DNA of 64,000 bases from positions 1 to 64,000 of the forward strand of contig JADZEX010000030.1 of the NCBI GenBank assembly GCA_020850355.1, written 5' to 3'. The position numbers were made by a program, and so were the translations under genes. The notes under the pieces are model-generated. The model was given only the letters and a program-made list of their open reading frames with translations. It was not told where the DNA came from and did no database searches. Origin of the DNA: Fimbriimonadaceae bacterium. GTDB lineage: Bacteria > Armatimonadota > UBA10988. How positions within the stretch are numbered: the first letter of the stretch is position 1; the number at the start of each line of letters is the position of its first letter. Of this stretch, positions 1-64,000 are shown piece by piece.

Positions 1-137
1 ACCGGCGACGAGGTCGTCGGGTCACCCTCGATGTACGGGTCCGGCGGCGGGTCGACCGGCGACGAGGTCGTCGGGTCGCCCTCGATGTACGGGTCCGGCG
101 GCGGATCGACCGGCGATGAGGTCGTCGGGTCGCCCTC
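1..137 (-). repeat. 54-bp tandem repeat inside the lipoprotein gene
   Basis: Units start at 1, 55 and 109; the third is partial and ends near 137. The period is 54 bases, exactly 18 codons, so the reading frame is kept. The copies differ by only two or three single bases (for example at 23, 105 and 117), which suggests recent expansion. The array continues beyond the left edge, so its total copy number is unknown. Confidence 0.9.
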
Positions 138-425
138 ACCACCGCCCGGATCGCCCTCCTGGCGCGAGCGTCCGCCGGTGCTGGTGGCACCGACATCGGC
201 CGGTTCGCCATCGCTCCCGGGCGCCTCGCCCAGGGGATCCCCAGCGTCGAGGTTCCGCGGCCCCGCCGAAACGGGTTGCCGGAACATCGCCTGGACATAC
301 TCAGGAAGATCGTTGTCGCCTTGCGCCCGGTCCACGCTCGTCGAGAAGTTGCCACCGCAACCGGTCGCAACCACCCACGCGCTGACCAGGACAAGGTTCG
401 CCAACCCACACCACAACCGTCTCAT
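1..425 (-). CDS. Secreted lipoprotein with 18-residue Pro/Asp repeats (3' end off window)
   Basis: Reading the minus strand from ATG at 425 gives an open frame that runs off the left edge. A GGAGG lies about nine bases upstream of the start. The product begins MRRLWCGLANLVLVSAWVV and reaches ATGC at residues 20-23, so it looks like a lipoprotein signal with Cys23 as the lipid-bearing residue. After about 80 residues of low-complexity acidic and Gly/Pro sequence it enters tandem copies of EGDPTTSSPVDPPPDPYI. At least two full copies and part of a third lie before the edge. The repeat looks like an extended, surface-exposed spacer. No catalytic domain is visible in this part, and no family is recognised. 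It is transcribed divergently from the esterase at 758. Confidence 0.75.
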   Translation of the reverse strand, partial: MRRLWCGLANLVLVSAWVVATGCGGNFSTSVDRAQGDNDLPEYVQAMFRQPVSAGPRNLDAGDPLGEAPGSDGEPADVGATSTGGRSRQEGDPGGGEGDPTTSSPVDPPPDPYIEGDPTTSSPVDPPPDPYIEGDPTTSSP

Positions 426-757
426 GGCTAAGCCCTCCGCCAGGTTCCACACTGGCTTCATAGGCCGCCCCCACCCGACCACGATGGTTGATTTGCGGGA
501 GAGATTGGCAGCGGGTCTCTCGACGCCCATTCGCGGTCGGGTCAGTCTATCTCGGCCAAACGGATGCTTGACTCGCCATCGGCTCCAGCAGTCCTACCGC
601 ACCGATGTAACGCGATGGTTAACATCAAGCGCGGCGCACTGCCGAGGCTCCGGCATTGAGTCCGGTGGGCATCACAGCCTGGTCGCACTTTGGTGCGTCT
701 GCAAGGAGTCTGCCGAGTTGCCAGTGCCGACATCAACGTCCGCAGGAGGATGATGCA
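426..757. other. Divergent intergenic region with no gene seen
   Basis: About 330 bases separate the lipoprotein (minus) from the esterase (plus). Short open frames here lack ribosome sites and family resemblance. The region must hold promoters for both genes, but no convincing -35/-10 pair stands out; TTGACT near 569 has no good -10 partner. Just before the esterase is AGGAGG at 744-749. Confidence 0.5.
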
Positions 758-2137
758 GTGGTTGATCCCTTGCTACCTGGCGTTAGTCTGACGGACTCCC
801 CGCCGCCCTGGCGGATTCTCCAGCAGGACAACGGACTCGCCGCTTTGGAGCTCGCCGGCCTCGCCCGCGTGGCCGCGACGAGCTGGCGGGTGGAGGTCCG
901 GCTGGTGCGGCAGGCGGACGGCCGGCCGGTCACCGCGGCCCTTGACTGGCAGCCCGCCGCGACACCGGGCGAGGTCTGGGCCCACCGTCTGCGGGCCATC
1001 CCCGCCGGGGGGCTGTACCGCCTGGAGACCCGCGCCACCCGCGACGATGGGCCGGACCGCCGGCCGACCCGCGGCGACTACGTGCATCACCTCGGCGTCG
1101 GTGACCTGTGGGTGATCGCCGGCCAGTCGAACGCCTCGGGCACCGGGTTGGGCCCGGTGGTGGACCCGCCCGAGTTGGGTGTCCACCTGTTTGGCAACGA
1201 CGAGACCTGGCAACTGGCGACGCATCCGCTGGAGGACGCCACCCACACGCTGCACCCGCTGACGGTGCATGGCGTGTTTCAGGCCCATTCGCCGTGGCTG
1301 GCCTTCGCCCGGCGGCTGCGGGCGGCCCTGGGCTATCCCATCGGCCTGCTGCCGACTGCCCTCGGCGGCTCGCCGTTGGCGATGTGGGAGCCGGCACGGC
1401 GCGGGCTGTTGTACGCCAACCTGCTGAGCCTGGTCCGCGCCGCCGGCGGACGAGTCCGGGGAGTCGTCTGGTACCAGGGCGAGTCCGACGCGCTGGCCGG
1501 GCAGGTCGCCGATTACCTGCCCCGCTTCGCGGCCTTCGTGGCGGCGCTGCGCGCGGACCTGCAGGATCCGGCGCTGCCGCTGGTGACCTGCCAGCTCGCC
1601 CGTTACCTGGCGCCGCATGGGCCTTCCCAGGCGGCGGCCTGGACGGCTCTGCGGGAGGCTCAAAGGCGGGCGGCCGAGGAGCTTCCGGGGGTCTGCCTGG
1701 TGCCGACCATCGACTTGCCGCTGAGCGACGAGGTGCACCTCTCGTCCGCCGCCAACGTGGCCCTCGGCGAGCGCTGCGCCGAGGCGGCGCTGGCGGCGGT
1801 CTACGGTCACGACCGCCCGGCGGTGGCGGTCACCGTGGACGGCCTGCAGTGGCTGCCGGGCGATCCGCCGCGGCTGCGACTGACCTGCGCGGTGGGGCCG
1901 AGCGGCTGGAACCGCTGCCACCGGATCGGCGACTTCAGCCTGGTCGATGCCGCCGGCAGCATCGCCTTGACCGTCCAGACGCCCGACGATCGCGGCTGGG
2001 TGGAGCTGCTCCCGGCCCGCCGCCCGGCGGCTGACGCGGTGCTGCACGTCCACGCCGGCTGCGACCCGCCGGCCGACCTCCGCGATGCGGCGCAGCGCCC
2101 ACTGCTGGGCGGCTCCTACCCCCTGCCGCCGTGTTAG
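758..2137 (+). CDS. Sialate O-acetylesterase-like (SASA) SGNH-type esterase
   Basis: Predicted carbohydrate O-acetylesterase of the SASA family (sialate O-acetylesterase/acetyl-xylan esterase type), 459 aa. The nucleophile block is GQSN with Ser124. A second block is VVWYQGES with Glu242. The Asp/His pair is D324-E-V-H327, as expected for an SGNH hydrolase. I chose GTG at 758 because AGGAGG sits eight bases upstream at 744-749; the ATGs at 750 and 753 are in another frame that stops at once, and longer in-frame extensions have no ribosome site. No signal peptide is evident, so it may act on imported oligosaccharides. It heads a run of glycan-related genes (2186, 4913, 6014) and may partner the sialidase at 16619. 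The exact substrate is not shown by sequence. Confidence 0.85.
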   Translation: MVDPLLPGVSLTDSPPPWRILQQDNGLAALELAGLARVAATSWRVEVRLVRQADGRPVTAALDWQPAATPGEVWAHRLRAIPAGGLYRLETRATRDDGPDRRPTRGDYVHHLGVGDLWVIAGQSNASGTGLGPVVDPPELGVHLFGNDETWQLATHPLEDATHTLHPLTVHGVFQAHSPWLAFARRLRAALGYPIGLLPTALGGSPLAMWEPARRGLLYANLLSLVRAAGGRVRGVVWYQGESDALAGQVADYLPRFAAFVAALRADLQDPALPLVTCQLARYLAPHGPSQAAAWTALREAQRRAAEELPGVCLVPTIDLPLSDEVHLSSAANVALGERCAEAALAAVYGHDRPAVAVTVDGLQWLPGDPPRLRLTCAVGPSGWNRCHRIGDFSLVDAAGSIALTVQTPDDRGWVELLPARRPAADAVLHVHAGCDPPADLRDAAQRPLLGGSYPLPPC

Positions 2138-2185
2138 AGGAGCGTCACCGCACCGCGGCGAAGTCTGCCCCACGCGGAGCATTCG

Positions 2186-4903
2186 ATGCGTTGGGCACCC
2201 CTCGTCGCGCTGGTCTGGTTGGCCCCGCTGGCCGCCGAGCCGTGGGCCGTCGCCGTGCGCTGCGGCCTGCAGGACGCGGCGCCAACCACTTGGACGGGCC
2301 GGCTGACGGTGGAGCCGGGGCAGTTGCTGCGCCTGGAGGGCTGGCTCTGCGGGGCGGAGGACCAGGTCTCCGCCGACGGCAGCTTCAGCCTGCGCAGCGA
2401 TGCTCTGCCGGCCCCCGGCAAGCAACCGGCGCGGGCCTTGCCCAACGGCCTGCTGGCCCAACTCGAGGCCGGCCGTGACGCCCGGCTGAGCCTCGCGGTG
2501 AACCAGCAGACGGCGACCGTGCGGCTGGCTGAGCTGTTGCCCGGCCGGCCGCAGACGCTGCTCGGCGGGGCGGTCGAAGTGGCCCTGGCGCCGTACTACA
2601 CGACCCTGCGCGAGAGCGCCGACGAGGACGACTTCCCCGCCGTCTGCAGCCTGCCCAACGGCGATCAGGTGGCGGTCTGGCAGGCCTGGAGCGAAGCCGC
2701 TGGGCGCGACCAGCTCTGGCTGGCGCGCTGTCGCAACGGCGGCTGGGAGCCGGCACAGCCGATCCCCGCGGCCAGCGGGGATCTCTTTGGGGCCACCGTC
2801 ACGGCGGCCGGCACGACCGGCTGGTGGGTCTGTTGGACCGCTTTGGCAGGCACCGAGAGTGACCTCTGGGCCGCGCGCGCCACGCTCACCGGCGAGCAGG
2901 TGGCCTGGAGCCAGCCGGTCAACATCAGCCGCGCCCCCGGCCACGACTTCCAGGCCACCGCGGCGACCGCTCCCAACGGCGAGGTCTGGCTGGCCTGGCG
3001 CGCCGGGCGGGGCGCCTCCAGCGACATCCTGGCGGCGGTTTGCCGCGACGAGCAGTGGCAGCCGCCGGTGGTGGTCGACGCCTCGCCGGCGAACGAGTGG
3101 GAGCCCGCCCTGGCGGCGGGTCCGGCCGGGGTCTGGGTGGCCTGGGACAGCTACCGCCACGGCAGCTACGATGTCTTCTGCCGGCGGCTCGACGGCGCCC
3201 AGCCCGGTCCGATCCTGGCGGTGGCGGCGAGTGCCGCCTTCGAGGCCAAAGCAAGCGTGGCCTGCGGGCCAGGCGGCGAGGTCTGGGTGGCCTGGAACAA
3301 CGGCCCGACCGGCTGGGGCAAGGACACGGGCTTCACGATCCCGGCGGAGCAGCGGCAGGCCGCGATCTATGGTCAACGCAGCCTCGGACTGGCGGTGCTG
3401 CGCGACGGGCGCTGGTTCGACCCACCGGCCTGGCCGGCCACGACCGGCGACGCCGCGCTGGTCGAGGAGCCGCAGATCGCCTGCGACCGCAGCGGCCGGC
3501 TGTGGCTGGCTTACCGCCGCCCGCGCAACATTCCGCGTGACGGCGGCAGCAAGATCCGCAACGAACGCGTCTGGGAGGTCTCCGCGACCTGGCTCGACGA
3601 CGCCGGTTGGGCGCCGCCGCTGCTGTTCCCGGCGCGGCTCGGCCGGCAGGACAGTTGGCCGCAGTTGGCGGCGGCCGGGCCCCAGATGGCGGTGGTCTTC
3701 CACACCGACGGCCGCCAGACCGCCGACCTGCGGCGGAACCACCAGAACCGGATCTTCGCCACCCGGCTGAGCGCCGACCGACCGGCCCAGCCGCCCGCGC
3801 TGCGCCCCCGTCCGGCGGTCACCCCGGCGACCATCGACGAGCCTGAAGCCGCCGCGCTGCGCCGCCTGCGCAGCCATCGTCTGACCGCCGGCGGCACTGC
3901 CTACCGGCTGGCCCGCGGCGACACTCACCGCCACACCGAGATCTCCTGGGACGGCGTCGGTGACGGCAGTCTGCACGACGCCTACCGCTATGCCGCCGAT
4001 GCCGCCAGTCTCGACTTTTTCCTGGCCACCGACCACAACCAGCGCTCCGGTGTCGATCTGGAGTACGTGCGTTGGTGGAACTACAAGCTGGCCGAGCTGA
4101 TGAGCCTGCCCGAGCGGTTCGTGACGCTGTTCGGCTACGAACGCTCGCTGGGTTTCCCCAACGGCCACCGCAACATCCTGCAGCCAACGCGGGAGAAGCC
4201 GTCGTTCAAGATGACCGGCGACCCCCAAGACCTGCCACGGCTCTACGCCTACGCCAAAGAGACCGGTTCGCTGGTGATCCCGCACACCAGCGCCACCAAC
4301 CACGGCACCAACTGGTACGCCTACGACGACACCGTCGAGCCGGTCGTCGAGATCTTCCAGGGCGCCCGCCTGTGCTATGAGTATGAGGGCTGCCCGAAGG
4401 GCGGCGCCCCTGGCGACCGGCAGGCCGACAGCACCGGCTACCAGCCCGAGGGCTTCGTCTGGCGCGCCTGGCAGAAGGGGTGTCGGTTAGGGATCATCTC
4501 CTCCAGCGACCACGGCTCGACGCACTGCAGCTACGCCGCGGTCTGGACCCCGCGCCTGGACCGCCGGGCCATTCTGGACAGCATCAGCGCCCGGCGGACC
4601 TACGGCGCGACCGACAACGTGCTGGTCGACGTCCGCAGCGGCGATCACCCGATGGGCGAGAGCTGGACCCAAGCCACGCCACCCCAACTGCGGATCGACC
4701 TCCAGGGCACCAGCGAGCTGGCCGAGGTGGCGATCATCCGCGACTACCAGTTCGTCTACACCGCCGACCCGCCGGGCAGTACGTTCCAACTCGACTGGCA
4801 AGACAACCAGTTTGGCACGGGGACGCACCTCTACTATGTGCGGGTGCAGCAGGCCGACGGCAATCTGGCCTGGAGCAGCCCGGTCTGGATCACCGGGGGT
4901 TAG
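2186..4903 (+). CDS. Secreted DUF3604/PHP-like protein with N-terminal beta-propeller-like half
   Basis: 905 aa with a signal peptide (MRWAPLVALVWLAPLAAEP). Residues about 130-550 contain repeated blocks such as GEVWLAWRAGR and GEVWVAWN, spaced like blades of a WD40/sialidase-type propeller. The C-terminal half starts with GDTHRHT at 578-584, followed by ATDH at 614-617 and a later SSSDHGSTH. These resemble the metal-binding histidines and aspartates of the PHP-like DUF3604 family, whose function is poorly known but probably hydrolytic. ATG 2186 follows a GGAG about eight bases upstream. The next gene begins nine bases after the stop, so 2186-5995 are probably co-transcribed. The substrate is unknown; the setting suggests glycans or their sulfate/phosphate esters. 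Confidence 0.75.
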   Translation: MRWAPLVALVWLAPLAAEPWAVAVRCGLQDAAPTTWTGRLTVEPGQLLRLEGWLCGAEDQVSADGSFSLRSDALPAPGKQPARALPNGLLAQLEAGRDARLSLAVNQQTATVRLAELLPGRPQTLLGGAVEVALAPYYTTLRESADEDDFPAVCSLPNGDQVAVWQAWSEAAGRDQLWLARCRNGGWEPAQPIPAASGDLFGATVTAAGTTGWWVCWTALAGTESDLWAARATLTGEQVAWSQPVNISRAPGHDFQATAATAPNGEVWLAWRAGRGASSDILAAVCRDEQWQPPVVVDASPANEWEPALAAGPAGVWVAWDSYRHGSYDVFCRRLDGAQPGPILAVAASAAFEAKASVACGPGGEVWVAWNNGPTGWGKDTGFTIPAEQRQAAIYGQRSLGLAVLRDGRWFDPPAWPATTGDAALVEEPQIACDRSGRLWLAYRRPRNIPRDGGSKIRNERVWEVSATWLDDAGWAPPLLFPARLGRQDSWPQLAAAGPQMAVVFHTDGRQTADLRRNHQNRIFATRLSADRPAQPPALRPRPAVTPATIDEPEAAALRRLRSHRLTAGGTAYRLARGDTHRHTEISWDGVGDGSLHDAYRYAADAASLDFFLATDHNQRSGVDLEYVRWWNYKLAELMSLPERFVTLFGYERSLGFPNGHRNILQPTREKPSFKMTGDPQDLPRLYAYAKETGSLVIPHTSATNHGTNWYAYDDTVEPVVEIFQGARLCYEYEGCPKGGAPGDRQADSTGYQPEGFVWRAWQKGCRLGIISSSDHGSTHCSYAAVWTPRLDRRAILDSISARRTYGATDNVLVDVRSGDHPMGESWTQATPPQLRIDLQGTSELAEVAIIRDYQFVYTADPPGSTFQLDWQDNQFGTGTHLYYVRVQQADGNLAWSSPVWITGG

Positions 4904-4912
4904 GAGCGACCG

Positions 4913-5995
4913 ATGCGAGGCGTCTGGTTCGTGGTGGCCGCCGTAGCCCTCGGGCCGGCCTGGTCGGCGGTGGTGCTACGCGAGGATTTCGAGCAGTTCG
5001 ACAAGTCGCGGTGGACCGAAACGATCAAGGGCGACGCCCAGCTCAGCGTGGTCGACGGCGGGGTCAGCGGCCGCTGCCTGAAGATTGTCGCCAACGGCGG
5101 GCACGGCTACCTCAGCCGCAACCTCGACCACGCGGCGCTGCGCGGCAAGTCGCTGACGCTGTCGGGGATGGTCAAGCTGGTGGACTGCCAGATGGGCGCG
5201 CAGGCCTTCGCCACGCCGAAGTTCCACTTTGGGATGCGCCGCGAGGGATCACCGGAGGTGATCAACGCCGCCGAGCGCTGGACCGGCAGCTTCGACTGGA
5301 CCGCCAAGCAGCTCTCGCTGCAGGTCGATGACCAGTGCAACTACCTGGTGCTGGACATCGGGAATCAGAACGGTTTCGGAACGTTCTATGTCGACAACCT
5401 GGTGCTGCAGGACGACGGCAGCGTCAGCCGACCGCTCAGCCTGGCGACGGTCTGCAACAGCGGCCGCAGCGATGGCGTGGCGGGTGATGGACGGGGTAGC
5501 TTCCTGGACCGCGGGCCGCTCGACCTGTACGGTCTGCCGAGCGGCGTACTGACGGTCGGGACGCGCTCCTTCAATGTGCCGCAGGCCGGCAGCAACCTGG
5601 CCCTGACGGCGGTGCTGCTGCGTGGCAAGGAGCGTCCGCAGTGGCCGCTGGCGACGGAGCCGGTGCCGGTCGGTCGCCCGGTGGCCAACCTGCTGCTGCT
5701 CTGCGCGGCGGCCTGGGCCACCGCCGGTGAGGTGGTGGCGCGGGTCGAGTGGGGTTACGCCGATGGTGAGCCGGCCAGCAGCGAACTGCTGGCCGGGCGC
5801 CAGATCGGTAACTACGACGCGCCGCAGTTTGGGGAACAATGGCAGCAGGCCTGGCAGGGCACGGCCGCCGGGCAGACGGTGGGGGTGGGCATGGCGGTCT
5901 TGGCGAATCCGCGGCCCGGGGCCGTGGTGCGCACGGTGCGGTTTGTGTCGGCCGGTGCCGGCGTGCCGATTGTGCTGGCGGCAGCGACCGAATGA
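4913..5995 (+). CDS. Secreted beta-sandwich-type protein of unknown function
   Basis: 360 aa with a clear signal peptide (MRGVWFVVAAVALGPAWSA). The mature N-terminal part begins VVLREDFEQFDKSRW and has the look of a carbohydrate-binding or concanavalin-like beta-sandwich. Blocks such as YLVLDIGNQNGFGTFYVDN resemble the end of such domains. The C-terminal half is beta-rich, with no motif I recognise. The upstream stop supplies part of the AGGAG ribosome site, which suggests translational coupling to the DUF3604 gene. No catalytic residues can be assigned. It is likely an accessory binding protein for the neighbouring exported enzymes, but this is inference from context. Confidence 0.6.
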   Translation: MRGVWFVVAAVALGPAWSAVVLREDFEQFDKSRWTETIKGDAQLSVVDGGVSGRCLKIVANGGHGYLSRNLDHAALRGKSLTLSGMVKLVDCQMGAQAFATPKFHFGMRREGSPEVINAAERWTGSFDWTAKQLSLQVDDQCNYLVLDIGNQNGFGTFYVDNLVLQDDGSVSRPLSLATVCNSGRSDGVAGDGRGSFLDRGPLDLYGLPSGVLTVGTRSFNVPQAGSNLALTAVLLRGKERPQWPLATEPVPVGRPVANLLLLCAAAWATAGEVVARVEWGYADGEPASSELLAGRQIGNYDAPQFGEQWQQAWQGTAAGQTVGVGMAVLANPRPGAVVRTVRFVSAGAGVPIVLAAATE

Positions 5996-6013
5996 AAGGC
6001 CACTGGGCGGGCG

Positions 6014-7696
6014 ATGAAGGCTGCGATCCGATGGGCTCGACGAGCGTTGCTGCTCGGTCTGCTGGCCACCTGGCCGGCCGCCGCCCAGCTCGACACCGTG
6101 CCGCCGCAGCGGCCCGCCGGCGGCCTGATCCGTGCCGCCCTGGTCTGGCCGACCGGTGCCCCGGGTGGCGGCCCGGCAGCGGATTTGACCACGCCGGCCC
6201 GCTGCGACGCGTTGATCGAGCGCGCGGCAGCGCTGCACCTGACTCGGCTGTATGTCTTCACCACCTCGCCAGGCGGCTACGGTTGGCCGCGTAGCCCGCA
6301 GTTCGACGCCCTCGACGGCCTCTGCCGGGCCGCCGCGGCACGGCGGATCGAGGTGTATGCCTGGTGCGCGGTGACCGCCGGCGAGGTCCCGGCCGAGTTG
6401 GCCGCCCAGGGGCTGGACGGTCGGCCGCTGGCGCAGGCCAGCCTGGCCAACGCCGCCTTCCGCAAGCACTACGCCGGACTGGTCGCCGAGCTGGTCGGAC
6501 GCTACGCCGTCCACGGGGTGCTCTTGGACTGGTTGCAGCAGCCCGGCGAGGGCGGCGATCAGGCCGACTGGTCGTTGGCCGCCCGCGAGGCCTTCCGGGC
6601 GGCGACCGGCGCCGAGCTGGAGCGGGCGGTGCCACCCGACTTTCCCTGCACCGGCCGCCTGGCCGGGCATCTGCTGGAGCACCCGACCACCGCCCGCGTG
6701 CTGCTGCGCCGCGGGACCGGCCAGCCGGTGATCCTGTGGAACCGCCTGGAGCAGGGCGAGGTGGTCGTCATCTGCGCCTCGGAGCGGTTGACCGTGCGGG
6801 CGCTGGGCGCCGCGCTGCGCAAGGCGGTCGCCCCGCTCGACGGCTCCGGACGGGTGCTGGTCCTGACGCCGCCGCCTGGCTCGCCGGCGCACCTGCAGCC
6901 GCGTCTGCAGCACAGCTTGGAGGGCCTCGGTCTCGAGCCACGCTGGCAGCCCAGCCTGGTGGACGCGCTCAACCGGCTGTCCGCCGAACCCCAACAGCGG
7001 CTGCTGCTGCCGTGGAGTCACCAGCGGTACCACGCCGCCGAGGTGGCGGCGCTGCGGACCGCGGTCGACGAGGGCAACCGGATCGTCTTTCTCAACCCGC
7101 CGGTTGGCAGCCTCGACACAGCCGGCCTGCCGGAGCTGCTCGGCGCGCACGGCGGGGCGGTCTTTGACGAGCCGGAGGTGACGCTGCTGCCGGTCGGGGC
7201 GCACTCGCTGGTCCCCAGCAGCGGCGCCAGCGAGCCGGCGCTGGAGCGGACCGAGCTGTGGCGGGCCTGGCAGCAACTGCGGACCACCCAGGTCACCGCC
7301 TGCCTCGCCGAGTTGCGCCAGGCACTGCTGCGGTCGCGGCCCGATCTGGCGATCGAGGCGGTCGTGCCGGGGCCGTGGCGCGATGTCGACCGCGGCATCG
7401 ACACTGGCGCCTGGCTGGCGCAGGGCCTGGTCGAACACGTCGTCGCCGGTCCCTGGCAGGCCACGCCGCCGGATCGACTGGTCGGCCCGGCGGCGCAGGT
7501 CGTCGCGCCGCTCGGCACGTGGCAGCCGCTGACCGATCCGGCCGCGCTGCCGGCGCTGGCGGCCCGCCTCCTGGAGCGCGGCGTCGCCGGCCTGGTGCTG
7601 TCGCCCGCCCAACTGCTGGAGCTGCCGGAGCCGGCCCTGCCGCAGGTCGCGGTGGGACCGTTCGGCCCGCCGCTGGCGCCACCGGCAGCGCCCTGA
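6014..7696 (+). CDS. Secreted glycoside-hydrolase-like (GHL10-type TIM barrel) protein
   Basis: 560 aa with a signal peptide ending near AAAQ. Residues about 35-190 read like the first strands of a (beta/alpha)8 barrel of the DUF187/GHL10 group: a helix-strand run RCDALIERAAALHLTRLYVF, then YAWCAVTAGEVP, then HGVLLDWLQQP. The central part (about 235-300) has a Rossmann-like or ThuA-like feel (VVVICASERLTVRALGAAL). The C-terminal part returns to barrel-like helices. Family assignment is therefore tentative, and the acid residues for catalysis were not pinned down. It ends one base before the converging peptidase gene, with no visible terminator between them. Confidence 0.55.
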   Translation: MKAAIRWARRALLLGLLATWPAAAQLDTVPPQRPAGGLIRAALVWPTGAPGGGPAADLTTPARCDALIERAAALHLTRLYVFTTSPGGYGWPRSPQFDALDGLCRAAAARRIEVYAWCAVTAGEVPAELAAQGLDGRPLAQASLANAAFRKHYAGLVAELVGRYAVHGVLLDWLQQPGEGGDQADWSLAAREAFRAATGAELERAVPPDFPCTGRLAGHLLEHPTTARVLLRRGTGQPVILWNRLEQGEVVVICASERLTVRALGAALRKAVAPLDGSGRVLVLTPPPGSPAHLQPRLQHSLEGLGLEPRWQPSLVDALNRLSAEPQQRLLLPWSHQRYHAAEVAALRTAVDEGNRIVFLNPPVGSLDTAGLPELLGAHGGAVFDEPEVTLLPVGAHSLVPSSGASEPALERTELWRAWQQLRTTQVTACLAELRQALLRSRPDLAIEAVVPGPWRDVDRGIDTGAWLAQGLVEHVVAGPWQATPPDRLVGPAAQVVAPLGTWQPLTDPAALPALAARLLERGVAGLVLSPAQLLELPEPALPQVAVGPFGPPLAPPAAP

Positions 7697-7697
7697 C

Positions 7698-10238
7698 CTA
7701 CTCCCGCCGCAGGCTCGGCCCGAACAGCAGGGCGTTCAGCCAGAGCCGGTCCAGACCGGGCCAGCTTGCCCGGAAGGTGGGCGCCTCGGCGAAGCAGATC
7801 ACCTGGCCAGCGCCGCGGCGCTCCTGCCAGAGGTAGGCCCGGCCGTCCAGCGCGGCGGCAGTGGCGGCCGGCGCGAAGCCCTCGGCGACGGCCTCCCGGT
7901 CGCGGAACCGCGCCACCGTGTAGCCGTCCAGTGGCGGCTCGATGATCCGGTCGCCGCTGAACACGACGCGCATCTGCGGGGCGCAGCCGTAGGTCAGGTA
8001 GCTGTACGGATCGAGCTGCACCCAGGCCGCCAAGGGGGCCAGACGTTGCGGGCGGTGCTGCATCGGCACCGGGTCGGCCGGCGCGCCGGGCCGCACGTCG
8101 GTGACGCGCCGGGCCGTGGTGAAGCGGGAGCCGAGCCCCAGCAGCCAGCCGCTGGCGACGTCGTCCAGCGCGACCAGCGTGCCGCCGGCGACCACCCAGG
8201 CGTGCAGCCAACTGGCCTCCGACCCGAAGACCCGCTCGTAGGGCCCGCCGGCGGTGACCACCAGGACGTTGTACTCGGCCAGCATCTGGGCCGACAGCAT
8301 CGCCGCGTCGATCGGGGTGTAGGGCAGGCGGTACTGCTGTTCCAGCAGGTAGGTCAGCCAGCCGACCGGCTGCGCCGAGACCGGCGGCCGCGTGAGGACC
8401 GCGATCCGCGGACGCTCCACGGCCCGGATGTAGTAGCTGCCGAGGCGCAGGCCCTCGTCGGTCCAGGCAGTCGGGCTGGCCAGCAGCTCGGCCCCGCACT
8501 CGGCGGCCAGGGCGGCCAGTTGCGGTCCGGCCTGCGGCCCGTGGTCGCGCACTCGCAGCACCAGGGTGCCACGGCCCAACGCCCGACCGGCCAGGGTCAG
8601 CGGACGCTGCGCCACCCGCACTTTCCAGCCCTCGGCCGCCAACAAGCGGCAGAGCAGCCGGTAGGTGGCCCGCGGTCCGGCCGGGACGATCCAGGCCAAC
8701 CCGGCAGCCGCCGCGGCGGTCGGCGGCGGCGCGGCCGGCAGCTCCGGCAGATCGGCCGACCAGCAGGCCTCGAGGTCCCAGCGGTGTGGCGCCGACCAGG
8801 CGGTGATGTCGTAGATGTTCGGCTCCGCGCGCCACTTCAGGCGGTCGCGCTCCTGCTGCACGAACTCCACCGGCAGCGGACTGACTGGGTCGCAGAGCGC
8901 GCGCACCAGCGGCGCCGCCGGCTGCGCCAACGGGATCACCAGGGACCCGGCCGCAAGGGTCCGCGCGCGCGCCGCCCCACCCTCGTGCGGCTCGGCGACG
9001 ACCGTCAAAGCGGCCGCTGTCTGCTCGACCTGAATGCCCTGCTGGCGCAGGTTCGCGGCCAGATCGGCCGCATCGGCGGCGCGGTCGCCGGCCTCGATCA
9101 GCAAGGCCCGCCGGCCGTCGCTGGGGGTCGCTGCGGCGACCGCCATCTGGCGGAAGCGGGCCAGCAACTCGGGGCGCTGCTCGGCGGCGGTGAGGCAGGT
9201 CGTGTAGGCCGCGACGAAGTGCTGCGCCGCGCCGTCCGCCAGGGTCTGCAGGTTGCCGTCGCGCCGGCGGATGGCCAGGCTGTGGGCGGCGGCCTGCTCG
9301 TAGGTCATCCCCAACGCGCCGTGGAACAGCGGCCAGGCCTCGCCGTAACCGGGGTAGTAGCTGTCGAAGACTTCGCCGACGAAGTAGTCCCAGGCCCGCC
9401 GGTCGAAGGCTGCGGCATTGGCCCGGCCGAAGACCTCCCACCAGTCTCGCAGCTCGGTCGCCACGTGCTGTTCGATCGGCACCGCTGGCGGCGGGAAGTA
9501 GAAGCTCTGGGCGTTGCCCATCTCGTGCAGATCGGCCACCACCTGAGGCCGCTGCTCCAGGAACGCGGCGACCCGCGCGCGCGACTCCGGGTGCGTCAGC
9601 AGACACCAGTCACGGTTCAGATCGAACGCGTAATGGCTGCCCCGCGGCCCCGGCCACGGGCAATGGTGCTCGGCGCTGTGCGGGTCGACATTGGCGACCA
9701 CGCCGTGCAGGCTGTAGTAGGCGTTGACCGAGCGGTCGCGGCCGTCCGGGTTCTGCAACGGGTCGATCACGACGATCGACTCGTCGAGCAGGCGGGCGGT
9801 CTCGGGGGTCTGGCCGGCGCACAGTTCGTAGGCCAACGCCAAGGTCGCCTCCGCGGAGCTGTGTTCGCCACCGTGGACGTTGGCGATGATCCAGGTCACC
9901 ACCGGCAGGTCCGCCAGCTCCGGCGCCGGCTGCTGCGGGTCGGCCAACTGCCGCAACGATGCAAACACGGCGTCGCGCCGGGCCAGGTTGGCCGGGCTGC
10001 TGACGAGCAGGTGGAGCAGCTCACGGCCCTCGACGCTGTGGCCGTAGACCTGCAGGGCGGCCCGTGGCGAGGCCCCGGCGAGGGTCGCGAAGTAGCGCTG
10101 GAAGTCGGCCTGGCGGGCCAGCCGCTGGCCGACTGCGAAGCCGAGGACCTCGGCCGGGGTCGGCACCGCCGGGTCATGCCGCTCCGGAACACGGACGGCC
10201 AGCAGGTCCTGGTGACTCAGCGGCAGCGCTTCGGGCAT
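7698..10238 (-). CDS. M14-family zinc carboxypeptidase-like protein
   Basis: 846 aa. The zinc-binding HxxE is H122-G-G-E125 in NVHGGEHSSAE; the third ligand is probably H238 in DLHEMG. DLNRDW at 206-211 is the usual M14 block that contacts the substrate carboxylate. The peptidase domain occupies about residues 40-380. The remaining 450 residues include a region like the glutamine-amidotransferase-type tail of large M14 proteins (NVLVVTAGGPYERVFG) and are otherwise unassigned. No signal peptide is evident, unlike most neighbours. ATG 10238 has AGGAG about eight bases upstream. It lies 49 bases downstream of the GH-A gene on the same strand and is probably in the same operon. Likely role: trimming peptides or amino-acid side chains; the substrate is unknown. 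Confidence 0.8.
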   Translation of the reverse strand: MPEALPLSHQDLLAVRVPERHDPAVPTPAEVLGFAVGQRLARQADFQRYFATLAGASPRAALQVYGHSVEGRELLHLLVSSPANLARRDAVFASLRQLADPQQPAPELADLPVVTWIIANVHGGEHSSAEATLALAYELCAGQTPETARLLDESIVVIDPLQNPDGRDRSVNAYYSLHGVVANVDPHSAEHHCPWPGPRGSHYAFDLNRDWCLLTHPESRARVAAFLEQRPQVVADLHEMGNAQSFYFPPPAVPIEQHVATELRDWWEVFGRANAAAFDRRAWDYFVGEVFDSYYPGYGEAWPLFHGALGMTYEQAAAHSLAIRRRDGNLQTLADGAAQHFVAAYTTCLTAAEQRPELLARFRQMAVAAATPSDGRRALLIEAGDRAADAADLAANLRQQGIQVEQTAAALTVVAEPHEGGAARARTLAAGSLVIPLAQPAAPLVRALCDPVSPLPVEFVQQERDRLKWRAEPNIYDITAWSAPHRWDLEACWSADLPELPAAPPPTAAAAAGLAWIVPAGPRATYRLLCRLLAAEGWKVRVAQRPLTLAGRALGRGTLVLRVRDHGPQAGPQLAALAAECGAELLASPTAWTDEGLRLGSYYIRAVERPRIAVLTRPPVSAQPVGWLTYLLEQQYRLPYTPIDAAMLSAQMLAEYNVLVVTAGGPYERVFGSEASWLHAWVVAGGTLVALDDVASGWLLGLGSRFTTARRVTDVRPGAPADPVPMQHRPQRLAPLAAWVQLDPYSYLTYGCAPQMRVVFSGDRIIEPPLDGYTVARFRDREAVAEGFAPAATAAALDGRAYLWQERRGAGQVICFAEAPTFRASWPGLDRLWLNALLFGPSLRRE

Positions 10239-10287
10239 CGCACGGCTCCTGGCCGGCGCTTCGCGCTGCGGCGGCGCACTCCTGCGG

Positions 10288-11937
10288 TCAGGGCAGCGTC
10301 GGCGCCGCGGCGGCCCGCAGCAAGGTCACCCGCGGCCAGGCGCCACAGGGCAGCTCGACCGACCCGCCCGCGACCGGCGGCGCAGGGTTGCCGAAGGGGT
10401 CGTAGACGACCACCTCGCGGGCCTCCGTGCGGACCGTCAGGCGGCTCTCCTGCAGGTTCTCGGCGAAGGTCGCCAGCAGGCGGTCGGGCCCGCGACGGAA
10501 GAGGTAGACGTGCTGCCCCGGCGTTTGGCGCAAGACCTGCTCGCAGCGGGCGCCGGCCAGCAGGTTGACCAGCGCGGTCAGCCCACCGTAGGCGAAGCGC
10601 GGGCAGAAGAAGTGGTCGACGAAGCCGAAATCCGGGTCGCCGAGCTTCTGCCGCGGCCCGCCGATCTCGCGACTGGCGTAGAGCAACGCCCCGCGGTGGC
10701 CGTGAGCCCAGCAGTAGAGCAGCTTCTGCAACCCCGTGACGCCCTGCATCCGCTCCTGGTCGAGGCGCCACGCGGCGTAGCCCATTTCGGTGTTGCAGAG
10801 CGGCCGGACGGGCTGCTCGGCGGCGGCGTGGGTTGCCAGGATGGCGCGCTCCGCCCACAGCAGGTTGCCGAGGTCACCGTGCGAGTGGTAGTCGATCAGC
10901 CCCACCTGCCCGCGCAGCGTGCGGGCGAACTGGCCGCACCAGGTCGGTTCGATCAGACAGTAGCCCGGACTGCCGACCAGCACTTGGGGCGCGCCGCGCC
11001 GCAGTTCGTCGAGCGTCCAGGCCAGCAGCTCACCAAACTCGCCCGGTGTGCCGCGCCAGAAGTCACGGTTGTCGGGCTCGTTGTACAGCTCGACCGCGAC
11101 AGCCTGCGGACCGTACCGCGGCAGCAACTCGCGCAGCAGGCGGCGGGTCGGGTCCTCCTGTCGCGGGTACCGCCAGCGCGGGTCGGGGACCTGGGCATAG
11201 GCCGGCAGCACGGCCCACTCGGGCGGCTGGCAGAGCTGCAAGAACAGCCGGCAGCCTTGCGCGGTCCAGGCGCCGAAGGCCTCGTCGCAGGCGCTCCAGT
11301 CGATGGCCGCGGTGGGGCCGCTCCAACGCACCGGGACGTCGGGCCGCACCACCGTGACGCCCGACCGCGCCGCCAACTCGGCGTCCAGTTCGCGCGCCTG
11401 GGCCGCGGTCAAGCCGACGGGCCGACCCGGGCCATAGGCATTGGTCCAGTGTTGCCGCCCCGGGAAGGCACAGGTGCCGACCCAGAACTCGTCCTGCGCC
11501 CAGCGAGCCCGGGCCTCCTTGGCCGAGGCCAGCGCGGCCACGCTCCGCGCCAGCCGGGCGGTGAGCTGCTCGCCCCGCCAGCAGTCCAGGGTCAGCAGCC
11601 AGACGCCCTGTCCCCGCAGTTGCAGCGGCAGGCTGCTGCTGCCACCGGGCAGTGGCTGCTGCGCCACCGGGCGGTTCTCGCAGTCCCAGGCGGTCAGCAC
11701 CGCGCGGGTCACCGCCGCCGGCAGCTCCACCCGCAGCGTCGTCGCGCGGTCGGGGTCGCCGACCCACTGGTAAGGCTGCGGCGGCGCCAGCGTCGGCGCT
11801 GGTTGCTGCAGGTCGGCGTCGGGCAGGTTGGCCCACAGCAAGGGCACTCCCGGCTGCGGCAGGGCCGGCAGCCCGGGCGCCAGTTCCAACGCCGGCAGGC
11901 GCACCACCAGCAGCAACAGCCCGGCGAGCAGGCGCAT
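10288..11937 (-). CDS. Secreted clan GH-A glycoside hydrolase
   Basis: 549 aa with an N-terminal signal peptide (MRLLAGLLLLVVRLPALE). Residues about 30-130 form a small beta domain, then a (beta/alpha)8 barrel. The acid/base is probably E287 in VELYNEPDN, the NEP motif of clan GH-A; the nucleophile is probably E384 in CNTEMGYAAW. The spacing of about 97 residues fits retaining GH-A enzymes such as GH39, GH5 or related orphan families. The start codon overlaps the stop of the large lyase gene upstream (TGATG), so the two are translationally coupled. Substrate cannot be named; coupling to a heparinase-like lyase suggests an acidic polysaccharide or its oligosaccharides. Confidence 0.75.
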   Translation of the reverse strand: MRLLAGLLLLVVRLPALELAPGLPALPQPGVPLLWANLPDADLQQPAPTLAPPQPYQWVGDPDRATTLRVELPAAVTRAVLTAWDCENRPVAQQPLPGGSSSLPLQLRGQGVWLLTLDCWRGEQLTARLARSVAALASAKEARARWAQDEFWVGTCAFPGRQHWTNAYGPGRPVGLTAAQARELDAELAARSGVTVVRPDVPVRWSGPTAAIDWSACDEAFGAWTAQGCRLFLQLCQPPEWAVLPAYAQVPDPRWRYPRQEDPTRRLLRELLPRYGPQAVAVELYNEPDNRDFWRGTPGEFGELLAWTLDELRRGAPQVLVGSPGYCLIEPTWCGQFARTLRGQVGLIDYHSHGDLGNLLWAERAILATHAAAEQPVRPLCNTEMGYAAWRLDQERMQGVTGLQKLLYCWAHGHRGALLYASREIGGPRQKLGDPDFGFVDHFFCPRFAYGGLTALVNLLAGARCEQVLRQTPGQHVYLFRRGPDRLLATFAENLQESRLTVRTEAREVVVYDPFGNPAPPVAGGSVELPCGAWPRVTLLRAAAAPTLP

Positions 11938-14900
11938 CAGCGCACCGCCAGCCGCCGCAGCCGGCCGTCAGCGGTTGCCACAACGGTGCCGTCGCCGGTC
12001 ACCAGCAGATCCACCACGGCCGCCCCCAGGCGGGCGATCGACAACGGCTGGCCGCTGCCATCGAGCACCCACACCGCGCCGTCGGCGGTGCCGGCCAGCA
12101 CCAGGCGCTCGGCGGTGGTCAGCGCCGTCACCTCGCTGCCCAGGTCAACCCGCCAGCGGCGCCTGGCGTCGGCCCCGAAGCAGAACAGGTTGTAGTTCAG
12201 CGAGCCACCCAGGATCTCGTCCTGACCGTCGCCATCCAGGTCGGCGCAGGCGACCTGGCGCACCTCGTCGCCGGTGTCGGCCTTCAGCCTGGCCTTGCCG
12301 GCCGAGTCGACATAATGCAGCACGCCGTCGCCGCCGCCGAAGACGACCCCGCGGGTGGCATTGCCGTCGAACGAGCCGGTCGCGACGTCGTAGCAGATCG
12401 GGCCGAAGCTGTAGGCCCATTGCCGGGTCCCGTCGCCCTGCAGCGCGGTCGCCTGGTAGTAATGGGTGCCGCAGATCACCTCGGCCTTGCCGTCGCCGTT
12501 GAGGTCGGCCACCGCCCCGCTCTGCGAGGGATGCACGCTTTCGTAGTTCCAGAGCTCCTGGCCGGCCGCGTCGAAGGCGTAGAAGCGCCAGTTCTCGCCG
12601 CCCACAATCACCTCGGGCCGACCGTCACCGGTGAGGTCGCCGGTGCGCACCAGGTTGGCATTCGGTGGGCGCCGGTAGAACTTCAGCTCGGCGGTCCAGC
12701 GCTCGCGGCCGTCGGGACCCAGGACGGTCACGCGGAAGTCCTGCCGCGCCACGATCACCTCGTCGCGGCCGTCGCCGTCCAGGTCGGCGCAGGTCACGTC
12801 GTTGACCGCGCCGGGGAAGTCGACCTGCCAGAGCGGGCTGCCGTCGGCCCGGCGCGCCAGCAAGGTGCCTTGCCCCGTGGCCACCAGCAGGGCGCGGTCG
12901 TCGCCGGTCAGACGGCCGCTGGCCAGGCGCCGCAGATCGAACGGCAGCGTGCCGGCGTCGGCCGCCGGGAGCGTGCCGTGGACCACCAGCTCGGCGAGAT
13001 AGACCGCGCTGCCGGGTTGCGGCTGGATCACCAGCCGGATCTGCCGCGCCGGCGCCGCCGCGGTGACGCGGTACTCCCACGGCGCGCCGAAGTTCGGGTG
13101 CGGACCGGGGTCGGTGACCTCACCGAGCACACGCCGGTCGTTGACGAAGCCGTCGTTGGAGGCCAGCACCGTCGCCTTGCCGAGCAGGTACTTGGTGTTA
13201 CGCGACGAGTTGGTGGCCCACCACTGCCACCAGCGGACCGTCTGCACGGTGCTCTCGCCGGCCAGGTCGAGGGTTAAGGACACCGTCTGGTCCGGCTCGT
13301 ACATCGCGCTGGTCGCCGTCGAGTTGGCCCACGAGCCATCCAGCAGGTTGTCGAGCCGGTTGGCGGCCTCCGGCGCGAAGACGTTGGCCGCCGCCGGGAG
13401 CGGGTCGCTGGTCAGTTTGACGGCGCGGGTGACCCCGCCGGGCAGCCCGCGGTTGGCCGACAGGACGGCCAGCGTCGGCTGCGGCCGAACGTTCCAGAGC
13501 TCCCGCGGCGCCGGGGCGCTGGCGGTGGTGCCGAGGTTCGGCACTGGCGGCCGCGTCGGGAGCTGCGCCAGCGCCTCGTCGAGCTGTGGCAGCGGCAGAT
13601 CACGGTCGACGCGGTCCGGCGCGGCAAGCAGCTCGAGCCCGCCCGCGGTGGCCTGCTGCGCGCCCAGCAGGGTCAGCGTCTGCGCATCCAGCGCCAGCAT
13701 CTGGGCGTCGGTGTCGAAGTCGCCAGCCGGAGTCGGGGCCTGCAGCGGACCAAAGCTCACCGCCAGCGGCCCGCGTGGGGTCTCCAGCAGGATCCCGTCG
13801 CCGGCGCGCAGCCAGCGCACCGGCCAGGTCTTCACCTCGCCATCGGCGGCCCCGTGCAGCACGCTGGCAAAGCAGTACGTCTCGCCCGCCTGCAGGCGCA
13901 CCTGCGCCACCCCGCTGAGCGAGCGCACCACCGGGTCGGCGTGCTGGTAGCCAGCCCAGTTGGTGCCCAGCTCGGGGTCGTCGTGCAGGCTGAGCCGGGG
14001 ACCCGGCGCCACATCGATCCGCAGGGCCGGGCCGCGCTGGCTGAGCAACAGGCTGCCCGGCTCCAGCCGCGCTGCCCCGACGCCGTGCCAGAGCAGGCGG
14101 AACTGGTACTCGTCGCTGACCCGGGCGGTCAACTGGTCGAGCACGACAAAGGCGTGCAGCTCCTTCAGCCAGACCACCCCGCGGTCCCAATCGACGCCGG
14201 CGTAGTTGCTGAGCCGGGTGCGGCTGTAGCCGAAGCGGGCGGTCTCGCCGACGCCACGCAGCTCGGCGTAGGGCGGAATCGCGTCCGATTGGCCATCGCG
14301 GAAGACCAGCACGCTGTTGTGGTACTTGACCTGCGCCTTGAAGTAGTCGTTGTCGGCCAGCCAGATCCGGTCGAACTGCGTCAACCGCGGCAGGCTGTTG
14401 CCGTCCAGGTGCTTGTGCCCGCCGTTGGCCAGACCGTCGTAGAGCAGGTACTCGGCCTGCGGATCGAGCGCCGCCCGGAAGCTGATCTTGTCGATGCAGC
14501 GCTCGACCGGCGGGCTGGCCGCCTCCGGGAAGGTCTCCCTATAGCGCGGCTCCAGCGCAAAGGCGCGCACGCCGGTGACGGCGGTCGGCGGGCTGCCGGT
14601 GGTCGGGCGCGGGTAGTTGTAGAGCTCCCGCGGCCGGGCCCGCGCGGCCTTGCGGTCGGCCACCCAGGCCGCCGCCGGGTCGCCGGTCAGGAAGGCGAAG
14701 CCGTTCAGCAGGAACTGCTCGCTGGACCAACACTGCCACGACCCGGTGTCGCCGTAGGGCACCTGAATGTAGAGGTTGTCCATCGAACCGACCAGGTAGT
14801 CGATGGTCCGCCGGGCCTGCCCGTTGTCGATCCAGGTGCGGTCGGGCCGGGCCAGGCAGTAGCGCAGCAGGTGGCCGTTGGTCAGCCACTGGTAGCCGTT

Positions 14901-16535
14901 GCAGTCCTCGTTGACCTTGGCGAACTGCGCCTGATGCCGGAACAGCGCGTCGGCCATGCGCAGCCAGTCGGCGCCCTCCACGAGGTCGTAGCCCTGCGTG
15001 AAGTAGAGCCCGGCCAGCAGCGCGCCGAGGCCCGGGAAGGTCTGGTGGTTGAACAACACGTTGCGCGTGCGGGCGGCCCCGGCACACTTCGGGATCACCG
15101 CCTCGCTCAGCCAGCGGGCCATCGTGCGCGTCACCAGCAGGCGGTCCTCGGCGGTCAGGCTGGGGTCTTCCTCGACCACGTCCCAGCCGCTGACCACGCT
15201 GACCGCTGGGAAGTCACTGTCAAAGCCCCACGGCCCCCCGTACTTCCGTGGGTCGGCCACAGCGCTCTGGCCGTACAGCTTCCAGAGCTCGACAAACAGC
15301 CGCGCCTCGTGAGGCGAGGCGGTCAACTGATAGCGCCGGGCGACGTCCTCCAGCACGCCGGCGATGCTGGTATGGGCGCCTTCATCGAGCGCTTTCTGCC
15401 CGGCCGCCAGCCCCTCGGCCACGCGGCCGGCCGCCGGCGCGTCGTCGGCCCAGCCCCAGCGCTTCAGGAACTCCGCGCTGTAGGCCCGCTCGAAGGTCGG
15501 CGGCAGGACCAGGTCGCGGCCGGCCGGGAGCTTCGCCACCACCCCGCGCAGCAGTTCGACCGCCTTGGCCAGCCCGGCCGCGTCGCTGGCGCCGAGCACC
15601 AGCGTGTTGACCCCCTTGCCAAAGGGGTCGTGGACCACCTGCACCAGGGCGCCGCCAGCGCCGGGACAGACGCTGTCGACCGGCGTCAGGTAGCGCGCGT
15701 AGAGCAGCTCCAGCGCCGGGTTGCTGTCGAGGCAGCCGACCACACTCAGCGGGCCGTCGGGCTGCCGGTCGGCCGCCGCGGCCGCGCGCAGCGGCAAGCT
15801 GACGCCAGTCCGCTCGCGGATCAGCGCGACCACCTGCTGCGCGGCCTGGCGGGTCGCCTCGTCGGCGCCGTGCAGCACGGTGGCCAGCGGTTGGCCGGCG
15901 CGCACCAGCGCAGTCTGCGGTACCAGCGCCTTCGGCTGCTGCAGGTTGGCCAGGGTCTGCAGCGGCGCCGCCACCCGCAGGTTGTCGAAGTTGGCGGCGA
16001 TCGCGGCGCGCTCTTGCCGCGTGCCGATGATCAGCTCAATCCGGGCGACGGCCGTCGGGCGCCGGGCTTCGCAGACCTCGGCCTCCCAGAGCAGCCCGTC
16101 GCGGCTCATCCCCGGCTGCAAGCTGAAGGTCCGCCAGTCGGCCGTCAGAGGACCGTCCCAGGACTGCCAGCTCGCCGCCGGCCTGGTCTCGCCCTGGTTG
16201 TAGAGCCGCACGTAGAGCGCGCGGGTGGTCTCCGGGAGGACGCTCCGGGCGTCCAACAGCAGCCGCGCGTTGCGCAGGTCGCGCGGCGCCGGGAGGGGGA
16301 TCAGCAGGCCGAAGTAGTGGCTGTTGGTGCCGGGGCCGCTGGTCGCGGTGAGTTGCAGCGCGCCATCGCCATCGGTGGTCTGGCCGGCGCCACGGACCAC
16401 TTCCAGCTTGCGCGGTCCCTTTTCCCACCCCTCCACCACCCCGTCGGCGCTGTTCAGCGAGAGCAGCGGGCCGACCTGGGCCATCGCCGCCGCCGCCAGC
16501 AGTCCGAGGTACAGCACCACCGCACGCCGCGCCAT
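11937..16535 (-). CDS. Secreted mosaic lyase: heparinase II/III-like + discoidin-like + FG-GAP/propeller
   Basis: 1532 aa with a signal peptide (MARRAVVLYLGLLAAAAMAQ). Residues about 25-190 look like a carbohydrate-binding jelly roll. Residues about 330-640 are helical, as in an alpha/alpha toroid lyase. GHKHLDGNSL near residue 710 is the conserved block at the start of the heparinase II/III-like beta-sandwich, whose histidine helps bind or abstract. Residues about 1050-1190 resemble an F5/8 type C (discoidin) binding domain. From about 1210 to the end come four or more FG-GAP/VCBS-like repeats (ADLDGDGRDEVIVARQ, GDLTGDGRPEVIVGG, ADLNGDGKAEVICG, CADLDGDGQDEILGG), the usual calcium-binding propeller blades. 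It is first in the minus-strand operon with the genes at 11937 and 10238. Predicted polysaccharide lyase for uronic-acid glycans; the substrate is unknown. Confidence 0.75.
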   Translation of the reverse strand: MARRAVVLYLGLLAAAAMAQVGPLLSLNSADGVVEGWEKGPRKLEVVRGAGQTTDGDGALQLTATSGPGTNSHYFGLLIPLPAPRDLRNARLLLDARSVLPETTRALYVRLYNQGETRPAASWQSWDGPLTADWRTFSLQPGMSRDGLLWEAEVCEARRPTAVARIELIIGTRQERAAIAANFDNLRVAAPLQTLANLQQPKALVPQTALVRAGQPLATVLHGADEATRQAAQQVVALIRERTGVSLPLRAAAAADRQPDGPLSVVGCLDSNPALELLYARYLTPVDSVCPGAGGALVQVVHDPFGKGVNTLVLGASDAAGLAKAVELLRGVVAKLPAGRDLVLPPTFERAYSAEFLKRWGWADDAPAAGRVAEGLAAGQKALDEGAHTSIAGVLEDVARRYQLTASPHEARLFVELWKLYGQSAVADPRKYGGPWGFDSDFPAVSVVSGWDVVEEDPSLTAEDRLLVTRTMARWLSEAVIPKCAGAARTRNVLFNHQTFPGLGALLAGLYFTQGYDLVEGADWLRMADALFRHQAQFAKVNEDCNGYQWLTNGHLLRYCLARPDRTWIDNGQARRTIDYLVGSMDNLYIQVPYGDTGSWQCWSSEQFLLNGFAFLTGDPAAAWVADRKAARARPRELYNYPRPTTGSPPTAVTGVRAFALEPRYRETFPEAASPPVERCIDKISFRAALDPQAEYLLYDGLANGGHKHLDGNSLPRLTQFDRIWLADNDYFKAQVKYHNSVLVFRDGQSDAIPPYAELRGVGETARFGYSRTRLSNYAGVDWDRGVVWLKELHAFVVLDQLTARVSDEYQFRLLWHGVGAARLEPGSLLLSQRGPALRIDVAPGPRLSLHDDPELGTNWAGYQHADPVVRSLSGVAQVRLQAGETYCFASVLHGAADGEVKTWPVRWLRAGDGILLETPRGPLAVSFGPLQAPTPAGDFDTDAQMLALDAQTLTLLGAQQATAGGLELLAAPDRVDRDLPLPQLDEALAQLPTRPPVPNLGTTASAPAPRELWNVRPQPTLAVLSANRGLPGGVTRAVKLTSDPLPAAANVFAPEAANRLDNLLDGSWANSTATSAMYEPDQTVSLTLDLAGESTVQTVRWWQWWATNSSRNTKYLLGKATVLASNDGFVNDRRVLGEVTDPGPHPNFGAPWEYRVTAAAPARQIRLVIQPQPGSAVYLAELVVHGTLPAADAGTLPFDLRRLASGRLTGDDRALLVATGQGTLLARRADGSPLWQVDFPGAVNDVTCADLDGDGRDEVIVARQDFRVTVLGPDGRERWTAELKFYRRPPNANLVRTGDLTGDGRPEVIVGGENWRFYAFDAAGQELWNYESVHPSQSGAVADLNGDGKAEVICGTHYYQATALQGDGTRQWAYSFGPICYDVATGSFDGNATRGVVFGGGDGVLHYVDSAGKARLKADTGDEVRQVACADLDGDGQDEILGGSLNYNLFCFGADARRRWRVDLGSEVTALTTAERLVLAGTADGAVWVLDGSGQPLSIARLGAAVVDLLVTGDGTVVATADGRLRRLAVR

Positions 16536-16572
16536 GCTCGTCTCCGCCGGTCAGGTACGCCCCTGCGGCGCT

Positions 16573-16600
16573 TTGTTCCTTCCCGTGCGGCGGGTACAAT
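16573..16600 (+). promoter_or_regulatory. Sigma70-type promoter of the sialidase-prmA operon
   Basis: TTGTTC at 16573-16578 and TACAAT at 16595-16600 are separated by 16 bases. The start codon at 16619 follows within about 20 bases, so the leader is very short and contains only the TGGAG ribosome site. Confidence 0.5.
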
Positions 16601-16618
16601 CGCCCCTGGAGCCTGTCG

Positions 16619-18277
16619 ATGTGGAGCCTGCTGGCCATCTGGGCCGTGTCGGTGACGCTGGTCGAGCAGACCATCACCTTCGACGGCAGCCACCTGCCGG
16701 CCGCGCAGACCCTGCCCTGGGGCGCGCCGGAGACCGCCGAGACCACCGTCGCGGTGGTCGGCGACGCCCTGTACCTGGTCGACCGCGGGACGCAGCAGGG
16801 TCAACTGCGCTTCATCAGCTACCCCTGGGGCCTCACCGCCGGGGCTGCGGCGACGGTCACCGCGCTCGTCAAGGTGGGCGCCGCCAGTGGCCCGGCCGGG
16901 GTCTGCCTGGTGGTCGCCGACGGCGCCCACGAGGCCTGTCTCGACCTCTACCCCGACCGCCTGGCGATGCACGCCCCGGAGCTCAGCGCGCCGGTCCGGC
17001 TGGACGACGACTTCCACACACTCACCGTGCGCCTCGGCGGCGGCAGGCTGACCGCCGCAGTGGATGGGCGCGTGCTGCTCGACCTGACCGGGCGGTGGAC
17101 GCAGCCAGCGCATCAGAACCGCTGTCTGGTCGGCTTCGGCAGCCTCAGCAGCCCGGCCACCGGCGAGGCCTGGTGGCGACGGGTGGCCGCCACGGTGAGC
17201 TTCCCGGAAGTGACCGTCTGGCCGCACGCCGAGCAGACTGTGGTCTACCGCCAGCCCGATGTCTACGCCTGCTTCCCGTCGCTGCTGGCGCAGCCCGACG
17301 GCAGCTTCGTGAGCAGCTTCGGCACGCGCGCTCGACGCAGCCACATCGACCCGACCGGCGGCTCGACGGCCCGCCGGAGCGTCGACGGCGGGCGCACCTG
17401 GCAGGAACTGCCGGCCGGCTACCGGGTGGTCGACCCGGCGACGGTCCGCGCCGACGGCAACCTGGCCCAGGCCGGCGCGATCGGCTGGACCGAGGCGCCG
17501 GCTGAGCGGACCGCCGCCCTGCAGGCCGCCGGCTGGGAGGTCCGCCCGGTGCGCGACGGGGTGGTGGCCTACCTCAGCGGTGCCCGCTCCTGCGTCCGGC
17601 GGCCGGACGGCAGCTTCGCGCGGCCCTGGACGCCCATCGCGCTGCCACCCGGCAAGGGCAGCATGGCCTACCACCAGGCCGCCGTGCTGCACGTTGGCAA
17701 CGGCTTGCGGCTGGTGGCCATCTACACCGTCAGCGGCCGCAGCCGCGATGCCTACGTGCTGCGCAGCACCGACGATGGGGACACCTGGCAGGCCCACCCG
17801 CTGGCCCTGGGCGACGACACCAAGGACTACAACGAGACCGCCCTGGCCCAGGCCGCCGACGGGCGGCTGGTGGCGTTGCTGCGGACCGCCGAGTCGAAAG
17901 TCGATCCCGGCTGGCTGGCGCAGTGCGAGTCCAGCGACGGCGGGATCACCTGGAGCGCGCCCCGCAACACCGGGTTGTGGGGCTATCCGGCGCACCTGCT
18001 GACCTTGCCCGATGGCCGCCTGCTGGCGACCTACGGCTACCGGCGCGCGCCGATGGGCATCCGCGCGGCGGTCAGCCGCGACGGCGGCCGCACCTGGGAC
18101 GCCGCCCACGAGGTGGTCCTGCGGGCCGATGGCTACGGCAACGGCAGCGACCTCGGCTACCCGCTGACGCAACGGTTGCCCGACGGGCAACTGCTGACCG
18201 TCTACTACTTCAACGATGTCGCGAATGTCACCCACATCGCGGCGACTCGCTGGCGACTGGACGCCCCCACCCCATGA
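16619..18277 (+). CDS. Sialidase (neuraminidase)-like protein with four Asp-boxes
   Basis: 552 aa. Four Asp-box motifs (S-x-D-x-G-x-T-W) are visible: SVDGGRTW, STDDGDTW, SSDGGITW and SRDGGRTW, the hallmark of BNR-repeat six-bladed propellers in exo-sialidases. Residues about 20-190 form a lectin-like sandwich (DFHTLTVRLGGGRL, VGFGSLSSPATGEAWW). A short hydrophobic N terminus (MWSLLAIWAVSVTLVEQ) could be an export signal. A fitting catalytic Arg/Tyr/Glu set was not mapped, so a non-sialic substrate is possible. ATG 16619 has TGGAG about eight bases before it. The stop overlaps the start of prmA (ATGA). Together with the SASA esterase at 758 it suggests use of sialylated or related glycans. Confidence 0.8.
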   Translation: MWSLLAIWAVSVTLVEQTITFDGSHLPAAQTLPWGAPETAETTVAVVGDALYLVDRGTQQGQLRFISYPWGLTAGAAATVTALVKVGAASGPAGVCLVVADGAHEACLDLYPDRLAMHAPELSAPVRLDDDFHTLTVRLGGGRLTAAVDGRVLLDLTGRWTQPAHQNRCLVGFGSLSSPATGEAWWRRVAATVSFPEVTVWPHAEQTVVYRQPDVYACFPSLLAQPDGSFVSSFGTRARRSHIDPTGGSTARRSVDGGRTWQELPAGYRVVDPATVRADGNLAQAGAIGWTEAPAERTAALQAAGWEVRPVRDGVVAYLSGARSCVRRPDGSFARPWTPIALPPGKGSMAYHQAAVLHVGNGLRLVAIYTVSGRSRDAYVLRSTDDGDTWQAHPLALGDDTKDYNETALAQAADGRLVALLRTAESKVDPGWLAQCESSDGGITWSAPRNTGLWGYPAHLLTLPDGRLLATYGYRRAPMGIRAAVSRDGGRTWDAAHEVVLRADGYGNGSDLGYPLTQRLPDGQLLTVYYFNDVANVTHIAATRWRLDAPTP

Positions 18278-19161
18278 TCGACCGCTCCTGGCCCGAACTC
18301 GTGATCAGCCTGCCGGCCCGCCTGCACGACGAGGCCGTCGAACGCCTCGCCGCCGCCGGCTGGGACCGCGTCTGGGCCGACCTGCCACTGGACCACCAGC
18401 GCGGCAGCGAGGGCTGGCTGACCGCGCCCGACCCCGCGGCCGTGCTGCAACTGCACGTCGTGATCGGCGGCGACGACGAGGCGGCGGCGGTCGGCGAACT
18501 GCTCGGCGACCTCGCCCTGGCGTTGCACCAGGACCGCATCGTCGCCGCCGACTGGCTGCGCACCTGGCGCGCCGGACGGCAGGTCGTTGAGCTGGTCGAT
18601 GGCTGGAGCATCGCCCCGCCCTGGCTGGCGGAGCAGGCTGCCGATCCGGATCGGCTGGTGGTGATCGACCCCGGCCTGGCGTTCGGCGCTGGCGACCACC
18701 CGTCGACCCGCGACACGGCCTGCCTGCTGTTGCAGGCGCTGCGCCCCGGTGACCGGGTGGTCGACCTGGGCGCCGGTTCGGGGGTGCTCAGCATCCTGGC
18801 ACGCCGGGCCGGCGCCGGCGCGGTCACCGCGGTCGAGATCGATGCCCTGGCGAGCGCCGAGATCCCGCGCAACATGGCGCTCAACGGCGTCACCGGGATC
18901 GCCGTGCTGTGCTGCGCCGCGCAAGAGGCCGCGCTGACCGGTCCGGTCGACCTGCTGCTGCTGAACATCGGCTCGCATGAAGCGAAGGCGCTGCGACCGC
19001 TGGTCGACTCCCTGGCGGGCCCCGCGACGCGCGTGATCCTGTCCGGACTCACCGCCTGGGCCGCCCCGGCGGTGGCGCAGGCCTACGTCGACTCGCAGTG
19101 GCGCGAGGTCGCCCGCCGCGAAGACCCCACGGAGTGGGTGACGCTGCTGCTGGCGCGCTGA
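18274..19161 (+). CDS. prmA: Ribosomal protein L11 methyltransferase
   Basis: 295 aa SAM-dependent methyltransferase that methylates ribosomal protein L11 in the cytosol. FGAGDHPSTRDT near residues 135-146 is the PrmA signature (normally FGTGxHxTT), followed by motif I VVDLGAGSGVLSI and the acidic strand end AVEIDALA. LLLLNIGS stands in the place of the usual N-[IL]-x block. Length matches the family (about 290-310). The ATG overlaps the sialidase stop by four bases (ATGA), so translation is coupled to a glycan enzyme, an unusual partner for a translation-related gene. A longer upstream open frame is only a read-through of the sialidase region. Confidence 0.9.
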   Translation: MIDRSWPELVISLPARLHDEAVERLAAAGWDRVWADLPLDHQRGSEGWLTAPDPAAVLQLHVVIGGDDEAAAVGELLGDLALALHQDRIVAADWLRTWRAGRQVVELVDGWSIAPPWLAEQAADPDRLVVIDPGLAFGAGDHPSTRDTACLLLQALRPGDRVVDLGAGSGVLSILARRAGAGAVTAVEIDALASAEIPRNMALNGVTGIAVLCCAAQEAALTGPVDLLLLNIGSHEAKALRPLVDSLAGPATRVILSGLTAWAAPAVAQAYVDSQWREVARREDPTEWVTLLLAR

Positions 19162-19283
19162 CGACAGGCCAGCAACCGCGGTTCCCGGCTGGCTCAGATC
19201 GGCCGCGGTGGCCTCTGCGCACCACGTGATCGAGCCTCTTGCGTTTCCGTTGCGCCGGATCGTCGGATTCTCGTTACGGCTAC

Positions 19284-19313
19284 TTGACATGCCGATCGGG
19301 CTTTGGCTATACT
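19284..19313 (+). promoter_or_regulatory. Strong sigma70-type promoter of sigH
   Basis: TTGACA at 19284-19289, 18-base spacer, TATACT at 19308-19313. The predicted start of transcription is about 19320, giving a leader near 140 bases before the ATG at 19460. The leader opens with GTCGC (19321-19325), which can pair with GCGAC (19352-19356). The bases immediately after the -10 (CCGGCC) match those after the pseudopilin promoter at 25960. The preceding 120 bases (19162-19283) hold no gene and no clear terminator for prmA. Confidence 0.8.
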
Positions 19314-19459
19314 CCGGCCTGTCGCGGTAGCAGCCCGCCTGGGGAGCCGCTGCGACGGCCGTCGGTAGTGGGCCGGCAGCGACGTCAGCGTACGCAGCAC
19401 GGTGCGGCGGGTGAGCAGTAGAGCTCGCCGGGTGTAGACCATCTTGTGGAGTTGACAGG

Positions 19460-20116
19460 ATGTCCGAATGCGGCGTTCCTTGGTCGTCCAACAGCCTCAG
19501 TCGGCTGCTTGACCACGACGACATCACCCTCGTCCGGCGCGCCCAGGCCGGCGACCGCGAAGGCGAGCGTTGTCTGCTCGACCGCTATCGCGGACTGGTC
19601 CGCAGCACCGTCCAGAAGTACTTCCTGGTCGGCGCCGAGCGGGAGGATCTCTTACAGGTCGGCATGATCGGTCTCTGGCAGGCCATCACCGACTTCCGCG
19701 AGGACCGCAACAACAGCTTCAAGTCCTTCGCGCACATCTGCATCAAGCGCCAGATCATCACCGCCGTGAAGGCCGCGACGCGGCAGAAGCAGTTGCCGCT
19801 GAACACCTCGCTGAGCCTCGATACCCCCCTCAACCGCGACTCTCCCGAGCACACGCTCGGCGATGTGCTGCCCTCGGAGGCCAGCAGCGACCCGGCCGAT
19901 CACATCATCTTCCACGAGACCAAGCGCGTGCTCGAGCAGCGGCTGCACACTTCGCTCAGCGAGTTCGAGATGAACGTGCTGCTGGCCTACAAAGAGGGCC
20001 GCTCGTACCGCCAGATGGCCGACCAACTGCGCTGCACCGTGAAGTCGATTGACAACGCGCTGTCGCGCGTCAAGCGCAAGCTGTCGGCGCTGACCACCGA
20101 AATCTGGCACGCCTGA
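19460..20116 (+). CDS. sigH: RNA polymerase sigma factor, SigH type
   Basis: 218 aa, the same length as Bacillus SigH. It has the region 2 core YFLVGAEREDLLQVGMIGLW, then FKSFAHICIKRQIITAVKAATRQKQLPLN and the region 4 helix-turn-helix SYRQMADQLRCTVKSIDNAL with VKRKLSAL. The pieces TRQK..PLN.S.SLD.P and VKSIDNAL.RVKRKL are near-identical in pattern to Bacillus SigH from memory. In Firmicutes SigH directs early-sporulation and stationary-phase genes; here its regulon is unknown. ATG 19460 has a GGAG about nine bases upstream. No anti-sigma gene is adjacent. A terminator-like hairpin separates it from the next gene. Confidence 0.9.
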   Translation: MSECGVPWSSNSLSRLLDHDDITLVRRAQAGDREGERCLLDRYRGLVRSTVQKYFLVGAEREDLLQVGMIGLWQAITDFREDRNNSFKSFAHICIKRQIITAVKAATRQKQLPLNTSLSLDTPLNRDSPEHTLGDVLPSEASSDPADHIIFHETKRVLEQRLHTSLSEFEMNVLLAYKEGRSYRQMADQLRCTVKSIDNALSRVKRKLSALTTEIWHA

Positions 20117-20144
20117 GGGTGCGTCATTCTAGCTGTCGGCACGG

Positions 20145-20174
20145 CGGGGCGCCGACTGCGCCCCGTTGCTTTTT
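20145..20174 (+). terminator. Rho-independent terminator (possible attenuator) after sigH
   Basis: CGGGGCG (20145-20151) pairs with CGCCCCG (20159-20165) around a seven-base loop, followed by TTGCTTTTT. GTCGGC (20135-20140) can instead pair with GCCGAC (20151-20156), a hairpin that would exclude the terminator stem. The ribosome site of the next gene begins directly after the T-run, so read-through would feed that gene. Confidence 0.75.
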
Positions 20175-20186
20175 GGGGAGGACCTC

Positions 20187-20666
20187 ATGGATCAGGCGCA
20201 AGAGCTGATTGAGGCGGCGCGCACCACCGCCGAGGCGCTCTATGCTGGCGAAGTCGTCGCGCATCGCAGTTGCGGCGTCGCCGTCGCCGAGACCTTCAGC
20301 CGGCCGGTGCGGGCCTATAGCGTACTCCGCCGCGGCGGACTCGACGGCACTCACGAGTGCGGGGCGGTCCGCGCCGGCGAGCTGGTGCTGGCCGAACTGC
20401 TCGGCAGCGACGACCCCAGCGGGCCGGTGCCCGAGCCCTTGCTGGCGGCGATCGAGGAGTACCGCGAGCGCTGCCGCCAGACGCTCGATGCCGGCCCTTC
20501 AGGGCTCTACATCTGCAACGAGCTGACGGCGATGTTCACCGACTTCCAGGTCCCGCCGCGCCGGCGGTACTGCACCTCGATGGCCTCGAAGGTCGCCGCG
20601 ACGGTCGCCGAGGTCGCCCTGCGGCACGGCGCTGAGCTGCACATCGCGCCGCTGCCGACCAGTTGA
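20187..20666 (+). CDS. Small cysteine-rich protein, possibly C_GCAxxG_C_C redox family
   Basis: 159 aa, cytosolic, with cysteines at 29, 58, 96, 110 and 129. The spacing HRSCGVAVAETF, then ECGAVRAGELVLAEL, then YICNELT, then RRRYCTSMA resembles the putative redox-active C_GCAxxG_C_C family, in which conserved cysteines are thought to bind metal or form disulfides. The resemblance is partial and judged by eye. ATG 20187 follows GGGGAGG at 20175-20181. It lies just after the sigH terminator and converges with the PL11 lyase gene. It could also be an unrelated thiol protein. Confidence 0.6.
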   Translation: MDQAQELIEAARTTAEALYAGEVVAHRSCGVAVAETFSRPVRAYSVLRRGGLDGTHECGAVRAGELVLAELLGSDDPSGPVPEPLLAAIEEYRERCRQTLDAGPSGLYICNELTAMFTDFQVPPRRRYCTSMASKVAATVAEVALRHGAELHIAPLPTS

Positions 20667-20671
20667 CGGCG

Positions 20672-20688
20672 GCTGGGCTCAGCCCAGC
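20672..20688. terminator. Hairpin between convergent genes, with a stop codon in its loop
   Basis: GCTGGGC (20672-20678) and GCCCAGC (20682-20688) form a seven-base stem. The loop is TCA, which read on the minus strand is the TGA stop of the PL11 lyase. It has no T-run, so termination is plausible but unproven. Confidence 0.4.
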
Positions 20689-23555
20689 GGTTGCAGCGCC
20701 AGGTAGTCGAGGTTGAGCCCCTTGCCGTTGCGGTTCTCCAGCCGCAGGCGATGCTCGCCGGCCGCCAGCTTCAGCCGCAGCGGCCCGCCCTGCGCATCCC
20801 GAAAGGTCCAGTGCGCCCAGTCCACGGCGTCTGCGCCGTTGCCGCTGGTCGCCGGGAAACTCTGGTCGGGCAGCGGCTGGCCGTCCAGGGTGCCGCCCCG
20901 GACCGCCGTTTCGCTGAAGCAGTAGCGCGCCAGCAACTGGTAGTCACCGGCCCGCGGCGCCTTCAGCGTCCATTCCAGCCAGTGCCCGGCGGCGTCCCAG
21001 TGGCTGATCGCCTGCCCGGCCACATTGATCTTGTCGCTGCGCTTCTGAACCTCGCCACCGCCCTGCGCCACGAAGGCCTCGGCCTCGGCCCGCGGGAGCT
21101 CGGCCCGGGGCTGGTCGGGCAGGCGCAGCGTGACCGCCGTCTGGCGCACGATCCCGCCGGCGTGCAGGGCGGCGCTGACGGTGGTCTCACCCCGCGCCGC
21201 GCCCAGCGGCAGCTTGACGACTTCGACCAGCCGCTTCCCGGCGGCCAACTGCACGGCGAGCCGGGAGTCCGCGGGCAGCCCGCCGCCACTCAGGCGCACC
21301 TCACCGCTGAGACCCGCCGCCAACGGCGCGCTGACGACCACCTGCACGGTACCCGGCTGCGCTGCCAGGGCCGTGAGGTTGAGGTTCACCGCGGTCGCCT
21401 CGAGCGCCGTGCTGAGTGTGGCGACCTGGTAGTAGGCCTGCGACCCGATGGCGACGTCGCGCCGGTAGAGGTCGTCCTGCAGCAAACAGACTCGCCGGTC
21501 GAAGGCCGGGATCGGGCTGACGTAGATCCGCAACTCACCGCCGCTGGCGGTGACGATCTCCTCGCGCCAGTCGCCGATCAGGTCGGCGTACATGATCTGC
21601 GAGCCGTCGATGCCGCTGCTCACCTGACCGCCGAGATGGTCCAGCACGCGACTGCCGCGGACCACTTCGCGCTGCAGGTCGGCATCCCAGAGCGCCGTCT
21701 TGACGCCCATGCCGTAATCCAGCTCGGTCGTCAGCAACTCGCCCTGGGCGGTCCACCACCAGCGGCGACCGTTCGCCTTGTGGTCGCCTTCGGTCTCGGC
21801 GCCGTAGCCCTCGCTGCCCGGATAGACCGGGTCGATGTCGGCGCAGAAGCCACCATGCACATGGCCGGACGGGGTCGGCAAGCCCCACAGCCACTGCCCG
21901 GTCTTGGCGTCGGCCTGACTCATGCCGTGCGAGCGGCCGCCGGTCTCGTAGACGTAGTAGACCTCCCACCCTGGCCGCAGCGGGTCGAGGTCGCCAACGT
22001 AAGAGTGGTCGGGGTGACCGCGCCCGGTGCTCCACAACGGCACCCCGGTGTCGTCGATCACGGCGCTGCCCAACATCACCTCGTCCCGACCGTCGCCATC
22101 CAGGTCGGCGCAGTGCGTGAAGTGGGCGCCCTGGCCGCGCCACCGCCGCCCGGCCTCGTCGCTGCTGTAGGTCCAGCCCGGCTGCAACTGGTCGCCGACC
22201 AGCTCCCAGGCCTCGGCCTTCATGGTGGTGTAGGTGCCGCGCAGGGCGATCAGGTAGGGTGTGGCACCATCGAGGTAGGCCACCGCCAGTTGGTTGCGGG
22301 CGGCATAGTTGTAACCCGCGCTGGCCGCGCCAGCCAGGTCGCCGAAGCCCTCGCGGCTCGGCCAGGGGGCCTTGGCGCGGGGTTGCCCGGTGCGACCGTC
22401 CAGCACCACCAGCCACTCGGCCCCGCTGCGGACGCGCTGGTCCTCGGGGTCCCGCGGGTCGCCCTCGCCAGCCTTCACAGCCACCTCGGCGCGGCCATCG
22501 CCGTCCAGGTCCCAGACCAGGTACGGCGAGTACCAGATCCCGCGCTCGATCGCCCAGCCGAGGTCGTAGCTCCAGAGCTCGCGGCCGTCGGCGTTGATCG
22601 CCCGCAGCGTGTAGGTCCCGGGCGAGGGCTGCCAGTAGCTGATGTACGGATCGATGTTGTCCTGCGGCGTCTTCAGCACGTAGTCCAGCCGCCCATCGCC
22701 GTCGAGGTCGCCCAGGCCGAGCTTCTGGACGGTGGTGCCGGCGCCCAGCGGGAACTTCAGGTAGGGCTGCGCCTGGGCCTGACAGGTCACCTCGCCCGGC
22801 TGCTCGCGACCGCCGACGACGGTCCGCAGGCGGTACTCCTGGCCCGGTTGCCCCGTCGGGTCGCGGAAGTCGGTGGTCGCGGTCAGCGGCGTCGGATGCA
22901 GTTTGGCAAGCTGTCCCGCGGCGGCGCGGTAGACATTGAAGCCGACCGCGGCCGGGTCGCTGGCCAGCAGGCGCCAACTGAGCTGCATCCCACCATCGGC
23001 CGGAATCGCCACCAGGCCGCGGTCGAGTCGCTCGGCCAGGCGTCGGGTCGCGTGACCGCGGAGGGCCGGTTTGGTGGCCGCCGGCACCAACGGCCAGAGC
23101 GCGACATAGTCGTAGTATCCGGAGCCCGCCCCGCCGGGGTTGACGTAGCGGTCGTCGACCCAGACCTCGAAGGTCTCGCCGAGTTCGGCCATCTCCAACA
23201 GCAGCCCACCGCTGTAGGGTCGCCAGGTCTGGCCTCCGTCGAGCGACACGCCGAGCGTCCGGCCGACCTTCAGCTCGACATCGTAACGACCCGGCTTGAG
23301 GCCGGTCAGGCGGGTGTGCAGCACCGGCGCGCCTTCCTCGGGGGTCGCCCGGTCGGCGTTGACCACCGGCGCTCGCAGCACCACCCCGCCCGACCACTTC
23401 TTCTCGGCGTCGACGTCGGTGCTCCAGAGATTCCAGCGGTCCGGGGCGTCCTTGTTGGCCAGCCAGGCGGTGGTCGGCGTCGACCACGCCTCGGCCTCGA
23501 AGCGCAGCTCCGGCGGGCCGGCGGCCAACAGGGCGAAAGCCAGGAAGTAAGGCAT
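20679..23555 (-). CDS. Secreted rhamnogalacturonan lyase, PL11-like, with extra N- and C-terminal modules
   Basis: 958 aa with a short signal peptide (MPYFLAFALLAAG). Residues about 15-155 are a module also present as the separate protein at 23566 (ELRFEAE, WVDDRY). From about 165 the PL11 architecture follows: fibronectin-like VGFNVYRAAAGQL, then YLKFPLGAGTTVQKLGLGDL, calcium-type repeats DLDGDGRLDYVLK, YSPYLVWDLDGDGRAEVAVK and CADLDGDGRDEVML, and the WYSPYLVWDL block typical of YesW-type enzymes. These lyases cleave the rhamnogalacturonan I backbone by beta-elimination. Residues about 820-958 look like a CBM35-type binding domain (EAEAFVAQGG to LNLDYLALQP). AGGAG precedes ATG 23555. It lies 10 bases downstream of the 171-residue gene, so they form an operon. 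Confidence 0.85.
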   Translation of the reverse strand: MPYFLAFALLAAGPPELRFEAEAWSTPTTAWLANKDAPDRWNLWSTDVDAEKKWSGGVVLRAPVVNADRATPEEGAPVLHTRLTGLKPGRYDVELKVGRTLGVSLDGGQTWRPYSGGLLLEMAELGETFEVWVDDRYVNPGGAGSGYYDYVALWPLVPAATKPALRGHATRRLAERLDRGLVAIPADGGMQLSWRLLASDPAAVGFNVYRAAAGQLAKLHPTPLTATTDFRDPTGQPGQEYRLRTVVGGREQPGEVTCQAQAQPYLKFPLGAGTTVQKLGLGDLDGDGRLDYVLKTPQDNIDPYISYWQPSPGTYTLRAINADGRELWSYDLGWAIERGIWYSPYLVWDLDGDGRAEVAVKAGEGDPRDPEDQRVRSGAEWLVVLDGRTGQPRAKAPWPSREGFGDLAGAASAGYNYAARNQLAVAYLDGATPYLIALRGTYTTMKAEAWELVGDQLQPGWTYSSDEAGRRWRGQGAHFTHCADLDGDGRDEVMLGSAVIDDTGVPLWSTGRGHPDHSYVGDLDPLRPGWEVYYVYETGGRSHGMSQADAKTGQWLWGLPTPSGHVHGGFCADIDPVYPGSEGYGAETEGDHKANGRRWWWTAQGELLTTELDYGMGVKTALWDADLQREVVRGSRVLDHLGGQVSSGIDGSQIMYADLIGDWREEIVTASGGELRIYVSPIPAFDRRVCLLQDDLYRRDVAIGSQAYYQVATLSTALEATAVNLNLTALAAQPGTVQVVVSAPLAAGLSGEVRLSGGGLPADSRLAVQLAAGKRLVEVVKLPLGAARGETTVSAALHAGGIVRQTAVTLRLPDQPRAELPRAEAEAFVAQGGGEVQKRSDKINVAGQAISHWDAAGHWLEWTLKAPRAGDYQLLARYCFSETAVRGGTLDGQPLPDQSFPATSGNGADAVDWAHWTFRDAQGGPLRLKLAAGEHRLRLENRNGKGLNLDYLALQPLG

Positions 23556-23565
23556 GTCGAGCTCC

Positions 23566-24081
23566 TCAGTCGCCGACGCGACGCAGGATCACACAGTCGA
23601 AGTAGGCCGGACCCGGGTGATCCGGCCAGGCGTAGCGGTCGTCGACCCACAGATCGAAGGTGCCCTGGTCGATCCGCAGACCGCGCGCCAGGGGGCCGCC
23701 GCGGTACGGCCGCCAGGTGCGTCCGTCGAGCGAGATGGCCAGCAGGCGTACCACCGCGGGGAGTTCGACGTCCCACTGGCCGGCCGGGATCCCGGTGCAA
23801 TGGGCCCGCAGCACCGGCGCGCCGTCCTCGGGCCGGGCCCGATCCTCGACCACCACCGGCGTCTTCAGCGTCTGCGCGCCAGAGCGCTTCTTGGCCGCCT
23901 CGGGTTCGGTCGTCCAGAGGCACCACTTGTCGGGCCGATCCTGGTCGCGCAGCCAGCCATCGGCCGGTGTGCTGACCACCTCAGCCTCGAATCGCAGTTC
24001 GACCGGCGCCGCCGCGCGGCCCAGGTGGAGGCTGCAGCCGAGGGCGACCAGTCCGCCGCAGGCGCCGAGCCAGCGTCTCAT
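23566..24081 (-). CDS. Secreted free-standing copy of the PL11 N-terminal module
   Basis: 171 aa with a signal peptide (MRRWLGACGGLVALGCSLHLGRAAA). The mature protein aligns by eye along its whole length with residues about 15-155 of the lyase at 20679: ELRFEAE, PD+W LW, KK SG, PVV, RA PE GAPVL, SLDG TWRPY GG, and WVDDRY. The pattern recalls a small jelly-roll binding module. It has no catalytic motif. GGGAG lies about six bases before the ATG. It is probably first in the operon with the lyase. Likely a binding accessory, or a remnant or seed of the domain fusion. Ligand unknown. Confidence 0.75.
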   Translation of the reverse strand: MRRWLGACGGLVALGCSLHLGRAAAPVELRFEAEVVSTPADGWLRDQDRPDKWCLWTTEPEAAKKRSGAQTLKTPVVVEDRARPEDGAPVLRAHCTGIPAGQWDVELPAVVRLLAISLDGRTWRPYRGGPLARGLRIDQGTFDLWVDDRYAWPDHPGPAYFDCVILRRVGD

Positions 24082-24132
24082 CCGCCGCTCCCGGCGCTGG
24101 CTTCGACCGCGGCCGGCCGGGTCCTCCTGCGG

Positions 24133-24161
24133 TTGACCGCCACTGCCGGCGGTGCTAGCCT
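24133..24161 (+). promoter_or_regulatory. Predicted promoter of the namZ-like gene
   Basis: TTGACC at 24133-24138 and TAGCCT at 24156-24161 with a 17-base spacer. The expected transcript start is only about 12 bases before the GTG at 24181, and the AGGAG ribosome site is at 24169-24173. The -10 is a weak match. Confidence 0.4.
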
Positions 24162-24180
24162 CCAGCGCAGGAGCGCTGCG

Positions 24181-25326
24181 GTGGCCGAAATCGGATTGGC
24201 GGGACTGCTACGGGCGATCGCCGGCCGGCGGGTCGGGCTGGTCACCGGACCGACCGGCTGGCTGGAGCGCGACGGGCACCAGATTGACATCCTTCACGCC
24301 CGCGGCTGGTTGCGCGCCCTGTTTGCCCCCGAGCACGGCGTCTGGGGCGACCTCCAGGCCGGCGACCACGTCCCGGGCGGCCAGGATCCACGGACCGGGG
24401 TGCCGGTCTTCAGCCTCTACGGCGAGGTCCGCGCGCCGACCGCCGAGATGCTCGCCGAGGTCGATGTCGTGGTCGGCTGTCTGCAGGACGCCGGCGGCCG
24501 ACCCTACACCTACCAGGCTACGCTGGCGGCCTGCCTGGACAGTTGCGCCCGGTTGGGCAAGCCGCTGCTGCTGCTCGATCGCCCGACCCCGCTGGGCGGC
24601 GTGGTGGCGCAGGGCAACGTCGGGGCCGGGACCTTCTTCCCCGCCCCGCTGCCGATGCGCCCGGCGCTGACCATCGGGGAGATGCTGCGGCTCTATCAGC
24701 ACCAACAGCGGCTGGCTGTGGAACTGCTCGTGGTGCCGCTGCTGGAAGCGCCGCGCGAGCTGTGGTATGACGAACTGCCGCTGCCCTGGGTCGCCCCGTC
24801 GCCGAATCTGCCGACCGTCAACAGCGCGCTCTGCTTCACCGCGACGGTCCTCCTGGAGGCCACCAACGCCAGCGAAGGGCGCGGCACGACTCGCCCGTTC
24901 GAGCTGATCGGGGCTCCCTGGGCCGACAGCGCGCTGTTGGCCGACGAGCTCAACCGCCGGCGGCTGGCTGGCGTCCTGGCGCGCCCGGCGGCCTTCATCC
25001 CGACCTTCAGCAAGCACCAGGGCGAGGTCTGCCACGGCGTGCAGTTGCACCTCACGGACCGCGCGGTGGTCGATCCGCCGCTGCTCGGCCTGCATGTCTT
25101 GGACGCGCTGCGGCGGCTCTGGCCCGACTCCTTCGTGGTCCGGCCGAAGTCGCTCGACGTGCGCTACCACAGCGCCGTCCCGCGGCAGCGCTGGGAGGCC
25201 GGCGAGCCGCTCGAGGCGATCGCCGCGGGGTGGCAGACCGAGCTGGCCGCCTTCCGCGCCGCGGCGGCCGACGCGGGCGTCGGGCCGCCCTGGTGGGCCG
25301 ACGGGTTGACGCAGCGGCCGCGCTGA
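24181..25326 (+). CDS. namZ: DUF1343 exo-N-acetylmuramidase-like protein (NamZ/GH171 family)
   Basis: 381 aa. LFAPEHGVWGDLQAG at 47-61, CLQDAGGRPYTYQAT and TNASEGRGTTRPFELIGAPW are the conserved blocks of DUF1343. Its studied member NamZ releases N-acetylmuramic acid from non-reducing ends of peptidoglycan fragments. GTG 24181 was chosen because AGGAG at 24169-24173 lies seven bases upstream; an open frame extending further back has no start support. No signal peptide is visible, so it would act in the cytosol or be exported by another route. Freed MurNAc could feed the AmgK-like and MurU-like enzymes at 38525 and 36554. Confidence 0.8.
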   Translation: MAEIGLAGLLRAIAGRRVGLVTGPTGWLERDGHQIDILHARGWLRALFAPEHGVWGDLQAGDHVPGGQDPRTGVPVFSLYGEVRAPTAEMLAEVDVVVGCLQDAGGRPYTYQATLAACLDSCARLGKPLLLLDRPTPLGGVVAQGNVGAGTFFPAPLPMRPALTIGEMLRLYQHQQRLAVELLVVPLLEAPRELWYDELPLPWVAPSPNLPTVNSALCFTATVLLEATNASEGRGTTRPFELIGAPWADSALLADELNRRRLAGVLARPAAFIPTFSKHQGEVCHGVQLHLTDRAVVDPPLLGLHVLDALRRLWPDSFVVRPKSLDVRYHSAVPRQRWEAGEPLEAIAAGWQTELAAFRAAAADAGVGPPWWADGLTQRPR

Positions 25327-25362
25327 CGCAGCCTATCGGCAGCAGGCTTCGGAGGCAGCAGC

Positions 25363-25935
25363 ATGGCAGCGACGGCGACAGGCCCCAGCGGCGCGTTCGT
25401 CAGCGGCGAGTTTCATACCCAGGGCGGGCTGTTCCTGGCGGCCCGACAGGCCGTCCGCCGGGGCTTCCCGCGGGCCAGCCTGGGCTATGTTGGCGACCCC
25501 GCCGAAGACGCCAGCGGCGCCCCCCTGGGGTTCGTGCTGCCGGCCAGCTACAGCCGCGAGTTCGCCGGGGCCGGGGCCCTCGTCGGCCTGCTGATCGGCC
25601 TGCTGACCGCCCTCTTCTTGCCCTGGATCAGCCTCGCGCACTCGCTCAGCCGACTCCCCGGCGGCCTCGCCGCCGGGCTGCTGGGTGGCCTGGCGCTGGG
25701 TGGATCGCTCGGCTGGGCGCTGGTCTCGCACCGCCTCGGGGCCTACCTCACCCACGCCCGCGCCGGCGCCCTGCGCCTGCGGATCGAGCTGCCGACCGAC
25801 CTGCCCGAAACCGAGCGCGACCGCCTTGCCGAGCTGGCGGAGCTGGCCCTACGCGAGGCCAAGGCCGAGTCCCTGCGCCACACCGATGGCGCCACCGAGG
25901 TCAACTCCCCGCAGTCGCCGGCTTACGTCCCGTAG
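25363..25935 (+). CDS. YflT/general-stress-like membrane protein
   Basis: 190 aa. The N-terminal part (GGLFLAARQAVRRGFPRASLGYVG) resembles the alpha/beta domain of YflT-like general stress proteins. It is followed by two glycine-zipper membrane helices at about 68-90 and 103-123 and a soluble acidic helix (LPETERDRLAELAELALREAKAE). GGAGG lies about eight bases before the ATG. It follows the namZ-like gene by 36 bases and is probably co-transcribed. Role unknown; only the architecture supports the resemblance. Confidence 0.55.
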   Translation: MAATATGPSGAFVSGEFHTQGGLFLAARQAVRRGFPRASLGYVGDPAEDASGAPLGFVLPASYSREFAGAGALVGLLIGLLTALFLPWISLAHSLSRLPGGLAAGLLGGLALGGSLGWALVSHRLGAYLTHARAGALRLRIELPTDLPETERDRLAELAELALREAKAESLRHTDGATEVNSPQSPAYVP

Positions 25936-25959
25936 GGCCGGCTGCTTAACAGGTTGTTC

Positions 25960-25989
25960 TTGACAGGGCGGCAGGGTTCTGGGCATACT
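25960..25989 (+). promoter_or_regulatory. Sigma70-type promoter of the pseudopilin gene
   Basis: TTGACA at 25960-25965, 18-base spacer, CATACT at 25984-25989. The spacer length and the following CCGGCC match the sigH promoter at 19284. Transcription would begin near 25997, leaving a leader of about 155 bases. Confidence 0.7.
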
Positions 25990-26022
25990 CCGGCCACGCC
26001 GCACGGCTGGCCTGGGCGGCGC

Positions 26023-26071
26023 GACGGTCGGAGTTCCGGAGTCCGGGAACCGGTTTAGGGCCCTGACCGTC
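26023..26071 (+). promoter_or_regulatory. Structured 5' leader of the pseudopilin mRNA
   Basis: GACGGTC (26023-26029) pairs perfectly with GACCGTC (26065-26071), closing a 35-base region. Inside it GTTCC (26033-26037) pairs with GGAAC (26046-26050), and AGGGCCCT is self-complementary. This is a possible regulatory RNA element. I do not recognise it as a known riboswitch; in particular it lacks the obvious signature of the c-di-GMP classes. Confidence 0.35.
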
Positions 26072-26152
26072 TGGATAGACTATCAACGAGGCGGCATGCG
26101 CGGCGGACCAGCCGGTCGCGATAGGGCCGACCCGGGTTTTGGAGAGACCGCA

Positions 26153-26863
<711 letters not shown>

Positions 26864-26889
26864 CCGACCTTCGACCAACCTTCACCAGC

Positions 26890-26918
26890 AGCCGCTGCCG
26901 CCGCCGGCAGCGGCTTTT
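26890..26918 (+). terminator. Rho-independent terminator after the pseudopilin
   Basis: An 11-base perfect stem, AGCCGCTGCCG (26890-26900) with CGGCAGCGGCT (26905-26915), has a four-base loop and a TTTT tail. Confidence 0.9.
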
Positions 26919-27012
26919 GGCGTTCGCGTTCGGAGCAGGAGTCGCCGCACGCCGCGCCAACCTCACGTTGACCGGCGGTCGCGCCGGCCGCGACCGACAA
27001 GGGAGAGTGCTG

Positions 27013-27864
27013 GTGTTTCGTTGTGCAAGTTGGGGCGCCATCGGCGTGAAGGTCGGCTGGCTGGAAGGGCTGGACCTGGCCCGCGAGGTCGGCTTCGAGG
27101 GCGTCGATGTGCCGATCGGCACGGCCGTCGAGTATGTCGCCAAGGGTGAGGCCGGAGCCTTCACGGCGCTCTACGCCGACCGCGGCCTGCGACTGGGCAA
27201 CTGGGGCCTCGGGGTCGACTGGCGCGGCGACCAGGCGAAGTTCGCGGACGGGCTCACCGCGCTGGCCAGCCAGGCCGCCGCCGGGCAGGCGGTCGGCGCC
27301 ACCCGCTGCGCCACCTGGGTCCCCTCGTGGTCCGACGACCGGCCGTTCGAGGCCAACTTCGAGTTCCATGTCGCCCGCTTCGGAGCGGTCGCCCGGGTGC
27401 TCGCCGAGTCGGGCTGCAGCCTCGGCCTGGAGTTCATCGGGCCGGCCACCCTGCGCCGCGGCAAAGCGTACGAGTTCGTCTACGACCTGCCCGGCATGTT
27501 GCGGCTGTGCGCGGCCTGCGGCCCGAATGTCGGGCTGCTGCTGGACGCCTGGCACTGGTACACCAGCGGCGGCGACGAGGCGCAGTTGGCCGGCCTCACC
27601 GCGGACCAGGTGGTGGTGGTCCATGTCAACGACGCCCCGACGGGGATCGCCGTGGATCAGCAACTGGATAACCAGCGCCTGCTGCCGGCGGCCAGTGGCG
27701 TGATCGACATCGCCACCTTCATGCGCCACCTGCAGCGGATGGGTTACGACGGCCCGGTGATCGTCGAGCCGTTCAACCAGGAACTGCGCGAAATGGAAGG
27801 CCGCGCCGCGGCCCTGCGCACGAAGCAGTCGCTGGACACCATCTTGGCGATGGCCGGCTGCTGA
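27013..27864 (+). CDS. Sugar phosphate isomerase/epimerase-like (AP-endonuclease-2 TIM barrel)
   Basis: 283 aa TIM-barrel protein of the xylose-isomerase-like group. Blocks include LGLEFIGP (metal Glu), VGLLLDAWHWYTSGG (Asp/His), VVVVHVNDAP and VIVEPFNQ (final Glu), the usual metal ligands. I chose GTG 27013 because AAGGGAG at 26999-27005 lies eight bases upstream; the GTG at 27007 is too close. It is a monocistronic unit between the terminator at 26890 and the hairpin at 27884. Likely cytosolic, isomerising a ketose or aldose from glycan breakdown; the sugar is unknown. Confidence 0.8.
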   Translation: MFRCASWGAIGVKVGWLEGLDLAREVGFEGVDVPIGTAVEYVAKGEAGAFTALYADRGLRLGNWGLGVDWRGDQAKFADGLTALASQAAAGQAVGATRCATWVPSWSDDRPFEANFEFHVARFGAVARVLAESGCSLGLEFIGPATLRRGKAYEFVYDLPGMLRLCAACGPNVGLLLDAWHWYTSGGDEAQLAGLTADQVVVVHVNDAPTGIAVDQQLDNQRLLPAASGVIDIATFMRHLQRMGYDGPVIVEPFNQELREMEGRAAALRTKQSLDTILAMAGC

Positions 27865-27883
27865 CCGCCTCGCGCCAGGCCTC

Positions 27884-27930
27884 GAAGGGCCCGGTCGGGT
27901 TCGTCGCAGGGCGAGTCCGCCGGGCCCTTC
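27884..27930 (+). terminator. Long-stem hairpin after the isomerase
   Basis: GAAGGGCCCGG (27884-27894) pairs perfectly with CCGGGCCCTTC (27920-27930) around a 25-base loop. There is no T-run, so it may act as a terminator or as an RNA stabiliser. Confidence 0.45.
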
Positions 27931-28004
27931 CCTTCAGACGACAGTTGTCTCTCCAAGGCCGCCGAGTCAGGTTACCGCCTGAGCGAAAGACCGAGGAAGG
28001 GCGC

Positions 28005-29387
28005 ATGTTCCGACACCTCTTCAGCGATCAGCCCGACAGCGCGGCACGGACGTTTTGGTACAGCTCCTGCGTCTGGTTTCTGGTCGGCACCACGATGGGC
28101 CTGCTGGCGTCGCTGTACTTCGTCAGCCCCAACGTGATGCGCGGCGTGGCGCCGTTGAGCTTCGGTCGGTTGCGCCCCATCCACGTCAACGTGGTGGCCT
28201 TCGGCTGGATCTCCATGGCCCACCTCGGCACGATGTACTACATCCTGCCGCGGCTCTGCCGTAGTCGACTCTACAGCGAACGCCTTGCCAACTTCATCGC
28301 CTGGGCCTGGAACGGCACCATCCTGTTCGCCATCGTCTCGCTCTTCATGGGCTTCACCGAGGGCAAGGAGTACGCCGAACTGGTCGCGCCGCTCGACATT
28401 CTGGTGATGGTGGCGCTGCTGCTGACCACCTTCAACGTGCTGATGACCATCGCCAACCGGCGCGAGCCGCTGATGTACGTCTCGCTCTGGTACTTCGCCG
28501 GCACGGTCTGCTGGTACCCGGTGATCTACTTCCTGGGCAACCGCACGTTCTTCGCCACCAACGGCCTCAACGATGCCATCGTCGGCTGGTTCTACGGTCA
28601 CAACACCCTCGGCCTGTGGTTCACCACGATGGGCATCGGGGCGACCTACTACCTGCTGCCACGACTCGTCAACAAGCCGATCTACAGCCACCTGCTGTCG
28701 CTGATCGGGTTCTGGACGGTGGCCATCTTCTACGCGCCGATCGGCGCGCACCATACGCTGCAGGCGCCGATCCCCGAGTGGCTGAAGGCCATCGCCTCGA
28801 CCAGCTCGGCGCTGATGGTGATCCCGGTGATCACCGTGCTGGTGAACTTCTTCAAGACGATGGACAACGAGTGGCACAAGGTGCCGGGCAACACGCCGCT
28901 GAAGTTCCTGACGATGGCGATGATCAGCTACCTGGTGACCTGCATCCAGGGCCCGTTGCAGGCCTCCCGGGCGATCAACGCCTACCTGCACTTCAGCCAG
29001 TGGGTCGTCGGTCACGCCCATATGGCGCTGCTGGGCACCTTCAGCTTCATCCAGATGGCCTTCATCTACTACGCGCTGCCGCGCGTGCTGAAGCGGCCGA
29101 TCTACAGCGAGCGGATCGCCAACGTGCAGTTCTGGGCGGGCGTGCTGTCGTTCTTCTTCTTCTTCGTGGCGCTGACCATCGCCGGGCTGCAGCAGGCCGC
29201 CGGCTGGAGCAGCCAGATCATGGTGCAGTACACCTCGCTCTGGCTGAAGCCGATGTACCTGCTGCGGACCTTCTCCGCGGTGATCCTGGTGTTCACCTTC
29301 TATCTGTTCGTCTACAACGTCTACATGACGGTACGGTCGGCAGCTCGTGAGCAGGCGCGGGCTGGGGCTGAGACGGCGGCCGCCTAG
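28005..29387 (+). CDS. ccoN: cbb3-type cytochrome c oxidase subunit I
   Basis: 460 aa membrane protein with about 12 helices; the catalytic subunit of a haem-copper oxidase that reduces O2 with cytochrome c electrons. Ligands in view: H60 in RPIHVNVVAFG for the low-spin haem, WFYGHNTLG and GAHHTLQAP for CuB, and HFSQWVVGHAHMALLG for the two haems. GATYYLLP carries the helix VII tyrosine of C-family enzymes. I chose ATG 28005, preceded by GAGGAAGG, over an earlier in-frame start. The inverted repeat GACAGTTGTC upstream (around 27940) could be an operator, but no promoter is convincing. It heads the respiratory block running to 36550. Confidence 0.95.
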   Translation: MFRHLFSDQPDSAARTFWYSSCVWFLVGTTMGLLASLYFVSPNVMRGVAPLSFGRLRPIHVNVVAFGWISMAHLGTMYYILPRLCRSRLYSERLANFIAWAWNGTILFAIVSLFMGFTEGKEYAELVAPLDILVMVALLLTTFNVLMTIANRREPLMYVSLWYFAGTVCWYPVIYFLGNRTFFATNGLNDAIVGWFYGHNTLGLWFTTMGIGATYYLLPRLVNKPIYSHLLSLIGFWTVAIFYAPIGAHHTLQAPIPEWLKAIASTSSALMVIPVITVLVNFFKTMDNEWHKVPGNTPLKFLTMAMISYLVTCIQGPLQASRAINAYLHFSQWVVGHAHMALLGTFSFIQMAFIYYALPRVLKRPIYSERIANVQFWAGVLSFFFFFVALTIAGLQQAAGWSSQIMVQYTSLWLKPMYLLRTFSAVILVFTFYLFVYNVYMTVRSAAREQARAGAETAAA

Positions 29388-29401
29388 GAGGGCTCGACGC
29401 G

Positions 29402-30859
29402 ATGCTGGGCAAAATCGACTATCGGCTCCCCTCGGCGATCATGGCGGTGATGCTGGGTGCCATCATCTGGTTGGTGGTGATCTACCCTGCCCTCGGCTAC
29501 AAGCTGGACCGCCCCGAGATCAACCCCGACCTCAGCGGCGAGGTGGGCGACTACAAGAAGCGCAAGGACTACACCGACCTGCAGTGGTACGGCCGGCGCG
29601 TCTACATCGAAGAGGGTTGCTTCTACTGCCACAGCCAGCAGGCCCGCTACCAGGACCGCGGGATGGGCCCGACGGCGATCCCGCAGGAGTTTCAGTTCGA
29701 CGGGCCGCACCTGCTCGGCTCGGCCCGCACCGGGCCGGACCTGGCGCGGGAGGGTGGCAAGTATCCCAGCCGCTGGCATCGCGAGCACCACATCAACCCG
29801 CGCTCGAAGTCGGCCGGCAGCATCATGCCGCGGTTCCAGCACCTCGACCACCAGCCGCTGGAGTTCCCTGACGCCCCGGAGATCGACTCCCAGGCCCTGC
29901 TGCGCGCGACGCCGGCCGAGCTGCGGAAGCAGTACGCCAGCGACACCGACCGGCAGTTGACGCCGGCCGAGACGATGCTCGAGCTGCGGGCGATCGGCTA
30001 CAGCGACTACGACGTGGTCAAGCCCGACGGCCGTGGCGTCACCCGCCTCGACGCGCTGGTGGCCTACATGCAGTGCCTCGGGCCGGGCCGCCTGTACGAG
30101 CCAGGTGGTGCCGTGCCGTGGCTGGAGGGTGTGCCGCACAAGCCTTCCTCAACCTACGCCCTCGGCCGCGATGGGGCCGCGCCGCAAGCGCTCCCGGCGG
30201 GTCTGCCGGCGCCGACCGACTGGTCCGGCCTGGGGGCCAAGGCGGCCGAGTACTGGGTGCCGTCCGAGTACCAGGACCTCGCCAAGAAGGCCCACGAGGA
30301 CATGAAGATTCCGGCCTTCGAGCCGCGCTTCATCGTCAACGGGCGGGGCATCTACCTGGAGAAGTGCGCGCCCTGCCACGGCCTGAACGGTCAGGGCAAC
30401 GGGCCGGCGGGGCGCTACATGATGAAGAAGCCCGCCAACTTCTGGCTGCCGCAGTTCAAGACCTACAGCGACGCGATGTGGTTCTACCGGGTCGCCGAGG
30501 GCGTGCCCGGGACCGAGATGCCGGTCTGGAAGCACTCCCTGCGGCAGCGCAAGAAGCACCAGGAGTGGGACCAGATCTGGTATCTGGTGACCTACCTGAA
30601 GTACATCGCGGCGGCCTCACCGCTGCAGCCGGTGCCGTACGACCTGCCGCCGGAGTACTACCTGGCCGACCAGGACCGCGCCCGCCGCGGGATGTTCCCG
30701 GTCGACGCGGCGCTGGTCGCGCAGGTCCAGGCCGAGCTGGCGAAGAAGGCGGCGCAGCCGGCCGCTCCGGCCACGCCTAGCACCACCGCGCCAGCAGCGG
30801 CACCGCCTGTCGCGCCGCCGGCTGCGGCGGCCCCCAGCGCCCCGGCCGCGGCGCACTAG
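29402..30859 (+). CDS. ccoO: cbb3 oxidase subunit II fused to a second cytochrome c domain
   Basis: 485 aa. One N-terminal helix (about 11-30), then a CcoO-type cytochrome c domain with C73-F-Y-C76-H77 and an IMPRF axial methionine. A second cytochrome c domain has C322-A-P-C325-H326 and a GTEMPVW methionine. The tail from about 440 is Ala/Pro-rich. Normal CcoO is a monohaem protein of about 200-240 residues, and the dihaem CcoP is separate; no ccoP is seen here, so the added domain may replace part of CcoP. The gene follows ccoN by 14 bases. Function: delivers electrons to the CcoN haem-copper centre from the periplasmic side. Confidence 0.9.
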   Translation: MLGKIDYRLPSAIMAVMLGAIIWLVVIYPALGYKLDRPEINPDLSGEVGDYKKRKDYTDLQWYGRRVYIEEGCFYCHSQQARYQDRGMGPTAIPQEFQFDGPHLLGSARTGPDLAREGGKYPSRWHREHHINPRSKSAGSIMPRFQHLDHQPLEFPDAPEIDSQALLRATPAELRKQYASDTDRQLTPAETMLELRAIGYSDYDVVKPDGRGVTRLDALVAYMQCLGPGRLYEPGGAVPWLEGVPHKPSSTYALGRDGAAPQALPAGLPAPTDWSGLGAKAAEYWVPSEYQDLAKKAHEDMKIPAFEPRFIVNGRGIYLEKCAPCHGLNGQGNGPAGRYMMKKPANFWLPQFKTYSDAMWFYRVAEGVPGTEMPVWKHSLRQRKKHQEWDQIWYLVTYLKYIAAASPLQPVPYDLPPEYYLADQDRARRGMFPVDAALVAQVQAELAKKAAQPAAPATPSTTAPAAAPPVAPPAAAAPSAPAAAH

Positions 30860-30869
30860 GAGCAAGTTG

Positions 30870-31046
30870 ATGTACTGCGATTGCATCCTCTCGCGAGCTG
30901 GGTTCCAGTCGGGGTACCTGCCGGTGTTCCTGATCTCGGTGGTCTTCGTGGTCGCCGCGCTGGCGGTGATGGTCGGCGGCTGGCGCACCACGCGGTTCCA
31001 GGAGATGGAGCGCGCCAAGGATCAGATGATGTCGGTCGAGGAGTGA
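30870..31046 (+). CDS. Small single-helix membrane protein in the oxidase block
   Basis: 58 aa, read directly from the sequence. It starts MYCDCILSRAGFQSGYLPVF and has one membrane helix at about 17-37, then a charged tail ending MMSVEE. AGGAGCAAG precedes the ATG by about five bases, and the ccoO stop is only 10 bases upstream. Its size and place suggest a CcoQ/CcoH-like accessory subunit, but the sequence is not recognised. The N-terminal Cys pair (C3, C5) is a curious detail. Confidence 0.75.
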   Translation: MYCDCILSRAGFQSGYLPVFLISVVFVVAALAVMVGGWRTTRFQEMERAKDQMMSVEE

Positions 31047-31058
31047 GGGAGGCGCGAG

Positions 31059-31253
31059 ATGAGTGAACAGCCGAACCAGCCCGCGCCGGCCACGCCGGAC
31101 TACTTGGAAGACGAGATGAGCGTCGCCGAGAGCATCGGCGAGGACGAGGGCGTTCAGGTCGGGCACGCTGGGGCGCCGATCTTCTGGGTGGTCTGCGTGG
31201 TCCTGATCCTGTGCTGGGCGATGGTCGCCTGGAAACCGTGGAAGGGCTACTGA
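31059..31253 (+). CDS. Small membrane protein in the oxidase block
   Basis: 64 aa. The acidic N-terminal half (about 1-38) is probably cytosolic, followed by one helix APIFWVVCVVLILCWAMVAW and a short end KPWKGY. GGGAGGCG precedes the ATG. The stop overlaps the start of the dihaem lipoprotein (TGATG). It could be the equivalent of the CcoP membrane anchor or an assembly subunit; no family is recognised. Confidence 0.75.
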   Translation: MSEQPNQPAPATPDYLEDEMSVAESIGEDEGVQVGHAGAPIFWVVCVVLILCWAMVAWKPWKGY

Positions 31254-31993
31254 TGCGGCACACGAGCGCGACGGTGAAACGACGAACCGCAGCGGGCGCG
31301 GCCCTCGCGGTCGCCGGCCTCCTGACGGCCTGTGGGCCGGTGCGGGTGGCCGGTGGCGGTCAGGTGGCGCAGCCGTTGCACGTGGTTGAGCACAACGCCA
31401 TCGACTTCCATACCGACGAAGCGCTGCTGCCCTCCAAGGTGCCGCAAGCCGGCCACGGGCGGGAGGTCTACAGCCGCAAGGTCAACGGCAAGTCGTGCGC
31501 CGGCTGCCACGGCGACCAGGGCCAGCCCAGCGTGGCCGGGGCGCCGGACTTCAGCCAGCCCGACTGGATCCGCAGCAAGACGCCCCTCGAGCTGGAGCAG
31601 TTTCTGCGCACCGGGCCGGGCCACGATTACGGTGTCACGCTGACCTTGCAGGAGCGCTGGGACGTCGTCTGCTGGTGCCGCCACTTGGCCGTCAACATGG
31701 ACGAGGTGCGCGAGACCGCGACCGGACGGTTCGGCAAGAACTGCAATGTCTGCCACGGCAACAAGGGCTTCGGCAACGGGTTCTTGGCGCCGACGATGCA
31801 GCCGCTACCGCGCAACTTGACCGACTTCCCGACCTGGGGCATCCACCGCAGCGACCAGGAGATCTACGACAACATCTGGTACGGCGTGCACTGGTCGGCG
31901 ATGCCGCCCTGGCGGGGGACCCTGCAGCCGCAGGAAGTCTGGCAGATCGTGGACTTCATCCGCGCGCAGCAGTACGCGCCGCCTGAGAACTGA
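31253..31993 (+). CDS. Dihaem cytochrome c lipoprotein
   Basis: 246 aa. The signal peptide ends in a lipobox, LLTAC, with Cys27 as the lipidation site. Two c-type haem sites follow: SCAGCHGDQG and CNVCHGNKG, each heading a small cytochrome c domain; MQPLP and SAMPPW carry candidate axial methionines. It probably shuttles electrons on the outer face between the Rieske/cytochrome b complex at 32008-34258 and the cbb3 oxidase. The ATG overlaps the previous stop (TGATG). The next gene starts 14 bases after its stop. Confidence 0.9.
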   Translation: MRHTSATVKRRTAAGAALAVAGLLTACGPVRVAGGGQVAQPLHVVEHNAIDFHTDEALLPSKVPQAGHGREVYSRKVNGKSCAGCHGDQGQPSVAGAPDFSQPDWIRSKTPLELEQFLRTGPGHDYGVTLTLQERWDVVCWCRHLAVNMDEVRETATGRFGKNCNVCHGNKGFGNGFLAPTMQPLPRNLTDFPTWGIHRSDQEIYDNIWYGVHWSAMPPWRGTLQPQEVWQIVDFIRAQQYAPPEN

Positions 31994-32007
31994 CGGAAGG
32001 ACACCCC

Positions 32008-32631
32008 ATGGCGAAGGAACCTGTCGGCCCGCGCGATAACCGCTCCGAAGTCAGCCGCCGCGACTTTGCGTCGATGGTGGTGATGGGCGTGGCCGCCGTC
32101 GCCCTGGCCGGGCTGGCCTCGGTCTCGATGGCGATGCGCTACCTGCGCCCGAAGATGACGCCCTTCAACTTCATCCAAGCCCCCGACAAGGCGAACGTGC
32201 CGAACCAGGTGGTGGCGACCGTCGCCGAGCTGCAGGAGCCCTGGAAGGTCAAGGACTTCATCTTCCGGCAGGTCAACATCGAGTACACGCCGCGCGGCCA
32301 GCAGCAGGTCGAGATCCCCGGCTTCGCGGTACGGCTGCCCGACGAGGCCGGGCAGGCCGACACCAAGTACATCGAAGTCTACAGCCGGATCTGCCCGCAT
32401 CTCGGGTGCATCTTCAACTTCGAGACGGAGCCCGACCTCGTGCAGAAGAACTACGGCGGGTTCCGGCCGCCCGGACCGGTTTTCGCCTGCCCCTGCCACC
32501 TCAGCATTTACGACGTGGCCCACGACGGCAAGGTGATCTCGGGGCCGGCCCCGCGGCCGCCCTACAAGTTCCAGTTCAAGCTGGAAGGCGATGACGTGAT
32601 CGTGACGGCGCCTCCGGGCGGTCTGGCCTAA
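32008..32631 (+). CDS. Rieske [2Fe-2S] protein of a cytochrome bc-type complex
   Basis: 207 aa. A twin-arginine-like SRRDFASMVVMG (16-27) starts the membrane anchor, as in many Rieske proteins. The cluster is bound by C129-P-H131-L-G-C134 and C161-P-C163-H164, the CTHLGC/CPCHGS pair with minor changes. The usual two His and two Cys ligands, and the two extra disulfide cysteines, are present. It accepts one electron from quinol at the Qo site and passes it to a cytochrome c. It sits directly before the cytochrome b gene (13-base gap). Cluster potential cannot be read from the sequence. Confidence 0.95.
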   Translation: MAKEPVGPRDNRSEVSRRDFASMVVMGVAAVALAGLASVSMAMRYLRPKMTPFNFIQAPDKANVPNQVVATVAELQEPWKVKDFIFRQVNIEYTPRGQQQVEIPGFAVRLPDEAGQADTKYIEVYSRICPHLGCIFNFETEPDLVQKNYGGFRPPGPVFACPCHLSIYDVAHDGKVISGPAPRPPYKFQFKLEGDDVIVTAPPGGLA

Positions 32632-32644
32632 GGCGGAGGGCACC

Positions 32645-34258
32645 ATGGCGAGCGAAGCGCTGCAAGGCCAAGGCAAGTTCTGGACCTGGTTCGACGACCA
32701 GGTGCGGCTGCTCAAGAAGAAGATCGCCGCGGTCGACCTGTTCGACGAGACCTTGGCGGACCAGGCTGCCAGCAACCCGTGGTACGCCCTCGGGTCGATG
32801 GTCTACTTCTTCTGGTTGACCACCATCGTCACCGGCTTGATGCTGATCGCCTGGTACATCCCGAACACCTCGCGGGCGTTTGACAGCATCTTGCACATTC
32901 AGGAGGGCATCCCGGGCGGCTGGCTGATCCGCGGGCTCCACAAGTACGCCGCCGACGCCATCATCATCGCGGCCACGATGCGGGTCTACCGGCTCTACTT
33001 CACCGGCGAGTACAAGACTCGGGAGATCGCCTGGCTGGTCTCGATCATCACCCTGATCCTGGGGATGTTCAGCGGCCTGACCGGGTACCTGCTGATGTGG
33101 AACCAGCGCGCCTTCTGGGCTTCGAAAGTGTTCGCGACGTTCCCGACCTACATCGACGAGATCCCGATTCTCGGGCAGTTGCACCTCGGCATGACCACCG
33201 CGCAGTTCATGCTCGGCGGCACAGCCATCGGCGATGCCACCCTGACGCGCTTCTACGCCGGCCACTTCGCGATGTCGATGCTGCTGCTGATCCCGGTCGA
33301 GGCCTACTTCATCCGCAAGGGCTTCAAGCGCATTTCGCTGTCGTGGCTGACGATGGGCGTCTGCCTGGCGATGCTGACCAGCGTGGCCTTCCTGATCCCC
33401 GTCGAGTTGGGCAGCCGGGCGAACCGCGCCGAGACGCCGCTGCCGATCCTCTCCGACTGGTACTTCCTCGGGCTGTACCAGATGATGAAGGAGATGAAGC
33501 CGCTCTACGCGGTGATCGGCACGATGTTCATCCCGGCCATCGCCATCCTGATGCCGGCCTTCGACACCGCCAAGGATGTGCCAACCTGGCGCCGGCCGTT
33601 CTTCCTGAGTGTCGGCCTGGCGGCGTTCATCCATTGGCTGCTGCTGTCGTTGATGATCATCAAGGACTACGCGCAGATCACCACGGACCCCCCGAAGATC
33701 TGGGCCTCTTGGATCGTGATCATGCTCTGCGGGGCCTGCTTCGAGTACAAGGCGATGGGCTACCCGCGCAAGGCCGTGACGCGGCGGGTGGTCTTGACGT
33801 TGCTCGGCTGGGCGGTGCTGTTCGCGACCTTCGCCGGCTGGACGCGGTTCCGGCAGCCGCCCTACACCGCCAGCTACCTGCCGGCGGCGATGCACAAGCT
33901 GGTGGTGGACGAGTCGCCGGAAGTCCGGGACGAGCGCAACGGGCGGTACAGCGGCGACGATCCGGCGACGGTCCGCGACGAGATCCTGAACGCCATCAGC
34001 CGGCCGATCGTCAGCGAGTGGTACGTCGCCAGCCCGTCGGCGCTGGAGAAGCTCAAGAAGGAGCAGGACGGCGTTCGCGGCTGCTGGGTGATGATGACGA
34101 TGGCGCTGCTGCTGTGCGGGCTGGTGGCGATCGCGACGACGCCGACGGCGGGGATTGAGTCGTTGATCTACCCGTCGCGCACGCCGCGCGGCCGGAAGAT
34201 CAAGGGCCTCGGCCCACCGCCGAAGCCAGCCGCGACGGCGGAGCCCGCAGCGACATGA
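32645..34258 (+). CDS. Cytochrome b (b6 + subunit IV fused) of the Rieske complex, haem bH ligands missing
   Basis: 537 aa, with about eight membrane helices plus a C-terminal extension. NPWYALG, GWLIRGLHKYAADA, GLTGYLLMWNQRAFWA and GDATLTRFYAGH fit the cytochrome b family. H99 (helix B) and H207 (helix D), the haem bL pair, are present. At the haem bH positions, 14 residues on, are R113 and Y221 (F222 if a 15-residue b6-type gap is used). Both bH ligands are therefore absent. The Qo motif is S270-D-W-Y273 in place of P-E-W-Y. It has no cysteine before residue 240, so a b6-type haem ci site is unlikely. A tail helix (about 480) and a Pro-rich end follow. It overlaps the next gene by four bases. 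Confidence 0.85.
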   Translation: MASEALQGQGKFWTWFDDQVRLLKKKIAAVDLFDETLADQAASNPWYALGSMVYFFWLTTIVTGLMLIAWYIPNTSRAFDSILHIQEGIPGGWLIRGLHKYAADAIIIAATMRVYRLYFTGEYKTREIAWLVSIITLILGMFSGLTGYLLMWNQRAFWASKVFATFPTYIDEIPILGQLHLGMTTAQFMLGGTAIGDATLTRFYAGHFAMSMLLLIPVEAYFIRKGFKRISLSWLTMGVCLAMLTSVAFLIPVELGSRANRAETPLPILSDWYFLGLYQMMKEMKPLYAVIGTMFIPAIAILMPAFDTAKDVPTWRRPFFLSVGLAAFIHWLLLSLMIIKDYAQITTDPPKIWASWIVIMLCGACFEYKAMGYPRKAVTRRVVLTLLGWAVLFATFAGWTRFRQPPYTASYLPAAMHKLVVDESPEVRDERNGRYSGDDPATVRDEILNAISRPIVSEWYVASPSALEKLKKEQDGVRGCWVMMTMALLLCGLVAIATTPTAGIESLIYPSRTPRGRKIKGLGPPPKPAATAEPAAT

Positions 34259-34512
34259 AGCGGGCGTTCTGGATCGGTACCTGGGTGGTGGCGATTCTGG
34301 CGCTGTCGCAGGTGATCGAAGCCGGGAAGACCTGGCGCGAGGCGTCGGGGCTGCTGTTCGTGGTGGAGACGATCGGATGGTGCGTCGCTCTGCTGGGTGC
34401 GGTCGGTCTGCTGACCCTGCGCACCTACGCCAGGGAGCGGGCCAAGGGCAACGTGCAACGGCCGGTGGCGTTGTTCGAGCGGATACTGGAACGAGGTGCT
34501 GACGGTGAGTGA
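34255..34512 (+). CDS. Two-helix small membrane protein of the cytochrome b cluster
   Basis: 85 aa with helices at about 5-21 and 32-56, followed by a basic tail. It overlaps the cytochrome b stop by four bases (ATGA) and the following gene by eight bases, so it is surely co-translated. No family is recognised. It is probably a subunit of the Rieske/cytochrome b complex. Confidence 0.7.
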   Translation: MKRAFWIGTWVVAILALSQVIEAGKTWREASGLLFVVETIGWCVALLGAVGLLTLRTYARERAKGNVQRPVALFERILERGADGE

Positions 34513-34744
34513 AGCCTCGAAAACCAAACTGGGCGGGCTGATCATGGCCGCGGGCATCGGGCTCGGCGTGCTGCTGGTGATCGTCGAGTTCCTCAACGGT
34601 CCCCGCGGCGAGGCGCAGCCTGGGCTCTTCGGGATCGTCTCCCCGCACATGGTGTGGGCCGAGCGGGCCTTCATCTTCCTCTTTGGCGTGGTCCACCTGA
34701 TCGTGGCCGCCATCATCACCGTCTTCCGGAGGACCGCGGTATGA
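34505..34744 (+). CDS. Two-helix small membrane protein of the cytochrome b cluster
   Basis: 79 aa from GTG 34505, chosen because CGAGG lies eight bases upstream; the GTG at 34496 overlaps that site. Helices span about 9-27 and 50-75. Its stop overlaps the start of the cytochrome b-ferredoxin gene (ATGA). No family is recognised. It may pair with the protein at 34255. Confidence 0.7.
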   Translation: MSEASKTKLGGLIMAAGIGLGVLLVIVEFLNGPRGEAQPGLFGIVSPHMVWAERAFIFLFGVVHLIVAAIITVFRRTAV

Positions 34745-35955
34745 GCGCGCAGCCGATTGAAGCGGTCGAACGGGACGATGTCCTGCAGCCGCGCCACCCC
34801 TACCGGCGCTTCCTGCGGAGCGCCACGCGCTGGCAGGTGGCCGTCGAGCGGAAGGTCAACGAGCTGGTCAGCTACGAGCAGAACCCGTTCTACTTCCACG
34901 GGGCGCTGCCGACCTTCGTCTTCTGGATGCTCATCGCCAGCGGCATCGGGTTGCTGTTCTACTACAAGGCAACCCTCACCGAGTCCTACGAGAGCCTGGT
35001 CTATCTGGCCAAGGTGCCGTTCGGAAACTGCATCCGCTCCAGCCACCGCTACAGCGCCGACGCGATGCTCCTGGCGATCTACCTGCACACCTTCCGGGTC
35101 TACATTACCGACCGCCACCGCGAGTACCGCATCGTGCCCTGGCTGACCGGTGTGGTGTTGCTGCTGTTGACCTACGTCGCTGGCATCTCGGGCTACATGC
35201 TGGTCGGCGACCAGCGCTCCTGGGGGCTGATCCATCAGAGCGTGCAGGCCTTCCAGGCGGTGCCGCTGGTCGGCGACTTCCTGGCCAGCCAGGTGCTCGC
35301 CGGGCCGGACATCACCGACTACACGGTAGCCCGGGCGCTGTTCTTCCATCTGCTCAGCGCGATGGCCATCTTCTGGTTCCTCTGGATGCACCTGCTGCGG
35401 ATCCGGCGGCCGTTCATGATCGTGACGATCGGCATCGGCGCGGCCGTGGTGGGCGTGATCCTGATGGTCGCCGGGCTCTGGCCGGCTGGCAGCTACACGC
35501 CAGTTGTCGAGCCGATGCACGTCCCGGAAGCCTACGAGATTGGCAACTGGCTCTACCTGCCGGGCTTCTGGCTGCTCTCGAGCGCCGGCCCGCTGGCCTT
35601 CTGGGGCGCCGTGGTGCTGCTCTTCGGCGGGCTGCTGATGCTGCCCTACCTGCTGCGCGACACCCGCCGCAACATCGCGATGGTGGTGCGTGACAAGTGC
35701 GTCGGTTGCCAGCTCTGCGCCATCGACTGCCCCTACTCGGCGATCACGATGGTGCCGACCTGGAACGAGCGGAAGAAGAAGCCCGACCTGCTGGCGGTGG
35801 TCTACCCGCCACGCTGTTCGGAGTGTGGCGTCTGCATCGGATCCTGCGACTTCGATGCGATTGAGCTGAGCAGCATGCCGTACCGTCCGATTGAGGACCT
35901 GGTCAAGGAGCTGGCCCCGAAGCGCGAGGCGCCGGCCGAGGCGGCGGGAGACTAG
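34741..35955 (+). CDS. Cytochrome b with C-terminal double [4Fe-4S] ferredoxin domain
   Basis: 404 aa. The N-terminal cytochrome b domain keeps all four haem ligands: H102 and H116 in helix B, H203 and H217 in helix D, each 14 residues apart. GNWLYLPGFWLL near 268-279 sits where PEWY would be and lacks the Qo residues. After the last helix (about 285-304) come two [4Fe-4S] sites: C320-VG-C323-QL-C326-AID-C330 and C359-SE-C362-GV-C365-IGS-C369. This predicts electron flow between membrane quinone/haems and a cytosolic partner, probably the MvhD-like protein encoded three bases downstream. The ATG overlaps the upstream stop. A gene of this build within a Rieske/cytochrome b cluster is uncommon in my knowledge, but it may have been seen in other phyla. 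Confidence 0.85.
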   Translation: MSAQPIEAVERDDVLQPRHPYRRFLRSATRWQVAVERKVNELVSYEQNPFYFHGALPTFVFWMLIASGIGLLFYYKATLTESYESLVYLAKVPFGNCIRSSHRYSADAMLLAIYLHTFRVYITDRHREYRIVPWLTGVVLLLLTYVAGISGYMLVGDQRSWGLIHQSVQAFQAVPLVGDFLASQVLAGPDITDYTVARALFFHLLSAMAIFWFLWMHLLRIRRPFMIVTIGIGAAVVGVILMVAGLWPAGSYTPVVEPMHVPEAYEIGNWLYLPGFWLLSSAGPLAFWGAVVLLFGGLLMLPYLLRDTRRNIAMVVRDKCVGCQLCAIDCPYSAITMVPTWNERKKKPDLLAVVYPPRCSECGVCIGSCDFDAIELSSMPYRPIEDLVKELAPKREAPAEAAGD

Positions 35956-35958
35956 GCG

Positions 35959-36435
35959 ATGAGCGAACCGACGGTGGCCACCACCGCAACTCCTCCGGCG
36001 GCGCCCTTCGTGCCGCAGGTGCTGGCCTTGGTGTGCGAGCGGAGCGTGCCGATTGACGAGCTGATCGGCCCCGACCAGCGCCTCCGCGACGCGCCGCAGG
36101 TCTACGTCCTGCGCTTTCCGTGCAGCGGCATGATCAAGCCGTCGCTGGCGCAGTTGGCGCTCGACGAAGGCTGGGACGGCGTGCTGGTGGTCGGCTGCGC
36201 CGTCGGCGATTGCCACTTCCGCGAAGGCAACCTGTGGGCCCGCGAGCGCTTCCTCGGCGGTCGCGCCCCGAACAAGTTCCGGCGGATGGACCAGCAACGG
36301 GTCAGCCTGCTGTGGCGCGCGGCCTCCGAGGCCGGACCGTTCTTGAGCGAGGTGGGCAGCTTCTGTGACCACCTGCGGACCCTGCCGCCGAACCTGAGGA
36401 GCGATGATGGCAAAGGACGCAAGCGGAAGCGCTGA
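35959..36435 (+). CDS. MvhD/FlpD-like iron-sulfur electron-transfer protein
   Basis: 158 aa. The core FPCSGMIKPSLAQLALDEG, DGVLVVGCAVGDCHFREGN and RVSLLWRAASEAGPF matches the methyl-viologen-reducing hydrogenase delta (MvhD/FlpD) family. That family normally binds a [2Fe-2S] cluster and links hydrogenase or dehydrogenase to heterodisulfide reductase. C26, C55, C80 and C85 are present, but the family's second N-terminal cysteine (CxxC) is replaced by S29. It starts three bases after the cytochrome b-ferredoxin stop. Expected role: accept or donate electrons between the ferredoxin domain and a soluble redox enzyme. No hydrogenase, HdrA or flavoprotein gene is adjacent. Confidence 0.8.
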   Translation: MSEPTVATTATPPAAPFVPQVLALVCERSVPIDELIGPDQRLRDAPQVYVLRFPCSGMIKPSLAQLALDEGWDGVLVVGCAVGDCHFREGNLWARERFLGGRAPNKFRRMDQQRVSLLWRAASEAGPFLSEVGSFCDHLRTLPPNLRSDDGKGRKRKR

Positions 36436-36550
36436 AGGCAAGGAACTCACGCCGCGCGCCCAGATCGACTGGAAGTACGTGCTGTTCTACGTACTGTTCT
36501 ACGTCTGTCTGGTCTTCATCGCCCTGTTTGGTGTGATCGCCGAGGTCTGA
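36407..36550 (+). CDS. Small single-helix membrane protein closing the respiratory block
   Basis: 47 aa, read directly. Its start lies inside the MvhD-like gene: GAGGAG at 36396-36401 is followed by two ATGs, and 36407 has the better spacing. The product starts MAKDASGSAEGKELTPRAQI and has one hydrophobic helix YVLFYVLFYVCLVFIALFGV. The 29-base overlap implies co-translation. It converges with the murU-like gene, with a three-base gap between the stops. Probably a complex subunit; no family is recognised. Confidence 0.7.
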   Translation: MAKDASGSAEGKELTPRAQIDWKYVLFYVLFYVCLVFIALFGVIAEV

Positions 36551-36553
36551 GTC

Positions 36554-37474
36554 TCAGCGCACCACACCGTGGCTCTGGCGCGTCCCGGCCGCGACCGTGA
36601 CGCCCGGAGCCACGATGCTGTAAGGCCCCACCACCGCGCCGTCGGCGATCTGGCAACCGGCCCCGAGGTAGACCGGCGGGCGGACCTCGCCGGCGACCTG
36701 GACCCCATCCTCGGCAAAGACCCCCGCCGCCTGTTCCGCGGCCGGCGCCAGGTAGCGGCGGGCGCGGCCGTGCAGGGCCAGGACGTTGGCCCGGTCGAGG
36801 CTGTCCAACGAGCCGATGTCGGCCCACAGGCCGGCAACCTGGTGACAGGCGACGGGCACCCCGGCAGCCAGCAGGCGCGGCAGCAGGTCGATGGTCAGGT
36901 GGTACCGCCGGCGGGGCGGGATCCAGCGGCGCCAGACCTCGGGTTCCAGGATGTGCAGGCCGGTGAACTCACCGGCGTAGCAGCCCGCGGGATCCTCCAG
37001 ATTGGTGCGCCGGATCCCCCGCAAGCGGCCGGCGCAGTCCCACTTGACCGGGTACTTCAGCGGGCCGAGCACCGGGGTCACGCCCAACGTAAGCGCCGCG
37101 CCCGCCTGCTGGTGCGCCGCCACCAGCGGCAGCAGGTCGCCGTCGAGGACGATGTCGCCGTTGACCACCAGCAGGGGCGCTTCGCCCCACAGCCACTCGA
37201 ACGACTTGACCGTGCCCATGCCGTCGAGCAGGTCAGCCTCGTGTTGCCAGTGCAACTGCAGGCCCCAGCGGGAGCCGTCGCCCAGCGCGGCGTGCAGCGG
37301 CGCCGGCAGCCAATGGGTGTTGATGCCGACCGTGCGGATGCCGGAGTCGCGCAGCCACTCCAGCAGCGACACCACGCAGGGTCGTCCGAGCACCGGCAGC
37401 AGCGGCTTCGGCAGGCTGGCGGTGAGCGGCCGTAGCCGCTCGCCCAGGCCGGCACAGAGCAGCAGCGCCTTCAT
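36554..37474 (-). CDS. murU: MurU-like MurNAc-1-phosphate uridylyltransferase (sugar nucleotidyltransferase)
   Basis: 306 aa. The NTP-binding loop LCAGLGERLRPLT (6-18), a KPLLPV block, and GINTHWLPAPLHAALGDG with LLVVNGDIV are strongly like MurU, which makes UDP-MurNAc. The C-terminal part carries a short left-handed beta-helix-like repeat (YLGAGCQIADGAVVGPYSIV) that MurU itself lacks, so mannose-1-P guanylyltransferase or GlmU-like alternatives remain open. ATG 37474 overlaps the femAB-like stop by four bases. Last gene of the minus-strand operon, downstream of the AmgK-like kinase that would supply its substrate. Confidence 0.7.
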   Translation of the reverse strand: MKALLLCAGLGERLRPLTASLPKPLLPVLGRPCVVSLLEWLRDSGIRTVGINTHWLPAPLHAALGDGSRWGLQLHWQHEADLLDGMGTVKSFEWLWGEAPLLVVNGDIVLDGDLLPLVAAHQQAGAALTLGVTPVLGPLKYPVKWDCAGRLRGIRRTNLEDPAGCYAGEFTGLHILEPEVWRRWIPPRRRYHLTIDLLPRLLAAGVPVACHQVAGLWADIGSLDSLDRANVLALHGRARRYLAPAAEQAAGVFAEDGVQVAGEVRPPVYLGAGCQIADGAVVGPYSIVAPGVTVAAGTRQSHGVVR

Positions 37475-38532
37475 CGGAAGCGCTTCCGGAGCGCCTTCAG
37501 CTTCGGCAGCAGGCTCGTGAAGGCATGGTAGGGCAGCGGTCGCAGCACCAGGTCCCACTCGCCGACCCACTCCACCAGCTCCGGCCCGAAGCCGCCCTTG
37601 AAGCGGTTGAGGCCGTAGAGCGGACTGTCCTCGGCGGTCGGCGGCGCCACGCCGCGGAAGTCGTAGGTCCGGCATCCCCGGGCCACGGCCCACTGCATCG
37701 CCTCCCACTGCAGGCGGTAACCGCTGTAGTGTTCGCGGCCTTCGTCGTTCATGCCGCCGTAGAGGTACCAGGTGGTGTCGCCGTAGCCGAGGCAGAGGAT
37801 GCCTCCGACCAGGCGGTCCTCCCGCTCGGCGAGCAACAGCGCGGCCTGGCAGGCGCCCTGGCAGTCGGCCAGGAGGCCCTCGAAGTAGGCCGGCCCGCGG
37901 ACCGCGAAATGCTGCCGGGCGGCCGTTTCGGTCAGCAGGCGGTAGAAGCCCGGCAGGTCGGCCGGGGTGCCCAACCGGACCGTCACCCCGCGCTTCTCCG
38001 ACTTGCGGATGCGGTTGCGGTAGTCGGGCTTGAAGTCGGCGAAGACCTGGTCCAACCCCGGCGTGAGGTCCAACCGCATTACGTAACGCGGCTGGGTCCC
38101 CCCGAAGCGGCCGTCCAGGCCGGGCGTCGGACGGCAGCCGCAGGCCGTCAACTGGTGTGGCTCGGTGGCCGGCAGGCACGGGTCGAGCTTCAGGCAGATC
38201 GCGCGTTGGGCCTGCGCGAACTGCTGCAAACCGCTGAACAGCGCGGTCCGCCAGGGCTGGGCGGCCGGGCCGACGAGGTCGACAATCGGCCCGCGTGAGA
38301 TGTAAGCCAAGGTGTAGCCCGCCGGCAGTCGCCGCAGCAGGAGCTGCGCCGCGGCCACCAGATGCTCGCCGGCGAACACACCGTAGCGGTGGGGTGTCCA
38401 CTCGCCGCGGCCTTTGAGCTCGCCCCAGGCCCAGGCCTGCGCGAAGTCGTTGAGCGGGTGCTGCCCCACGAAGCTGTCGTAGGCCGCGGCGTCGGCGGCC
38501 ACCAGCCAACGGCCGACCAGGGTCTCAGACAT
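37471..38532 (-). CDS. FemAB/FemX-like peptidoglycan aminoacyltransferase
   Basis: 353 aa of the GNAT-related Fem family, which adds amino acids from aminoacyl-tRNA to the lipid II stem peptide or otherwise transfers acyl groups. Visible blocks: FAQAWAWGELKG near the start, DYRNRIRKSEKRGVTV, a C-terminal NRFKGGFGPELVEWVGEWDLVL. Flanking mraY, murG and murU-like genes support a cell-wall role, such as cross-bridge formation. ATG 38532 was chosen because it overlaps the upstream kinase end by eight bases; a longer frame has no ribosome site. Confidence 0.75.
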   Translation of the reverse strand: MSETLVGRWLVAADAAAYDSFVGQHPLNDFAQAWAWGELKGRGEWTPHRYGVFAGEHLVAAAQLLLRRLPAGYTLAYISRGPIVDLVGPAAQPWRTALFSGLQQFAQAQRAICLKLDPCLPATEPHQLTACGCRPTPGLDGRFGGTQPRYVMRLDLTPGLDQVFADFKPDYRNRIRKSEKRGVTVRLGTPADLPGFYRLLTETAARQHFAVRGPAYFEGLLADCQGACQAALLLAEREDRLVGGILCLGYGDTTWYLYGGMNDEGREHYSGYRLQWEAMQWAVARGCRTYDFRGVAPPTAEDSPLYGLNRFKGGFGPELVEWVGEWDLVLRPLPYHAFTSLLPKLKALRKRFR

Positions 38533-39538
38533 GGCTCGGCTCGGTCCAGCAGCGGGCGCTGAGGGCCTCCCAGCGGGGTTCCAGCACCGCCGCCAAGTCG
38601 GCGGCAGCGGGACAGTCGCCAAGCTGTCGCCGCAGGTGCTTCACGGCGAAGGGCAGATAGCGCAGGTAGAGGCCCTTCTGCTGGTTGAACCAGGTCACCA
38701 CGTAGCAGGCCACGCAATGCGCCAGGCGCTGCACCGCGACCGTCGCCCAGAGGTCCGCAATCTGAGCGGCCGGGCAAGCGGCGTGAGTCCGTTCGGGCTG
38801 CTGCAGGTAGTGCGCCAGCAGCGCTTCGCGGACGTCGTCGCCGAGCGCCGCGTAGGGGTCGAACAGCAGCGACGCCACGTCGTACAACCAGGGGCCGATC
38901 ATCGCGTCCTGGTAATCGATCCACCAGATCCGCTCATCGTGCCGCAGCAAGTTGCGGGCGTGCAAGTCACGGTGCATCCAGACCTGCGGCGCGCTGGTCA
39001 GCGCCCGCACCATCGTGTCTTCGCCGTGATCCCAGCGCTCCATCTCGGCAGCGCTCAACGGCTGCACCTTCTGGAGCACCTCCTTGCGCAAGCGGCGGAG
39101 TTCGAAGTGAATCCGCTCCGGGGTCAGCGTCCGCCCATGCGCTGGCGAGGTGGTCGGCGGTTCGCTGGCAGCCTCGCGCTCGAGGCGGGCCAGGTCGGCC
39201 AGCACCGTACGGTAGCAGCCAGTCGCGGCTTCAGCGGTGACTTGCGTCAGCAACTCGTCGCCAACATCGGTGATCAGCAGCGTCTGGAGGTCGCTGGCGG
39301 CCTGCAGCACCGCGGGCACCGCGACACCGTGGCGCCGCAGCCACTCGCCGATCGCCAGCCAGTCGTGCATCTTCTTGGCTTCGGCCTCCGGCGTCAGCAT
39401 GGCGATGGCGGTGCCGGCCAAGGTGCCGCCACGCAGCCGCAGGTAGAGCCGCTGGCCGACATCGCCGACCAGTGGCTCGAGCTGGGCCGACTGCAGCCCC
39501 CAACGCGTCAAAGCGGCTTCCAAACGCGGATCCGTCAT
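38525..39538 (-). CDS. amgK: AmgK-like amino-sugar anomeric kinase
   Basis: 337 aa of the aminoglycoside-phosphotransferase fold. H189-R-D-L-H-A-R-N196 is the catalytic loop, D208 in WWIDYQDA the Mg site. The stretch IDYQDAMIGPWLYDVASLL is the signature of AmgK, which phosphorylates MurNAc or GlcNAc at the anomeric carbon for the MurU step. ATG 39538 overlaps the MurG stop by four bases (ATGA). In Gram-negative bacteria amgK and murU usually lie together, as here with femAB between. This could instead be a different phosphotransferase, but the murU-like neighbour makes MurNAc recycling the simplest reading. Confidence 0.75.
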   Translation of the reverse strand: MTDPRLEAALTRWGLQSAQLEPLVGDVGQRLYLRLRGGTLAGTAIAMLTPEAEAKKMHDWLAIGEWLRRHGVAVPAVLQAASDLQTLLITDVGDELLTQVTAEAATGCYRTVLADLARLEREAASEPPTTSPAHGRTLTPERIHFELRRLRKEVLQKVQPLSAAEMERWDHGEDTMVRALTSAPQVWMHRDLHARNLLRHDERIWWIDYQDAMIGPWLYDVASLLFDPYAALGDDVREALLAHYLQQPERTHAACPAAQIADLWATVAVQRLAHCVACYVVTWFNQQKGLYLRYLPFAVKHLRRQLGDCPAAADLAAVLEPRWEALSARCWTEPSHV

Positions 39539-40665
39539 GCTGTGCCACACCTCGCCGGCAGCAACCCCTGCAACGCGCTGGCCAACGCGGCTGCCGCCTG
39601 CGGTCGTCCGAGCGCCCGGCTGCGCGCGGCCATCTGGGCCAGCCGGCCCGGTTCGCCGAGCACCGCGGCGAGCTCCTGCCGCAGCCGCTCCGGGGTCAGC
39701 TCGGCATCGTCCACCAGCGTCGCCGCGCCTGCGTCGACCATCCAGGCCGCGTTGCCGCGCTGGTGGTCGTCGGCAGCGCCCGGGAACGGGGAGAGGATCG
39801 CCGGAATGCCGCGCGCGGCCAGCTCGGCCAGCGACATCGCGCCGGCGCGGCTGACCACTAGGTCGGCCACCGCCAGAGCCTGCTCCATCTCGTGCAGGTA
39901 GTCGCGGTACTGGTAGCCGACGGACAGCTCCGCGGCGACTGCGGCCGGCAAGGCCCGAGCATTGACCCGGCCGCCGAGGTGCAGCACCTGCCAGCCCGCG
40001 GCCCAGGGCTCGCGAAGCGACGGTAGCAGGCCGACCAGGGCCTCATTGATCTTCTGCGAGCCGAGGCTGCCGCCAAAGACCAGCAGCGTCGGCCGGGCCG
40101 GGTCGAGCCCGAGTGCCGCGGCGCTGGTCGCGCGGTCGGCGGCCAGGATGGCGGGCCGAATCGGGTAACCCAGCTCCTCGACGCGAAGCCCACCGAAGTA
40201 CGGCCGGGCCGCCGGCATCAGCACGGCGACCAGCTCCGGGCGGGCCCAACGGGCCAGCCAGAGGTTGGCCCGACCCGGCACCGCGTTGGGCTCTAAGATG
40301 GCCCGCGGCAGGCCGCGACGCTTCGCCGCCAGCAGCACCGGGGCGCAGACCTGCCCGCCGGCGCCCACCACCAGGTCCGGGCGGAACTCGTCGAGCAGGC
40401 GCTGCGTCTGCCGCCACCCGCGGAGCCAACGCCCGGCCAGCAGGGCTTTGCGCCAGGCAGGCGCATTGGCCGGGGGCAGGTCCAGGAGTGTCAGGTCAAA
40501 CCCCTCGCGAGGGACCAGGTCGGCTTCCATGCGACTGCGCTCACCGACGAAGCGCACGGCGCGGCCCGGCCCGGCCGCCAGCCAGGCGTGGGCCAGGCTG
40601 ACCAGCGGGTAGATGTGCCCGCCGGTCCCGCCGCCAGCCAACAGGATCCGTGGCGCTTCAGCCAT
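39535..40665 (-). CDS. murG: UDP-GlcNAc:lipid I N-acetylglucosaminyltransferase
   Basis: 376 aa peripheral membrane glycosyltransferase (GT28) that makes lipid II from lipid I. LLAGGGTGGHIYP near the start, GGSLGSQKIN, YRDYLHEM, VSRAGAMSLAELAA and PFPGAADDHQRGNA are the conserved MurG blocks. Length matches the family. The start overlaps the mraY stop by eight bases and the end overlaps the kinase by four. It lies next to the enlarged MraY, its usual pathway partner. Confidence 0.97.
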   Translation of the reverse strand: MAEAPRILLAGGGTGGHIYPLVSLAHAWLAAGPGRAVRFVGERSRMEADLVPREGFDLTLLDLPPANAPAWRKALLAGRWLRGWRQTQRLLDEFRPDLVVGAGGQVCAPVLLAAKRRGLPRAILEPNAVPGRANLWLARWARPELVAVLMPAARPYFGGLRVEELGYPIRPAILAADRATSAAALGLDPARPTLLVFGGSLGSQKINEALVGLLPSLREPWAAGWQVLHLGGRVNARALPAAVAAELSVGYQYRDYLHEMEQALAVADLVVSRAGAMSLAELAARGIPAILSPFPGAADDHQRGNAAWMVDAGAATLVDDAELTPERLRQELAAVLGEPGRLAQMAARSRALGRPQAAAALASALQGLLPARCGTA

Positions 40666-42655
40666 CGGCCAGCTCCTCGGGTGCCAGTCGCCGACAGCGG
40701 TCGACGGTCACGGCGATGGCCTCTTCCAACAGCCCGACCTGCTGCGCCACCGCGGTCTGCGCCGCGGCATGGTCGCTGCTGCGGCTGAGCTTGTCCAGCA
40801 CGCGCCGCGCGTGGTCCAGGCGGTGCTGCAGCAGGTCGCCCAACTCGGTGTGCGCCGCCAGCGCCGCCACACGCGCCACTTCACAGCGATGGTCAGCGGT
40901 CCAGCCGGCGTAGGCCACTTCGGCCGCCGTCAGGGCGTCGGCCTGGTGCTGCTCAATCAGCGCCCGCGCGGCGGGGTCCTCGCGCATCGCGCACCAGGTC
41001 TCGAGCACCCGCACGGCCGCCGCGCGGTGCCCCAGAGTGGCGTACGCCTCCGCCAGCGACGCCAGCAGCTCCGGGCAGCCGGCCGAACTGAAGCGGTCGA
41101 GCGGGACCTGCGACCAGAACCCGACCGCCGCCTCGAAGTGCGCCCGGCCGGCCCCGTCGGCGGCGCGGCGGGCGACCTGGTAGTGCAGCAGGCCAAAGGC
41201 GATGCGGGCGATCACGCGGGAGTGGAAGACCCGGAACAGCCCGGTCCGCCGTTCGAGGAAGCCGAGCGCGCTGACCGGGATGCTGGTCGGCTCGTAGACG
41301 TGGTACAGCCGCCGCTTGCCGACTCGCCAGGGCAGCCCGCGATAGAGCGTCAGCGACTCGCCGTCGGCGCGGTCGGGGCCGATGAAGTAGCAGTCGTAGA
41401 GCAACCGCGTCAGGGCGCCGGCGCCGAGCAGCGCCAGCGCGAACAGCACGCCAGCGACGCAGGACCAGTCGTAGAGCCAGCTCCACTGCCGGTAATCGCC
41501 GTAGGCCGCGGTGACGCCGATCAGCGCGAAGCCGATCCCCAGGGCCCAGGCGCGCAGGGTCAAGCGCCGTCGCACCGCCCCCCGGCGAGCCGCCAGTTCG
41601 CCGGGCTGGCCCTCCAACTCACGCATCAGAAGATGCTCGAAGTGGTGGTGCAGCGGGGCGATGATGAACGGCCGGAAGGGCTCGCCGGCGTGCCGCGCCA
41701 GCGGATCGGTAAGCTGCTGCACCACCGCCCCGGTGGCCCGCTGCAGCAGCACCGAGAGGGCCTCGACGAAGTAGACCCCGCCGACCACGCAGAACAGAAA
41801 CTCCGTGCGACTGAAGACCGCCAGAAAGGCCAGCGCCGCGCCGAGGGCCATCGAGCCGGTGTCGCCAAAGAAGATGGCCCCGCGGCAGAAGTTGAAGTAG
41901 AGGTAGGCCGCCAGACTGCCGGCGATGATGGCGCTCATGCGGCTGAGCGCGAACATTCGAATGGCGACCTCGGTCTCGACGCCCGAGCCGAGCTCCGCGG
42001 CGCCGATCAGGAAGGTCACGATGGCGTAGGCCAAGGCCACCAGCGCGCCGATCCCGCCCGCCAGGCCGTTGAAGCCGTCGGTGATGTTGACGGCGTTGGA
42101 GACCCAGAACAGGAAGACCATCACGAACGGCACCAGCAGCAGGTCGACTTTGAACCCGGCCAGACTGAAGCCGAGCGTCAACGGGACCTTGCCGACGAAA
42201 GGCAGGGTGAGGTACTCGAGGTCCCAGGCGCTGACATAGTGGCGGTAGTACCACGCGAAGCTGGCGGCGAAGGCGAGGGTCACCGCGACCTGCAGCGCGA
42301 CCTTCACCTTGTCGCTGTAGCCGCGGCGCAGGACCTTGCTGCGGTCGTCCAGGAAGCCGAGCAGGCCGAAGCCCCAGAAGGCGATCAGGAAGCAGGCGGC
42401 GTACCCCCGACGGATCTGCCCGGTGCCGGTCAGCAGCGCCACCAGCAGGGTGGCGCCGACCAGCAAGATGAACCCGCCGCCCATCGGAATCGTGTCGGCG
42501 CGGCCCTGGTTGACGCCTTCCTTGCGCTCCCGGCTGACGAAGCCCAGGCGTTGGAAGAGGGGTACCAGCCCGACGCCGAGGACCAGCGTCAGCAACAACG
42601 CCCCGCCGCCGGCGGCGAAGACCGAGCCGAGTCGTTCCCAGAGGCCGGCCGCCAT
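40658..42655 (-). CDS. mraY: MraY phospho-MurNAc-pentapeptide transferase with a long C-terminal extension
   Basis: 665 aa against the usual 320-360. Residues about 1-395 are MraY: LDDRSK with D103, D104 and K107, NAVNITDG at 187-194, FFGDTGS at 263-269 and LHHHFE with three His at 336-338. These match the family's catalytic aspartates and HHH loop. After the normal final helix another hydrophobic segment lies at 398-420. Residues about 425-665 form a soluble helical region with TPR-like runs (LASLAEAYATLGHRAAAVRVLETW) and a coiled-looking end. AGGAGG sits before the ATG. The extension is a genuine continuation of the frame, not a misread neighbour. Its role is unknown, perhaps docking MurG or other divisome proteins. 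Confidence 0.9.
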   Translation of the reverse strand: MAAGLWERLGSVFAAGGGALLLTLVLGVGLVPLFQRLGFVSRERKEGVNQGRADTIPMGGGFILLVGATLLVALLTGTGQIRRGYAACFLIAFWGFGLLGFLDDRSKVLRRGYSDKVKVALQVAVTLAFAASFAWYYRHYVSAWDLEYLTLPFVGKVPLTLGFSLAGFKVDLLLVPFVMVFLFWVSNAVNITDGFNGLAGGIGALVALAYAIVTFLIGAAELGSGVETEVAIRMFALSRMSAIIAGSLAAYLYFNFCRGAIFFGDTGSMALGAALAFLAVFSRTEFLFCVVGGVYFVEALSVLLQRATGAVVQQLTDPLARHAGEPFRPFIIAPLHHHFEHLLMRELEGQPGELAARRGAVRRRLTLRAWALGIGFALIGVTAAYGDYRQWSWLYDWSCVAGVLFALALLGAGALTRLLYDCYFIGPDRADGESLTLYRGLPWRVGKRRLYHVYEPTSIPVSALGFLERRTGLFRVFHSRVIARIAFGLLHYQVARRAADGAGRAHFEAAVGFWSQVPLDRFSSAGCPELLASLAEAYATLGHRAAAVRVLETWCAMREDPAARALIEQHQADALTAAEVAYAGWTADHRCEVARVAALAAHTELGDLLQHRLDHARRVLDKLSRSSDHAAAQTAVAQQVGLLEEAIAVTVDRCRRLAPEELADG

Positions 42656-42663
42656 GTCGCCTC

Positions 42664-43065
42664 CTACCGAATCGAGAGCCGGAGCAGGTGCAGTCCCACG
42701 TTGATCCGCGCGCCGTCGAACAACTCGGCCCGCCCCTGCACCAACTCACCGTTCAGCAGCGTGTCGTTCAGGCTGCCGGCGTCGTCCAGGAAGAAGCGCC
42801 CGTCAACCACCTCCAGCCGCGCGTGGCGCCGCGAGACCGTGCGGTCCTCCAGCACCACATCCTGGTCTGGCGCCCGACCGATGCGCAACCCGGCCGCGGG
42901 CACCACGACCAGTTCGAGCAGGTCGCCGTTGACGCCGAACACCACCAACACCGCCTGCCGCCCGAGCTCCTGCTCCGATTCCCGCGCCGCATCCGAATGC
43001 AGCGCTCGGCGCAGCAGTTGGGTCTCTTCCTCGTCAGCGCGAGGCCGGTCCCGTGGATCGCTCAT
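42664..43065 (-). CDS. FHA-domain protein
   Basis: 133 aa. The C-terminal half is a forkhead-associated domain: LRIGRAPDQDVVLEDRTVSR, then RHARLEVV, then DDAGSLNDTLLNGELV. FHA domains bind phosphothreonine. The first 40 residues are acidic and probably disordered. The start codon lies inside the end of the GNAT gene (32-base overlap); no other start is available in the frame. Placed directly before mraY, it could tie cell-wall synthesis to Ser/Thr kinase signalling. No kinase is seen in this window. Confidence 0.85.
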   Translation of the reverse strand: MSDPRDRPRADEEETQLLRRALHSDAARESEQELGRQAVLVVFGVNGDLLELVVVPAAGLRIGRAPDQDVVLEDRTVSRRHARLEVVDGRFFLDDAGSLNDTLLNGELVQGRAELFDGARINVGLHLLRLSIR

Positions 43066-43537
43066 CCTTTACCCCACCCCGGCGCTGCGTCAGCCGCAGC
43101 ATCACCGGGTCGAAGCCGACCGCCTGCCAGAAGGCCACCGCCGCGGCGTTGGCGCCGGCCACCATCACATCCAAGTAGACCACGCCGCGCTCGTCGCACC
43201 ACGCCTGGGCCGCCCGCACCAGCGCCCGGCCGACGCCCTGCCGGCGGTGGTGCGGCGCCACCACCAGGTTCTCCAGAATCGCCCGCGGCTGCAGCCGGAA
43301 GACGGGCGGGGGTTGCAGCGCCACGGTCACCATGCCCAGCACCACGACGCCCTCGCGGGCCACGCCCAGCAGGTGCTCCGGCCGCGTCAGACGGTCCCGA
43401 AAGGCCTCCTCCAGGTCGGCCATCCAGTGGTTGTGCGGCTCGAAGTAGACGTCCAGCGCGGAGTGCTCCCGCGCCAGCGCCCGCGTCAGGCGGAGCATGT
43501 CCGGCAGATCGGCCAGGCTCGCAGGCTGGACGGTCAC
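43034..43537 (-). CDS. GNAT-family N-acetyltransferase
   Basis: 167 aa. Motif A, RRQGVGRALVRAA, with the preceding ENLVVAPHH and the later AVAFWQAVGFDPVM, is classic GNAT. It would acetylate an amine using acetyl-CoA in the cytosol; the substrate is unknown. GTG at 43537 overlaps the acyl-CoA ligase stop (TAGTG). It overlaps the FHA gene by 32 bases. It lies inside a cell-wall operon, so acetylation of a wall precursor or protein is possible but not shown. Confidence 0.85.
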   Translation of the reverse strand: MTVQPASLADLPDMLRLTRALAREHSALDVYFEPHNHWMADLEEAFRDRLTRPEHLLGVAREGVVVLGMVTVALQPPPVFRLQPRAILENLVVAPHHRRQGVGRALVRAAQAWCDERGVVYLDVMVAGANAAAVAFWQAVGFDPVMLRLTQRRGGVKDERSTGPASR

Positions 43538-45330
43538 TACTCGGCCATCTCCGCCACCAGGCTGGCCCAGTTCGCCAGCACCTCGCGCCGCCGGATCTTC
43601 AAAGTCGGCGTCATCTCGTTGTGTTCCAAGTCCAGCTCACGCGGCAGCAGCCGGAACTTACGAACCATCTCGAACGGCGCCAGGTCGCCCGAGAGCCGGC
43701 TGATCTCTGCGCGCACCAGCTTCTCGGCGGTCTTGGACGCGCACAGCGCAGCCCGGTCGGCAACGCTCTCGCCCTTCGCCTCCACCTCGCGCTGCAGCGC
43801 CTCGAAAGACGGCACGATCAGCGCGGTGACCACGTTCTGGTGGTCGCCGATCAGCATCAACTGGTTGATCAGCGGGCTCTCCAGCAGCCGCGACTCGATC
43901 GGCACCGGCGCCACGTTCTTGCCGTTGGCCAGCACCATGATGTTCTTCTTGCGGTCGGTGATCTGGATCTGCCCATCGGCGACCCAGCGGCCGATGTCGC
44001 CGGTATGGAACCAGCCGTCGGCGTCGATCGCTTCGGCGGTCTCGGCCGGCATCTCGAAGTAGCCCGCCATGACGTGCGGCCCGCGGGTCAGGATCTCGCC
44101 GTCGTCGGCGATCTTGACCTCGATCCCGGCCACCGGGCGACCGATGCAGTCGAACCGTAACTGCTCGCGCGGGTCGTTGATGGTCACCACCGGCGCCGTT
44201 TCGGTCAGGCCGTAACCCTGGCAAATGCGGATGCCGAGGCCGTAGAACCAGCGCCCCAGCTCGGGCGGCAGGGCCGCGCCGCCGGCTACCGTGAAGCGTA
44301 GCCGGTCGAGCCCGATCTGCTCGCGCACGGCGCTGAAGACGCGCTGCTCGGCGAGGCGCTGCTGCAGTTTCAGCCAGCCCGAGAGCGGGCGACCCTCGAC
44401 ATAGGCCCGGCTGACCTGGTCGGCGACCTGCAGGGCCCAGCGCGCGATCACTCCGGCCAGTCCGGTCTTGTTCTGAATGCCGTCGCTGACCCGCTCGCGG
44501 ATCAGCTCCAGGAAGCGCGGCACGCTGATCAGGACGGTTGGCCGCACCTTCACCAGATTCGGCCCGAGCGCTCGCAGGCTCTCGTTGTAGAGGTTGGCCG
44601 CGCCGACGCTGATGCCCAGGAAGGTGACCATCCGCTGGAACACATGCGACAGCGGCAGGAACGTGACGAACCGCTCGCCGGCCTCCAGATGCAGCCGCTG
44701 CAGGCAGGTCTGGACGTTGAAGAGCAGGTTGCCGTGGGTCAGCATCGCGCCCTTCGGGACGCCGGTGGTGCCGCTGGTGAAGATGATGGTGGCGATGTCG
44801 CTCTCGCGCAGAGCCGCTTCACGTGCGGCCAGGCGGGGCTGCAGCTCGTCCCGCGCGGCGGCGCCGCGGGCGGCCAAATCGGCCCAGGTGACGTAACTGT
44901 CGGCCGCCGCGGTGAGCTTCTCCGGTCGAAACACGACCACCCGCTCGACGCTCGGCAACTGCTCGCGAATGCTCTCAATCTTGGCGTACTGGTGCTGGTC
45001 CTCGACGATCACCAGCCGCGCCCGGACGCGCTGCACCAGCGGCGCGATCTGCTCGGCGGGCAGCGACGGGTAGAGCGGCACGGTGGTCGCCCCGACCGCC
45101 AGGCTGGCGACATCGGCTTCGACCCACTCGGGGCAGTTCTCGCTGAGCAGCACCACGCGCTCGCCAGCCGTGACGCCGAGGTCAAGCAGCCCGCAGGCGA
45201 GCTGGTCGAGCCGCTCGCCGAACGCGCGGTAGGACACTTCGACCAGGTTGCCGCCGTCCTTGAGCAGCACCGCCGGCCGGTCGGCGTGGTCGGCGACGGC
45301 CTGGCGCACCAGGGCAGGCAGGGATTTCAT
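43537..45330 (-). CDS. Long-chain acyl-CoA synthetase/AMP-binding ligase
   Basis: 597 aa of the ANL superfamily. TSGTTGVPKGAMLTH is the AMP/P-loop motif, GYGLTETAP the A5 block, DGWFHTGDIG and a KKNIMVLANGKNVAP segment close the active site. It activates fatty acids to acyl-CoA with ATP. I chose ATG 45330 because a TATAAT -10 box at 45359-45364 overlaps the upstream ATG. First gene of the operon that continues to the cell-wall genes, so it may serve lipid or envelope metabolism. Confidence 0.85.
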   Translation of the reverse strand: MKSLPALVRQAVADHADRPAVLLKDGGNLVEVSYRAFGERLDQLACGLLDLGVTAGERVVLLSENCPEWVEADVASLAVGATTVPLYPSLPAEQIAPLVQRVRARLVIVEDQHQYAKIESIREQLPSVERVVVFRPEKLTAAADSYVTWADLAARGAAARDELQPRLAAREAALRESDIATIIFTSGTTGVPKGAMLTHGNLLFNVQTCLQRLHLEAGERFVTFLPLSHVFQRMVTFLGISVGAANLYNESLRALGPNLVKVRPTVLISVPRFLELIRERVSDGIQNKTGLAGVIARWALQVADQVSRAYVEGRPLSGWLKLQQRLAEQRVFSAVREQIGLDRLRFTVAGGAALPPELGRWFYGLGIRICQGYGLTETAPVVTINDPREQLRFDCIGRPVAGIEVKIADDGEILTRGPHVMAGYFEMPAETAEAIDADGWFHTGDIGRWVADGQIQITDRKKNIMVLANGKNVAPVPIESRLLESPLINQLMLIGDHQNVVTALIVPSFEALQREVEAKGESVADRAALCASKTAEKLVRAEISRLSGDLAPFEMVRKFRLLPRELDLEHNEMTPTLKIRRREVLANWASLVAEMAE

Positions 45331-45358
45331 GGAGCGACCCACTCCTCGGTCCGCGGCC

Positions 45359-45388
45359 ATTATATGCGACGGGCCGGGAGTGGGGCAA
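45359..45388 (-). promoter_or_regulatory. Sigma70-type promoter of the ligase/cell-wall operon
   Basis: On the minus strand, TTGCCC (45383-45388) and TATAAT (45359-45364) are 18 bases apart. Transcription would start near 45352, about 22 bases before the ATG at 45330. The -10 is a perfect match. Confidence 0.7.
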
Positions 45389-45417
45389 ATCCAGCCGCCC
45401 TCCGGCGGGCGGCCGCC

Positions 45418-48400
45418 TCAGGGCTGCAACACGGTGGGACGCTCCCAACGCAGGTCGTCGCCCGGGCCGACGGCGACCACCCAGAACTCACGCTTGCCGC
45501 GGCCCGCCTCGTCGGCCAGGGCGGTCTCCAGCGCCGGGCCGGTCGGGTCCAGGCGGAAGGTGCCCCCGCCGCTGAGGATCCGCCGCCAGGCGGTCCCGGC
45601 GGCGTTGACCAGCCACTGCCCGGCGTAGCCGCTGGCCAGCGGCAGCCGCGTGTCGGTGGTCACGGTGTGCTGCGCCGCATCGAACCCGGTGAGGCGTGCC
45701 CGGCCGGTCCGGAGCAGCGCCTGCAGCGTCAGCTTCAAGCCTTCGCCCGCCGGTTCGGCCGCCGTCACCAGCCACAGTTTGTCGCCGCCCCGGCCACCCA
45801 GGAAGATGGACTGGCCGACCCAGGCCGCCGCGGTTGGCGCCCCGGCGCCCGGCGTCACGGTCACCGTGTTGGCGACCGCATCGACCGCCACCACCTGCCC
45901 GCTGACGGTCGCTTGCAGCTCGTGGCTGCGCTGACCGATCCGCAGGGTCCGCCCACCGATGGTCGCGGCCGCTTGCCAGCTTCCGTCCGGCGCGTAGCGC
46001 ACCACCGCCAGCGCGGCGTCGGTCTCGAAGTAGCCGGCCACCGTGCGTGGCGCGCCAGCGTCGCGGGCCTGCAAGATCACGTCCACGCCGCCCGGCCGGG
46101 TGACCTTCACCGCGACCGCGTCGGCCGCCGTCGGCAGCAGCTCCACGCTGGCGACCTGGGGCGTCTGGACGAACGGATCGAGCACGGCGACGTAGGTGCT
46201 GCGCAGATCCTGGCCCTGCCGGCGGGCCAGCAGGTAGGGCAGCAGATCCGGCTGCCGCACCGGCGAGGTCCGCGCTTCGGCCACGATCAGCGCGGTCCCC
46301 GGCTGCGCCGGCAGGTGCGTCCGCAGCTTCACCAGCGGCTCTTTGGCGGGCGTTGTTTCGATCACGGCGCCGCTGCCGGCCGCCGCGCGCTGGACATTGA
46401 TGAAGTGCTGGAAGCCGCTGCCGCGGTAGCCGCTGTAGCCGCCGCTGTAGCCCGGCTTGCCGAGCACGGGATCATCGAAGAACTGCCCCACGGCGACGTT
46501 CTCACCGGCCAGCGTACCGCGCGGCTGCGGCGCCCCGAACTGGCCGTTGACGATCTGGCGGGTGCCCGTGACGCCGTGCAGCACGTAGTCGTGCTGCGTG
46601 CCGCCCGCCACGCGGAAGATATCCAGCAGGTAGGCGTCCTGGGACGACGTGCCGATCAGCACCAGGGCGCGGCGGTACTCACTGACCCCGCTGTAGTTGC
46701 CCGGCGCATCGACGTCGGCGTACTGCACCCAGTCGGCGTCGCCGAAGCGGTGCAACCGACCGCCGACGTTGCCATCCTGACGCCGGGCGTTGACCGTCAC
46801 GGTGTTGTGCGCGGCGGTGATCTTCGACCAACTGTAGATCCCCGGCACCTGGTTGTTCATCGCGTCCGGGTAGCCGGTGTCGGGCGTCACCGGCAGCTTG
46901 TGCGCGTAGAGGTCGATGGTCAGGCCGTCGAAATGGCCATGCCCGCCACGGAAGCCGTAGTAGCACTGCAGGCCCACCGTCTGCGCCGGGTTGTTGAGCA
47001 GCGCCATGCCGTAGCCGTCGAGCACCCGGCTGCGCTGCGGGCGGTCCGGTGCGGCCGCCAGGGCCTGCTTCAGCGGCTCGCGCAGGTCGGCCCGGAACAG
47101 GCTGTCGTAGGTCGTGAAGGCGCTGGTAGCGCCGCCCACCTGGTCGAGCAGCGTCGAGAAGGGCTGCCGCGGGTACTTCGTGAAGGCGCTGTGCCACCAG
47201 TTCGGAGAGCCCCGCAGAAGGCCGTGGCGGACGTCGGCGGAGTCGCCGAGGGCCGGCGTGAACTGGTCATTGACCTGAATCGTGCGCATCCAACCGAGCA
47301 GCAGCGGCATCTTCGGGTGGTCCCACAGGTTGGTACCGGCCCGTTCCAGCTCCAGGGCCGTGTCGATCAGGTTGCCGACCCAGCTCGAGTTGTAGCCCGG
47401 CGAGCTCTCCTCGGGCACCCCGTCGCGGTGGACCCAGTTGTAGAGCGCGTAGGGAATCCCCTCCATCGAGCCTTCGGCGCCGGTCTTGTCGAGAATCTCG
47501 GAGAGCACGGCCTGCGCCGGCGCGGCCTGGCGGACCGCTACCAGAATCGCCAGCGCGCGTTGATGCATGCCGAAGTTGCCGCGGATCTTGCCGGCCAGCA
47601 CCGCGTCGATACCGTCCTCCAGGATGTTCGCTTCGATCAGCGAGCGGATCTGCTCACCGCTCTGGCCGCGCAGCCGTTGCAGTTCCTGGTCGCCGTCAAT
47701 GGTCTCCCAAATGTTGTCGTAGGCCTCGGCCAACACGGCGATGGTGCCGGTCTCCCAGATCAGGTTGAGGATCTTGCCGTGGTAGCCCGGGTTCAGGAAG
47801 CCGTACCGCGACTGGGTGTCGTGGTCCATCGCCGGGTAGATGTCGGCGATCCGGCAGAGCATCAGCGCCGCGGCGTGGGCGTACTGCTTGTCGCCGGTCA
47901 GAAGGTACAACCGCGAAAGGTACTGCACGCCGGGCAGCGCGAACTTCTGCCAATGCAGGTGGTTGGCGTGCGCCACCATCCAGCGCCGCTCGGTGCCGTC
48001 GGCCGGCGTCCAGCCCCAGCCGTCGTCGGGGTACGGCCCGCTCAACAGCGCTTTGTTCTGGTACTCCGAAAGGTAGTACGCCCGGAAGTCGTTGCTGGGG
48101 TAGACCTCCCCACCGACCGGGCAGATGATCTTGAAGGGTTGCTCCCACTCCACCTTCCAAGGGTAGGTGCCGAACTTGGTGATGATCTCCTGACGATGCA
48201 CCGGGCAGCCGGCGACGCTGTCGTTGAAGGCCCGCGGGACGCTGCTGTCGGGCAGCCGCCAGACCAGGTCGGCGGGCGGGACCGTCAGCCAGCGTTCACT
48301 GCTGGACTTCATGCTGGCGACCAGCCGCTGAGCGTCGGAGTCGGCAGCCACGCGCTGCCGGGCCAGGGCGACCTCGGCCGGCGTGTGCAGCGCCTGGGCG

Positions 48401-49026
48401 GTCTTCAGCGGCCAGCGTCGGTCGCGCTTCAGGGGCGGCGGCAGCGTGTCGTTCATGAGCACCTCGATCCGTCGGAACTGCCCAAACTCGGTGGCGCCGG
48501 TGTGAAACCCGGTGAAGGCGATCACCACCCAGACCTTGGCGGGCAGCGCGCCGCTCAGCCGGACGCTGAGGTTGCCGCTGCGCCAGGGGCGCCAGGTGAC
48601 CGTGTCTTCGGGGTACTCCACGGTCTGCTGCGCCAGCAGCTCGGCCCGGCCGTAGGTCGGCGCATTCGGCGCGGTCTTGGGGTCGCTCCCGGCCAGCTCC
48701 CAGCCGGCCTGGGTCAGCAACAGCACCCGGATGCTCGGCGTGCGGTTGACCTCGCTGCTGTACCCCTGCAGCTCGCAGCCGATCTGGATGTTGCGCGGTT
48801 TGGGGCTGGGCAGATCGACCTCGCGGCCGAAGTAGACGGTGCCCAGGTGTTGCGGATCCTTGTCATCCACCCCGACCTGCAGGACCTCCTCGCCGTCGAC
48901 CGTGGCGACCTTCCAGGGGTAGGCCGGAACGGCGCCCGCGGCGCGCAGGTCGGGAGTGATCACGTCGAAGTTGCTGTACCGCGCCTGCCAGGGGGTTGCC
49001 AGGAGAATCAGGGACGCCAACCACAT
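45418..49026 (-). CDS. Secreted heparinase II/III-like protein
   Basis: 1202 aa with a signal peptide (MWLASLILLATPWQA). An N-terminal beta domain (about 20-200) precedes an alpha/alpha toroid (about 260-640). The beta-sandwich block near residue 700, GFRGGHGHFDGLTIDLYAHK, carries the GHxHxD-like metal/catalytic motif of heparinase II/III-like lyases. The C-terminal third is beta-rich, with no motif I recognise. ATG 49026 was chosen for its signal peptide and a GGAG about nine bases upstream; a longer frame only extends back through the feo-associated gene. Likely a lyase for acidic polysaccharide, distinct from the one at 11937. Confidence 0.75.
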   Translation of the reverse strand: MWLASLILLATPWQARYSNFDVITPDLRAAGAVPAYPWKVATVDGEEVLQVGVDDKDPQHLGTVYFGREVDLPSPKPRNIQIGCELQGYSSEVNRTPSIRVLLLTQAGWELAGSDPKTAPNAPTYGRAELLAQQTVEYPEDTVTWRPWRSGNLSVRLSGALPAKVWVVIAFTGFHTGATEFGQFRRIEVLMNDTLPPPLKRDRRWPLKTAQALHTPAEVALARQRVAADSDAQRLVASMKSSSERWLTVPPADLVWRLPDSSVPRAFNDSVAGCPVHRQEIITKFGTYPWKVEWEQPFKIICPVGGEVYPSNDFRAYYLSEYQNKALLSGPYPDDGWGWTPADGTERRWMVAHANHLHWQKFALPGVQYLSRLYLLTGDKQYAHAAALMLCRIADIYPAMDHDTQSRYGFLNPGYHGKILNLIWETGTIAVLAEAYDNIWETIDGDQELQRLRGQSGEQIRSLIEANILEDGIDAVLAGKIRGNFGMHQRALAILVAVRQAAPAQAVLSEILDKTGAEGSMEGIPYALYNWVHRDGVPEESSPGYNSSWVGNLIDTALELERAGTNLWDHPKMPLLLGWMRTIQVNDQFTPALGDSADVRHGLLRGSPNWWHSAFTKYPRQPFSTLLDQVGGATSAFTTYDSLFRADLREPLKQALAAAPDRPQRSRVLDGYGMALLNNPAQTVGLQCYYGFRGGHGHFDGLTIDLYAHKLPVTPDTGYPDAMNNQVPGIYSWSKITAAHNTVTVNARRQDGNVGGRLHRFGDADWVQYADVDAPGNYSGVSEYRRALVLIGTSSQDAYLLDIFRVAGGTQHDYVLHGVTGTRQIVNGQFGAPQPRGTLAGENVAVGQFFDDPVLGKPGYSGGYSGYRGSGFQHFINVQRAAAGSGAVIETTPAKEPLVKLRTHLPAQPGTALIVAEARTSPVRQPDLLPYLLARRQGQDLRSTYVAVLDPFVQTPQVASVELLPTAADAVAVKVTRPGGVDVILQARDAGAPRTVAGYFETDAALAVVRYAPDGSWQAAATIGGRTLRIGQRSHELQATVSGQVVAVDAVANTVTVTPGAGAPTAAAWVGQSIFLGGRGGDKLWLVTAAEPAGEGLKLTLQALLRTGRARLTGFDAAQHTVTTDTRLPLASGYAGQWLVNAAGTAWRRILSGGGTFRLDPTGPALETALADEAGRGKREFWVVAVGPGDDLRWERPTVLQP

Positions 49027-49130
49027 GCTGCTGCTCCGAGCCTCAGACCGCGCCCATCGTAGTCGGCTGGGCCGAGCGCCGTCAAACCGGAGACGCGGAT
49101 CCGGTGGTCGACGGCCGGCCACGGCTGGCG

Positions 49131-49307
49131 TCAGCGGCGGCGCGGCGCCTCGCTGAGGGTCTCCAGCGCCCCGACGGCTGGCCTGGCGCAACTCCGGCAG
49201 AGCGGACAGCCCGCCTCGCGGTGCCGCCAGTGGCGCCACCAACGGCGCACCACACTGGCCGCCGCCCACGCCACCAGCAGCAGCACCAGCCCGGTCTGGC
49301 CGTCCAT
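49131..49307 (-). CDS. FeoB-associated small Cys-rich membrane protein
   Basis: 58 aa, read directly: one membrane helix from about residue 6 to 20, then basic residues and the motif GCPLCRSC at 34-41. This helix-plus-Cys design is that of FeoB-associated Cys-rich proteins. It starts one base after the feoB stop (TGAGATG). The run of G's before the ATG can act as a ribosome site. Possible role: iron handling or regulation of FeoB at the membrane; not demonstrated. Confidence 0.75.
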   Translation of the reverse strand: MDGQTGLVLLLVAWAAASVVRRWWRHWRHREAGCPLCRSCARPAVGALETLSEAPRRR

Positions 49308-49308
49308 C

Positions 49309-51486
49309 TCAGCCCCCCAGCAGCACGGTCACCCGCGCCGCCACCCAGGCCCCGCCGTAGGCCAGCAGGCTCATGTAAGCGATCATGAAACAGGGCCACT
49401 TCCAGCCGCCGGTCTCGCGGACCACGACCCCGACGGTGCTGAGACACTGGCAGGCGAAGACGAAGAAGACCAGCAGCGCCGCGACCACCGGCGGGGTGAA
49501 CAGCGGACTGCCGTCGGAACGAGTGGCGTGCTGCAAGCGGCTGATCAGGTGCGCATCGGACTCGCTGGTCTCGCCGCCGACTGCGAAAATGATGCCCAGG
49601 GTCGAGACCATCACCTCGCGCGCGGCGAACGACCCGACCAGCCCGACGCCGATCCGCCAGTCGAACCCCAACGGCGCCACCAGCGGCTCGATGGCGCGAC
49701 CGAGGCGGCCCATCAGGCTGCCTTCGAGCTGCAGCCGCCCCTCCCAGTTGGCGGTCTCGGCGGCCAGCGCCGCGGCCTCGTCGGGATTGCGGCCGTCGGC
49801 CCGCAGGCTTTGCTGCGCCAGCGCCGGCGCCGCGCTGACATCGACCCGCGGGTACCAGGCCAGGAACCAGAGCAACACGCTGAGCGAGAGGATCACACTG
49901 CCGGCGAACCGCAGGAAGAGCCGCGCCCGGTCGGTCAAGTCCCGCGCGACATGCTGCAACAGCGGCCGGCGGTAGGGCGGCAGTTCCATCACCAGCGCCG
50001 GCGTCGGGCCTCGCAGGATGCTCCGCTTGAGCACCGCCGCGACCGCCAGGGCACCGCCGATGCCCAGCGCATAGAGCCCCAGCAGCGCGACGCCCTGCAG
50101 CCGCAGCAGCCCGCCGAGCAGCGGCCGGTCGGGCACAAAGGCGCCGATCATCAGCGCATAGACCGGCAGCCGGGCCGAACAGGTGATCAGCGGCGCCACC
50201 AGAATCGTCGTCAACCGGTCCCGCCGCGTGCCGATGGTGCGCGCCGCCATGACCCCCGGAATGGCGCAGGCGAAGGAGCTCAGCAGCGGCACGAAGCTCC
50301 GCCCGTGGAGGCCGACACGGCTCATCAGACGGTCCATCACAAAGGCCGCGCGGGCCATGTAGCCGCTGTCTTCGAGCAGTGCCAGGAACAGGAACAGCAG
50401 CAGGATCTGCGGCAGGAAGATCACCACCGAGCCGACCCCGGCGATCACCCCGTCGACCAGCAGGTCGGCCAGCGGGCCGGGCGGCAGGGCCGCGCGGGTA
50501 CCCTCGCCAACCCAGCCGGTGACGGTCTCAATAGCACCCATCAGGGGGGTCGCCCAGGCGTAGATACTCTGGAAGACGGTTGCCATCGCCAGCGCGAACA
50601 GCAGCGGGCCCCACCAGCGGTGCGTCACAACGCGGTCGATGCGCTCGCTGCGGGTCGCCCCGGCGCGGCGCCTGGCACGGCTGGCGCGCTGCTCCAGGTC
50701 GGTCAGCCAGGCGTACCGCGCGGCCGCTTCGCAGCCCTGCCAGGGCACCCCAGCGTCGGCCAGGGCGCGGCGCGCCGCCCGCACTTGCGCCGCCAGCGCG
50801 GGCCCGAAGCGGTCGGCGGCCAGGTCGTCGCCGCCGGGCGTCGCCAGCAGCCGCAGGGCCATCGCGCGGGCCAGCCCGGCCGGCGCCGTCAGCGCGCTGG
50901 CCAAGGCGTCGAGCTGCTCTTCGACCAGAGGTTCGAGCGGCACGGCCAAGGGGCTCCGGACGGCCTCGCAGAGCGTCGCGCGGAGCACGTCCAGACCGTC
51001 GCCGCGACTGGCCACCGTCGGCACCACCGGCACGCCGAGCCCGCGGGCCAGCGCGGCCAGGTCGTACTCCAGGCCCTCGCTGCTGGCCTGGTCGACCATG
51101 TTGAGCGCCACCACGGTGGGGTACCCGAGCTCGATGATCTGCGTCGCCAGGAACAGGTTGCGCTGCAGGTTGGTGGCATCGACCACCACCAGCACGACAT
51201 CGGGCGGCGGCTCGTGGGCGGCGAACCAGCCAAACAGCACATCGCGCGAGATCGCCTCGTCGGGCGACTGGGCGGTCAGGGAGTAGGCCCCCGGCAGATC
51301 GATGAACTCGACCTCGCGCCCGTCGAGGCGGGCCTGACCGACCTTGCGTTCGACGGTCACCCCGGGGTAGTTGCCGATCTTCTGGCGGAGCCCGGTCAAG
51401 GCATTGAAAATGGAGGATTTGCCGGCGTTCGGGTTGCCGGCAATGGCGACCCGCAGGCTGGCCGTCACCGGCTTCGGCTGCGCCAT
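49309..51486 (-). CDS. feoB: Ferrous iron transporter
   Basis: 725 aa. The N-terminal G domain has GNPNAGKSS (17-25), DLPGAYSL and NMVD; the C-terminal part has the paired Gate-type repeats with about ten helices, including PLLSSFACAIPGVMAAR. It imports Fe2+ across the inner membrane. feoA lies 19 bases upstream and a small Cys protein one base downstream. Length fits the family. Confidence 0.97.
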   Translation of the reverse strand: MAQPKPVTASLRVAIAGNPNAGKSSIFNALTGLRQKIGNYPGVTVERKVGQARLDGREVEFIDLPGAYSLTAQSPDEAISRDVLFGWFAAHEPPPDVVLVVVDATNLQRNLFLATQIIELGYPTVVALNMVDQASSEGLEYDLAALARGLGVPVVPTVASRGDGLDVLRATLCEAVRSPLAVPLEPLVEEQLDALASALTAPAGLARAMALRLLATPGGDDLAADRFGPALAAQVRAARRALADAGVPWQGCEAAARYAWLTDLEQRASRARRRAGATRSERIDRVVTHRWWGPLLFALAMATVFQSIYAWATPLMGAIETVTGWVGEGTRAALPPGPLADLLVDGVIAGVGSVVIFLPQILLLFLFLALLEDSGYMARAAFVMDRLMSRVGLHGRSFVPLLSSFACAIPGVMAARTIGTRRDRLTTILVAPLITCSARLPVYALMIGAFVPDRPLLGGLLRLQGVALLGLYALGIGGALAVAAVLKRSILRGPTPALVMELPPYRRPLLQHVARDLTDRARLFLRFAGSVILSLSVLLWFLAWYPRVDVSAAPALAQQSLRADGRNPDEAAALAAETANWEGRLQLEGSLMGRLGRAIEPLVAPLGFDWRIGVGLVGSFAAREVMVSTLGIIFAVGGETSESDAHLISRLQHATRSDGSPLFTPPVVAALLVFFVFACQCLSTVGVVVRETGGWKWPCFMIAYMSLLAYGGAWVAARVTVLLGG

Positions 51487-51505
51487 GACTCTCTCTTGGC
51501 CGGAC

Positions 51506-51766
51506 TCAGTCGCCGGCCGCCGCGAGGCTCACCTGAACATGCTGCGCACAGCGCCCGCAGACCGCCAGCCGCGTGCCCAGCAGCGCCACCACCACCGGGT
51601 CGCCGGTGCTCTGCACCAACAGCCGCGCCCCCTCGTAGAGCCCCATCTCACGCAGCCGGCAGTCGTTCTCGGCCGCCTGCTCGCGCAACTCCACGACGCG
51701 GACCCAGCCGCCAGCGGGAGCCCGGTCCAACCCCAGCACCGCCACCCGGTCCAGCACGTCGATCAT
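51506..51766 (-). CDS. feoA: FeoA SH3-like iron transport accessory protein
   Basis: 86 aa, the small SH3-fold partner of FeoB. The pattern CRLREMGLYEGARLLVQST is the FeoA signature; RLAVCGRCAQHVQVSL is the C-terminal strand region. ATG 51766 has GGAG about eight bases upstream; longer frames in this register are not supported. It is first in the feo operon behind the promoter at 51824-51853, which contains a likely operator downstream. Confidence 0.9.
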   Translation of the reverse strand: MIDVLDRVAVLGLDRAPAGGWVRVVELREQAAENDCRLREMGLYEGARLLVQSTGDPVVVALLGTRLAVCGRCAQHVQVSLAAAGD

Positions 51767-51786
51767 GGCACACGACTCCAGTGAAG

Positions 51787-51801
51787 TGAGAACAAGTCTC
51801 A
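51787..51801 (-). promoter_or_regulatory. Candidate metal-responsive operator of feoAB
   Basis: TGAGA-acaag-TCTCA is a perfect inverted repeat, 16 to 30 bases downstream of the predicted feo transcript start. Additional TGA/TCA half-sites flank it. Position and symmetry fit an iron-repressor site. It is not a Fur consensus, so the regulator may be DtxR-like or other. Confidence 0.45.
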
Positions 51802-51823
51802 GTATCAGTTGCCACCGTCCAGT

Positions 51824-51853
51824 ACGATAGTCGGCCGGTGGTGGCGCTGTCAA
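51824..51853 (-). promoter_or_regulatory. Promoter of the feo operon
   Basis: On the minus strand TTGACA (51848-51853) and TATCGT (51824-51829) are 18 bases apart. It fires away from the sugar isomerase promoter at 51915. The 51767-51997 region otherwise holds no gene. Confidence 0.65.
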
Positions 51854-51914
51854 GAGGGTGGCGTCATTTTTGCTGCCGCCGCGGGGCGGGAGGGGTCTGC
51901 GGCGGGCCGCTGGC

Positions 51915-51942
51915 GTTGACAGATAGCGGGTTGCCCTTATAC
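51915..51942 (+). promoter_or_regulatory. Promoter of the isomerase gene
   Basis: TTGACA at 51915-51920 and TATACT at 51937-51942 with a 16-base spacer, followed by GCCGGC. The GTG at 51998 is about 50 bases downstream of the predicted start. Confidence 0.7.
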
Positions 51943-51997
51943 TGCCGGCAGTCGCGCGACGTCCGGCGCGTGCCACCCGCCTGTGTAGGATGTCACC

Positions 51998-52774
51998 GTG
52001 AAGATCGGTTACCGCACCGTCGCGTTCACTGACCGTCCCCTCGAAGATGCGCTCGCCGTGATTGCCGACGCCGGCTACAACGCGGTCGAGCTGTGCCTCG
52101 AAAACCCGGATCTCGACCCGCTGCAGTGCGACCTGGCGCGCGTCACGGCGATTGGTGGGCGGCTGCAGGCGCTGGGGCTGCAACTGGCGGCGGTCAGCTA
52201 CCACGGTGTGCAGGACCAGCTTGAAGTCCGGCGGCAGCGGACCTACGCGGCGATCCAGCGGCTGGCCGACTTCGGCGCCGAGGTCTTTGTGGTCGCTTCC
52301 CGCCGCGAGGACCCCGCCCGGCTGCCGGCGCAGTGGAGCGAAGCGGTCGACCTTTACCGCGAACTGGCCGATAAGTGCGCGCAGCAGCACTGTCGGCTGG
52401 CCATCGAGCCGCAGCCCGGCCTGGTGGTCCGCTCCGCCGAAGACCTGGTCAAGATCCTCAAGTCCTGCAACCACCCCAACGTGGCGGCCAACCTGGACCT
52501 GGTGCACGCCACCCTGTCGGCCGACGATCTGTCCTGGGCGGTCTTCCAGCTTGGCTCCAAGCTGGCCCATGTCCACGTCGCCGACGCCGTCAATGGGACG
52601 CATCAGCACCTCGTCCCAGGCGAGGGCCAGATCGACTTCGACGAGGTTCGCGACGTGCTTGAGAGCGCCGGCTACAGCGGCCCTCTAGTGATCGATATCC
52701 CGCGCTCTGAAGGCGACCCGGCGGCGGTCTGCCGCACCGCTCGGGAGGCCTTCCGAAGCTGCTGGGGAAGCTAA
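51998..52774 (+). CDS. Sugar phosphate isomerase/epimerase-like TIM barrel
   Basis: 258 aa. VAFTDRPLEDALAVIADAGYN starts the barrel; CRLAIEPQPGLVV, NVAANLDLVHAT, LAHVHVADAV and GPLVIDIPR carry the Glu/His/Asp metal ligands of the AP-endonuclease-2-like group. AGGA lies about eight bases before GTG 51998. It is not close in sequence to the family member at 27013. Likely cytosolic sugar isomerase or epimerase; substrate unknown. Confidence 0.8.
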   Translation: MKIGYRTVAFTDRPLEDALAVIADAGYNAVELCLENPDLDPLQCDLARVTAIGGRLQALGLQLAAVSYHGVQDQLEVRRQRTYAAIQRLADFGAEVFVVASRREDPARLPAQWSEAVDLYRELADKCAQQHCRLAIEPQPGLVVRSAEDLVKILKSCNHPNVAANLDLVHATLSADDLSWAVFQLGSKLAHVHVADAVNGTHQHLVPGEGQIDFDEVRDVLESAGYSGPLVIDIPRSEGDPAAVCRTAREAFRSCWGS

Positions 52775-52815
52775 CCCGCGGGTCGCGCCGGGTGGGCGGC
52801 GGGCCGTGAGGATGT

Positions 52816-53229
52816 ATGTACAGCGTCCGGATCCTGTACGCCGACACCGATCTCGCCGGGGTGGTCTACCACGGCACCTACCTCCGCCTGTTCGAAGCGG
52901 CCCGCACCGCAGCGCTCTATGACCTCGGCTGCGATGTCGCGCAGTTGCAGGCCGCGCAGGGCATCGCGTTCGCCATCAGCACCTGCGACCTGCAGTTCCT
53001 GAAGCCGGTCCGCTATGGCGAACTGCTCCAGATCCGGGTCCTGGTGGACCACGTCGGACCGGCCCGCGTCACGCTCTCCTATCGCGGGAACGTCGGCCAG
53101 ACGCTGTGCGTTACGGGCCATACGACCTTCGCCGCGCTGGACTTGACGAGCGGCAAGGTGGTGCGCCTGCCGGCGGCGATGCGCCGTGCTCTGGAACAGG
53201 CGGCCGAGGAGCATTCGGATGGATCCTGA
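52816..53229 (+). CDS. Hotdog-fold acyl-CoA thioesterase (YbgC/FadM-like)
   Basis: 137 aa. YADTDLAGVVYHGTYLRLFE is the 4-hydroxybenzoyl-CoA thioesterase-type block, with Asp12 as the probable catalytic residue. It hydrolyses acyl-CoA in the cytosol; the acyl substrate is unknown. It begins 41 bases after the isomerase and overlaps the first SPFH gene by 11 bases. YbgC-like thioesterases often sit with envelope genes (tol-pal), but no such neighbours are seen here. Confidence 0.85.
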   Translation: MYSVRILYADTDLAGVVYHGTYLRLFEAARTAALYDLGCDVAQLQAAQGIAFAISTCDLQFLKPVRYGELLQIRVLVDHVGPARVTLSYRGNVGQTLCVTGHTTFAALDLTSGKVVRLPAAMRRALEQAAEEHSDGS

Positions 53230-54085
53230 CATGCGGCGGAAGCTCCGCCGGGCGGTGGCGCTGCTGGGCGGCACCTTCATCCTGATCGCCGTGCTGGCCC
53301 TGCGGCCGGTGCTGGTGGTGCCGGCCGGCCAGCGGGCGGTGCTCTTCAACACCTTCCGCGGCGTCGAGCAGCGCGTACTCGGCGAGGGCTGGAACCTCTA
53401 CCTGCCGCTGGTGCAGCGCCCCGAGTTGTTCGATGTGCGGACCCAGACCTACACCATTACCGCGACCGCCGAAGACAAGGTCGAGGTCGACAGCTTCCCG
53501 CTGGTGGCGCTCAGCAAAGACGGCCAGCCGGTGACGCTGGACCTGACCCTGCTCTACCGCCCGGTCGCCGAGGAGCTGCCGCAGCTCTACCGGGAGGTCG
53601 GCAACAAGCCGGAGTACGAGGCCAAGATCGTGCGCCCCTACCTGCGTTCCCTGGCGCGCATGGTGGTCGCCGACAACAAGGTGGTCGAGCTGTACGGCGG
53701 CAGTCGTGAGAAGGTCGAAGGCGACCTCAAGACGCGCCTCGACGAGGCCTTCCGCAAGTCGCACCTGATGGTGGAAGACATCCAACTGCGCAACCTCAGC
53801 TTCTCGAAGCAGTTCCAGGACGTGATCGAAAAGAAGCAGGTCGCCCAGCAGCAGGTCGAGCGGATGGAGTACATGCTGCTGCAGGCGGTCAAGGACAAAG
53901 AGAAAGCCATCGTCGAGGCCCGCGGCGAGGCGGAGTCCTTGGCGCTGGTGGCGCAGTCCCTGGCCGCCAACCCGCAGTTGCTAGACTACGAGTACGTCAA
54001 GAACCTCAATCCGAACGCCAAAGCCGTGGTGGTGCAGGGCAGCACCATCGTCAACCTCGGCACGTTGCTGGAGGACAAGCAATGA
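53219..54085 (+). CDS. SPFH/prohibitin-family membrane protein, first of two
   Basis: 288 aa. One N-terminal membrane helix (about 11-30), then the SPFH domain (VVPAGQRAVLFNTFRGVEQ, EGWNLYLPLVQRPELFDVRTQ, and VEDIQLRNLSF), then a coiled coil (VAQQQVERMEYMLLQAVKDKEKAI). ATG 53219 was chosen for GAGGAG at 53206-53211. It overlaps the thioesterase by 11 bases and the second SPFH gene by four. SPFH proteins form large membrane rings that scaffold proteases or microdomains (for example HflKC); the partner here is unknown. Confidence 0.85.
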   Translation: MDPDMRRKLRRAVALLGGTFILIAVLALRPVLVVPAGQRAVLFNTFRGVEQRVLGEGWNLYLPLVQRPELFDVRTQTYTITATAEDKVEVDSFPLVALSKDGQPVTLDLTLLYRPVAEELPQLYREVGNKPEYEAKIVRPYLRSLARMVVADNKVVELYGGSREKVEGDLKTRLDEAFRKSHLMVEDIQLRNLSFSKQFQDVIEKKQVAQQQVERMEYMLLQAVKDKEKAIVEARGEAESLALVAQSLAANPQLLDYEYVKNLNPNAKAVVVQGSTIVNLGTLLEDKQ

Positions 54086-54936
54086 GCACCGCCAAGAAGT
54101 CCGTGGCCAGGGCGACCGTCAAGGCCGTGTTGGTGGTCGGCCTGCTGATCGGGTTCGGGTTGCTCAACGGCGCCACCGTGGTGGTCGAGGTCGGGCACCG
54201 CGGCGTCCTTTTCGACAAGCTCCGGAAGGGGACTCAGCAGGCCATCCTGGGCGAGGGCCTGCATGTCGTCAACCCGTTGACCACGACGGTCTACCAGCTC
54301 AACGTGCAGACGCAGACCTACACCATGAGCAACGCCCAGCAAGAGGGCAACGTCGCCGGCCAGGACGGGATCCAGGCCAAGACCCGCGACGGGCAGAACG
54401 TCACGGTGGATGTCTCACTGCGCTACCACTGCGACCCGGCGCAGGTCAGCCGGCTGTTTCAGACGGTCGGCCTGGATTACGAGCAAAAGGTGGTGCTGCC
54501 CTCGGTCCGCAGCGCGGTGCGCGACATCTTCACGCTGCACAACGCGGAGTCGGTCTACTCCGAGCGGCGCGGCGAGATTGCCGAGGCGATCACCGCCAAG
54601 GTGACCGCCGAGCTGGCGCAGCGCGGGCTGATGGTCGACGACTGCCTGCTGCGCGACATCGCCTTCACCGACGAGTACTTCGCGGCGATTGAGAATAAGC
54701 AGATCGAGCAGCAGACGGCGCTGCGCAAGCAGTTCGAGCTGGAGATCGCCGAGCGCGAGGCCGAGGTCCGCAAGATCCGGGCCCAGGGCGAGGCGACCGC
54801 CAACAACATCCGCGGGCAAGCGCTGAAGCAGAACGCCAAGATCGTGCAGTACGAGTACGTTCGCAAGATCGCCCCGAACGTGCAGGCGTTGCTGGTCAAC
54901 AGCACCGACCTCAAGCGCGGCGCCGGCGCGCCGTGA
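54082..54936 (+). CDS. SPFH/prohibitin-family membrane protein, second of two
   Basis: 284 aa. Membrane helix at about 14-33, SPFH domain (EVGHRGVLFDKLRKG, EGLHVVNPLTTTVYQLNVQTQ, DDCLLRDIAFTDEY), then a charged coiled coil (QQTALRKQFELEIAEREAEV). Overlap of four bases with the first SPFH gene points to a hetero-oligomer like HflK-HflC. Lack of an adjacent ftsH or hflX leaves the partner open. Confidence 0.85.
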   Translation: MSTAKKSVARATVKAVLVVGLLIGFGLLNGATVVVEVGHRGVLFDKLRKGTQQAILGEGLHVVNPLTTTVYQLNVQTQTYTMSNAQQEGNVAGQDGIQAKTRDGQNVTVDVSLRYHCDPAQVSRLFQTVGLDYEQKVVLPSVRSAVRDIFTLHNAESVYSERRGEIAEAITAKVTAELAQRGLMVDDCLLRDIAFTDEYFAAIENKQIEQQTALRKQFELEIAEREAEVRKIRAQGEATANNIRGQALKQNAKIVQYEYVRKIAPNVQALLVNSTDLKRGAGAP

Positions 54937-55160
54937 GCGGCAGCAGCGTGGCGGGCGGCTTTCTGGCGGCGGTCGGCTGCTGGCTGGGCCTGACGGCCCT
55001 ACGCGCCGACGACCGTCGCTGGTGCCGCCTGACGCTCAACTGGCCGGTGCCCTGGAGCCAGCTCAGCGCGCGGTCACGAAGGACCACCCGGGCGGTCTGC
55101 GGGCTGCTCGCGCTGCTCCTGCTGGGCGGCGGGCTGGCCCTGGCGCTGCGGCCGGTCTGA
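54933..55160 (+). CDS. Small two-helix membrane protein
   Basis: 75 aa from GTG 54933, overlapping the SPFH stop by four bases (GTGA). Helices at about 4-23 and 51-72 frame a basic loop with several Trp and Arg residues. No family is recognised. Co-translation suggests it works with the SPFH pair. Confidence 0.6.
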   Translation: MSGSSVAGGFLAAVGCWLGLTALRADDRRWCRLTLNWPVPWSQLSARSRRTTRAVCGLLALLLLGGGLALALRPV

Positions 55161-55168
55161 AGCAGGCC

Positions 55169-56203
55169 TCAGGCCAGCGGCAGGCGCACGCTGCTGCCGT
55201 GCTGGTGGCTGCGGTAGAGCGCTTCGAGCAGCTCCATGTAACGCAGACCCGCGGCGAAGTCGGTGTCGACCGGCGTGCCATGGCGGATGGCGTCGATGAA
55301 GTTCGCCTCGACGCGCCACTCGCCACGCAGCTCCGCGGGCACCGCCAGCGGCCGCAGCCCGGGCTCGGCAGCCCGCCCGACCAACAGTTCGTCGCGCCCG
55401 ACCTGGTGGACGATGGTGCCGTCCGAGCCGTACAGCTCCAGCCGCTCGCCGCCCCCGTGGTGCGCCACCGCCGACCACTCGCAGACGCCCTGCGCGCCGT
55501 TGGCGAACTGCAACAGGGCGGTGACGCTGTCGGGGATGCTGACCTGGTAGGTCCCCCCGAGCGGATTCGGGCGCTGGTCGATCCAGGTGCGCAGGCTGCC
55601 GGCCACCTGCGCGACCGGGCCGCACCACTTCAGGAGGATCTCCAGCCAGATCCCCACGGCCATGGTGTTGAGCCCGCTGTAGGCCGCAATCTGCCGCCAG
55701 TTGGCGGGGCTGCTGGGATCGGCGCCGGCGGCCGTCAGCGCCTGCAGGCGCACCAGGCGCAGGTCGCCCAGAAAGCCCTCGTCGCGGAGCTTCAGAAACA
55801 GCGGCTCAACCGCCAGCACGTGCGGCGGCGGGCAGATCGCGGTGACCCGGTCGGTGAGCTGCGAGAGCTCGTACATGTGCTTCGCGTCGGCGTAGTTCAG
55901 GGTCATGCGGGCCTGACAGAAGACGTGCTTGCCCTCCATCAGCGCGGCGCCGCAGATGTCGCGGTGCAGGTAGGGCCAGGTGCCCACCACCACCACGTCG
56001 AGGTCCGGCCGGCGGACCAGTTCGTACCAGTCGGTCTGCACCTCCGGAATGCCGTAGGCGGCGGCGACGGCCCGTCCGGAGGCCTCGGAACGGTTGCAGA
56101 CGGCCACCACCTCCACCCCGTCGAGCGCCTGGAACCCAGGCAGGTGCCGCGTCTTGACAATCCCGCCCGCGCCCACGATGCCGATCCGTAGCGTCTCCGC
56201 CAT
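55169..56203 (-). CDS. Gfo/Idh/MocA-family oxidoreductase lacking the EKP motif
   Basis: 344 aa. The N-terminal Rossmann fold starts GIVGAGGIVKTRHLPGF, followed by ADLDVVVVG-like strands. At the place of the conserved EKP (with catalytic Lys) the sequence reads HVFCQARMTLNYADA, so Lys is replaced. The C-terminal sheet domain is normal in length. It could use another residue or act as a non-enzymatic or altered dehydrogenase. It is transcribed with the DUF4432 gene upstream (17-base gap), converging on the SPFH unit. Confidence 0.8.
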   Translation of the reverse strand: MAETLRIGIVGAGGIVKTRHLPGFQALDGVEVVAVCNRSEASGRAVAAAYGIPEVQTDWYELVRRPDLDVVVVGTWPYLHRDICGAALMEGKHVFCQARMTLNYADAKHMYELSQLTDRVTAICPPPHVLAVEPLFLKLRDEGFLGDLRLVRLQALTAAGADPSSPANWRQIAAYSGLNTMAVGIWLEILLKWCGPVAQVAGSLRTWIDQRPNPLGGTYQVSIPDSVTALLQFANGAQGVCEWSAVAHHGGGERLELYGSDGTIVHQVGRDELLVGRAAEPGLRPLAVPAELRGEWRVEANFIDAIRHGTPVDTDFAAGLRYMELLEALYRSHQHGSSVRLPLA

Positions 56204-56220
56204 CTGGTCCCTCTCCTACC

Positions 56221-57339
56221 CTAGCGCTGCAACTGCGCCTCGAACGCCTGCACCGCTGCCGGGCCGTCCAGCACGGTCAACATCAGGTCGTAGGCCACCT
56301 TCTCACCAGGCTGCAACCACCGCAGCCGTCCGGCGGCGCGCTCGTCGGCGCGGCCGGTGACCCGGCAGTTGGCGGGCTCCAGCCCGCAGACATAGGTACC
56401 GCGCTGCATCGACTTCCACTGCACCAACTCCGGCAGCGTCGCGCCGCGGTAGGTCAGCCCGATGCCAAACCCGCCGCGGAGGTCGCGGTTGACGATCGCC
56501 GCGTGGCAGAAGCCGGCGGCGTCGGCGATCTGCTGGTGGTAGTAGACCTGCTCCGGGTAACTGGCCTGCGGGGCGACGAAGCCGTGGCAGTCGGGCAGAC
56601 CCGGCGCGGCGACCGCGTCGCGCGGCTCGACGTGTTGGGCGCAGGTCAGCAGCACGCTGTCGGGCGAGACCACCGGCCAGCCGAAGTTGAGGTGGTAGAG
56701 CATCATGTGCGGCATCGCGGCGTGGCCGCGGTTGGTGACTTCGTCGTGGATCTGCAGCGTCGGCTCGCCGGCCACGGCCAGCACGCGACGGACCAGCTCG
56801 ACGTTCTCGCCGAACACGATCGCCTCCCGGACGCGCCCGTAGGCCGTCAGCAGCAGGTCGTCGCCGTCCCAGTGGCAGTCCGCCGCAACGTTCCGCGCGG
56901 CGGTGTTGTTGACACGGCCGTGGAGGCCGAGTTTGACGACCGCGCTGTCCTCGGTGCCAATCCCGGCGTACAGCGTGTCGTGTTCGGGATCGGTGCCGGG
57001 CGCGCCAGCGCTGAGCAGGCCACAGGTGCTCAGCAGGCCGCCGTAGAAGCTGCGCAGCCAGCCCAGGCCGGGTGGCTCGAAGTGCGCGCTGTGGGGGATC
57101 CCGGTGGCCGAGATCCAGGCCAGCGGCAGGCCCTGGTAGGTGGCGTGGGAGATGTCCAGGCCGCGGCCGGGGAGCAGATCGAAGTCGAGGCCGCTGCCGG
57201 TTCGGAAGCGCAGCAGCTCGACCCCGCGTTCGGGTCCTTCGGCGTACTCGAGGCGGTCGATCCCGGCCAGTTGGCTCGGGTCCCCGAGGTACTCGCCCAG
57301 CTCGGCCCAACCCATCTTGCGGCCACCCAGGTGCGGCAT
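56221..57339 (-). CDS. DUF4432/aldose-1-epimerase-like protein
   Basis: 372 aa beta-rich protein of the galactose mutarotase-like fold. RGLDISHATYQGLPLAW, GGLLSTCGL, LHGRVNNTAAR and LYHLNFGWPVV are DUF4432 blocks. The family is thought to bind or epimerise sugars and to accompany sugar-catabolic oxidoreductases, as it does here. Cytosolic; no signal peptide. ATG 57339 faces the divergent CDF transporter promoter. Confidence 0.8.
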   Translation of the reverse strand: MPHLGGRKMGWAELGEYLGDPSQLAGIDRLEYAEGPERGVELLRFRTGSGLDFDLLPGRGLDISHATYQGLPLAWISATGIPHSAHFEPPGLGWLRSFYGGLLSTCGLLSAGAPGTDPEHDTLYAGIGTEDSAVVKLGLHGRVNNTAARNVAADCHWDGDDLLLTAYGRVREAIVFGENVELVRRVLAVAGEPTLQIHDEVTNRGHAAMPHMMLYHLNFGWPVVSPDSVLLTCAQHVEPRDAVAAPGLPDCHGFVAPQASYPEQVYYHQQIADAAGFCHAAIVNRDLRGGFGIGLTYRGATLPELVQWKSMQRGTYVCGLEPANCRVTGRADERAAGRLRWLQPGEKVAYDLMLTVLDGPAAVQAFEAQLQR

Positions 57340-57403
57340 CGCGGTCTCCCAGGGGGCTGTTCGGCGTCGGCAGCCGGGCGACCTTCCCCCGTCGGCGCGG
57401 CCG

Positions 57404-57412
57404 TGCTAAGAT
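57404..57412 (+). promoter_or_regulatory. Extended -10 promoter of the CDF transporter gene
   Basis: TG-c-TAAGAT at 57404-57412 is an extended -10. Transcription would start near 57419, only about four bases before ATG 57423, so the mRNA may be nearly leaderless. No clear ribosome site is seen. Confidence 0.45.
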
Positions 57413-57422
57413 GCGGGTTGCC

Positions 57423-59219
57423 ATGCGAGCAACCGACTCCGGCGCCGACCAGACACTTCGCCGTACCGCCTGGCTGGCCGTGGCGGTGGCCCTCGGCATT
57501 GTCGTTCTGCGACTGCTGGCCTGGTCGCAGAGCCGCTCGCTGGCCGTCCTGGCCGACTCCATCGACCCGCTCTTCAACCTGATCGCAGCCAGCGTCACGG
57601 CGGCCGGAGTGGTCGCCGCGCGGCGGCCCGCCGACGAGGATCACCCCTTCGGGCACCGCAAGCTGGAGTTCGTGGCGGTCGGCGTGCATGGCGCGACGGT
57701 GCTCTCCGGCATCATCACGGTGGCCGTCGCGGCGGTCTGGCAGTGGGTCGCGCAGACTCCGTTGCAGGTCACCACCCCGGCGCTGCTGCTGTTTGGGGTC
57801 TCCCTGCTGCTGAACGCCTATCAGGGGCATCTGCTGCTGCACACCGGCCGGCGCTACGATTCGCCGGCGCTGCGAGCCGCTGGGCGGCACGCACGGCTGG
57901 ATGTCTGGCTCGGCGGGGCGGTCGCAGTGAACCTGCTGGCGAGCACCTCGCCGCGCTGGTGGTGGCTCGACCCGCTGGTCTCGGTGGTAGTGATCGCGGT
58001 GCTCGCGGTCGGCGCGCTACGGCTGATGCGCCGCGCGCTGCTGGGCCTCCTCGACACCGCCGCGCCGGAGGTCGTCGAGGCCGCGCAGCGGGCCATCGGC
58101 ACGGTCCAGGCGCCGGAGCTGGTCGGCTACCACGACCTGCGGATCCGCGACGCTGGCGGCGTCCACTTCGTCGACTTCCATGTGCAGTTCGCCGACGGCT
58201 GCAGCCTGGAGCGCGCCCACGAGATTGCCACCCGGATCGAGGACGCCATCGAGGATGCCGTCGGCGCGGGTGATGCCATCGCCCACTTGGAGCCAGACAC
58301 CGAGGTCCGCGCCGACCGTGCCCACGGGGCGCCGCCGCTGAGTGCCCGCGAACGCGCGCGGCGCCGCGCCGCCAACATCTCGCTGCTGGTGGCGGTGCTG
58401 CTGGTGGCGGTCAAGATGGCGGCCTGGTACGTCACCCGCTCGACGGCGGTGCTGTCGGACGCGCTGGAGAGCCTGATCAACATCGTCGCCGCCGGCTTTG
58501 CGGTGGTCAGCGTGCGACTGGCCCGTAGCGGCACCGATCCGGACCACCAGTACGGGCACCACAAAGTCGAGTTCCTGGCCGCAGCCTTCGAAGGCGTGCT
58601 GATCCAGCTCGCCGCCCTTGGCATTCTGGCGACCGCCGTGCCGCGGCTGCTGACGCCCCGGGCGGTGGGCAGCCTCGACCTGGGCCTGGCGCTGCTGGTC
58701 GCCGCGGCGCTGGTCAACGGCGTGCTGGGCTGGTACCTGATCCGCTGCGGGCGGCAGCTCAACTCGCTGACCCTGGAGGCCGACGGCCGGCATGTGCTGA
58801 GCGATGTCTACACCAGTGCGGGCGTCCTGCTCGGCCTGCTGGTGGTCGCGGCGACCGGCTGGCAACGCCTCGACCCCCTGGTGGCGTTGGTCCTGGCGCT
58901 GCTGCTCGGCCGCACCGGCGCGGCGCTGGTGCGCCGCTCGCTGAGCGGGGTGATGGACACCGTCGACCGCGATACCCTGGATCGCGCCGCGGCCGCGCTG
59001 GAGCAGTGCCTGGGCGAAGGGCCGCTGCTCAGTTGGCACAAACTCCGCCTGCGCGACGCCGGTGCGATGCGCTTCGTCGACGTCCATGTGCAGTTCCGCG
59101 AAGGGGTCAGCCTGGCGGTGGCGCACCGCGAAGGGCACCGCCTGGAGGCGGCCCTGGAGTTGGCCCTGGAGCCGGCCAGTGTGATCGTCCACGCCGAGCC
59201 GGCCAGCGCCGTGCTCTGA
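57423..59219 (+). CDS. Tandem cation-diffusion-facilitator (CDF) transporter
   Basis: 598 aa, twice the usual 290-310. Two complete CDF units are joined. The first has helices from about 15, LADSIDPLFNLIAA and the helix V H-A-R-L-D motif (RHARLDVWLGG), then a cytosolic domain ending near residue 295. The second repeats this with LSDALESLINIVAA and H-V-L-S-D (RHVLSDVYTSA), ending in a second cytosolic domain (VHVQFREGVSLAVAHR). CDF proteins export Zn, Fe, Mn or similar using H+ exchange. ATG 57423 was chosen by position; a longer frame upstream is an artefact. Confidence 0.85.
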   Translation: MRATDSGADQTLRRTAWLAVAVALGIVVLRLLAWSQSRSLAVLADSIDPLFNLIAASVTAAGVVAARRPADEDHPFGHRKLEFVAVGVHGATVLSGIITVAVAAVWQWVAQTPLQVTTPALLLFGVSLLLNAYQGHLLLHTGRRYDSPALRAAGRHARLDVWLGGAVAVNLLASTSPRWWWLDPLVSVVVIAVLAVGALRLMRRALLGLLDTAAPEVVEAAQRAIGTVQAPELVGYHDLRIRDAGGVHFVDFHVQFADGCSLERAHEIATRIEDAIEDAVGAGDAIAHLEPDTEVRADRAHGAPPLSARERARRRAANISLLVAVLLVAVKMAAWYVTRSTAVLSDALESLINIVAAGFAVVSVRLARSGTDPDHQYGHHKVEFLAAAFEGVLIQLAALGILATAVPRLLTPRAVGSLDLGLALLVAAALVNGVLGWYLIRCGRQLNSLTLEADGRHVLSDVYTSAGVLLGLLVVAATGWQRLDPLVALVLALLLGRTGAALVRRSLSGVMDTVDRDTLDRAAAALEQCLGEGPLLSWHKLRLRDAGAMRFVDVHVQFREGVSLAVAHREGHRLEAALELALEPASVIVHAEPASAVL

Positions 59220-59284
59220 CAGAAGGAACCGCCCGCGGCCACACGAACTGGCGGGGTAACGACGAGTCTGGCAGGAGGCGAGCT

Positions 59285-60460
59285 GTGGCGAAGGACACCC
59301 TCAACATCGGTCTGATCGGCTACAAGTTCATGGGCACGGCGCACTCCAACGCCTATCGCCAGGTGGCCCCGTTCATGGGTCCGGCGTTGCAGCCGGTGAT
59401 GCAGGTCCTCTGCGGCCGGGACGCCGCGGGCGTCAGCGCCGCGGCTGCCAAGATGGGCTGGCAGGAGTGCGCCACCGACTGGCGCGAGGTGATCGCTCGC
59501 GACGACATCGACCTGATCGACATCTGCACGCCCAGCGGCCCTTCGCACACCGAGATCGCCCTGGCGGCGGCCCAGGCCGGCAAGCACATCTTCTGCGAGA
59601 AGCCCCTGGCAGCCAGCCTGGACGATGCCCGCGCGATGCTGAGCGCGGTGCAGGCGGCCGGCGTGACGCACATGGTCAACTTCAACTATCGCCGCTGCCC
59701 GGCCGTGGCGCTGGCCAAGAAGATGATCGAGGCGGGCGAGCTGGGGGAGATCTACCACTGGCGCAGCGTCTACCTGCAGGACTGGATCATCGACCCCGAC
59801 TTCCCGCTGGTTTGGCGCCTCGACAAGTCGATCGCCGGGTCGGGCCCACTGGGCGACCTGGCGGCGCACAGCATCGACCTGGCGCACCACCTGGTTGGGC
59901 CGATCGCCGCGGTCAGCGGTATGGAGCAGACCTTCGTCAAGGAACGCCCGGTGGCCGAGGCGATGGGCGGGCTGCAGGCGACCGGCGGCAGCGCCCGTGT
60001 GCCGGTCACGGTCGAAGACGCCGTGGCCTTCTTGGCGCGCTTCGAGAACGGCGTCTTCGGGACGTTCGAGGCTACCCGCTTCGCCGCCGGCCGCAAGAAC
60101 TGCAACCGCTTCGAGATCAACGGCTCGAAGGGTTCGCTGGTCTGGAACATGGAGACCATGAACGAGCTGGAGTTCTACAGCCGTGCCGACGAAAAGGCCG
60201 CGGTCGGCTCGCTGGCGGGCTTCCGGCTGATCCAGGCGACCGACGGCAGCCACCCCTACGCCGGCCACTGGTGGCCGCCAGCGCACATCATCGGCTACGA
60301 GCACAGCTTCACGCACGGCGTCTACGACCTGCTCAACGCCATCGCCGCGGGGACGCCGGCGGAGCCCGACTTCCTCGACGGCGCGAAGTGCCAGGCCGTG
60401 CTGGAGGCCGTCACGCGGTCCATTGCATCGTCGGGCTGGGCCAGCGTCGAAGCGGTCTGA
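59285..60460 (+). CDS. Gfo/Idh/MocA-family oxidoreductase
   Basis: 391 aa. Rossmann motif GLIGYKFMGTAHSNAYR, DLIDICTPSGPSHTEIA, and the intact EKP in IFCEKPLAASLDDARAM. The C-terminal domain has the usual histidine block LGDLAAHSIDLAHHLVG. It would oxidise or isomerise a sugar using NAD(P). AGGAGG at 59273-59278 lies six bases before GTG 59285, fixing the start; an upstream frame is not supported. It converges with the secreted protein gene at 60518 across a strong hairpin. Confidence 0.9.
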   Translation: MAKDTLNIGLIGYKFMGTAHSNAYRQVAPFMGPALQPVMQVLCGRDAAGVSAAAAKMGWQECATDWREVIARDDIDLIDICTPSGPSHTEIALAAAQAGKHIFCEKPLAASLDDARAMLSAVQAAGVTHMVNFNYRRCPAVALAKKMIEAGELGEIYHWRSVYLQDWIIDPDFPLVWRLDKSIAGSGPLGDLAAHSIDLAHHLVGPIAAVSGMEQTFVKERPVAEAMGGLQATGGSARVPVTVEDAVAFLARFENGVFGTFEATRFAAGRKNCNRFEINGSKGSLVWNMETMNELEFYSRADEKAAVGSLAGFRLIQATDGSHPYAGHWWPPAHIIGYEHSFTHGVYDLLNAIAAGTPAEPDFLDGAKCQAVLEAVTRSIASSGWASVEAV

Positions 60461-60481
60461 CCACCGCGCTGACCAGCCAAT

Positions 60482-60513
60482 CGACCGGCCCAGGCCCGCG
60501 CCCGGGCCGGTCG
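60482..60513. terminator. Hairpin between convergent genes
   Basis: CGACCGGCCC (60482-60491) and GGGCCGGTCG (60504-60513) form a ten-base perfect stem with a 12-base loop. No T-run, but its place between two gene ends suits a bidirectional terminator. Confidence 0.55.
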
Positions 60514-60517
60514 CGAG

Positions 60518-62818
60518 TCAGTCGGCCGGCGGCCGGCGCGCCGCGTCGCTGGTCACGAACAGCCGGTCGACCTTGGTGCCGTCCTCGCGCACGCTGAGTT
60601 CGAGCTGCACGGCGCCGGCCGGCAGGTCCAGCACCACCGGCGCCACGACCCAGGCCCAGGCCGGCTGGGTGCCCAGGGGCCAGTCGGTACGGTCCAGCAG
60701 CGGTCGCTGCGCGGTGGTCGCCGCCAGGTAGAAGCTGTCGTCGTCGGGCGTTGGGGCGAGCACCCGCGCCCACAGGTGCCAGCGGCCCGCGGCGGGCACG
60801 TCCAGCATCCAGGCGACGCTCCCGCGCCCGCCGCCCTTGCCGCCGACCGGGCCAGGCCGCCAGACGTACTGCCCACCGCCACAGGCGGGATCCGTGGCGC
60901 GCAGCATCGGCCGCCGGACCGCTCCGGCCTCAGCTTCCCAGACGGTCCCCGCAGGAGTCACGGCGAACGGTCGCAGGTTGGCCAACTCCTGGGCCGCCGC
61001 CCGCACCGGCGGCAGGTCGGCCAACAGCGGACCAGCCAGGTCGCGACTCTCAACCTCGAGCGGCACCCGGCAGGGCTCGGGTTGCAGCGTGGCGAGGTTC
61101 CAGGGCGCCGCCGCCGCCAACGCCAGCGGACCGTCGAGGCCGGCCGCCTGCGCTTGCACTCCGCCCGGCCCGGCCTGCACCTGGTGCAGCGCCGCCGCGA
61201 ACTGCTGCCGAAAGGCGGCCACGCCGGCGGTGTCCAGCCCGCTGCCGACGCGGACCCACAGCAGCGCGCCGGGGTCACTGCCGGGTGTCGCCGGCGGCGC
61301 GGCCTGGTGGGTCACCGTCAGCCGCACCGCGCCGAAGTCGTTGGCATCGTCGACCAGCGCCGCCTGGGCCGGGCGACCGTCCCGGGTGGTGGCCCAAAGC
61401 ACGCGGATCCCGGCTACGGCGGTGCCGCGCCGGACCACCAGCGCCTGCCCCGACGCCAGCGGCAGCTCCTGCGCCTGGCCGTCGCGCAGCGTCACCTCAC
61501 GGTCGCCGACCCAGACCTGGTCCAGCGCCCGCGGCAAGACGAAGTGCGACTCCAGCGTCTGGGTCTCGGCCGGTAGATCCCGCGGCCGGTAGACCACCAG
61601 CGCCAGCACGTCGCGGCGCTCCTGCGCCGCCGCCCAGAACGGCCGCAGGTGCAGCGTCTTCTGGTGCGGCCCGGCGGCAATCTTGAGCTTGCCGTAGGGA
61701 TCATGCCGGCCATCGGGGATGAAGTAGCCGCGCACCCCGGTCCGGGGACCGGCGAAGTCAAGGCTCAACGGAATGTCCATGTTCCCGTAGTTGGCGCCGG
61801 CCGACGAGAGGCAGATGTCGGGCGTCAGGTAGTTGGCCATCGACTCCGCCGCGCCGTCGCCCCAGCGCTGCCGCACGTACCGGGGTAGCTTCGTACGGCA
61901 CTCGGTCAAGAGGCTCGAGTCGGGGTGCCACGCGGCCAGCAATGGGGCGGTCAGGCCGGCACTCCGCGGCGCCTGCGGCAGCGGCAGCCAGCCCTCGGCG
62001 TACAGGAAGTTGTCGAGCATGCCGAGCCCGCGGAGGTAGTCGTAGTCGCGGCTACGGGCCCCGGCCAACTTCTCGGCCGGCAGCCACCAGTTGGCGGCCA
62101 GAGTCCGCCAGAAGAGCCCAAGCAACGCGCGCGCCGCCTGCTTGCCGGCCGGTCGCTGACCGAATCGCTCGAGCAGCACCAGGTCTTCCAGGTCGACGCC
62201 GGTGTAGGTCGGGCTGTTGTACTCGCTGACCCCCACCTCGGCGATGGTGGCGGTGATCTCATCGAGCCGCGCATAGCCCTCGGCGGTGGCCGCCGCGTCA
62301 CCGAGTTGTTCGCCCAGCAAGATCAGGTTGCTGGCGTTCATCAGCGCGATGTTGGTGTAGGTCGGCTGGACCCGGTGCAGCGTGCAGCCGCTGATGCTCC
62401 GCCGGAGGAGGTCTTCCAGCAGCTCCCGCGCCCGTGCGCTGAGGCGGTCGCGGTGGCGGATCCAGACCACCGTGCCGTTTTGCATGCAGAACTCGACCGA
62501 GTTGAGATCGGTCACGGCGTCATCGCGCAGGTACCAGGTGAAATTGCCGAGGGTCGGGCTGTCGGCCGTCCGGTCCTGCTCGGCCGCGGCGACCTGGAAG
62601 AGCCGCTCGCAGCGATCGAGGTTGGTGTTGGCTTCGCAGTAGATCAGTGCCGCCGCGAAGAGGTCGCGGGTGCTGTTCTCGACAGGTGGCTCGACCTGCA
62701 CCCTCGTCCAGAGCCGTTCCTGCGCGGCGGCCAGTTCTTGCCAGCGGGCCGGTGGGTCGGTCAAGGCCGCCCCGGCGCCGCTGGCGGCCAGGGTCACGGT
62801 CAGCAGCAGCCAGCGCAT
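60518..62818 (-). CDS. Large secreted protein, alpha-helical, unrecognised family
   Basis: 766 aa with a signal peptide (MRWLLLTVTLAASGAGA). The first 330 residues are helical with paired repeats (LFAAALIYCEANTNLDRCER, YTNIALMNASNLILLGEQLG), as in alpha/alpha-toroid polysaccharide lyases. The middle has ANYGNMDIPLSLDF; the end (about 640-760) looks like a carbohydrate-binding beta-sandwich (WHLWARVLAPTPDDDSFYLA). No catalytic motif is certain. Start at 62818 from the signal peptide and GGAG; a longer frame has no ribosome site. It follows the sulfatase by 11 bases and is probably part of a sulfated-glycan unit. Confidence 0.6.
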   Translation of the reverse strand: MRWLLLTVTLAASGAGAALTDPPARWQELAAAQERLWTRVQVEPPVENSTRDLFAAALIYCEANTNLDRCERLFQVAAAEQDRTADSPTLGNFTWYLRDDAVTDLNSVEFCMQNGTVVWIRHRDRLSARARELLEDLLRRSISGCTLHRVQPTYTNIALMNASNLILLGEQLGDAAATAEGYARLDEITATIAEVGVSEYNSPTYTGVDLEDLVLLERFGQRPAGKQAARALLGLFWRTLAANWWLPAEKLAGARSRDYDYLRGLGMLDNFLYAEGWLPLPQAPRSAGLTAPLLAAWHPDSSLLTECRTKLPRYVRQRWGDGAAESMANYLTPDICLSSAGANYGNMDIPLSLDFAGPRTGVRGYFIPDGRHDPYGKLKIAAGPHQKTLHLRPFWAAAQERRDVLALVVYRPRDLPAETQTLESHFVLPRALDQVWVGDREVTLRDGQAQELPLASGQALVVRRGTAVAGIRVLWATTRDGRPAQAALVDDANDFGAVRLTVTHQAAPPATPGSDPGALLWVRVGSGLDTAGVAAFRQQFAAALHQVQAGPGGVQAQAAGLDGPLALAAAAPWNLATLQPEPCRVPLEVESRDLAGPLLADLPPVRAAAQELANLRPFAVTPAGTVWEAEAGAVRRPMLRATDPACGGGQYVWRPGPVGGKGGGRGSVAWMLDVPAAGRWHLWARVLAPTPDDDSFYLAATTAQRPLLDRTDWPLGTQPAWAWVVAPVVLDLPAGAVQLELSVREDGTKVDRLFVTSDAARRPPAD

Positions 62819-62829
62819 CGCGGTCTCCG

Positions 62830-64000
62830 TCAGGTCAGGTCGGGATCGTCGCTGGCGCGCCGCAGGGCGGTCAACCGCTCGCGGAGCTCGGCGACGACCG
62901 GCTGGTGGGCCGGCGAGTCGATCAGGTTGCGGGTCTCGTGCGGGTCTTCCTGGAGGTCCAGCAGTTCCCACTCCTGGGGCTCGTCGAAGTAGTGGATCAG
63001 CTTGTACCGCTCACCGCGCACGCCGCGGTTCTTGCGGACGCTGTGGGCCCCGGGGAACTCGTAATACTCGTACAGGAAGTCGCGCCGCCAGTCGGCCGGG
63101 GTCGGGCCTGTCAGCAGTGGCACCAGGCTGCGCCCATGCTGGCGCGGCAGCGGCGGTGCACCGGCCAGGTCCAGCAGCGTCGGCGCCAGGTCGAGGTGGG
63201 TCGCCAGCGCGGTCGGGCGCTGCCCCGCGGCAATCCGGCGCGGGTAGCGCACCAGCAGCGGCACGCGCAGCGACGGTTCGTACATCAGCCGCTTGTCGAA
63301 CCAGCGGTACTCGCCGTTGAAGAAGCCGTTGTCCGAGGAGTAGACGCAGCAGGTGTCGTCGGTCAGACCAAGTTCGTCGAGGGCCCCCAACACCCGGCCG
63401 ACGTTGTCGTCGACACCGCACAGGCAGCGGTAGTAGCGGCGCATGAAGTCGTCGTAGTCACGGAAGTCCTCAAAGTCGCCGATCCGCATGTCGACTTGTT
63501 GCACGGCGCGGGGCTTGCCGCTGAGGTCGGCGTCGAAGGTCGGCGGACGCGGGAAGGTGACGTCGCGGTAGCGCGCTTCGTAGCGCGGTGCGCACTGCCA
63601 GCTGCGGTGGGGCGACTTGAACCACAGCAGCAGGCAGAACGGCTGGCGATGGTCGCGCTTCAGGAACGAGATGGCATGGTCGGTCAGGATGTCGTCCATG
63701 TAGCCGTCGTAGCGCCGGTCGGGCTCCTGGTTCTCGGCGATCGGTGGGTTGAAGTAGGCTCCTTGTCCACGGAAGCCGAAGTAGTAATCCCAGGTCCGAC
63801 CGCGCCCGAAACCGGGCGAGTGCCACTTGCCGATGAAGGCGGTCTCGTAGCCGTCGCGCCGCAGGACCTCGGGGAAGATCACTTGCTCCGGCGGCAGGCC
63901 GTTCTTCTGATCGTTCGTCCGCACGCCGTGGCTGTGGCTGTAGAGGCCGGTCAAGTTGCAGGCCCGGCTCGGCCCACAGAGTGAGTTGGTGACGAACATC
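62830..64000 (-). CDS. Sulfatase (type I, formylglycine), N terminus off window
   Basis: 389 aa of a sulfatase/alkaline phosphatase-type hydrolase. NSLCGPSRACNLTGLYSHSHG carries C-G-P-S-R, in which the Cys is converted to formylglycine. SSDNGFFNGEYRWFDKRLMY has the metal-site D-N and lysine block of the C-terminal part. The usual N-terminal 50-80 residues with the first metal-binding aspartates lie past the right edge, so the ATG at 63999 is not the true start. It is co-directional with the gene at 60518. Predicted to remove sulfate from polysaccharides. Confidence 0.9.
   Translation of the reverse strand, partial: MFVTNSLCGPSRACNLTGLYSHSHGVRTNDQKNGLPPEQVIFPEVLRRDGYETAFIGKWHSPGFGRGRTWDYYFGFRGQGAYFNPPIAENQEPDRRYDGYMDDILTDHAISFLKRDHRQPFCLLLWFKSPHRSWQCAPRYEARYRDVTFPRPPTFDADLSGKPRAVQQVDMRIGDFEDFRDYDDFMRRYYRCLCGVDDNVGRVLGALDELGLTDDTCCVYSSDNGFFNGEYRWFDKRLMYEPSLRVPLLVRYPRRIAAGQRPTALATHLDLAPTLLDLAGAPPLPRQHGRSLVPLLTGPTPADWRRDFLYEYYEFPGAHSVRKNRGVRGERYKLIHYFDEPQEWELLDLQEDPHETRNLIDSPAHQPVVAELRERLTALRRASDDPDLT

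Follow-up and report, generated by a model that had tools for sequence, protein, structure and literature searches.

The window (the whole 64,000-nucleotide stretch that we analysed, on contig C31) comes from a 6.67-Mb Armatimonadota genome and holds a redox gene cluster on its plus strand. The functional unit is the whole cluster, at about 28005-36550, of which a preliminary description of this DNA had delimited only the second cytochrome b gene and the gene after it. The cluster opens with a ccoN-like heme-copper oxidase subunit I (28005-29387; Pfam COX1, 9e-88; NCBIfam ccoN, 7e-84), whose position is matched in Melainabacteria operons, and with ccoO-P, a ccoO gene fused to cytochrome c (29402-30859; FixO, 1e-37, plus Cytochrom_C). 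These are followed by sm0 (31059-31253), encoding a small single-helix protein conserved in Melainabacteria (phmmer matches in loci L021 and L104-L107), by a two-haem cytochrome c that is probably a lipoprotein (31253-31993; Cytochrome_CBB3, 8e-17; two CxxCH motifs), and by a Rieske [2Fe-2S] protein (32008-32631; PF00355, 4e-6; TIGR01416, 2e-13) whose two Cys-His ligand pairs lie in the motifs CPHLGC and CPCH. Directly downstream of the Rieske gene stands a first cytochrome b, b1 (32645-34258). A second one, b2 (34741-35955), comes after two small genes, and an FlpD/MvhD-like iron-sulfur protein (35959-36435) lies beyond it.

Three further genes encode small membrane proteins: smA (34255-34512) and smB (34496-34744, an ORF whose start is uncertain) between the two cytochromes b, and smC (36404-36550) at the end of the cluster. 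Operon comparison found smA conserved in Caldisericota and Melainabacteria as well, and smC in Melainabacteria, while Pfam and NCBIfam profile searches gave zero family matches for all three. They may be subunits of the complex, since smA is conserved even in Caldisericota. The host genome contains seven Rieske-domain genes in all, and its contig C52 (locus L004) carries a second, conventional Rieske/cytochrome b pair with an HPEWYF motif and the bH histidine present.

Complementary losses in two cytochromes b

In the family alignment, the haem bL histidines (H99 and H207 in the window protein) and a [SP]DWY Qo motif (SDWY in the window) are retained in all 34 b1 proteins. The bL and bH ligands were assigned by the histidine spacing and order of canonical cytochrome b, and the bH ligands then belong 14 residues beyond the bL histidines, where b1 has R113 and Y221. 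Position 113 (codon at 32981-32983), in place of the first bH-ligand histidine, is Arg in 31 of the 34 family members and Lys in 3; codons 219-221 (33299-33307) encode a Glu219 found in 34/34 and, at the second bH-ligand position, a Tyr found in 33/34 and replaced by His in 1/34. The helix-B bH histidine is absent from every b1, and the helix-D one from 33 of 34. Every other cytochrome b among the studied loci, conventional or fused and including that on contig C52, keeps the helix-B histidine at the bH position, so the predicted loss of the bH ligands is a conserved trait specific to b1, and the earlier view of the first cytochrome b as bH-less holds across the family. Compared with the features of a bc1/b6f-type complex, b1 carries a variant of the PEWY Qo motif but is predicted to lack one of the two b haems of a Qo-bearing cytochrome b. 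A single-chain model of b1 was predicted with moderate confidence (pLDDT 74). One Caldisericota b1 (L025:9844-11901) carries nearly 300 additional residues, many of them charged, between its helices A and B, and its near relatives are shorter forms of 493 aa or less.

The b2 protein of 404 aa matches Pfam Cytochrome_B at residues 43-223 (E 4e-28) and ends in a dicluster [4Fe-4S] domain at residues about 315-376 (35683-35868; Fer4 match). It appears to be a bis-haem protein: the ligands H102/H116 and H203/H217 are present, as are two complete CxxCxxCxxxC motifs (C320/323/326/330 and C359/362/365/369). These four haem histidines and eight cluster cysteines, the former as well as the latter already recognised in the preliminary description, are invariant in 34/34 unfused family members. 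The same description held that b2 has no Qo motif; this stands for the window protein, in which the motif is degenerate (EIGNWLYL), and has to be softened for its kin, many of which keep a vestigial DW, with PDWF or PDWY in some fused forms. As judged from their motifs, b1 and b2 show complementary, conserved losses, of the bH ligands in b1 and of Qo in b2. We rejected chance or an annotation artefact as an explanation because the motifs do not vary across 34 operons from three phyla.

The likeness of the next gene product to MvhD/FlpD was confirmed: its PF02662 match reaches 71.5 bits against a curated cut-off of 22.3 (E 8e-20), placing it in the MvhD/FlpD family, and solved MvhD chains in the PDB match it at E about 1e-14. 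Four cysteines (C26, C55, C80 and C85), the putative cluster ligands, are kept in 33/33 sequences. The window FlpD is the single PF02662 member of its host genome, and FlpD is likewise the single member in 5 of 6 other genomes searched, a Caldisericota genome holding three. Genes for HdrABC or hydrogenase partners were absent from the window operon, and none were seen in the Caldisericota operons. We rejected a link to hydrogenase or heterodisulfide reductase on the absence of Hdr/hydrogenase genes in the window operon together with the single host FlpD gene.

Distribution, fusion and co-inheritance

Full-length b2 was detected with the b2 profile in 3/291 Armatimonadota, 5/292 Cyanobacteriota-phylum and 8/54 Caldisericota genomes. 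The b1 profile picked out those three Armatimonadota genomes again, along with 78 of 289 from the class Melainabacteria, close non-photosynthetic relatives of Cyanobacteria; a 79th match in this class (G1073) is a b2 at a contig start and was left out of the count. The 24 Melainabacteria regions follow the order ccoN, ccoO-P, cytochrome c, Rieske, b1, b2, FlpD except where a contig end cuts them, and 21 of them contain b1, b2 and FlpD together. In Caldisericota, a mostly anaerobic phylum, all eight operons share the order Rieske, b2, FlpD, FeS protein, AsrA/HydB-like FeS protein, AsrB/HydG-like FAD/NAD protein, b1, one of the eight b1 genes being interrupted by a contig end. The genes after FlpD in all 8 are FlxC-, AsrA- and AsrB/HydG-like (FAD/NAD), and the set resembles FlxABCD with FlpD as FlxD, an assignment to Flx made by gene content and not by tree. 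Neither cytochrome c nor oxidase genes were found near the Rieske gene in the Caldisericota operons (L025, L108-L114). The survey of gene order that had been suggested as a check thus shows the cluster order conserved in Armatimonadota, Melainabacteria and Caldisericota.

An NAD(P) oxidoreductase subunit is absent from the window operon, whereas its Caldisericota relatives have a FAD/NAD subunit. Searches for an AsrB/FlxA-like gene found none in the window host or its two Armatimonadota relatives and no more than weak matches in the five Melainabacteria searched, which are probably unrelated electron-transfer subunits of dihydroorotate dehydrogenase.

Independent occurrence of the two cytochromes b had been named as evidence against a joint system, and here the survey gives a divided answer. 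Wherever the DNA was uncut by a contig end, b1 was never found without b2, in the three Armatimonadota as in Melainabacteria, where the gaps are contig ends. On the other side, b2 and FlpD occur without b1 as a fused form. All 28 of the Burkholderiales and spirochaete dicluster cytochromes of the b2 family are a single protein with an FlpD domain, found in 17/250 Burkholderiales genomes and in 11/149 genomes of Turneriella's spirochaete phylum. COX1 and COX2 genes adjoin the fused gene in 15 of 16 regions examined, and no Rieske or b1 gene was detected around it in the 16 regions fetched. Since the fused form occurs without b1 beside heme-copper oxidases, b1 and b2 are not strictly obligate partners, and b2-FlpD can therefore have some role without a Qo-bearing partner. 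The AlphaFold2 model of one such fusion (L024) has a mean pLDDT of 88 and a pTM of 0.88, so its domain arrangement is predicted with confidence overall.

A tree built from 79 cytochrome b domains placed the b1 proteins of the three phyla in one clade (100/96), nearest to conventional cytochromes b. Across a 100/99 branch from b1 lay b2, the fused proteins and a set of cytochrome b-[2Fe-2S]-FAD/NAD fusions, with the Caldisericota b2 apart from the Armatimonadota and Melainabacteria b2. The pairwise distances of b1, b2 and FlpD were strongly correlated in Mantel comparisons (r = 0.97-0.98 over 31 operons; 0.92-0.96 within Melainabacteria), with 0 of 2000 permutations as high as observed. The three genes are, on these distances, co-inherited; because correlated distances also reflect shared species history, the result speaks for co-inheritance and is no proof of contact.

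A candidate route from quinol to a cytosolic carrier

Textbooks present complex III as a symmetric homodimer from which the second quinol electron goes back into the quinone pool. The cluster described here appears to encode a bacterial complex III built from two unlike cytochromes b, a layout recurring in three phyla, and it suggests that respiration can divert electrons to a cytosolic carrier. We propose an asymmetric Rieske/cytochrome b complex in which a b1-b2 heterodimer would send the second quinol electron to such a carrier through iron-sulfur clusters and FlpD, a reading to which we give close to an even chance.

From these parts we infer that b1 and b2 pair, that an electron crosses between their bL haems, which way it flows and which carrier it reaches, as follows. 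Quinol would be oxidised at the Qo site of b1, and the first electron would pass to the Rieske cluster, then to the two-haem cytochrome c and on to the cbb3-type oxidase. The second would go to haem bL of b1, across to haem bL of b2 and then to bH of b2. The crossing is proposed because b1 lacks a bH site, which leaves the electron no onward path inside b1; if b1 and b2 dimerise as cytochromes b do, the sole path from Qo to the other side would be bL(b1), bL(b2), bH(b2). Such wiring is physically feasible, since an engineered Rhodobacter bc1, one half of which has its Qo disabled and the other its bH, still turns over by way of bL-bL transfer (PMC4330944). Beyond bH(b2) the electron would meet either a quinone at a b2 Qi site or the FeS clusters and FlpD. 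In the scheme that we propose it would follow the two [4Fe-4S] clusters to the FlpD-like protein on the cytosolic side. The carrier would be NAD(P) in Caldisericota, reduced through FlxCBA-like subunits, and perhaps a ferredoxin as the soluble carrier in the window organism. We hold it possible, if short of probable, that O2-driven quinol oxidation in a natural heterodimeric complex III directly drives NAD(P)/ferredoxin reduction by way of bL(b1)-bL(b2)-bH(b2)-2[4Fe-4S]-FlpD, conserved from Armatimonadota to Melainabacteria and joined in Caldisericota by a full FAD/NAD module.

A quinol-oxidising system with a cytosolic outlet had been put forward from the window alone. That proposal is borne out in part, in that b1, b2 and FlpD belong together, by gene order, by correlated distances (r 0.92-0.98) and by 28/28 fusions. 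The outlet itself has the FlxABC-type FAD/NAD module of the Caldisericota operon in its favour and the missing AsrB/FlxA-like gene of the window host against it. Taken as they stand, the sequences are compatible with electron exit (bifurcation), with electron entry (a dehydrogenase) or with a Qi site on b2. Bifurcation to a cytosolic carrier is plausible, and the Caldisericota FAD/NAD subunits, with a dicluster and an FlpD that are strictly retained, incline us to a cytosolic way out or in rather than to a cycle run on quinone alone.

That quinone-based cycle is the foremost rival, although we consider it unlikely. The b1-b2 heterodimer would run a Q cycle in which b2 reduces quinone at an n-side (Qi) site, and the FeS/FlpD tail would be a side door that serves, say, cyclic electron flow or redox sensing. 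It accords with the presence in b2 of the two haems usual for a cytochrome b, and with the Qo-Qi connection that the cross-inactivated bc1 maintains through bL-bL transfer (PMC4330944); the AsrB/FlxA-like partner gene was also not found in the Armatimonadota hosts. Yet a side door sits poorly with a dicluster domain and an FlpD retained without exception, and the full FAD/NAD module of the Caldisericota operons is more than a side door.

Reversed flow is improbable in our judgement. Here NAD(P)H via Flx-like subunits, or ferredoxin, would feed FlpD, the FeS clusters and b2, and electrons would leave to quinone or outward while b1 and the Rieske protein oxidise quinol. Such an inward-to-outward conduit would suit the fused b2-FlpD that stands beside cytochrome oxidases without Rieske or b1, and Ramos et al. 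(cited by title in PMC7382037) described Flx-Hdr as an NADH dehydrogenase/heterodisulfide reductase. But electron input leaves the bH loss in b1 plus the Qo loss in b2, seen in every operon, unexplained, and a dehydrogenase of this kind would waste the energy that complex I conserves, an argument made for anammox bacteria (PMC12954380).

The operon might instead encode two separate machines, one a b1 homodimer with Rieske that passes electrons to the oxidase with no Q cycle, the other b2-FlpD acting on its own. The solitary b2-FlpD of Burkholderiales and spirochaetes lends this some colour, but we think it very unlikely, as b1 and b2 are co-inherited, b1 is never seen without b2, and a b1 homodimer would give the bL electron no exit and stall bifurcation at Qo. 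Least credible of all is b2-FlpD as an assembly or maturation factor of heme-copper oxidases (a CcoG-like cupric reductase): oxidase genes do adjoin it in Melainabacteria, Armatimonadota, Burkholderiales and spirochaetes, frequently accompanied by SCO genes, but the Caldisericota operons have no nearby oxidase and still keep Rieske, b1, b2, FlpD and the FAD/NAD module.

If the asymmetric complex is real, the bL-bL crossing would be obligatory in a natural dimer with complementary losses, and the long-argued physiological role of that step could be examined in a native enzyme instead of mutants. Should the exit through FlpD be real too, respiring bacteria could obtain low-potential reductant straight from the oxidation of quinol. 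Our view of the aerobic chain in Melainabacteria would also change, given the 78 of 289 sampled genomes with b1.

Relation to known systems

The best reading of the cluster is a variant of the Rieske/cytochrome b kind and a natural counterpart of the engineered cross-inactivated bc1. Like the latter (PMC4330944), the proposed b1/b2 pair would join a half without bH to a half without Qo and leave bL-bL transfer as the sole route. The engineered enzymes, however, are man-made point mutants without an FeS/FlpD outlet, whereas the asymmetry of b1 and b2 is natural and conserved.

Bifurcation "of a new sort", as first claimed, was an overstatement, because the idea itself had already been put forward for anammox bacteria: Kartal and colleagues proposed that a Rieske/cytochrome b complex there bifurcates electrons from quinol to make NAD(P)H, and Hauser et al. 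2025 gave this support (PMC12954380). With menaquinol at about -70 mV, the energy released in the downhill branch can suffice to reduce NAD(P) at -320 mV (PMC12954380). The anammox complexes (Kuste4569-4574 and Kustd1480-1485; PMC12954380) share with the window cluster the combination of Rieske/cytochrome b with a cytosolic redox module. They differ in having one b6-like cytochrome b, for which a homodimer with subunit IV has been modelled, and in using hexa- and octahaem cytochromes c and an NAD(P) oxidoreductase subunit, where the window operon has a two-haem cytochrome c only. Two unlike cytochromes b, a cytochrome-b-bound dicluster, FlpD and a cbb3-type oxidase set the window cluster apart from them.

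FlxABCD-HdrABC and MvhD-type systems likewise contain an FlpD/MvhD-family protein, and the Caldisericota operons add FlxC-, AsrA- and AsrB/HydG-like subunits to the likeness. Unlike Flx-Hdr, the cluster has no HdrABC in its operon, and the electron partner would be a membrane-bound cytochrome b that carries two [4Fe-4S] clusters.

Melainabacteria Rieske and cytochrome b6-like genes (PetB/PetC) beside a C-type oxygen reductase have been noted as complex III/IV (PMC6349859), and very probably belong to the same operon family as the window cluster. That account annotates them as cytochrome b6f components and, in the passages covered here, makes no mention of bH loss, a second cytochrome b, an FeS domain or FlpD (PMC6349859). 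In the portion of the literature covered we found no earlier description of the layout with two unlike cytochromes b, and a prior mention is possible.

A further relative is the Burkholderiales cytochrome b-[2Fe-2S]-FAD/NAD fusion (L024, L026), which like b2 wires a cytochrome b to a cytosolic redox module and has heme-copper oxidase neighbours; in the tree it is the sister group of the Burkholderiales fused b2 proteins. Unlike b2-FlpD, it replaces 2[4Fe-4S]-FlpD with plant-type [2Fe-2S] and FNR-like domains, and it has no Rieske protein. A cytochrome b fused to NAD/flavin domains has reportedly been described in an Accumulibacter genome paper. Some Burkholderiales clusters (L024:9944-15387, L026:9929-15478 and related loci) hold two wired cytochromes b beside oxidase genes, namely cytochrome b-2[4Fe-4S]-FlpD and cytochrome b-[2Fe-2S]-FAD/NAD; a NorB/ccoN-like gene lies close to them. 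The spirochaete b2-FlpD fusion is extended at its C-terminus (L023:11500-12136) by about 200 residues that include a membrane helix, and in L026 a separate small gene after the fusion (11506-12081) looks similar to this extension.
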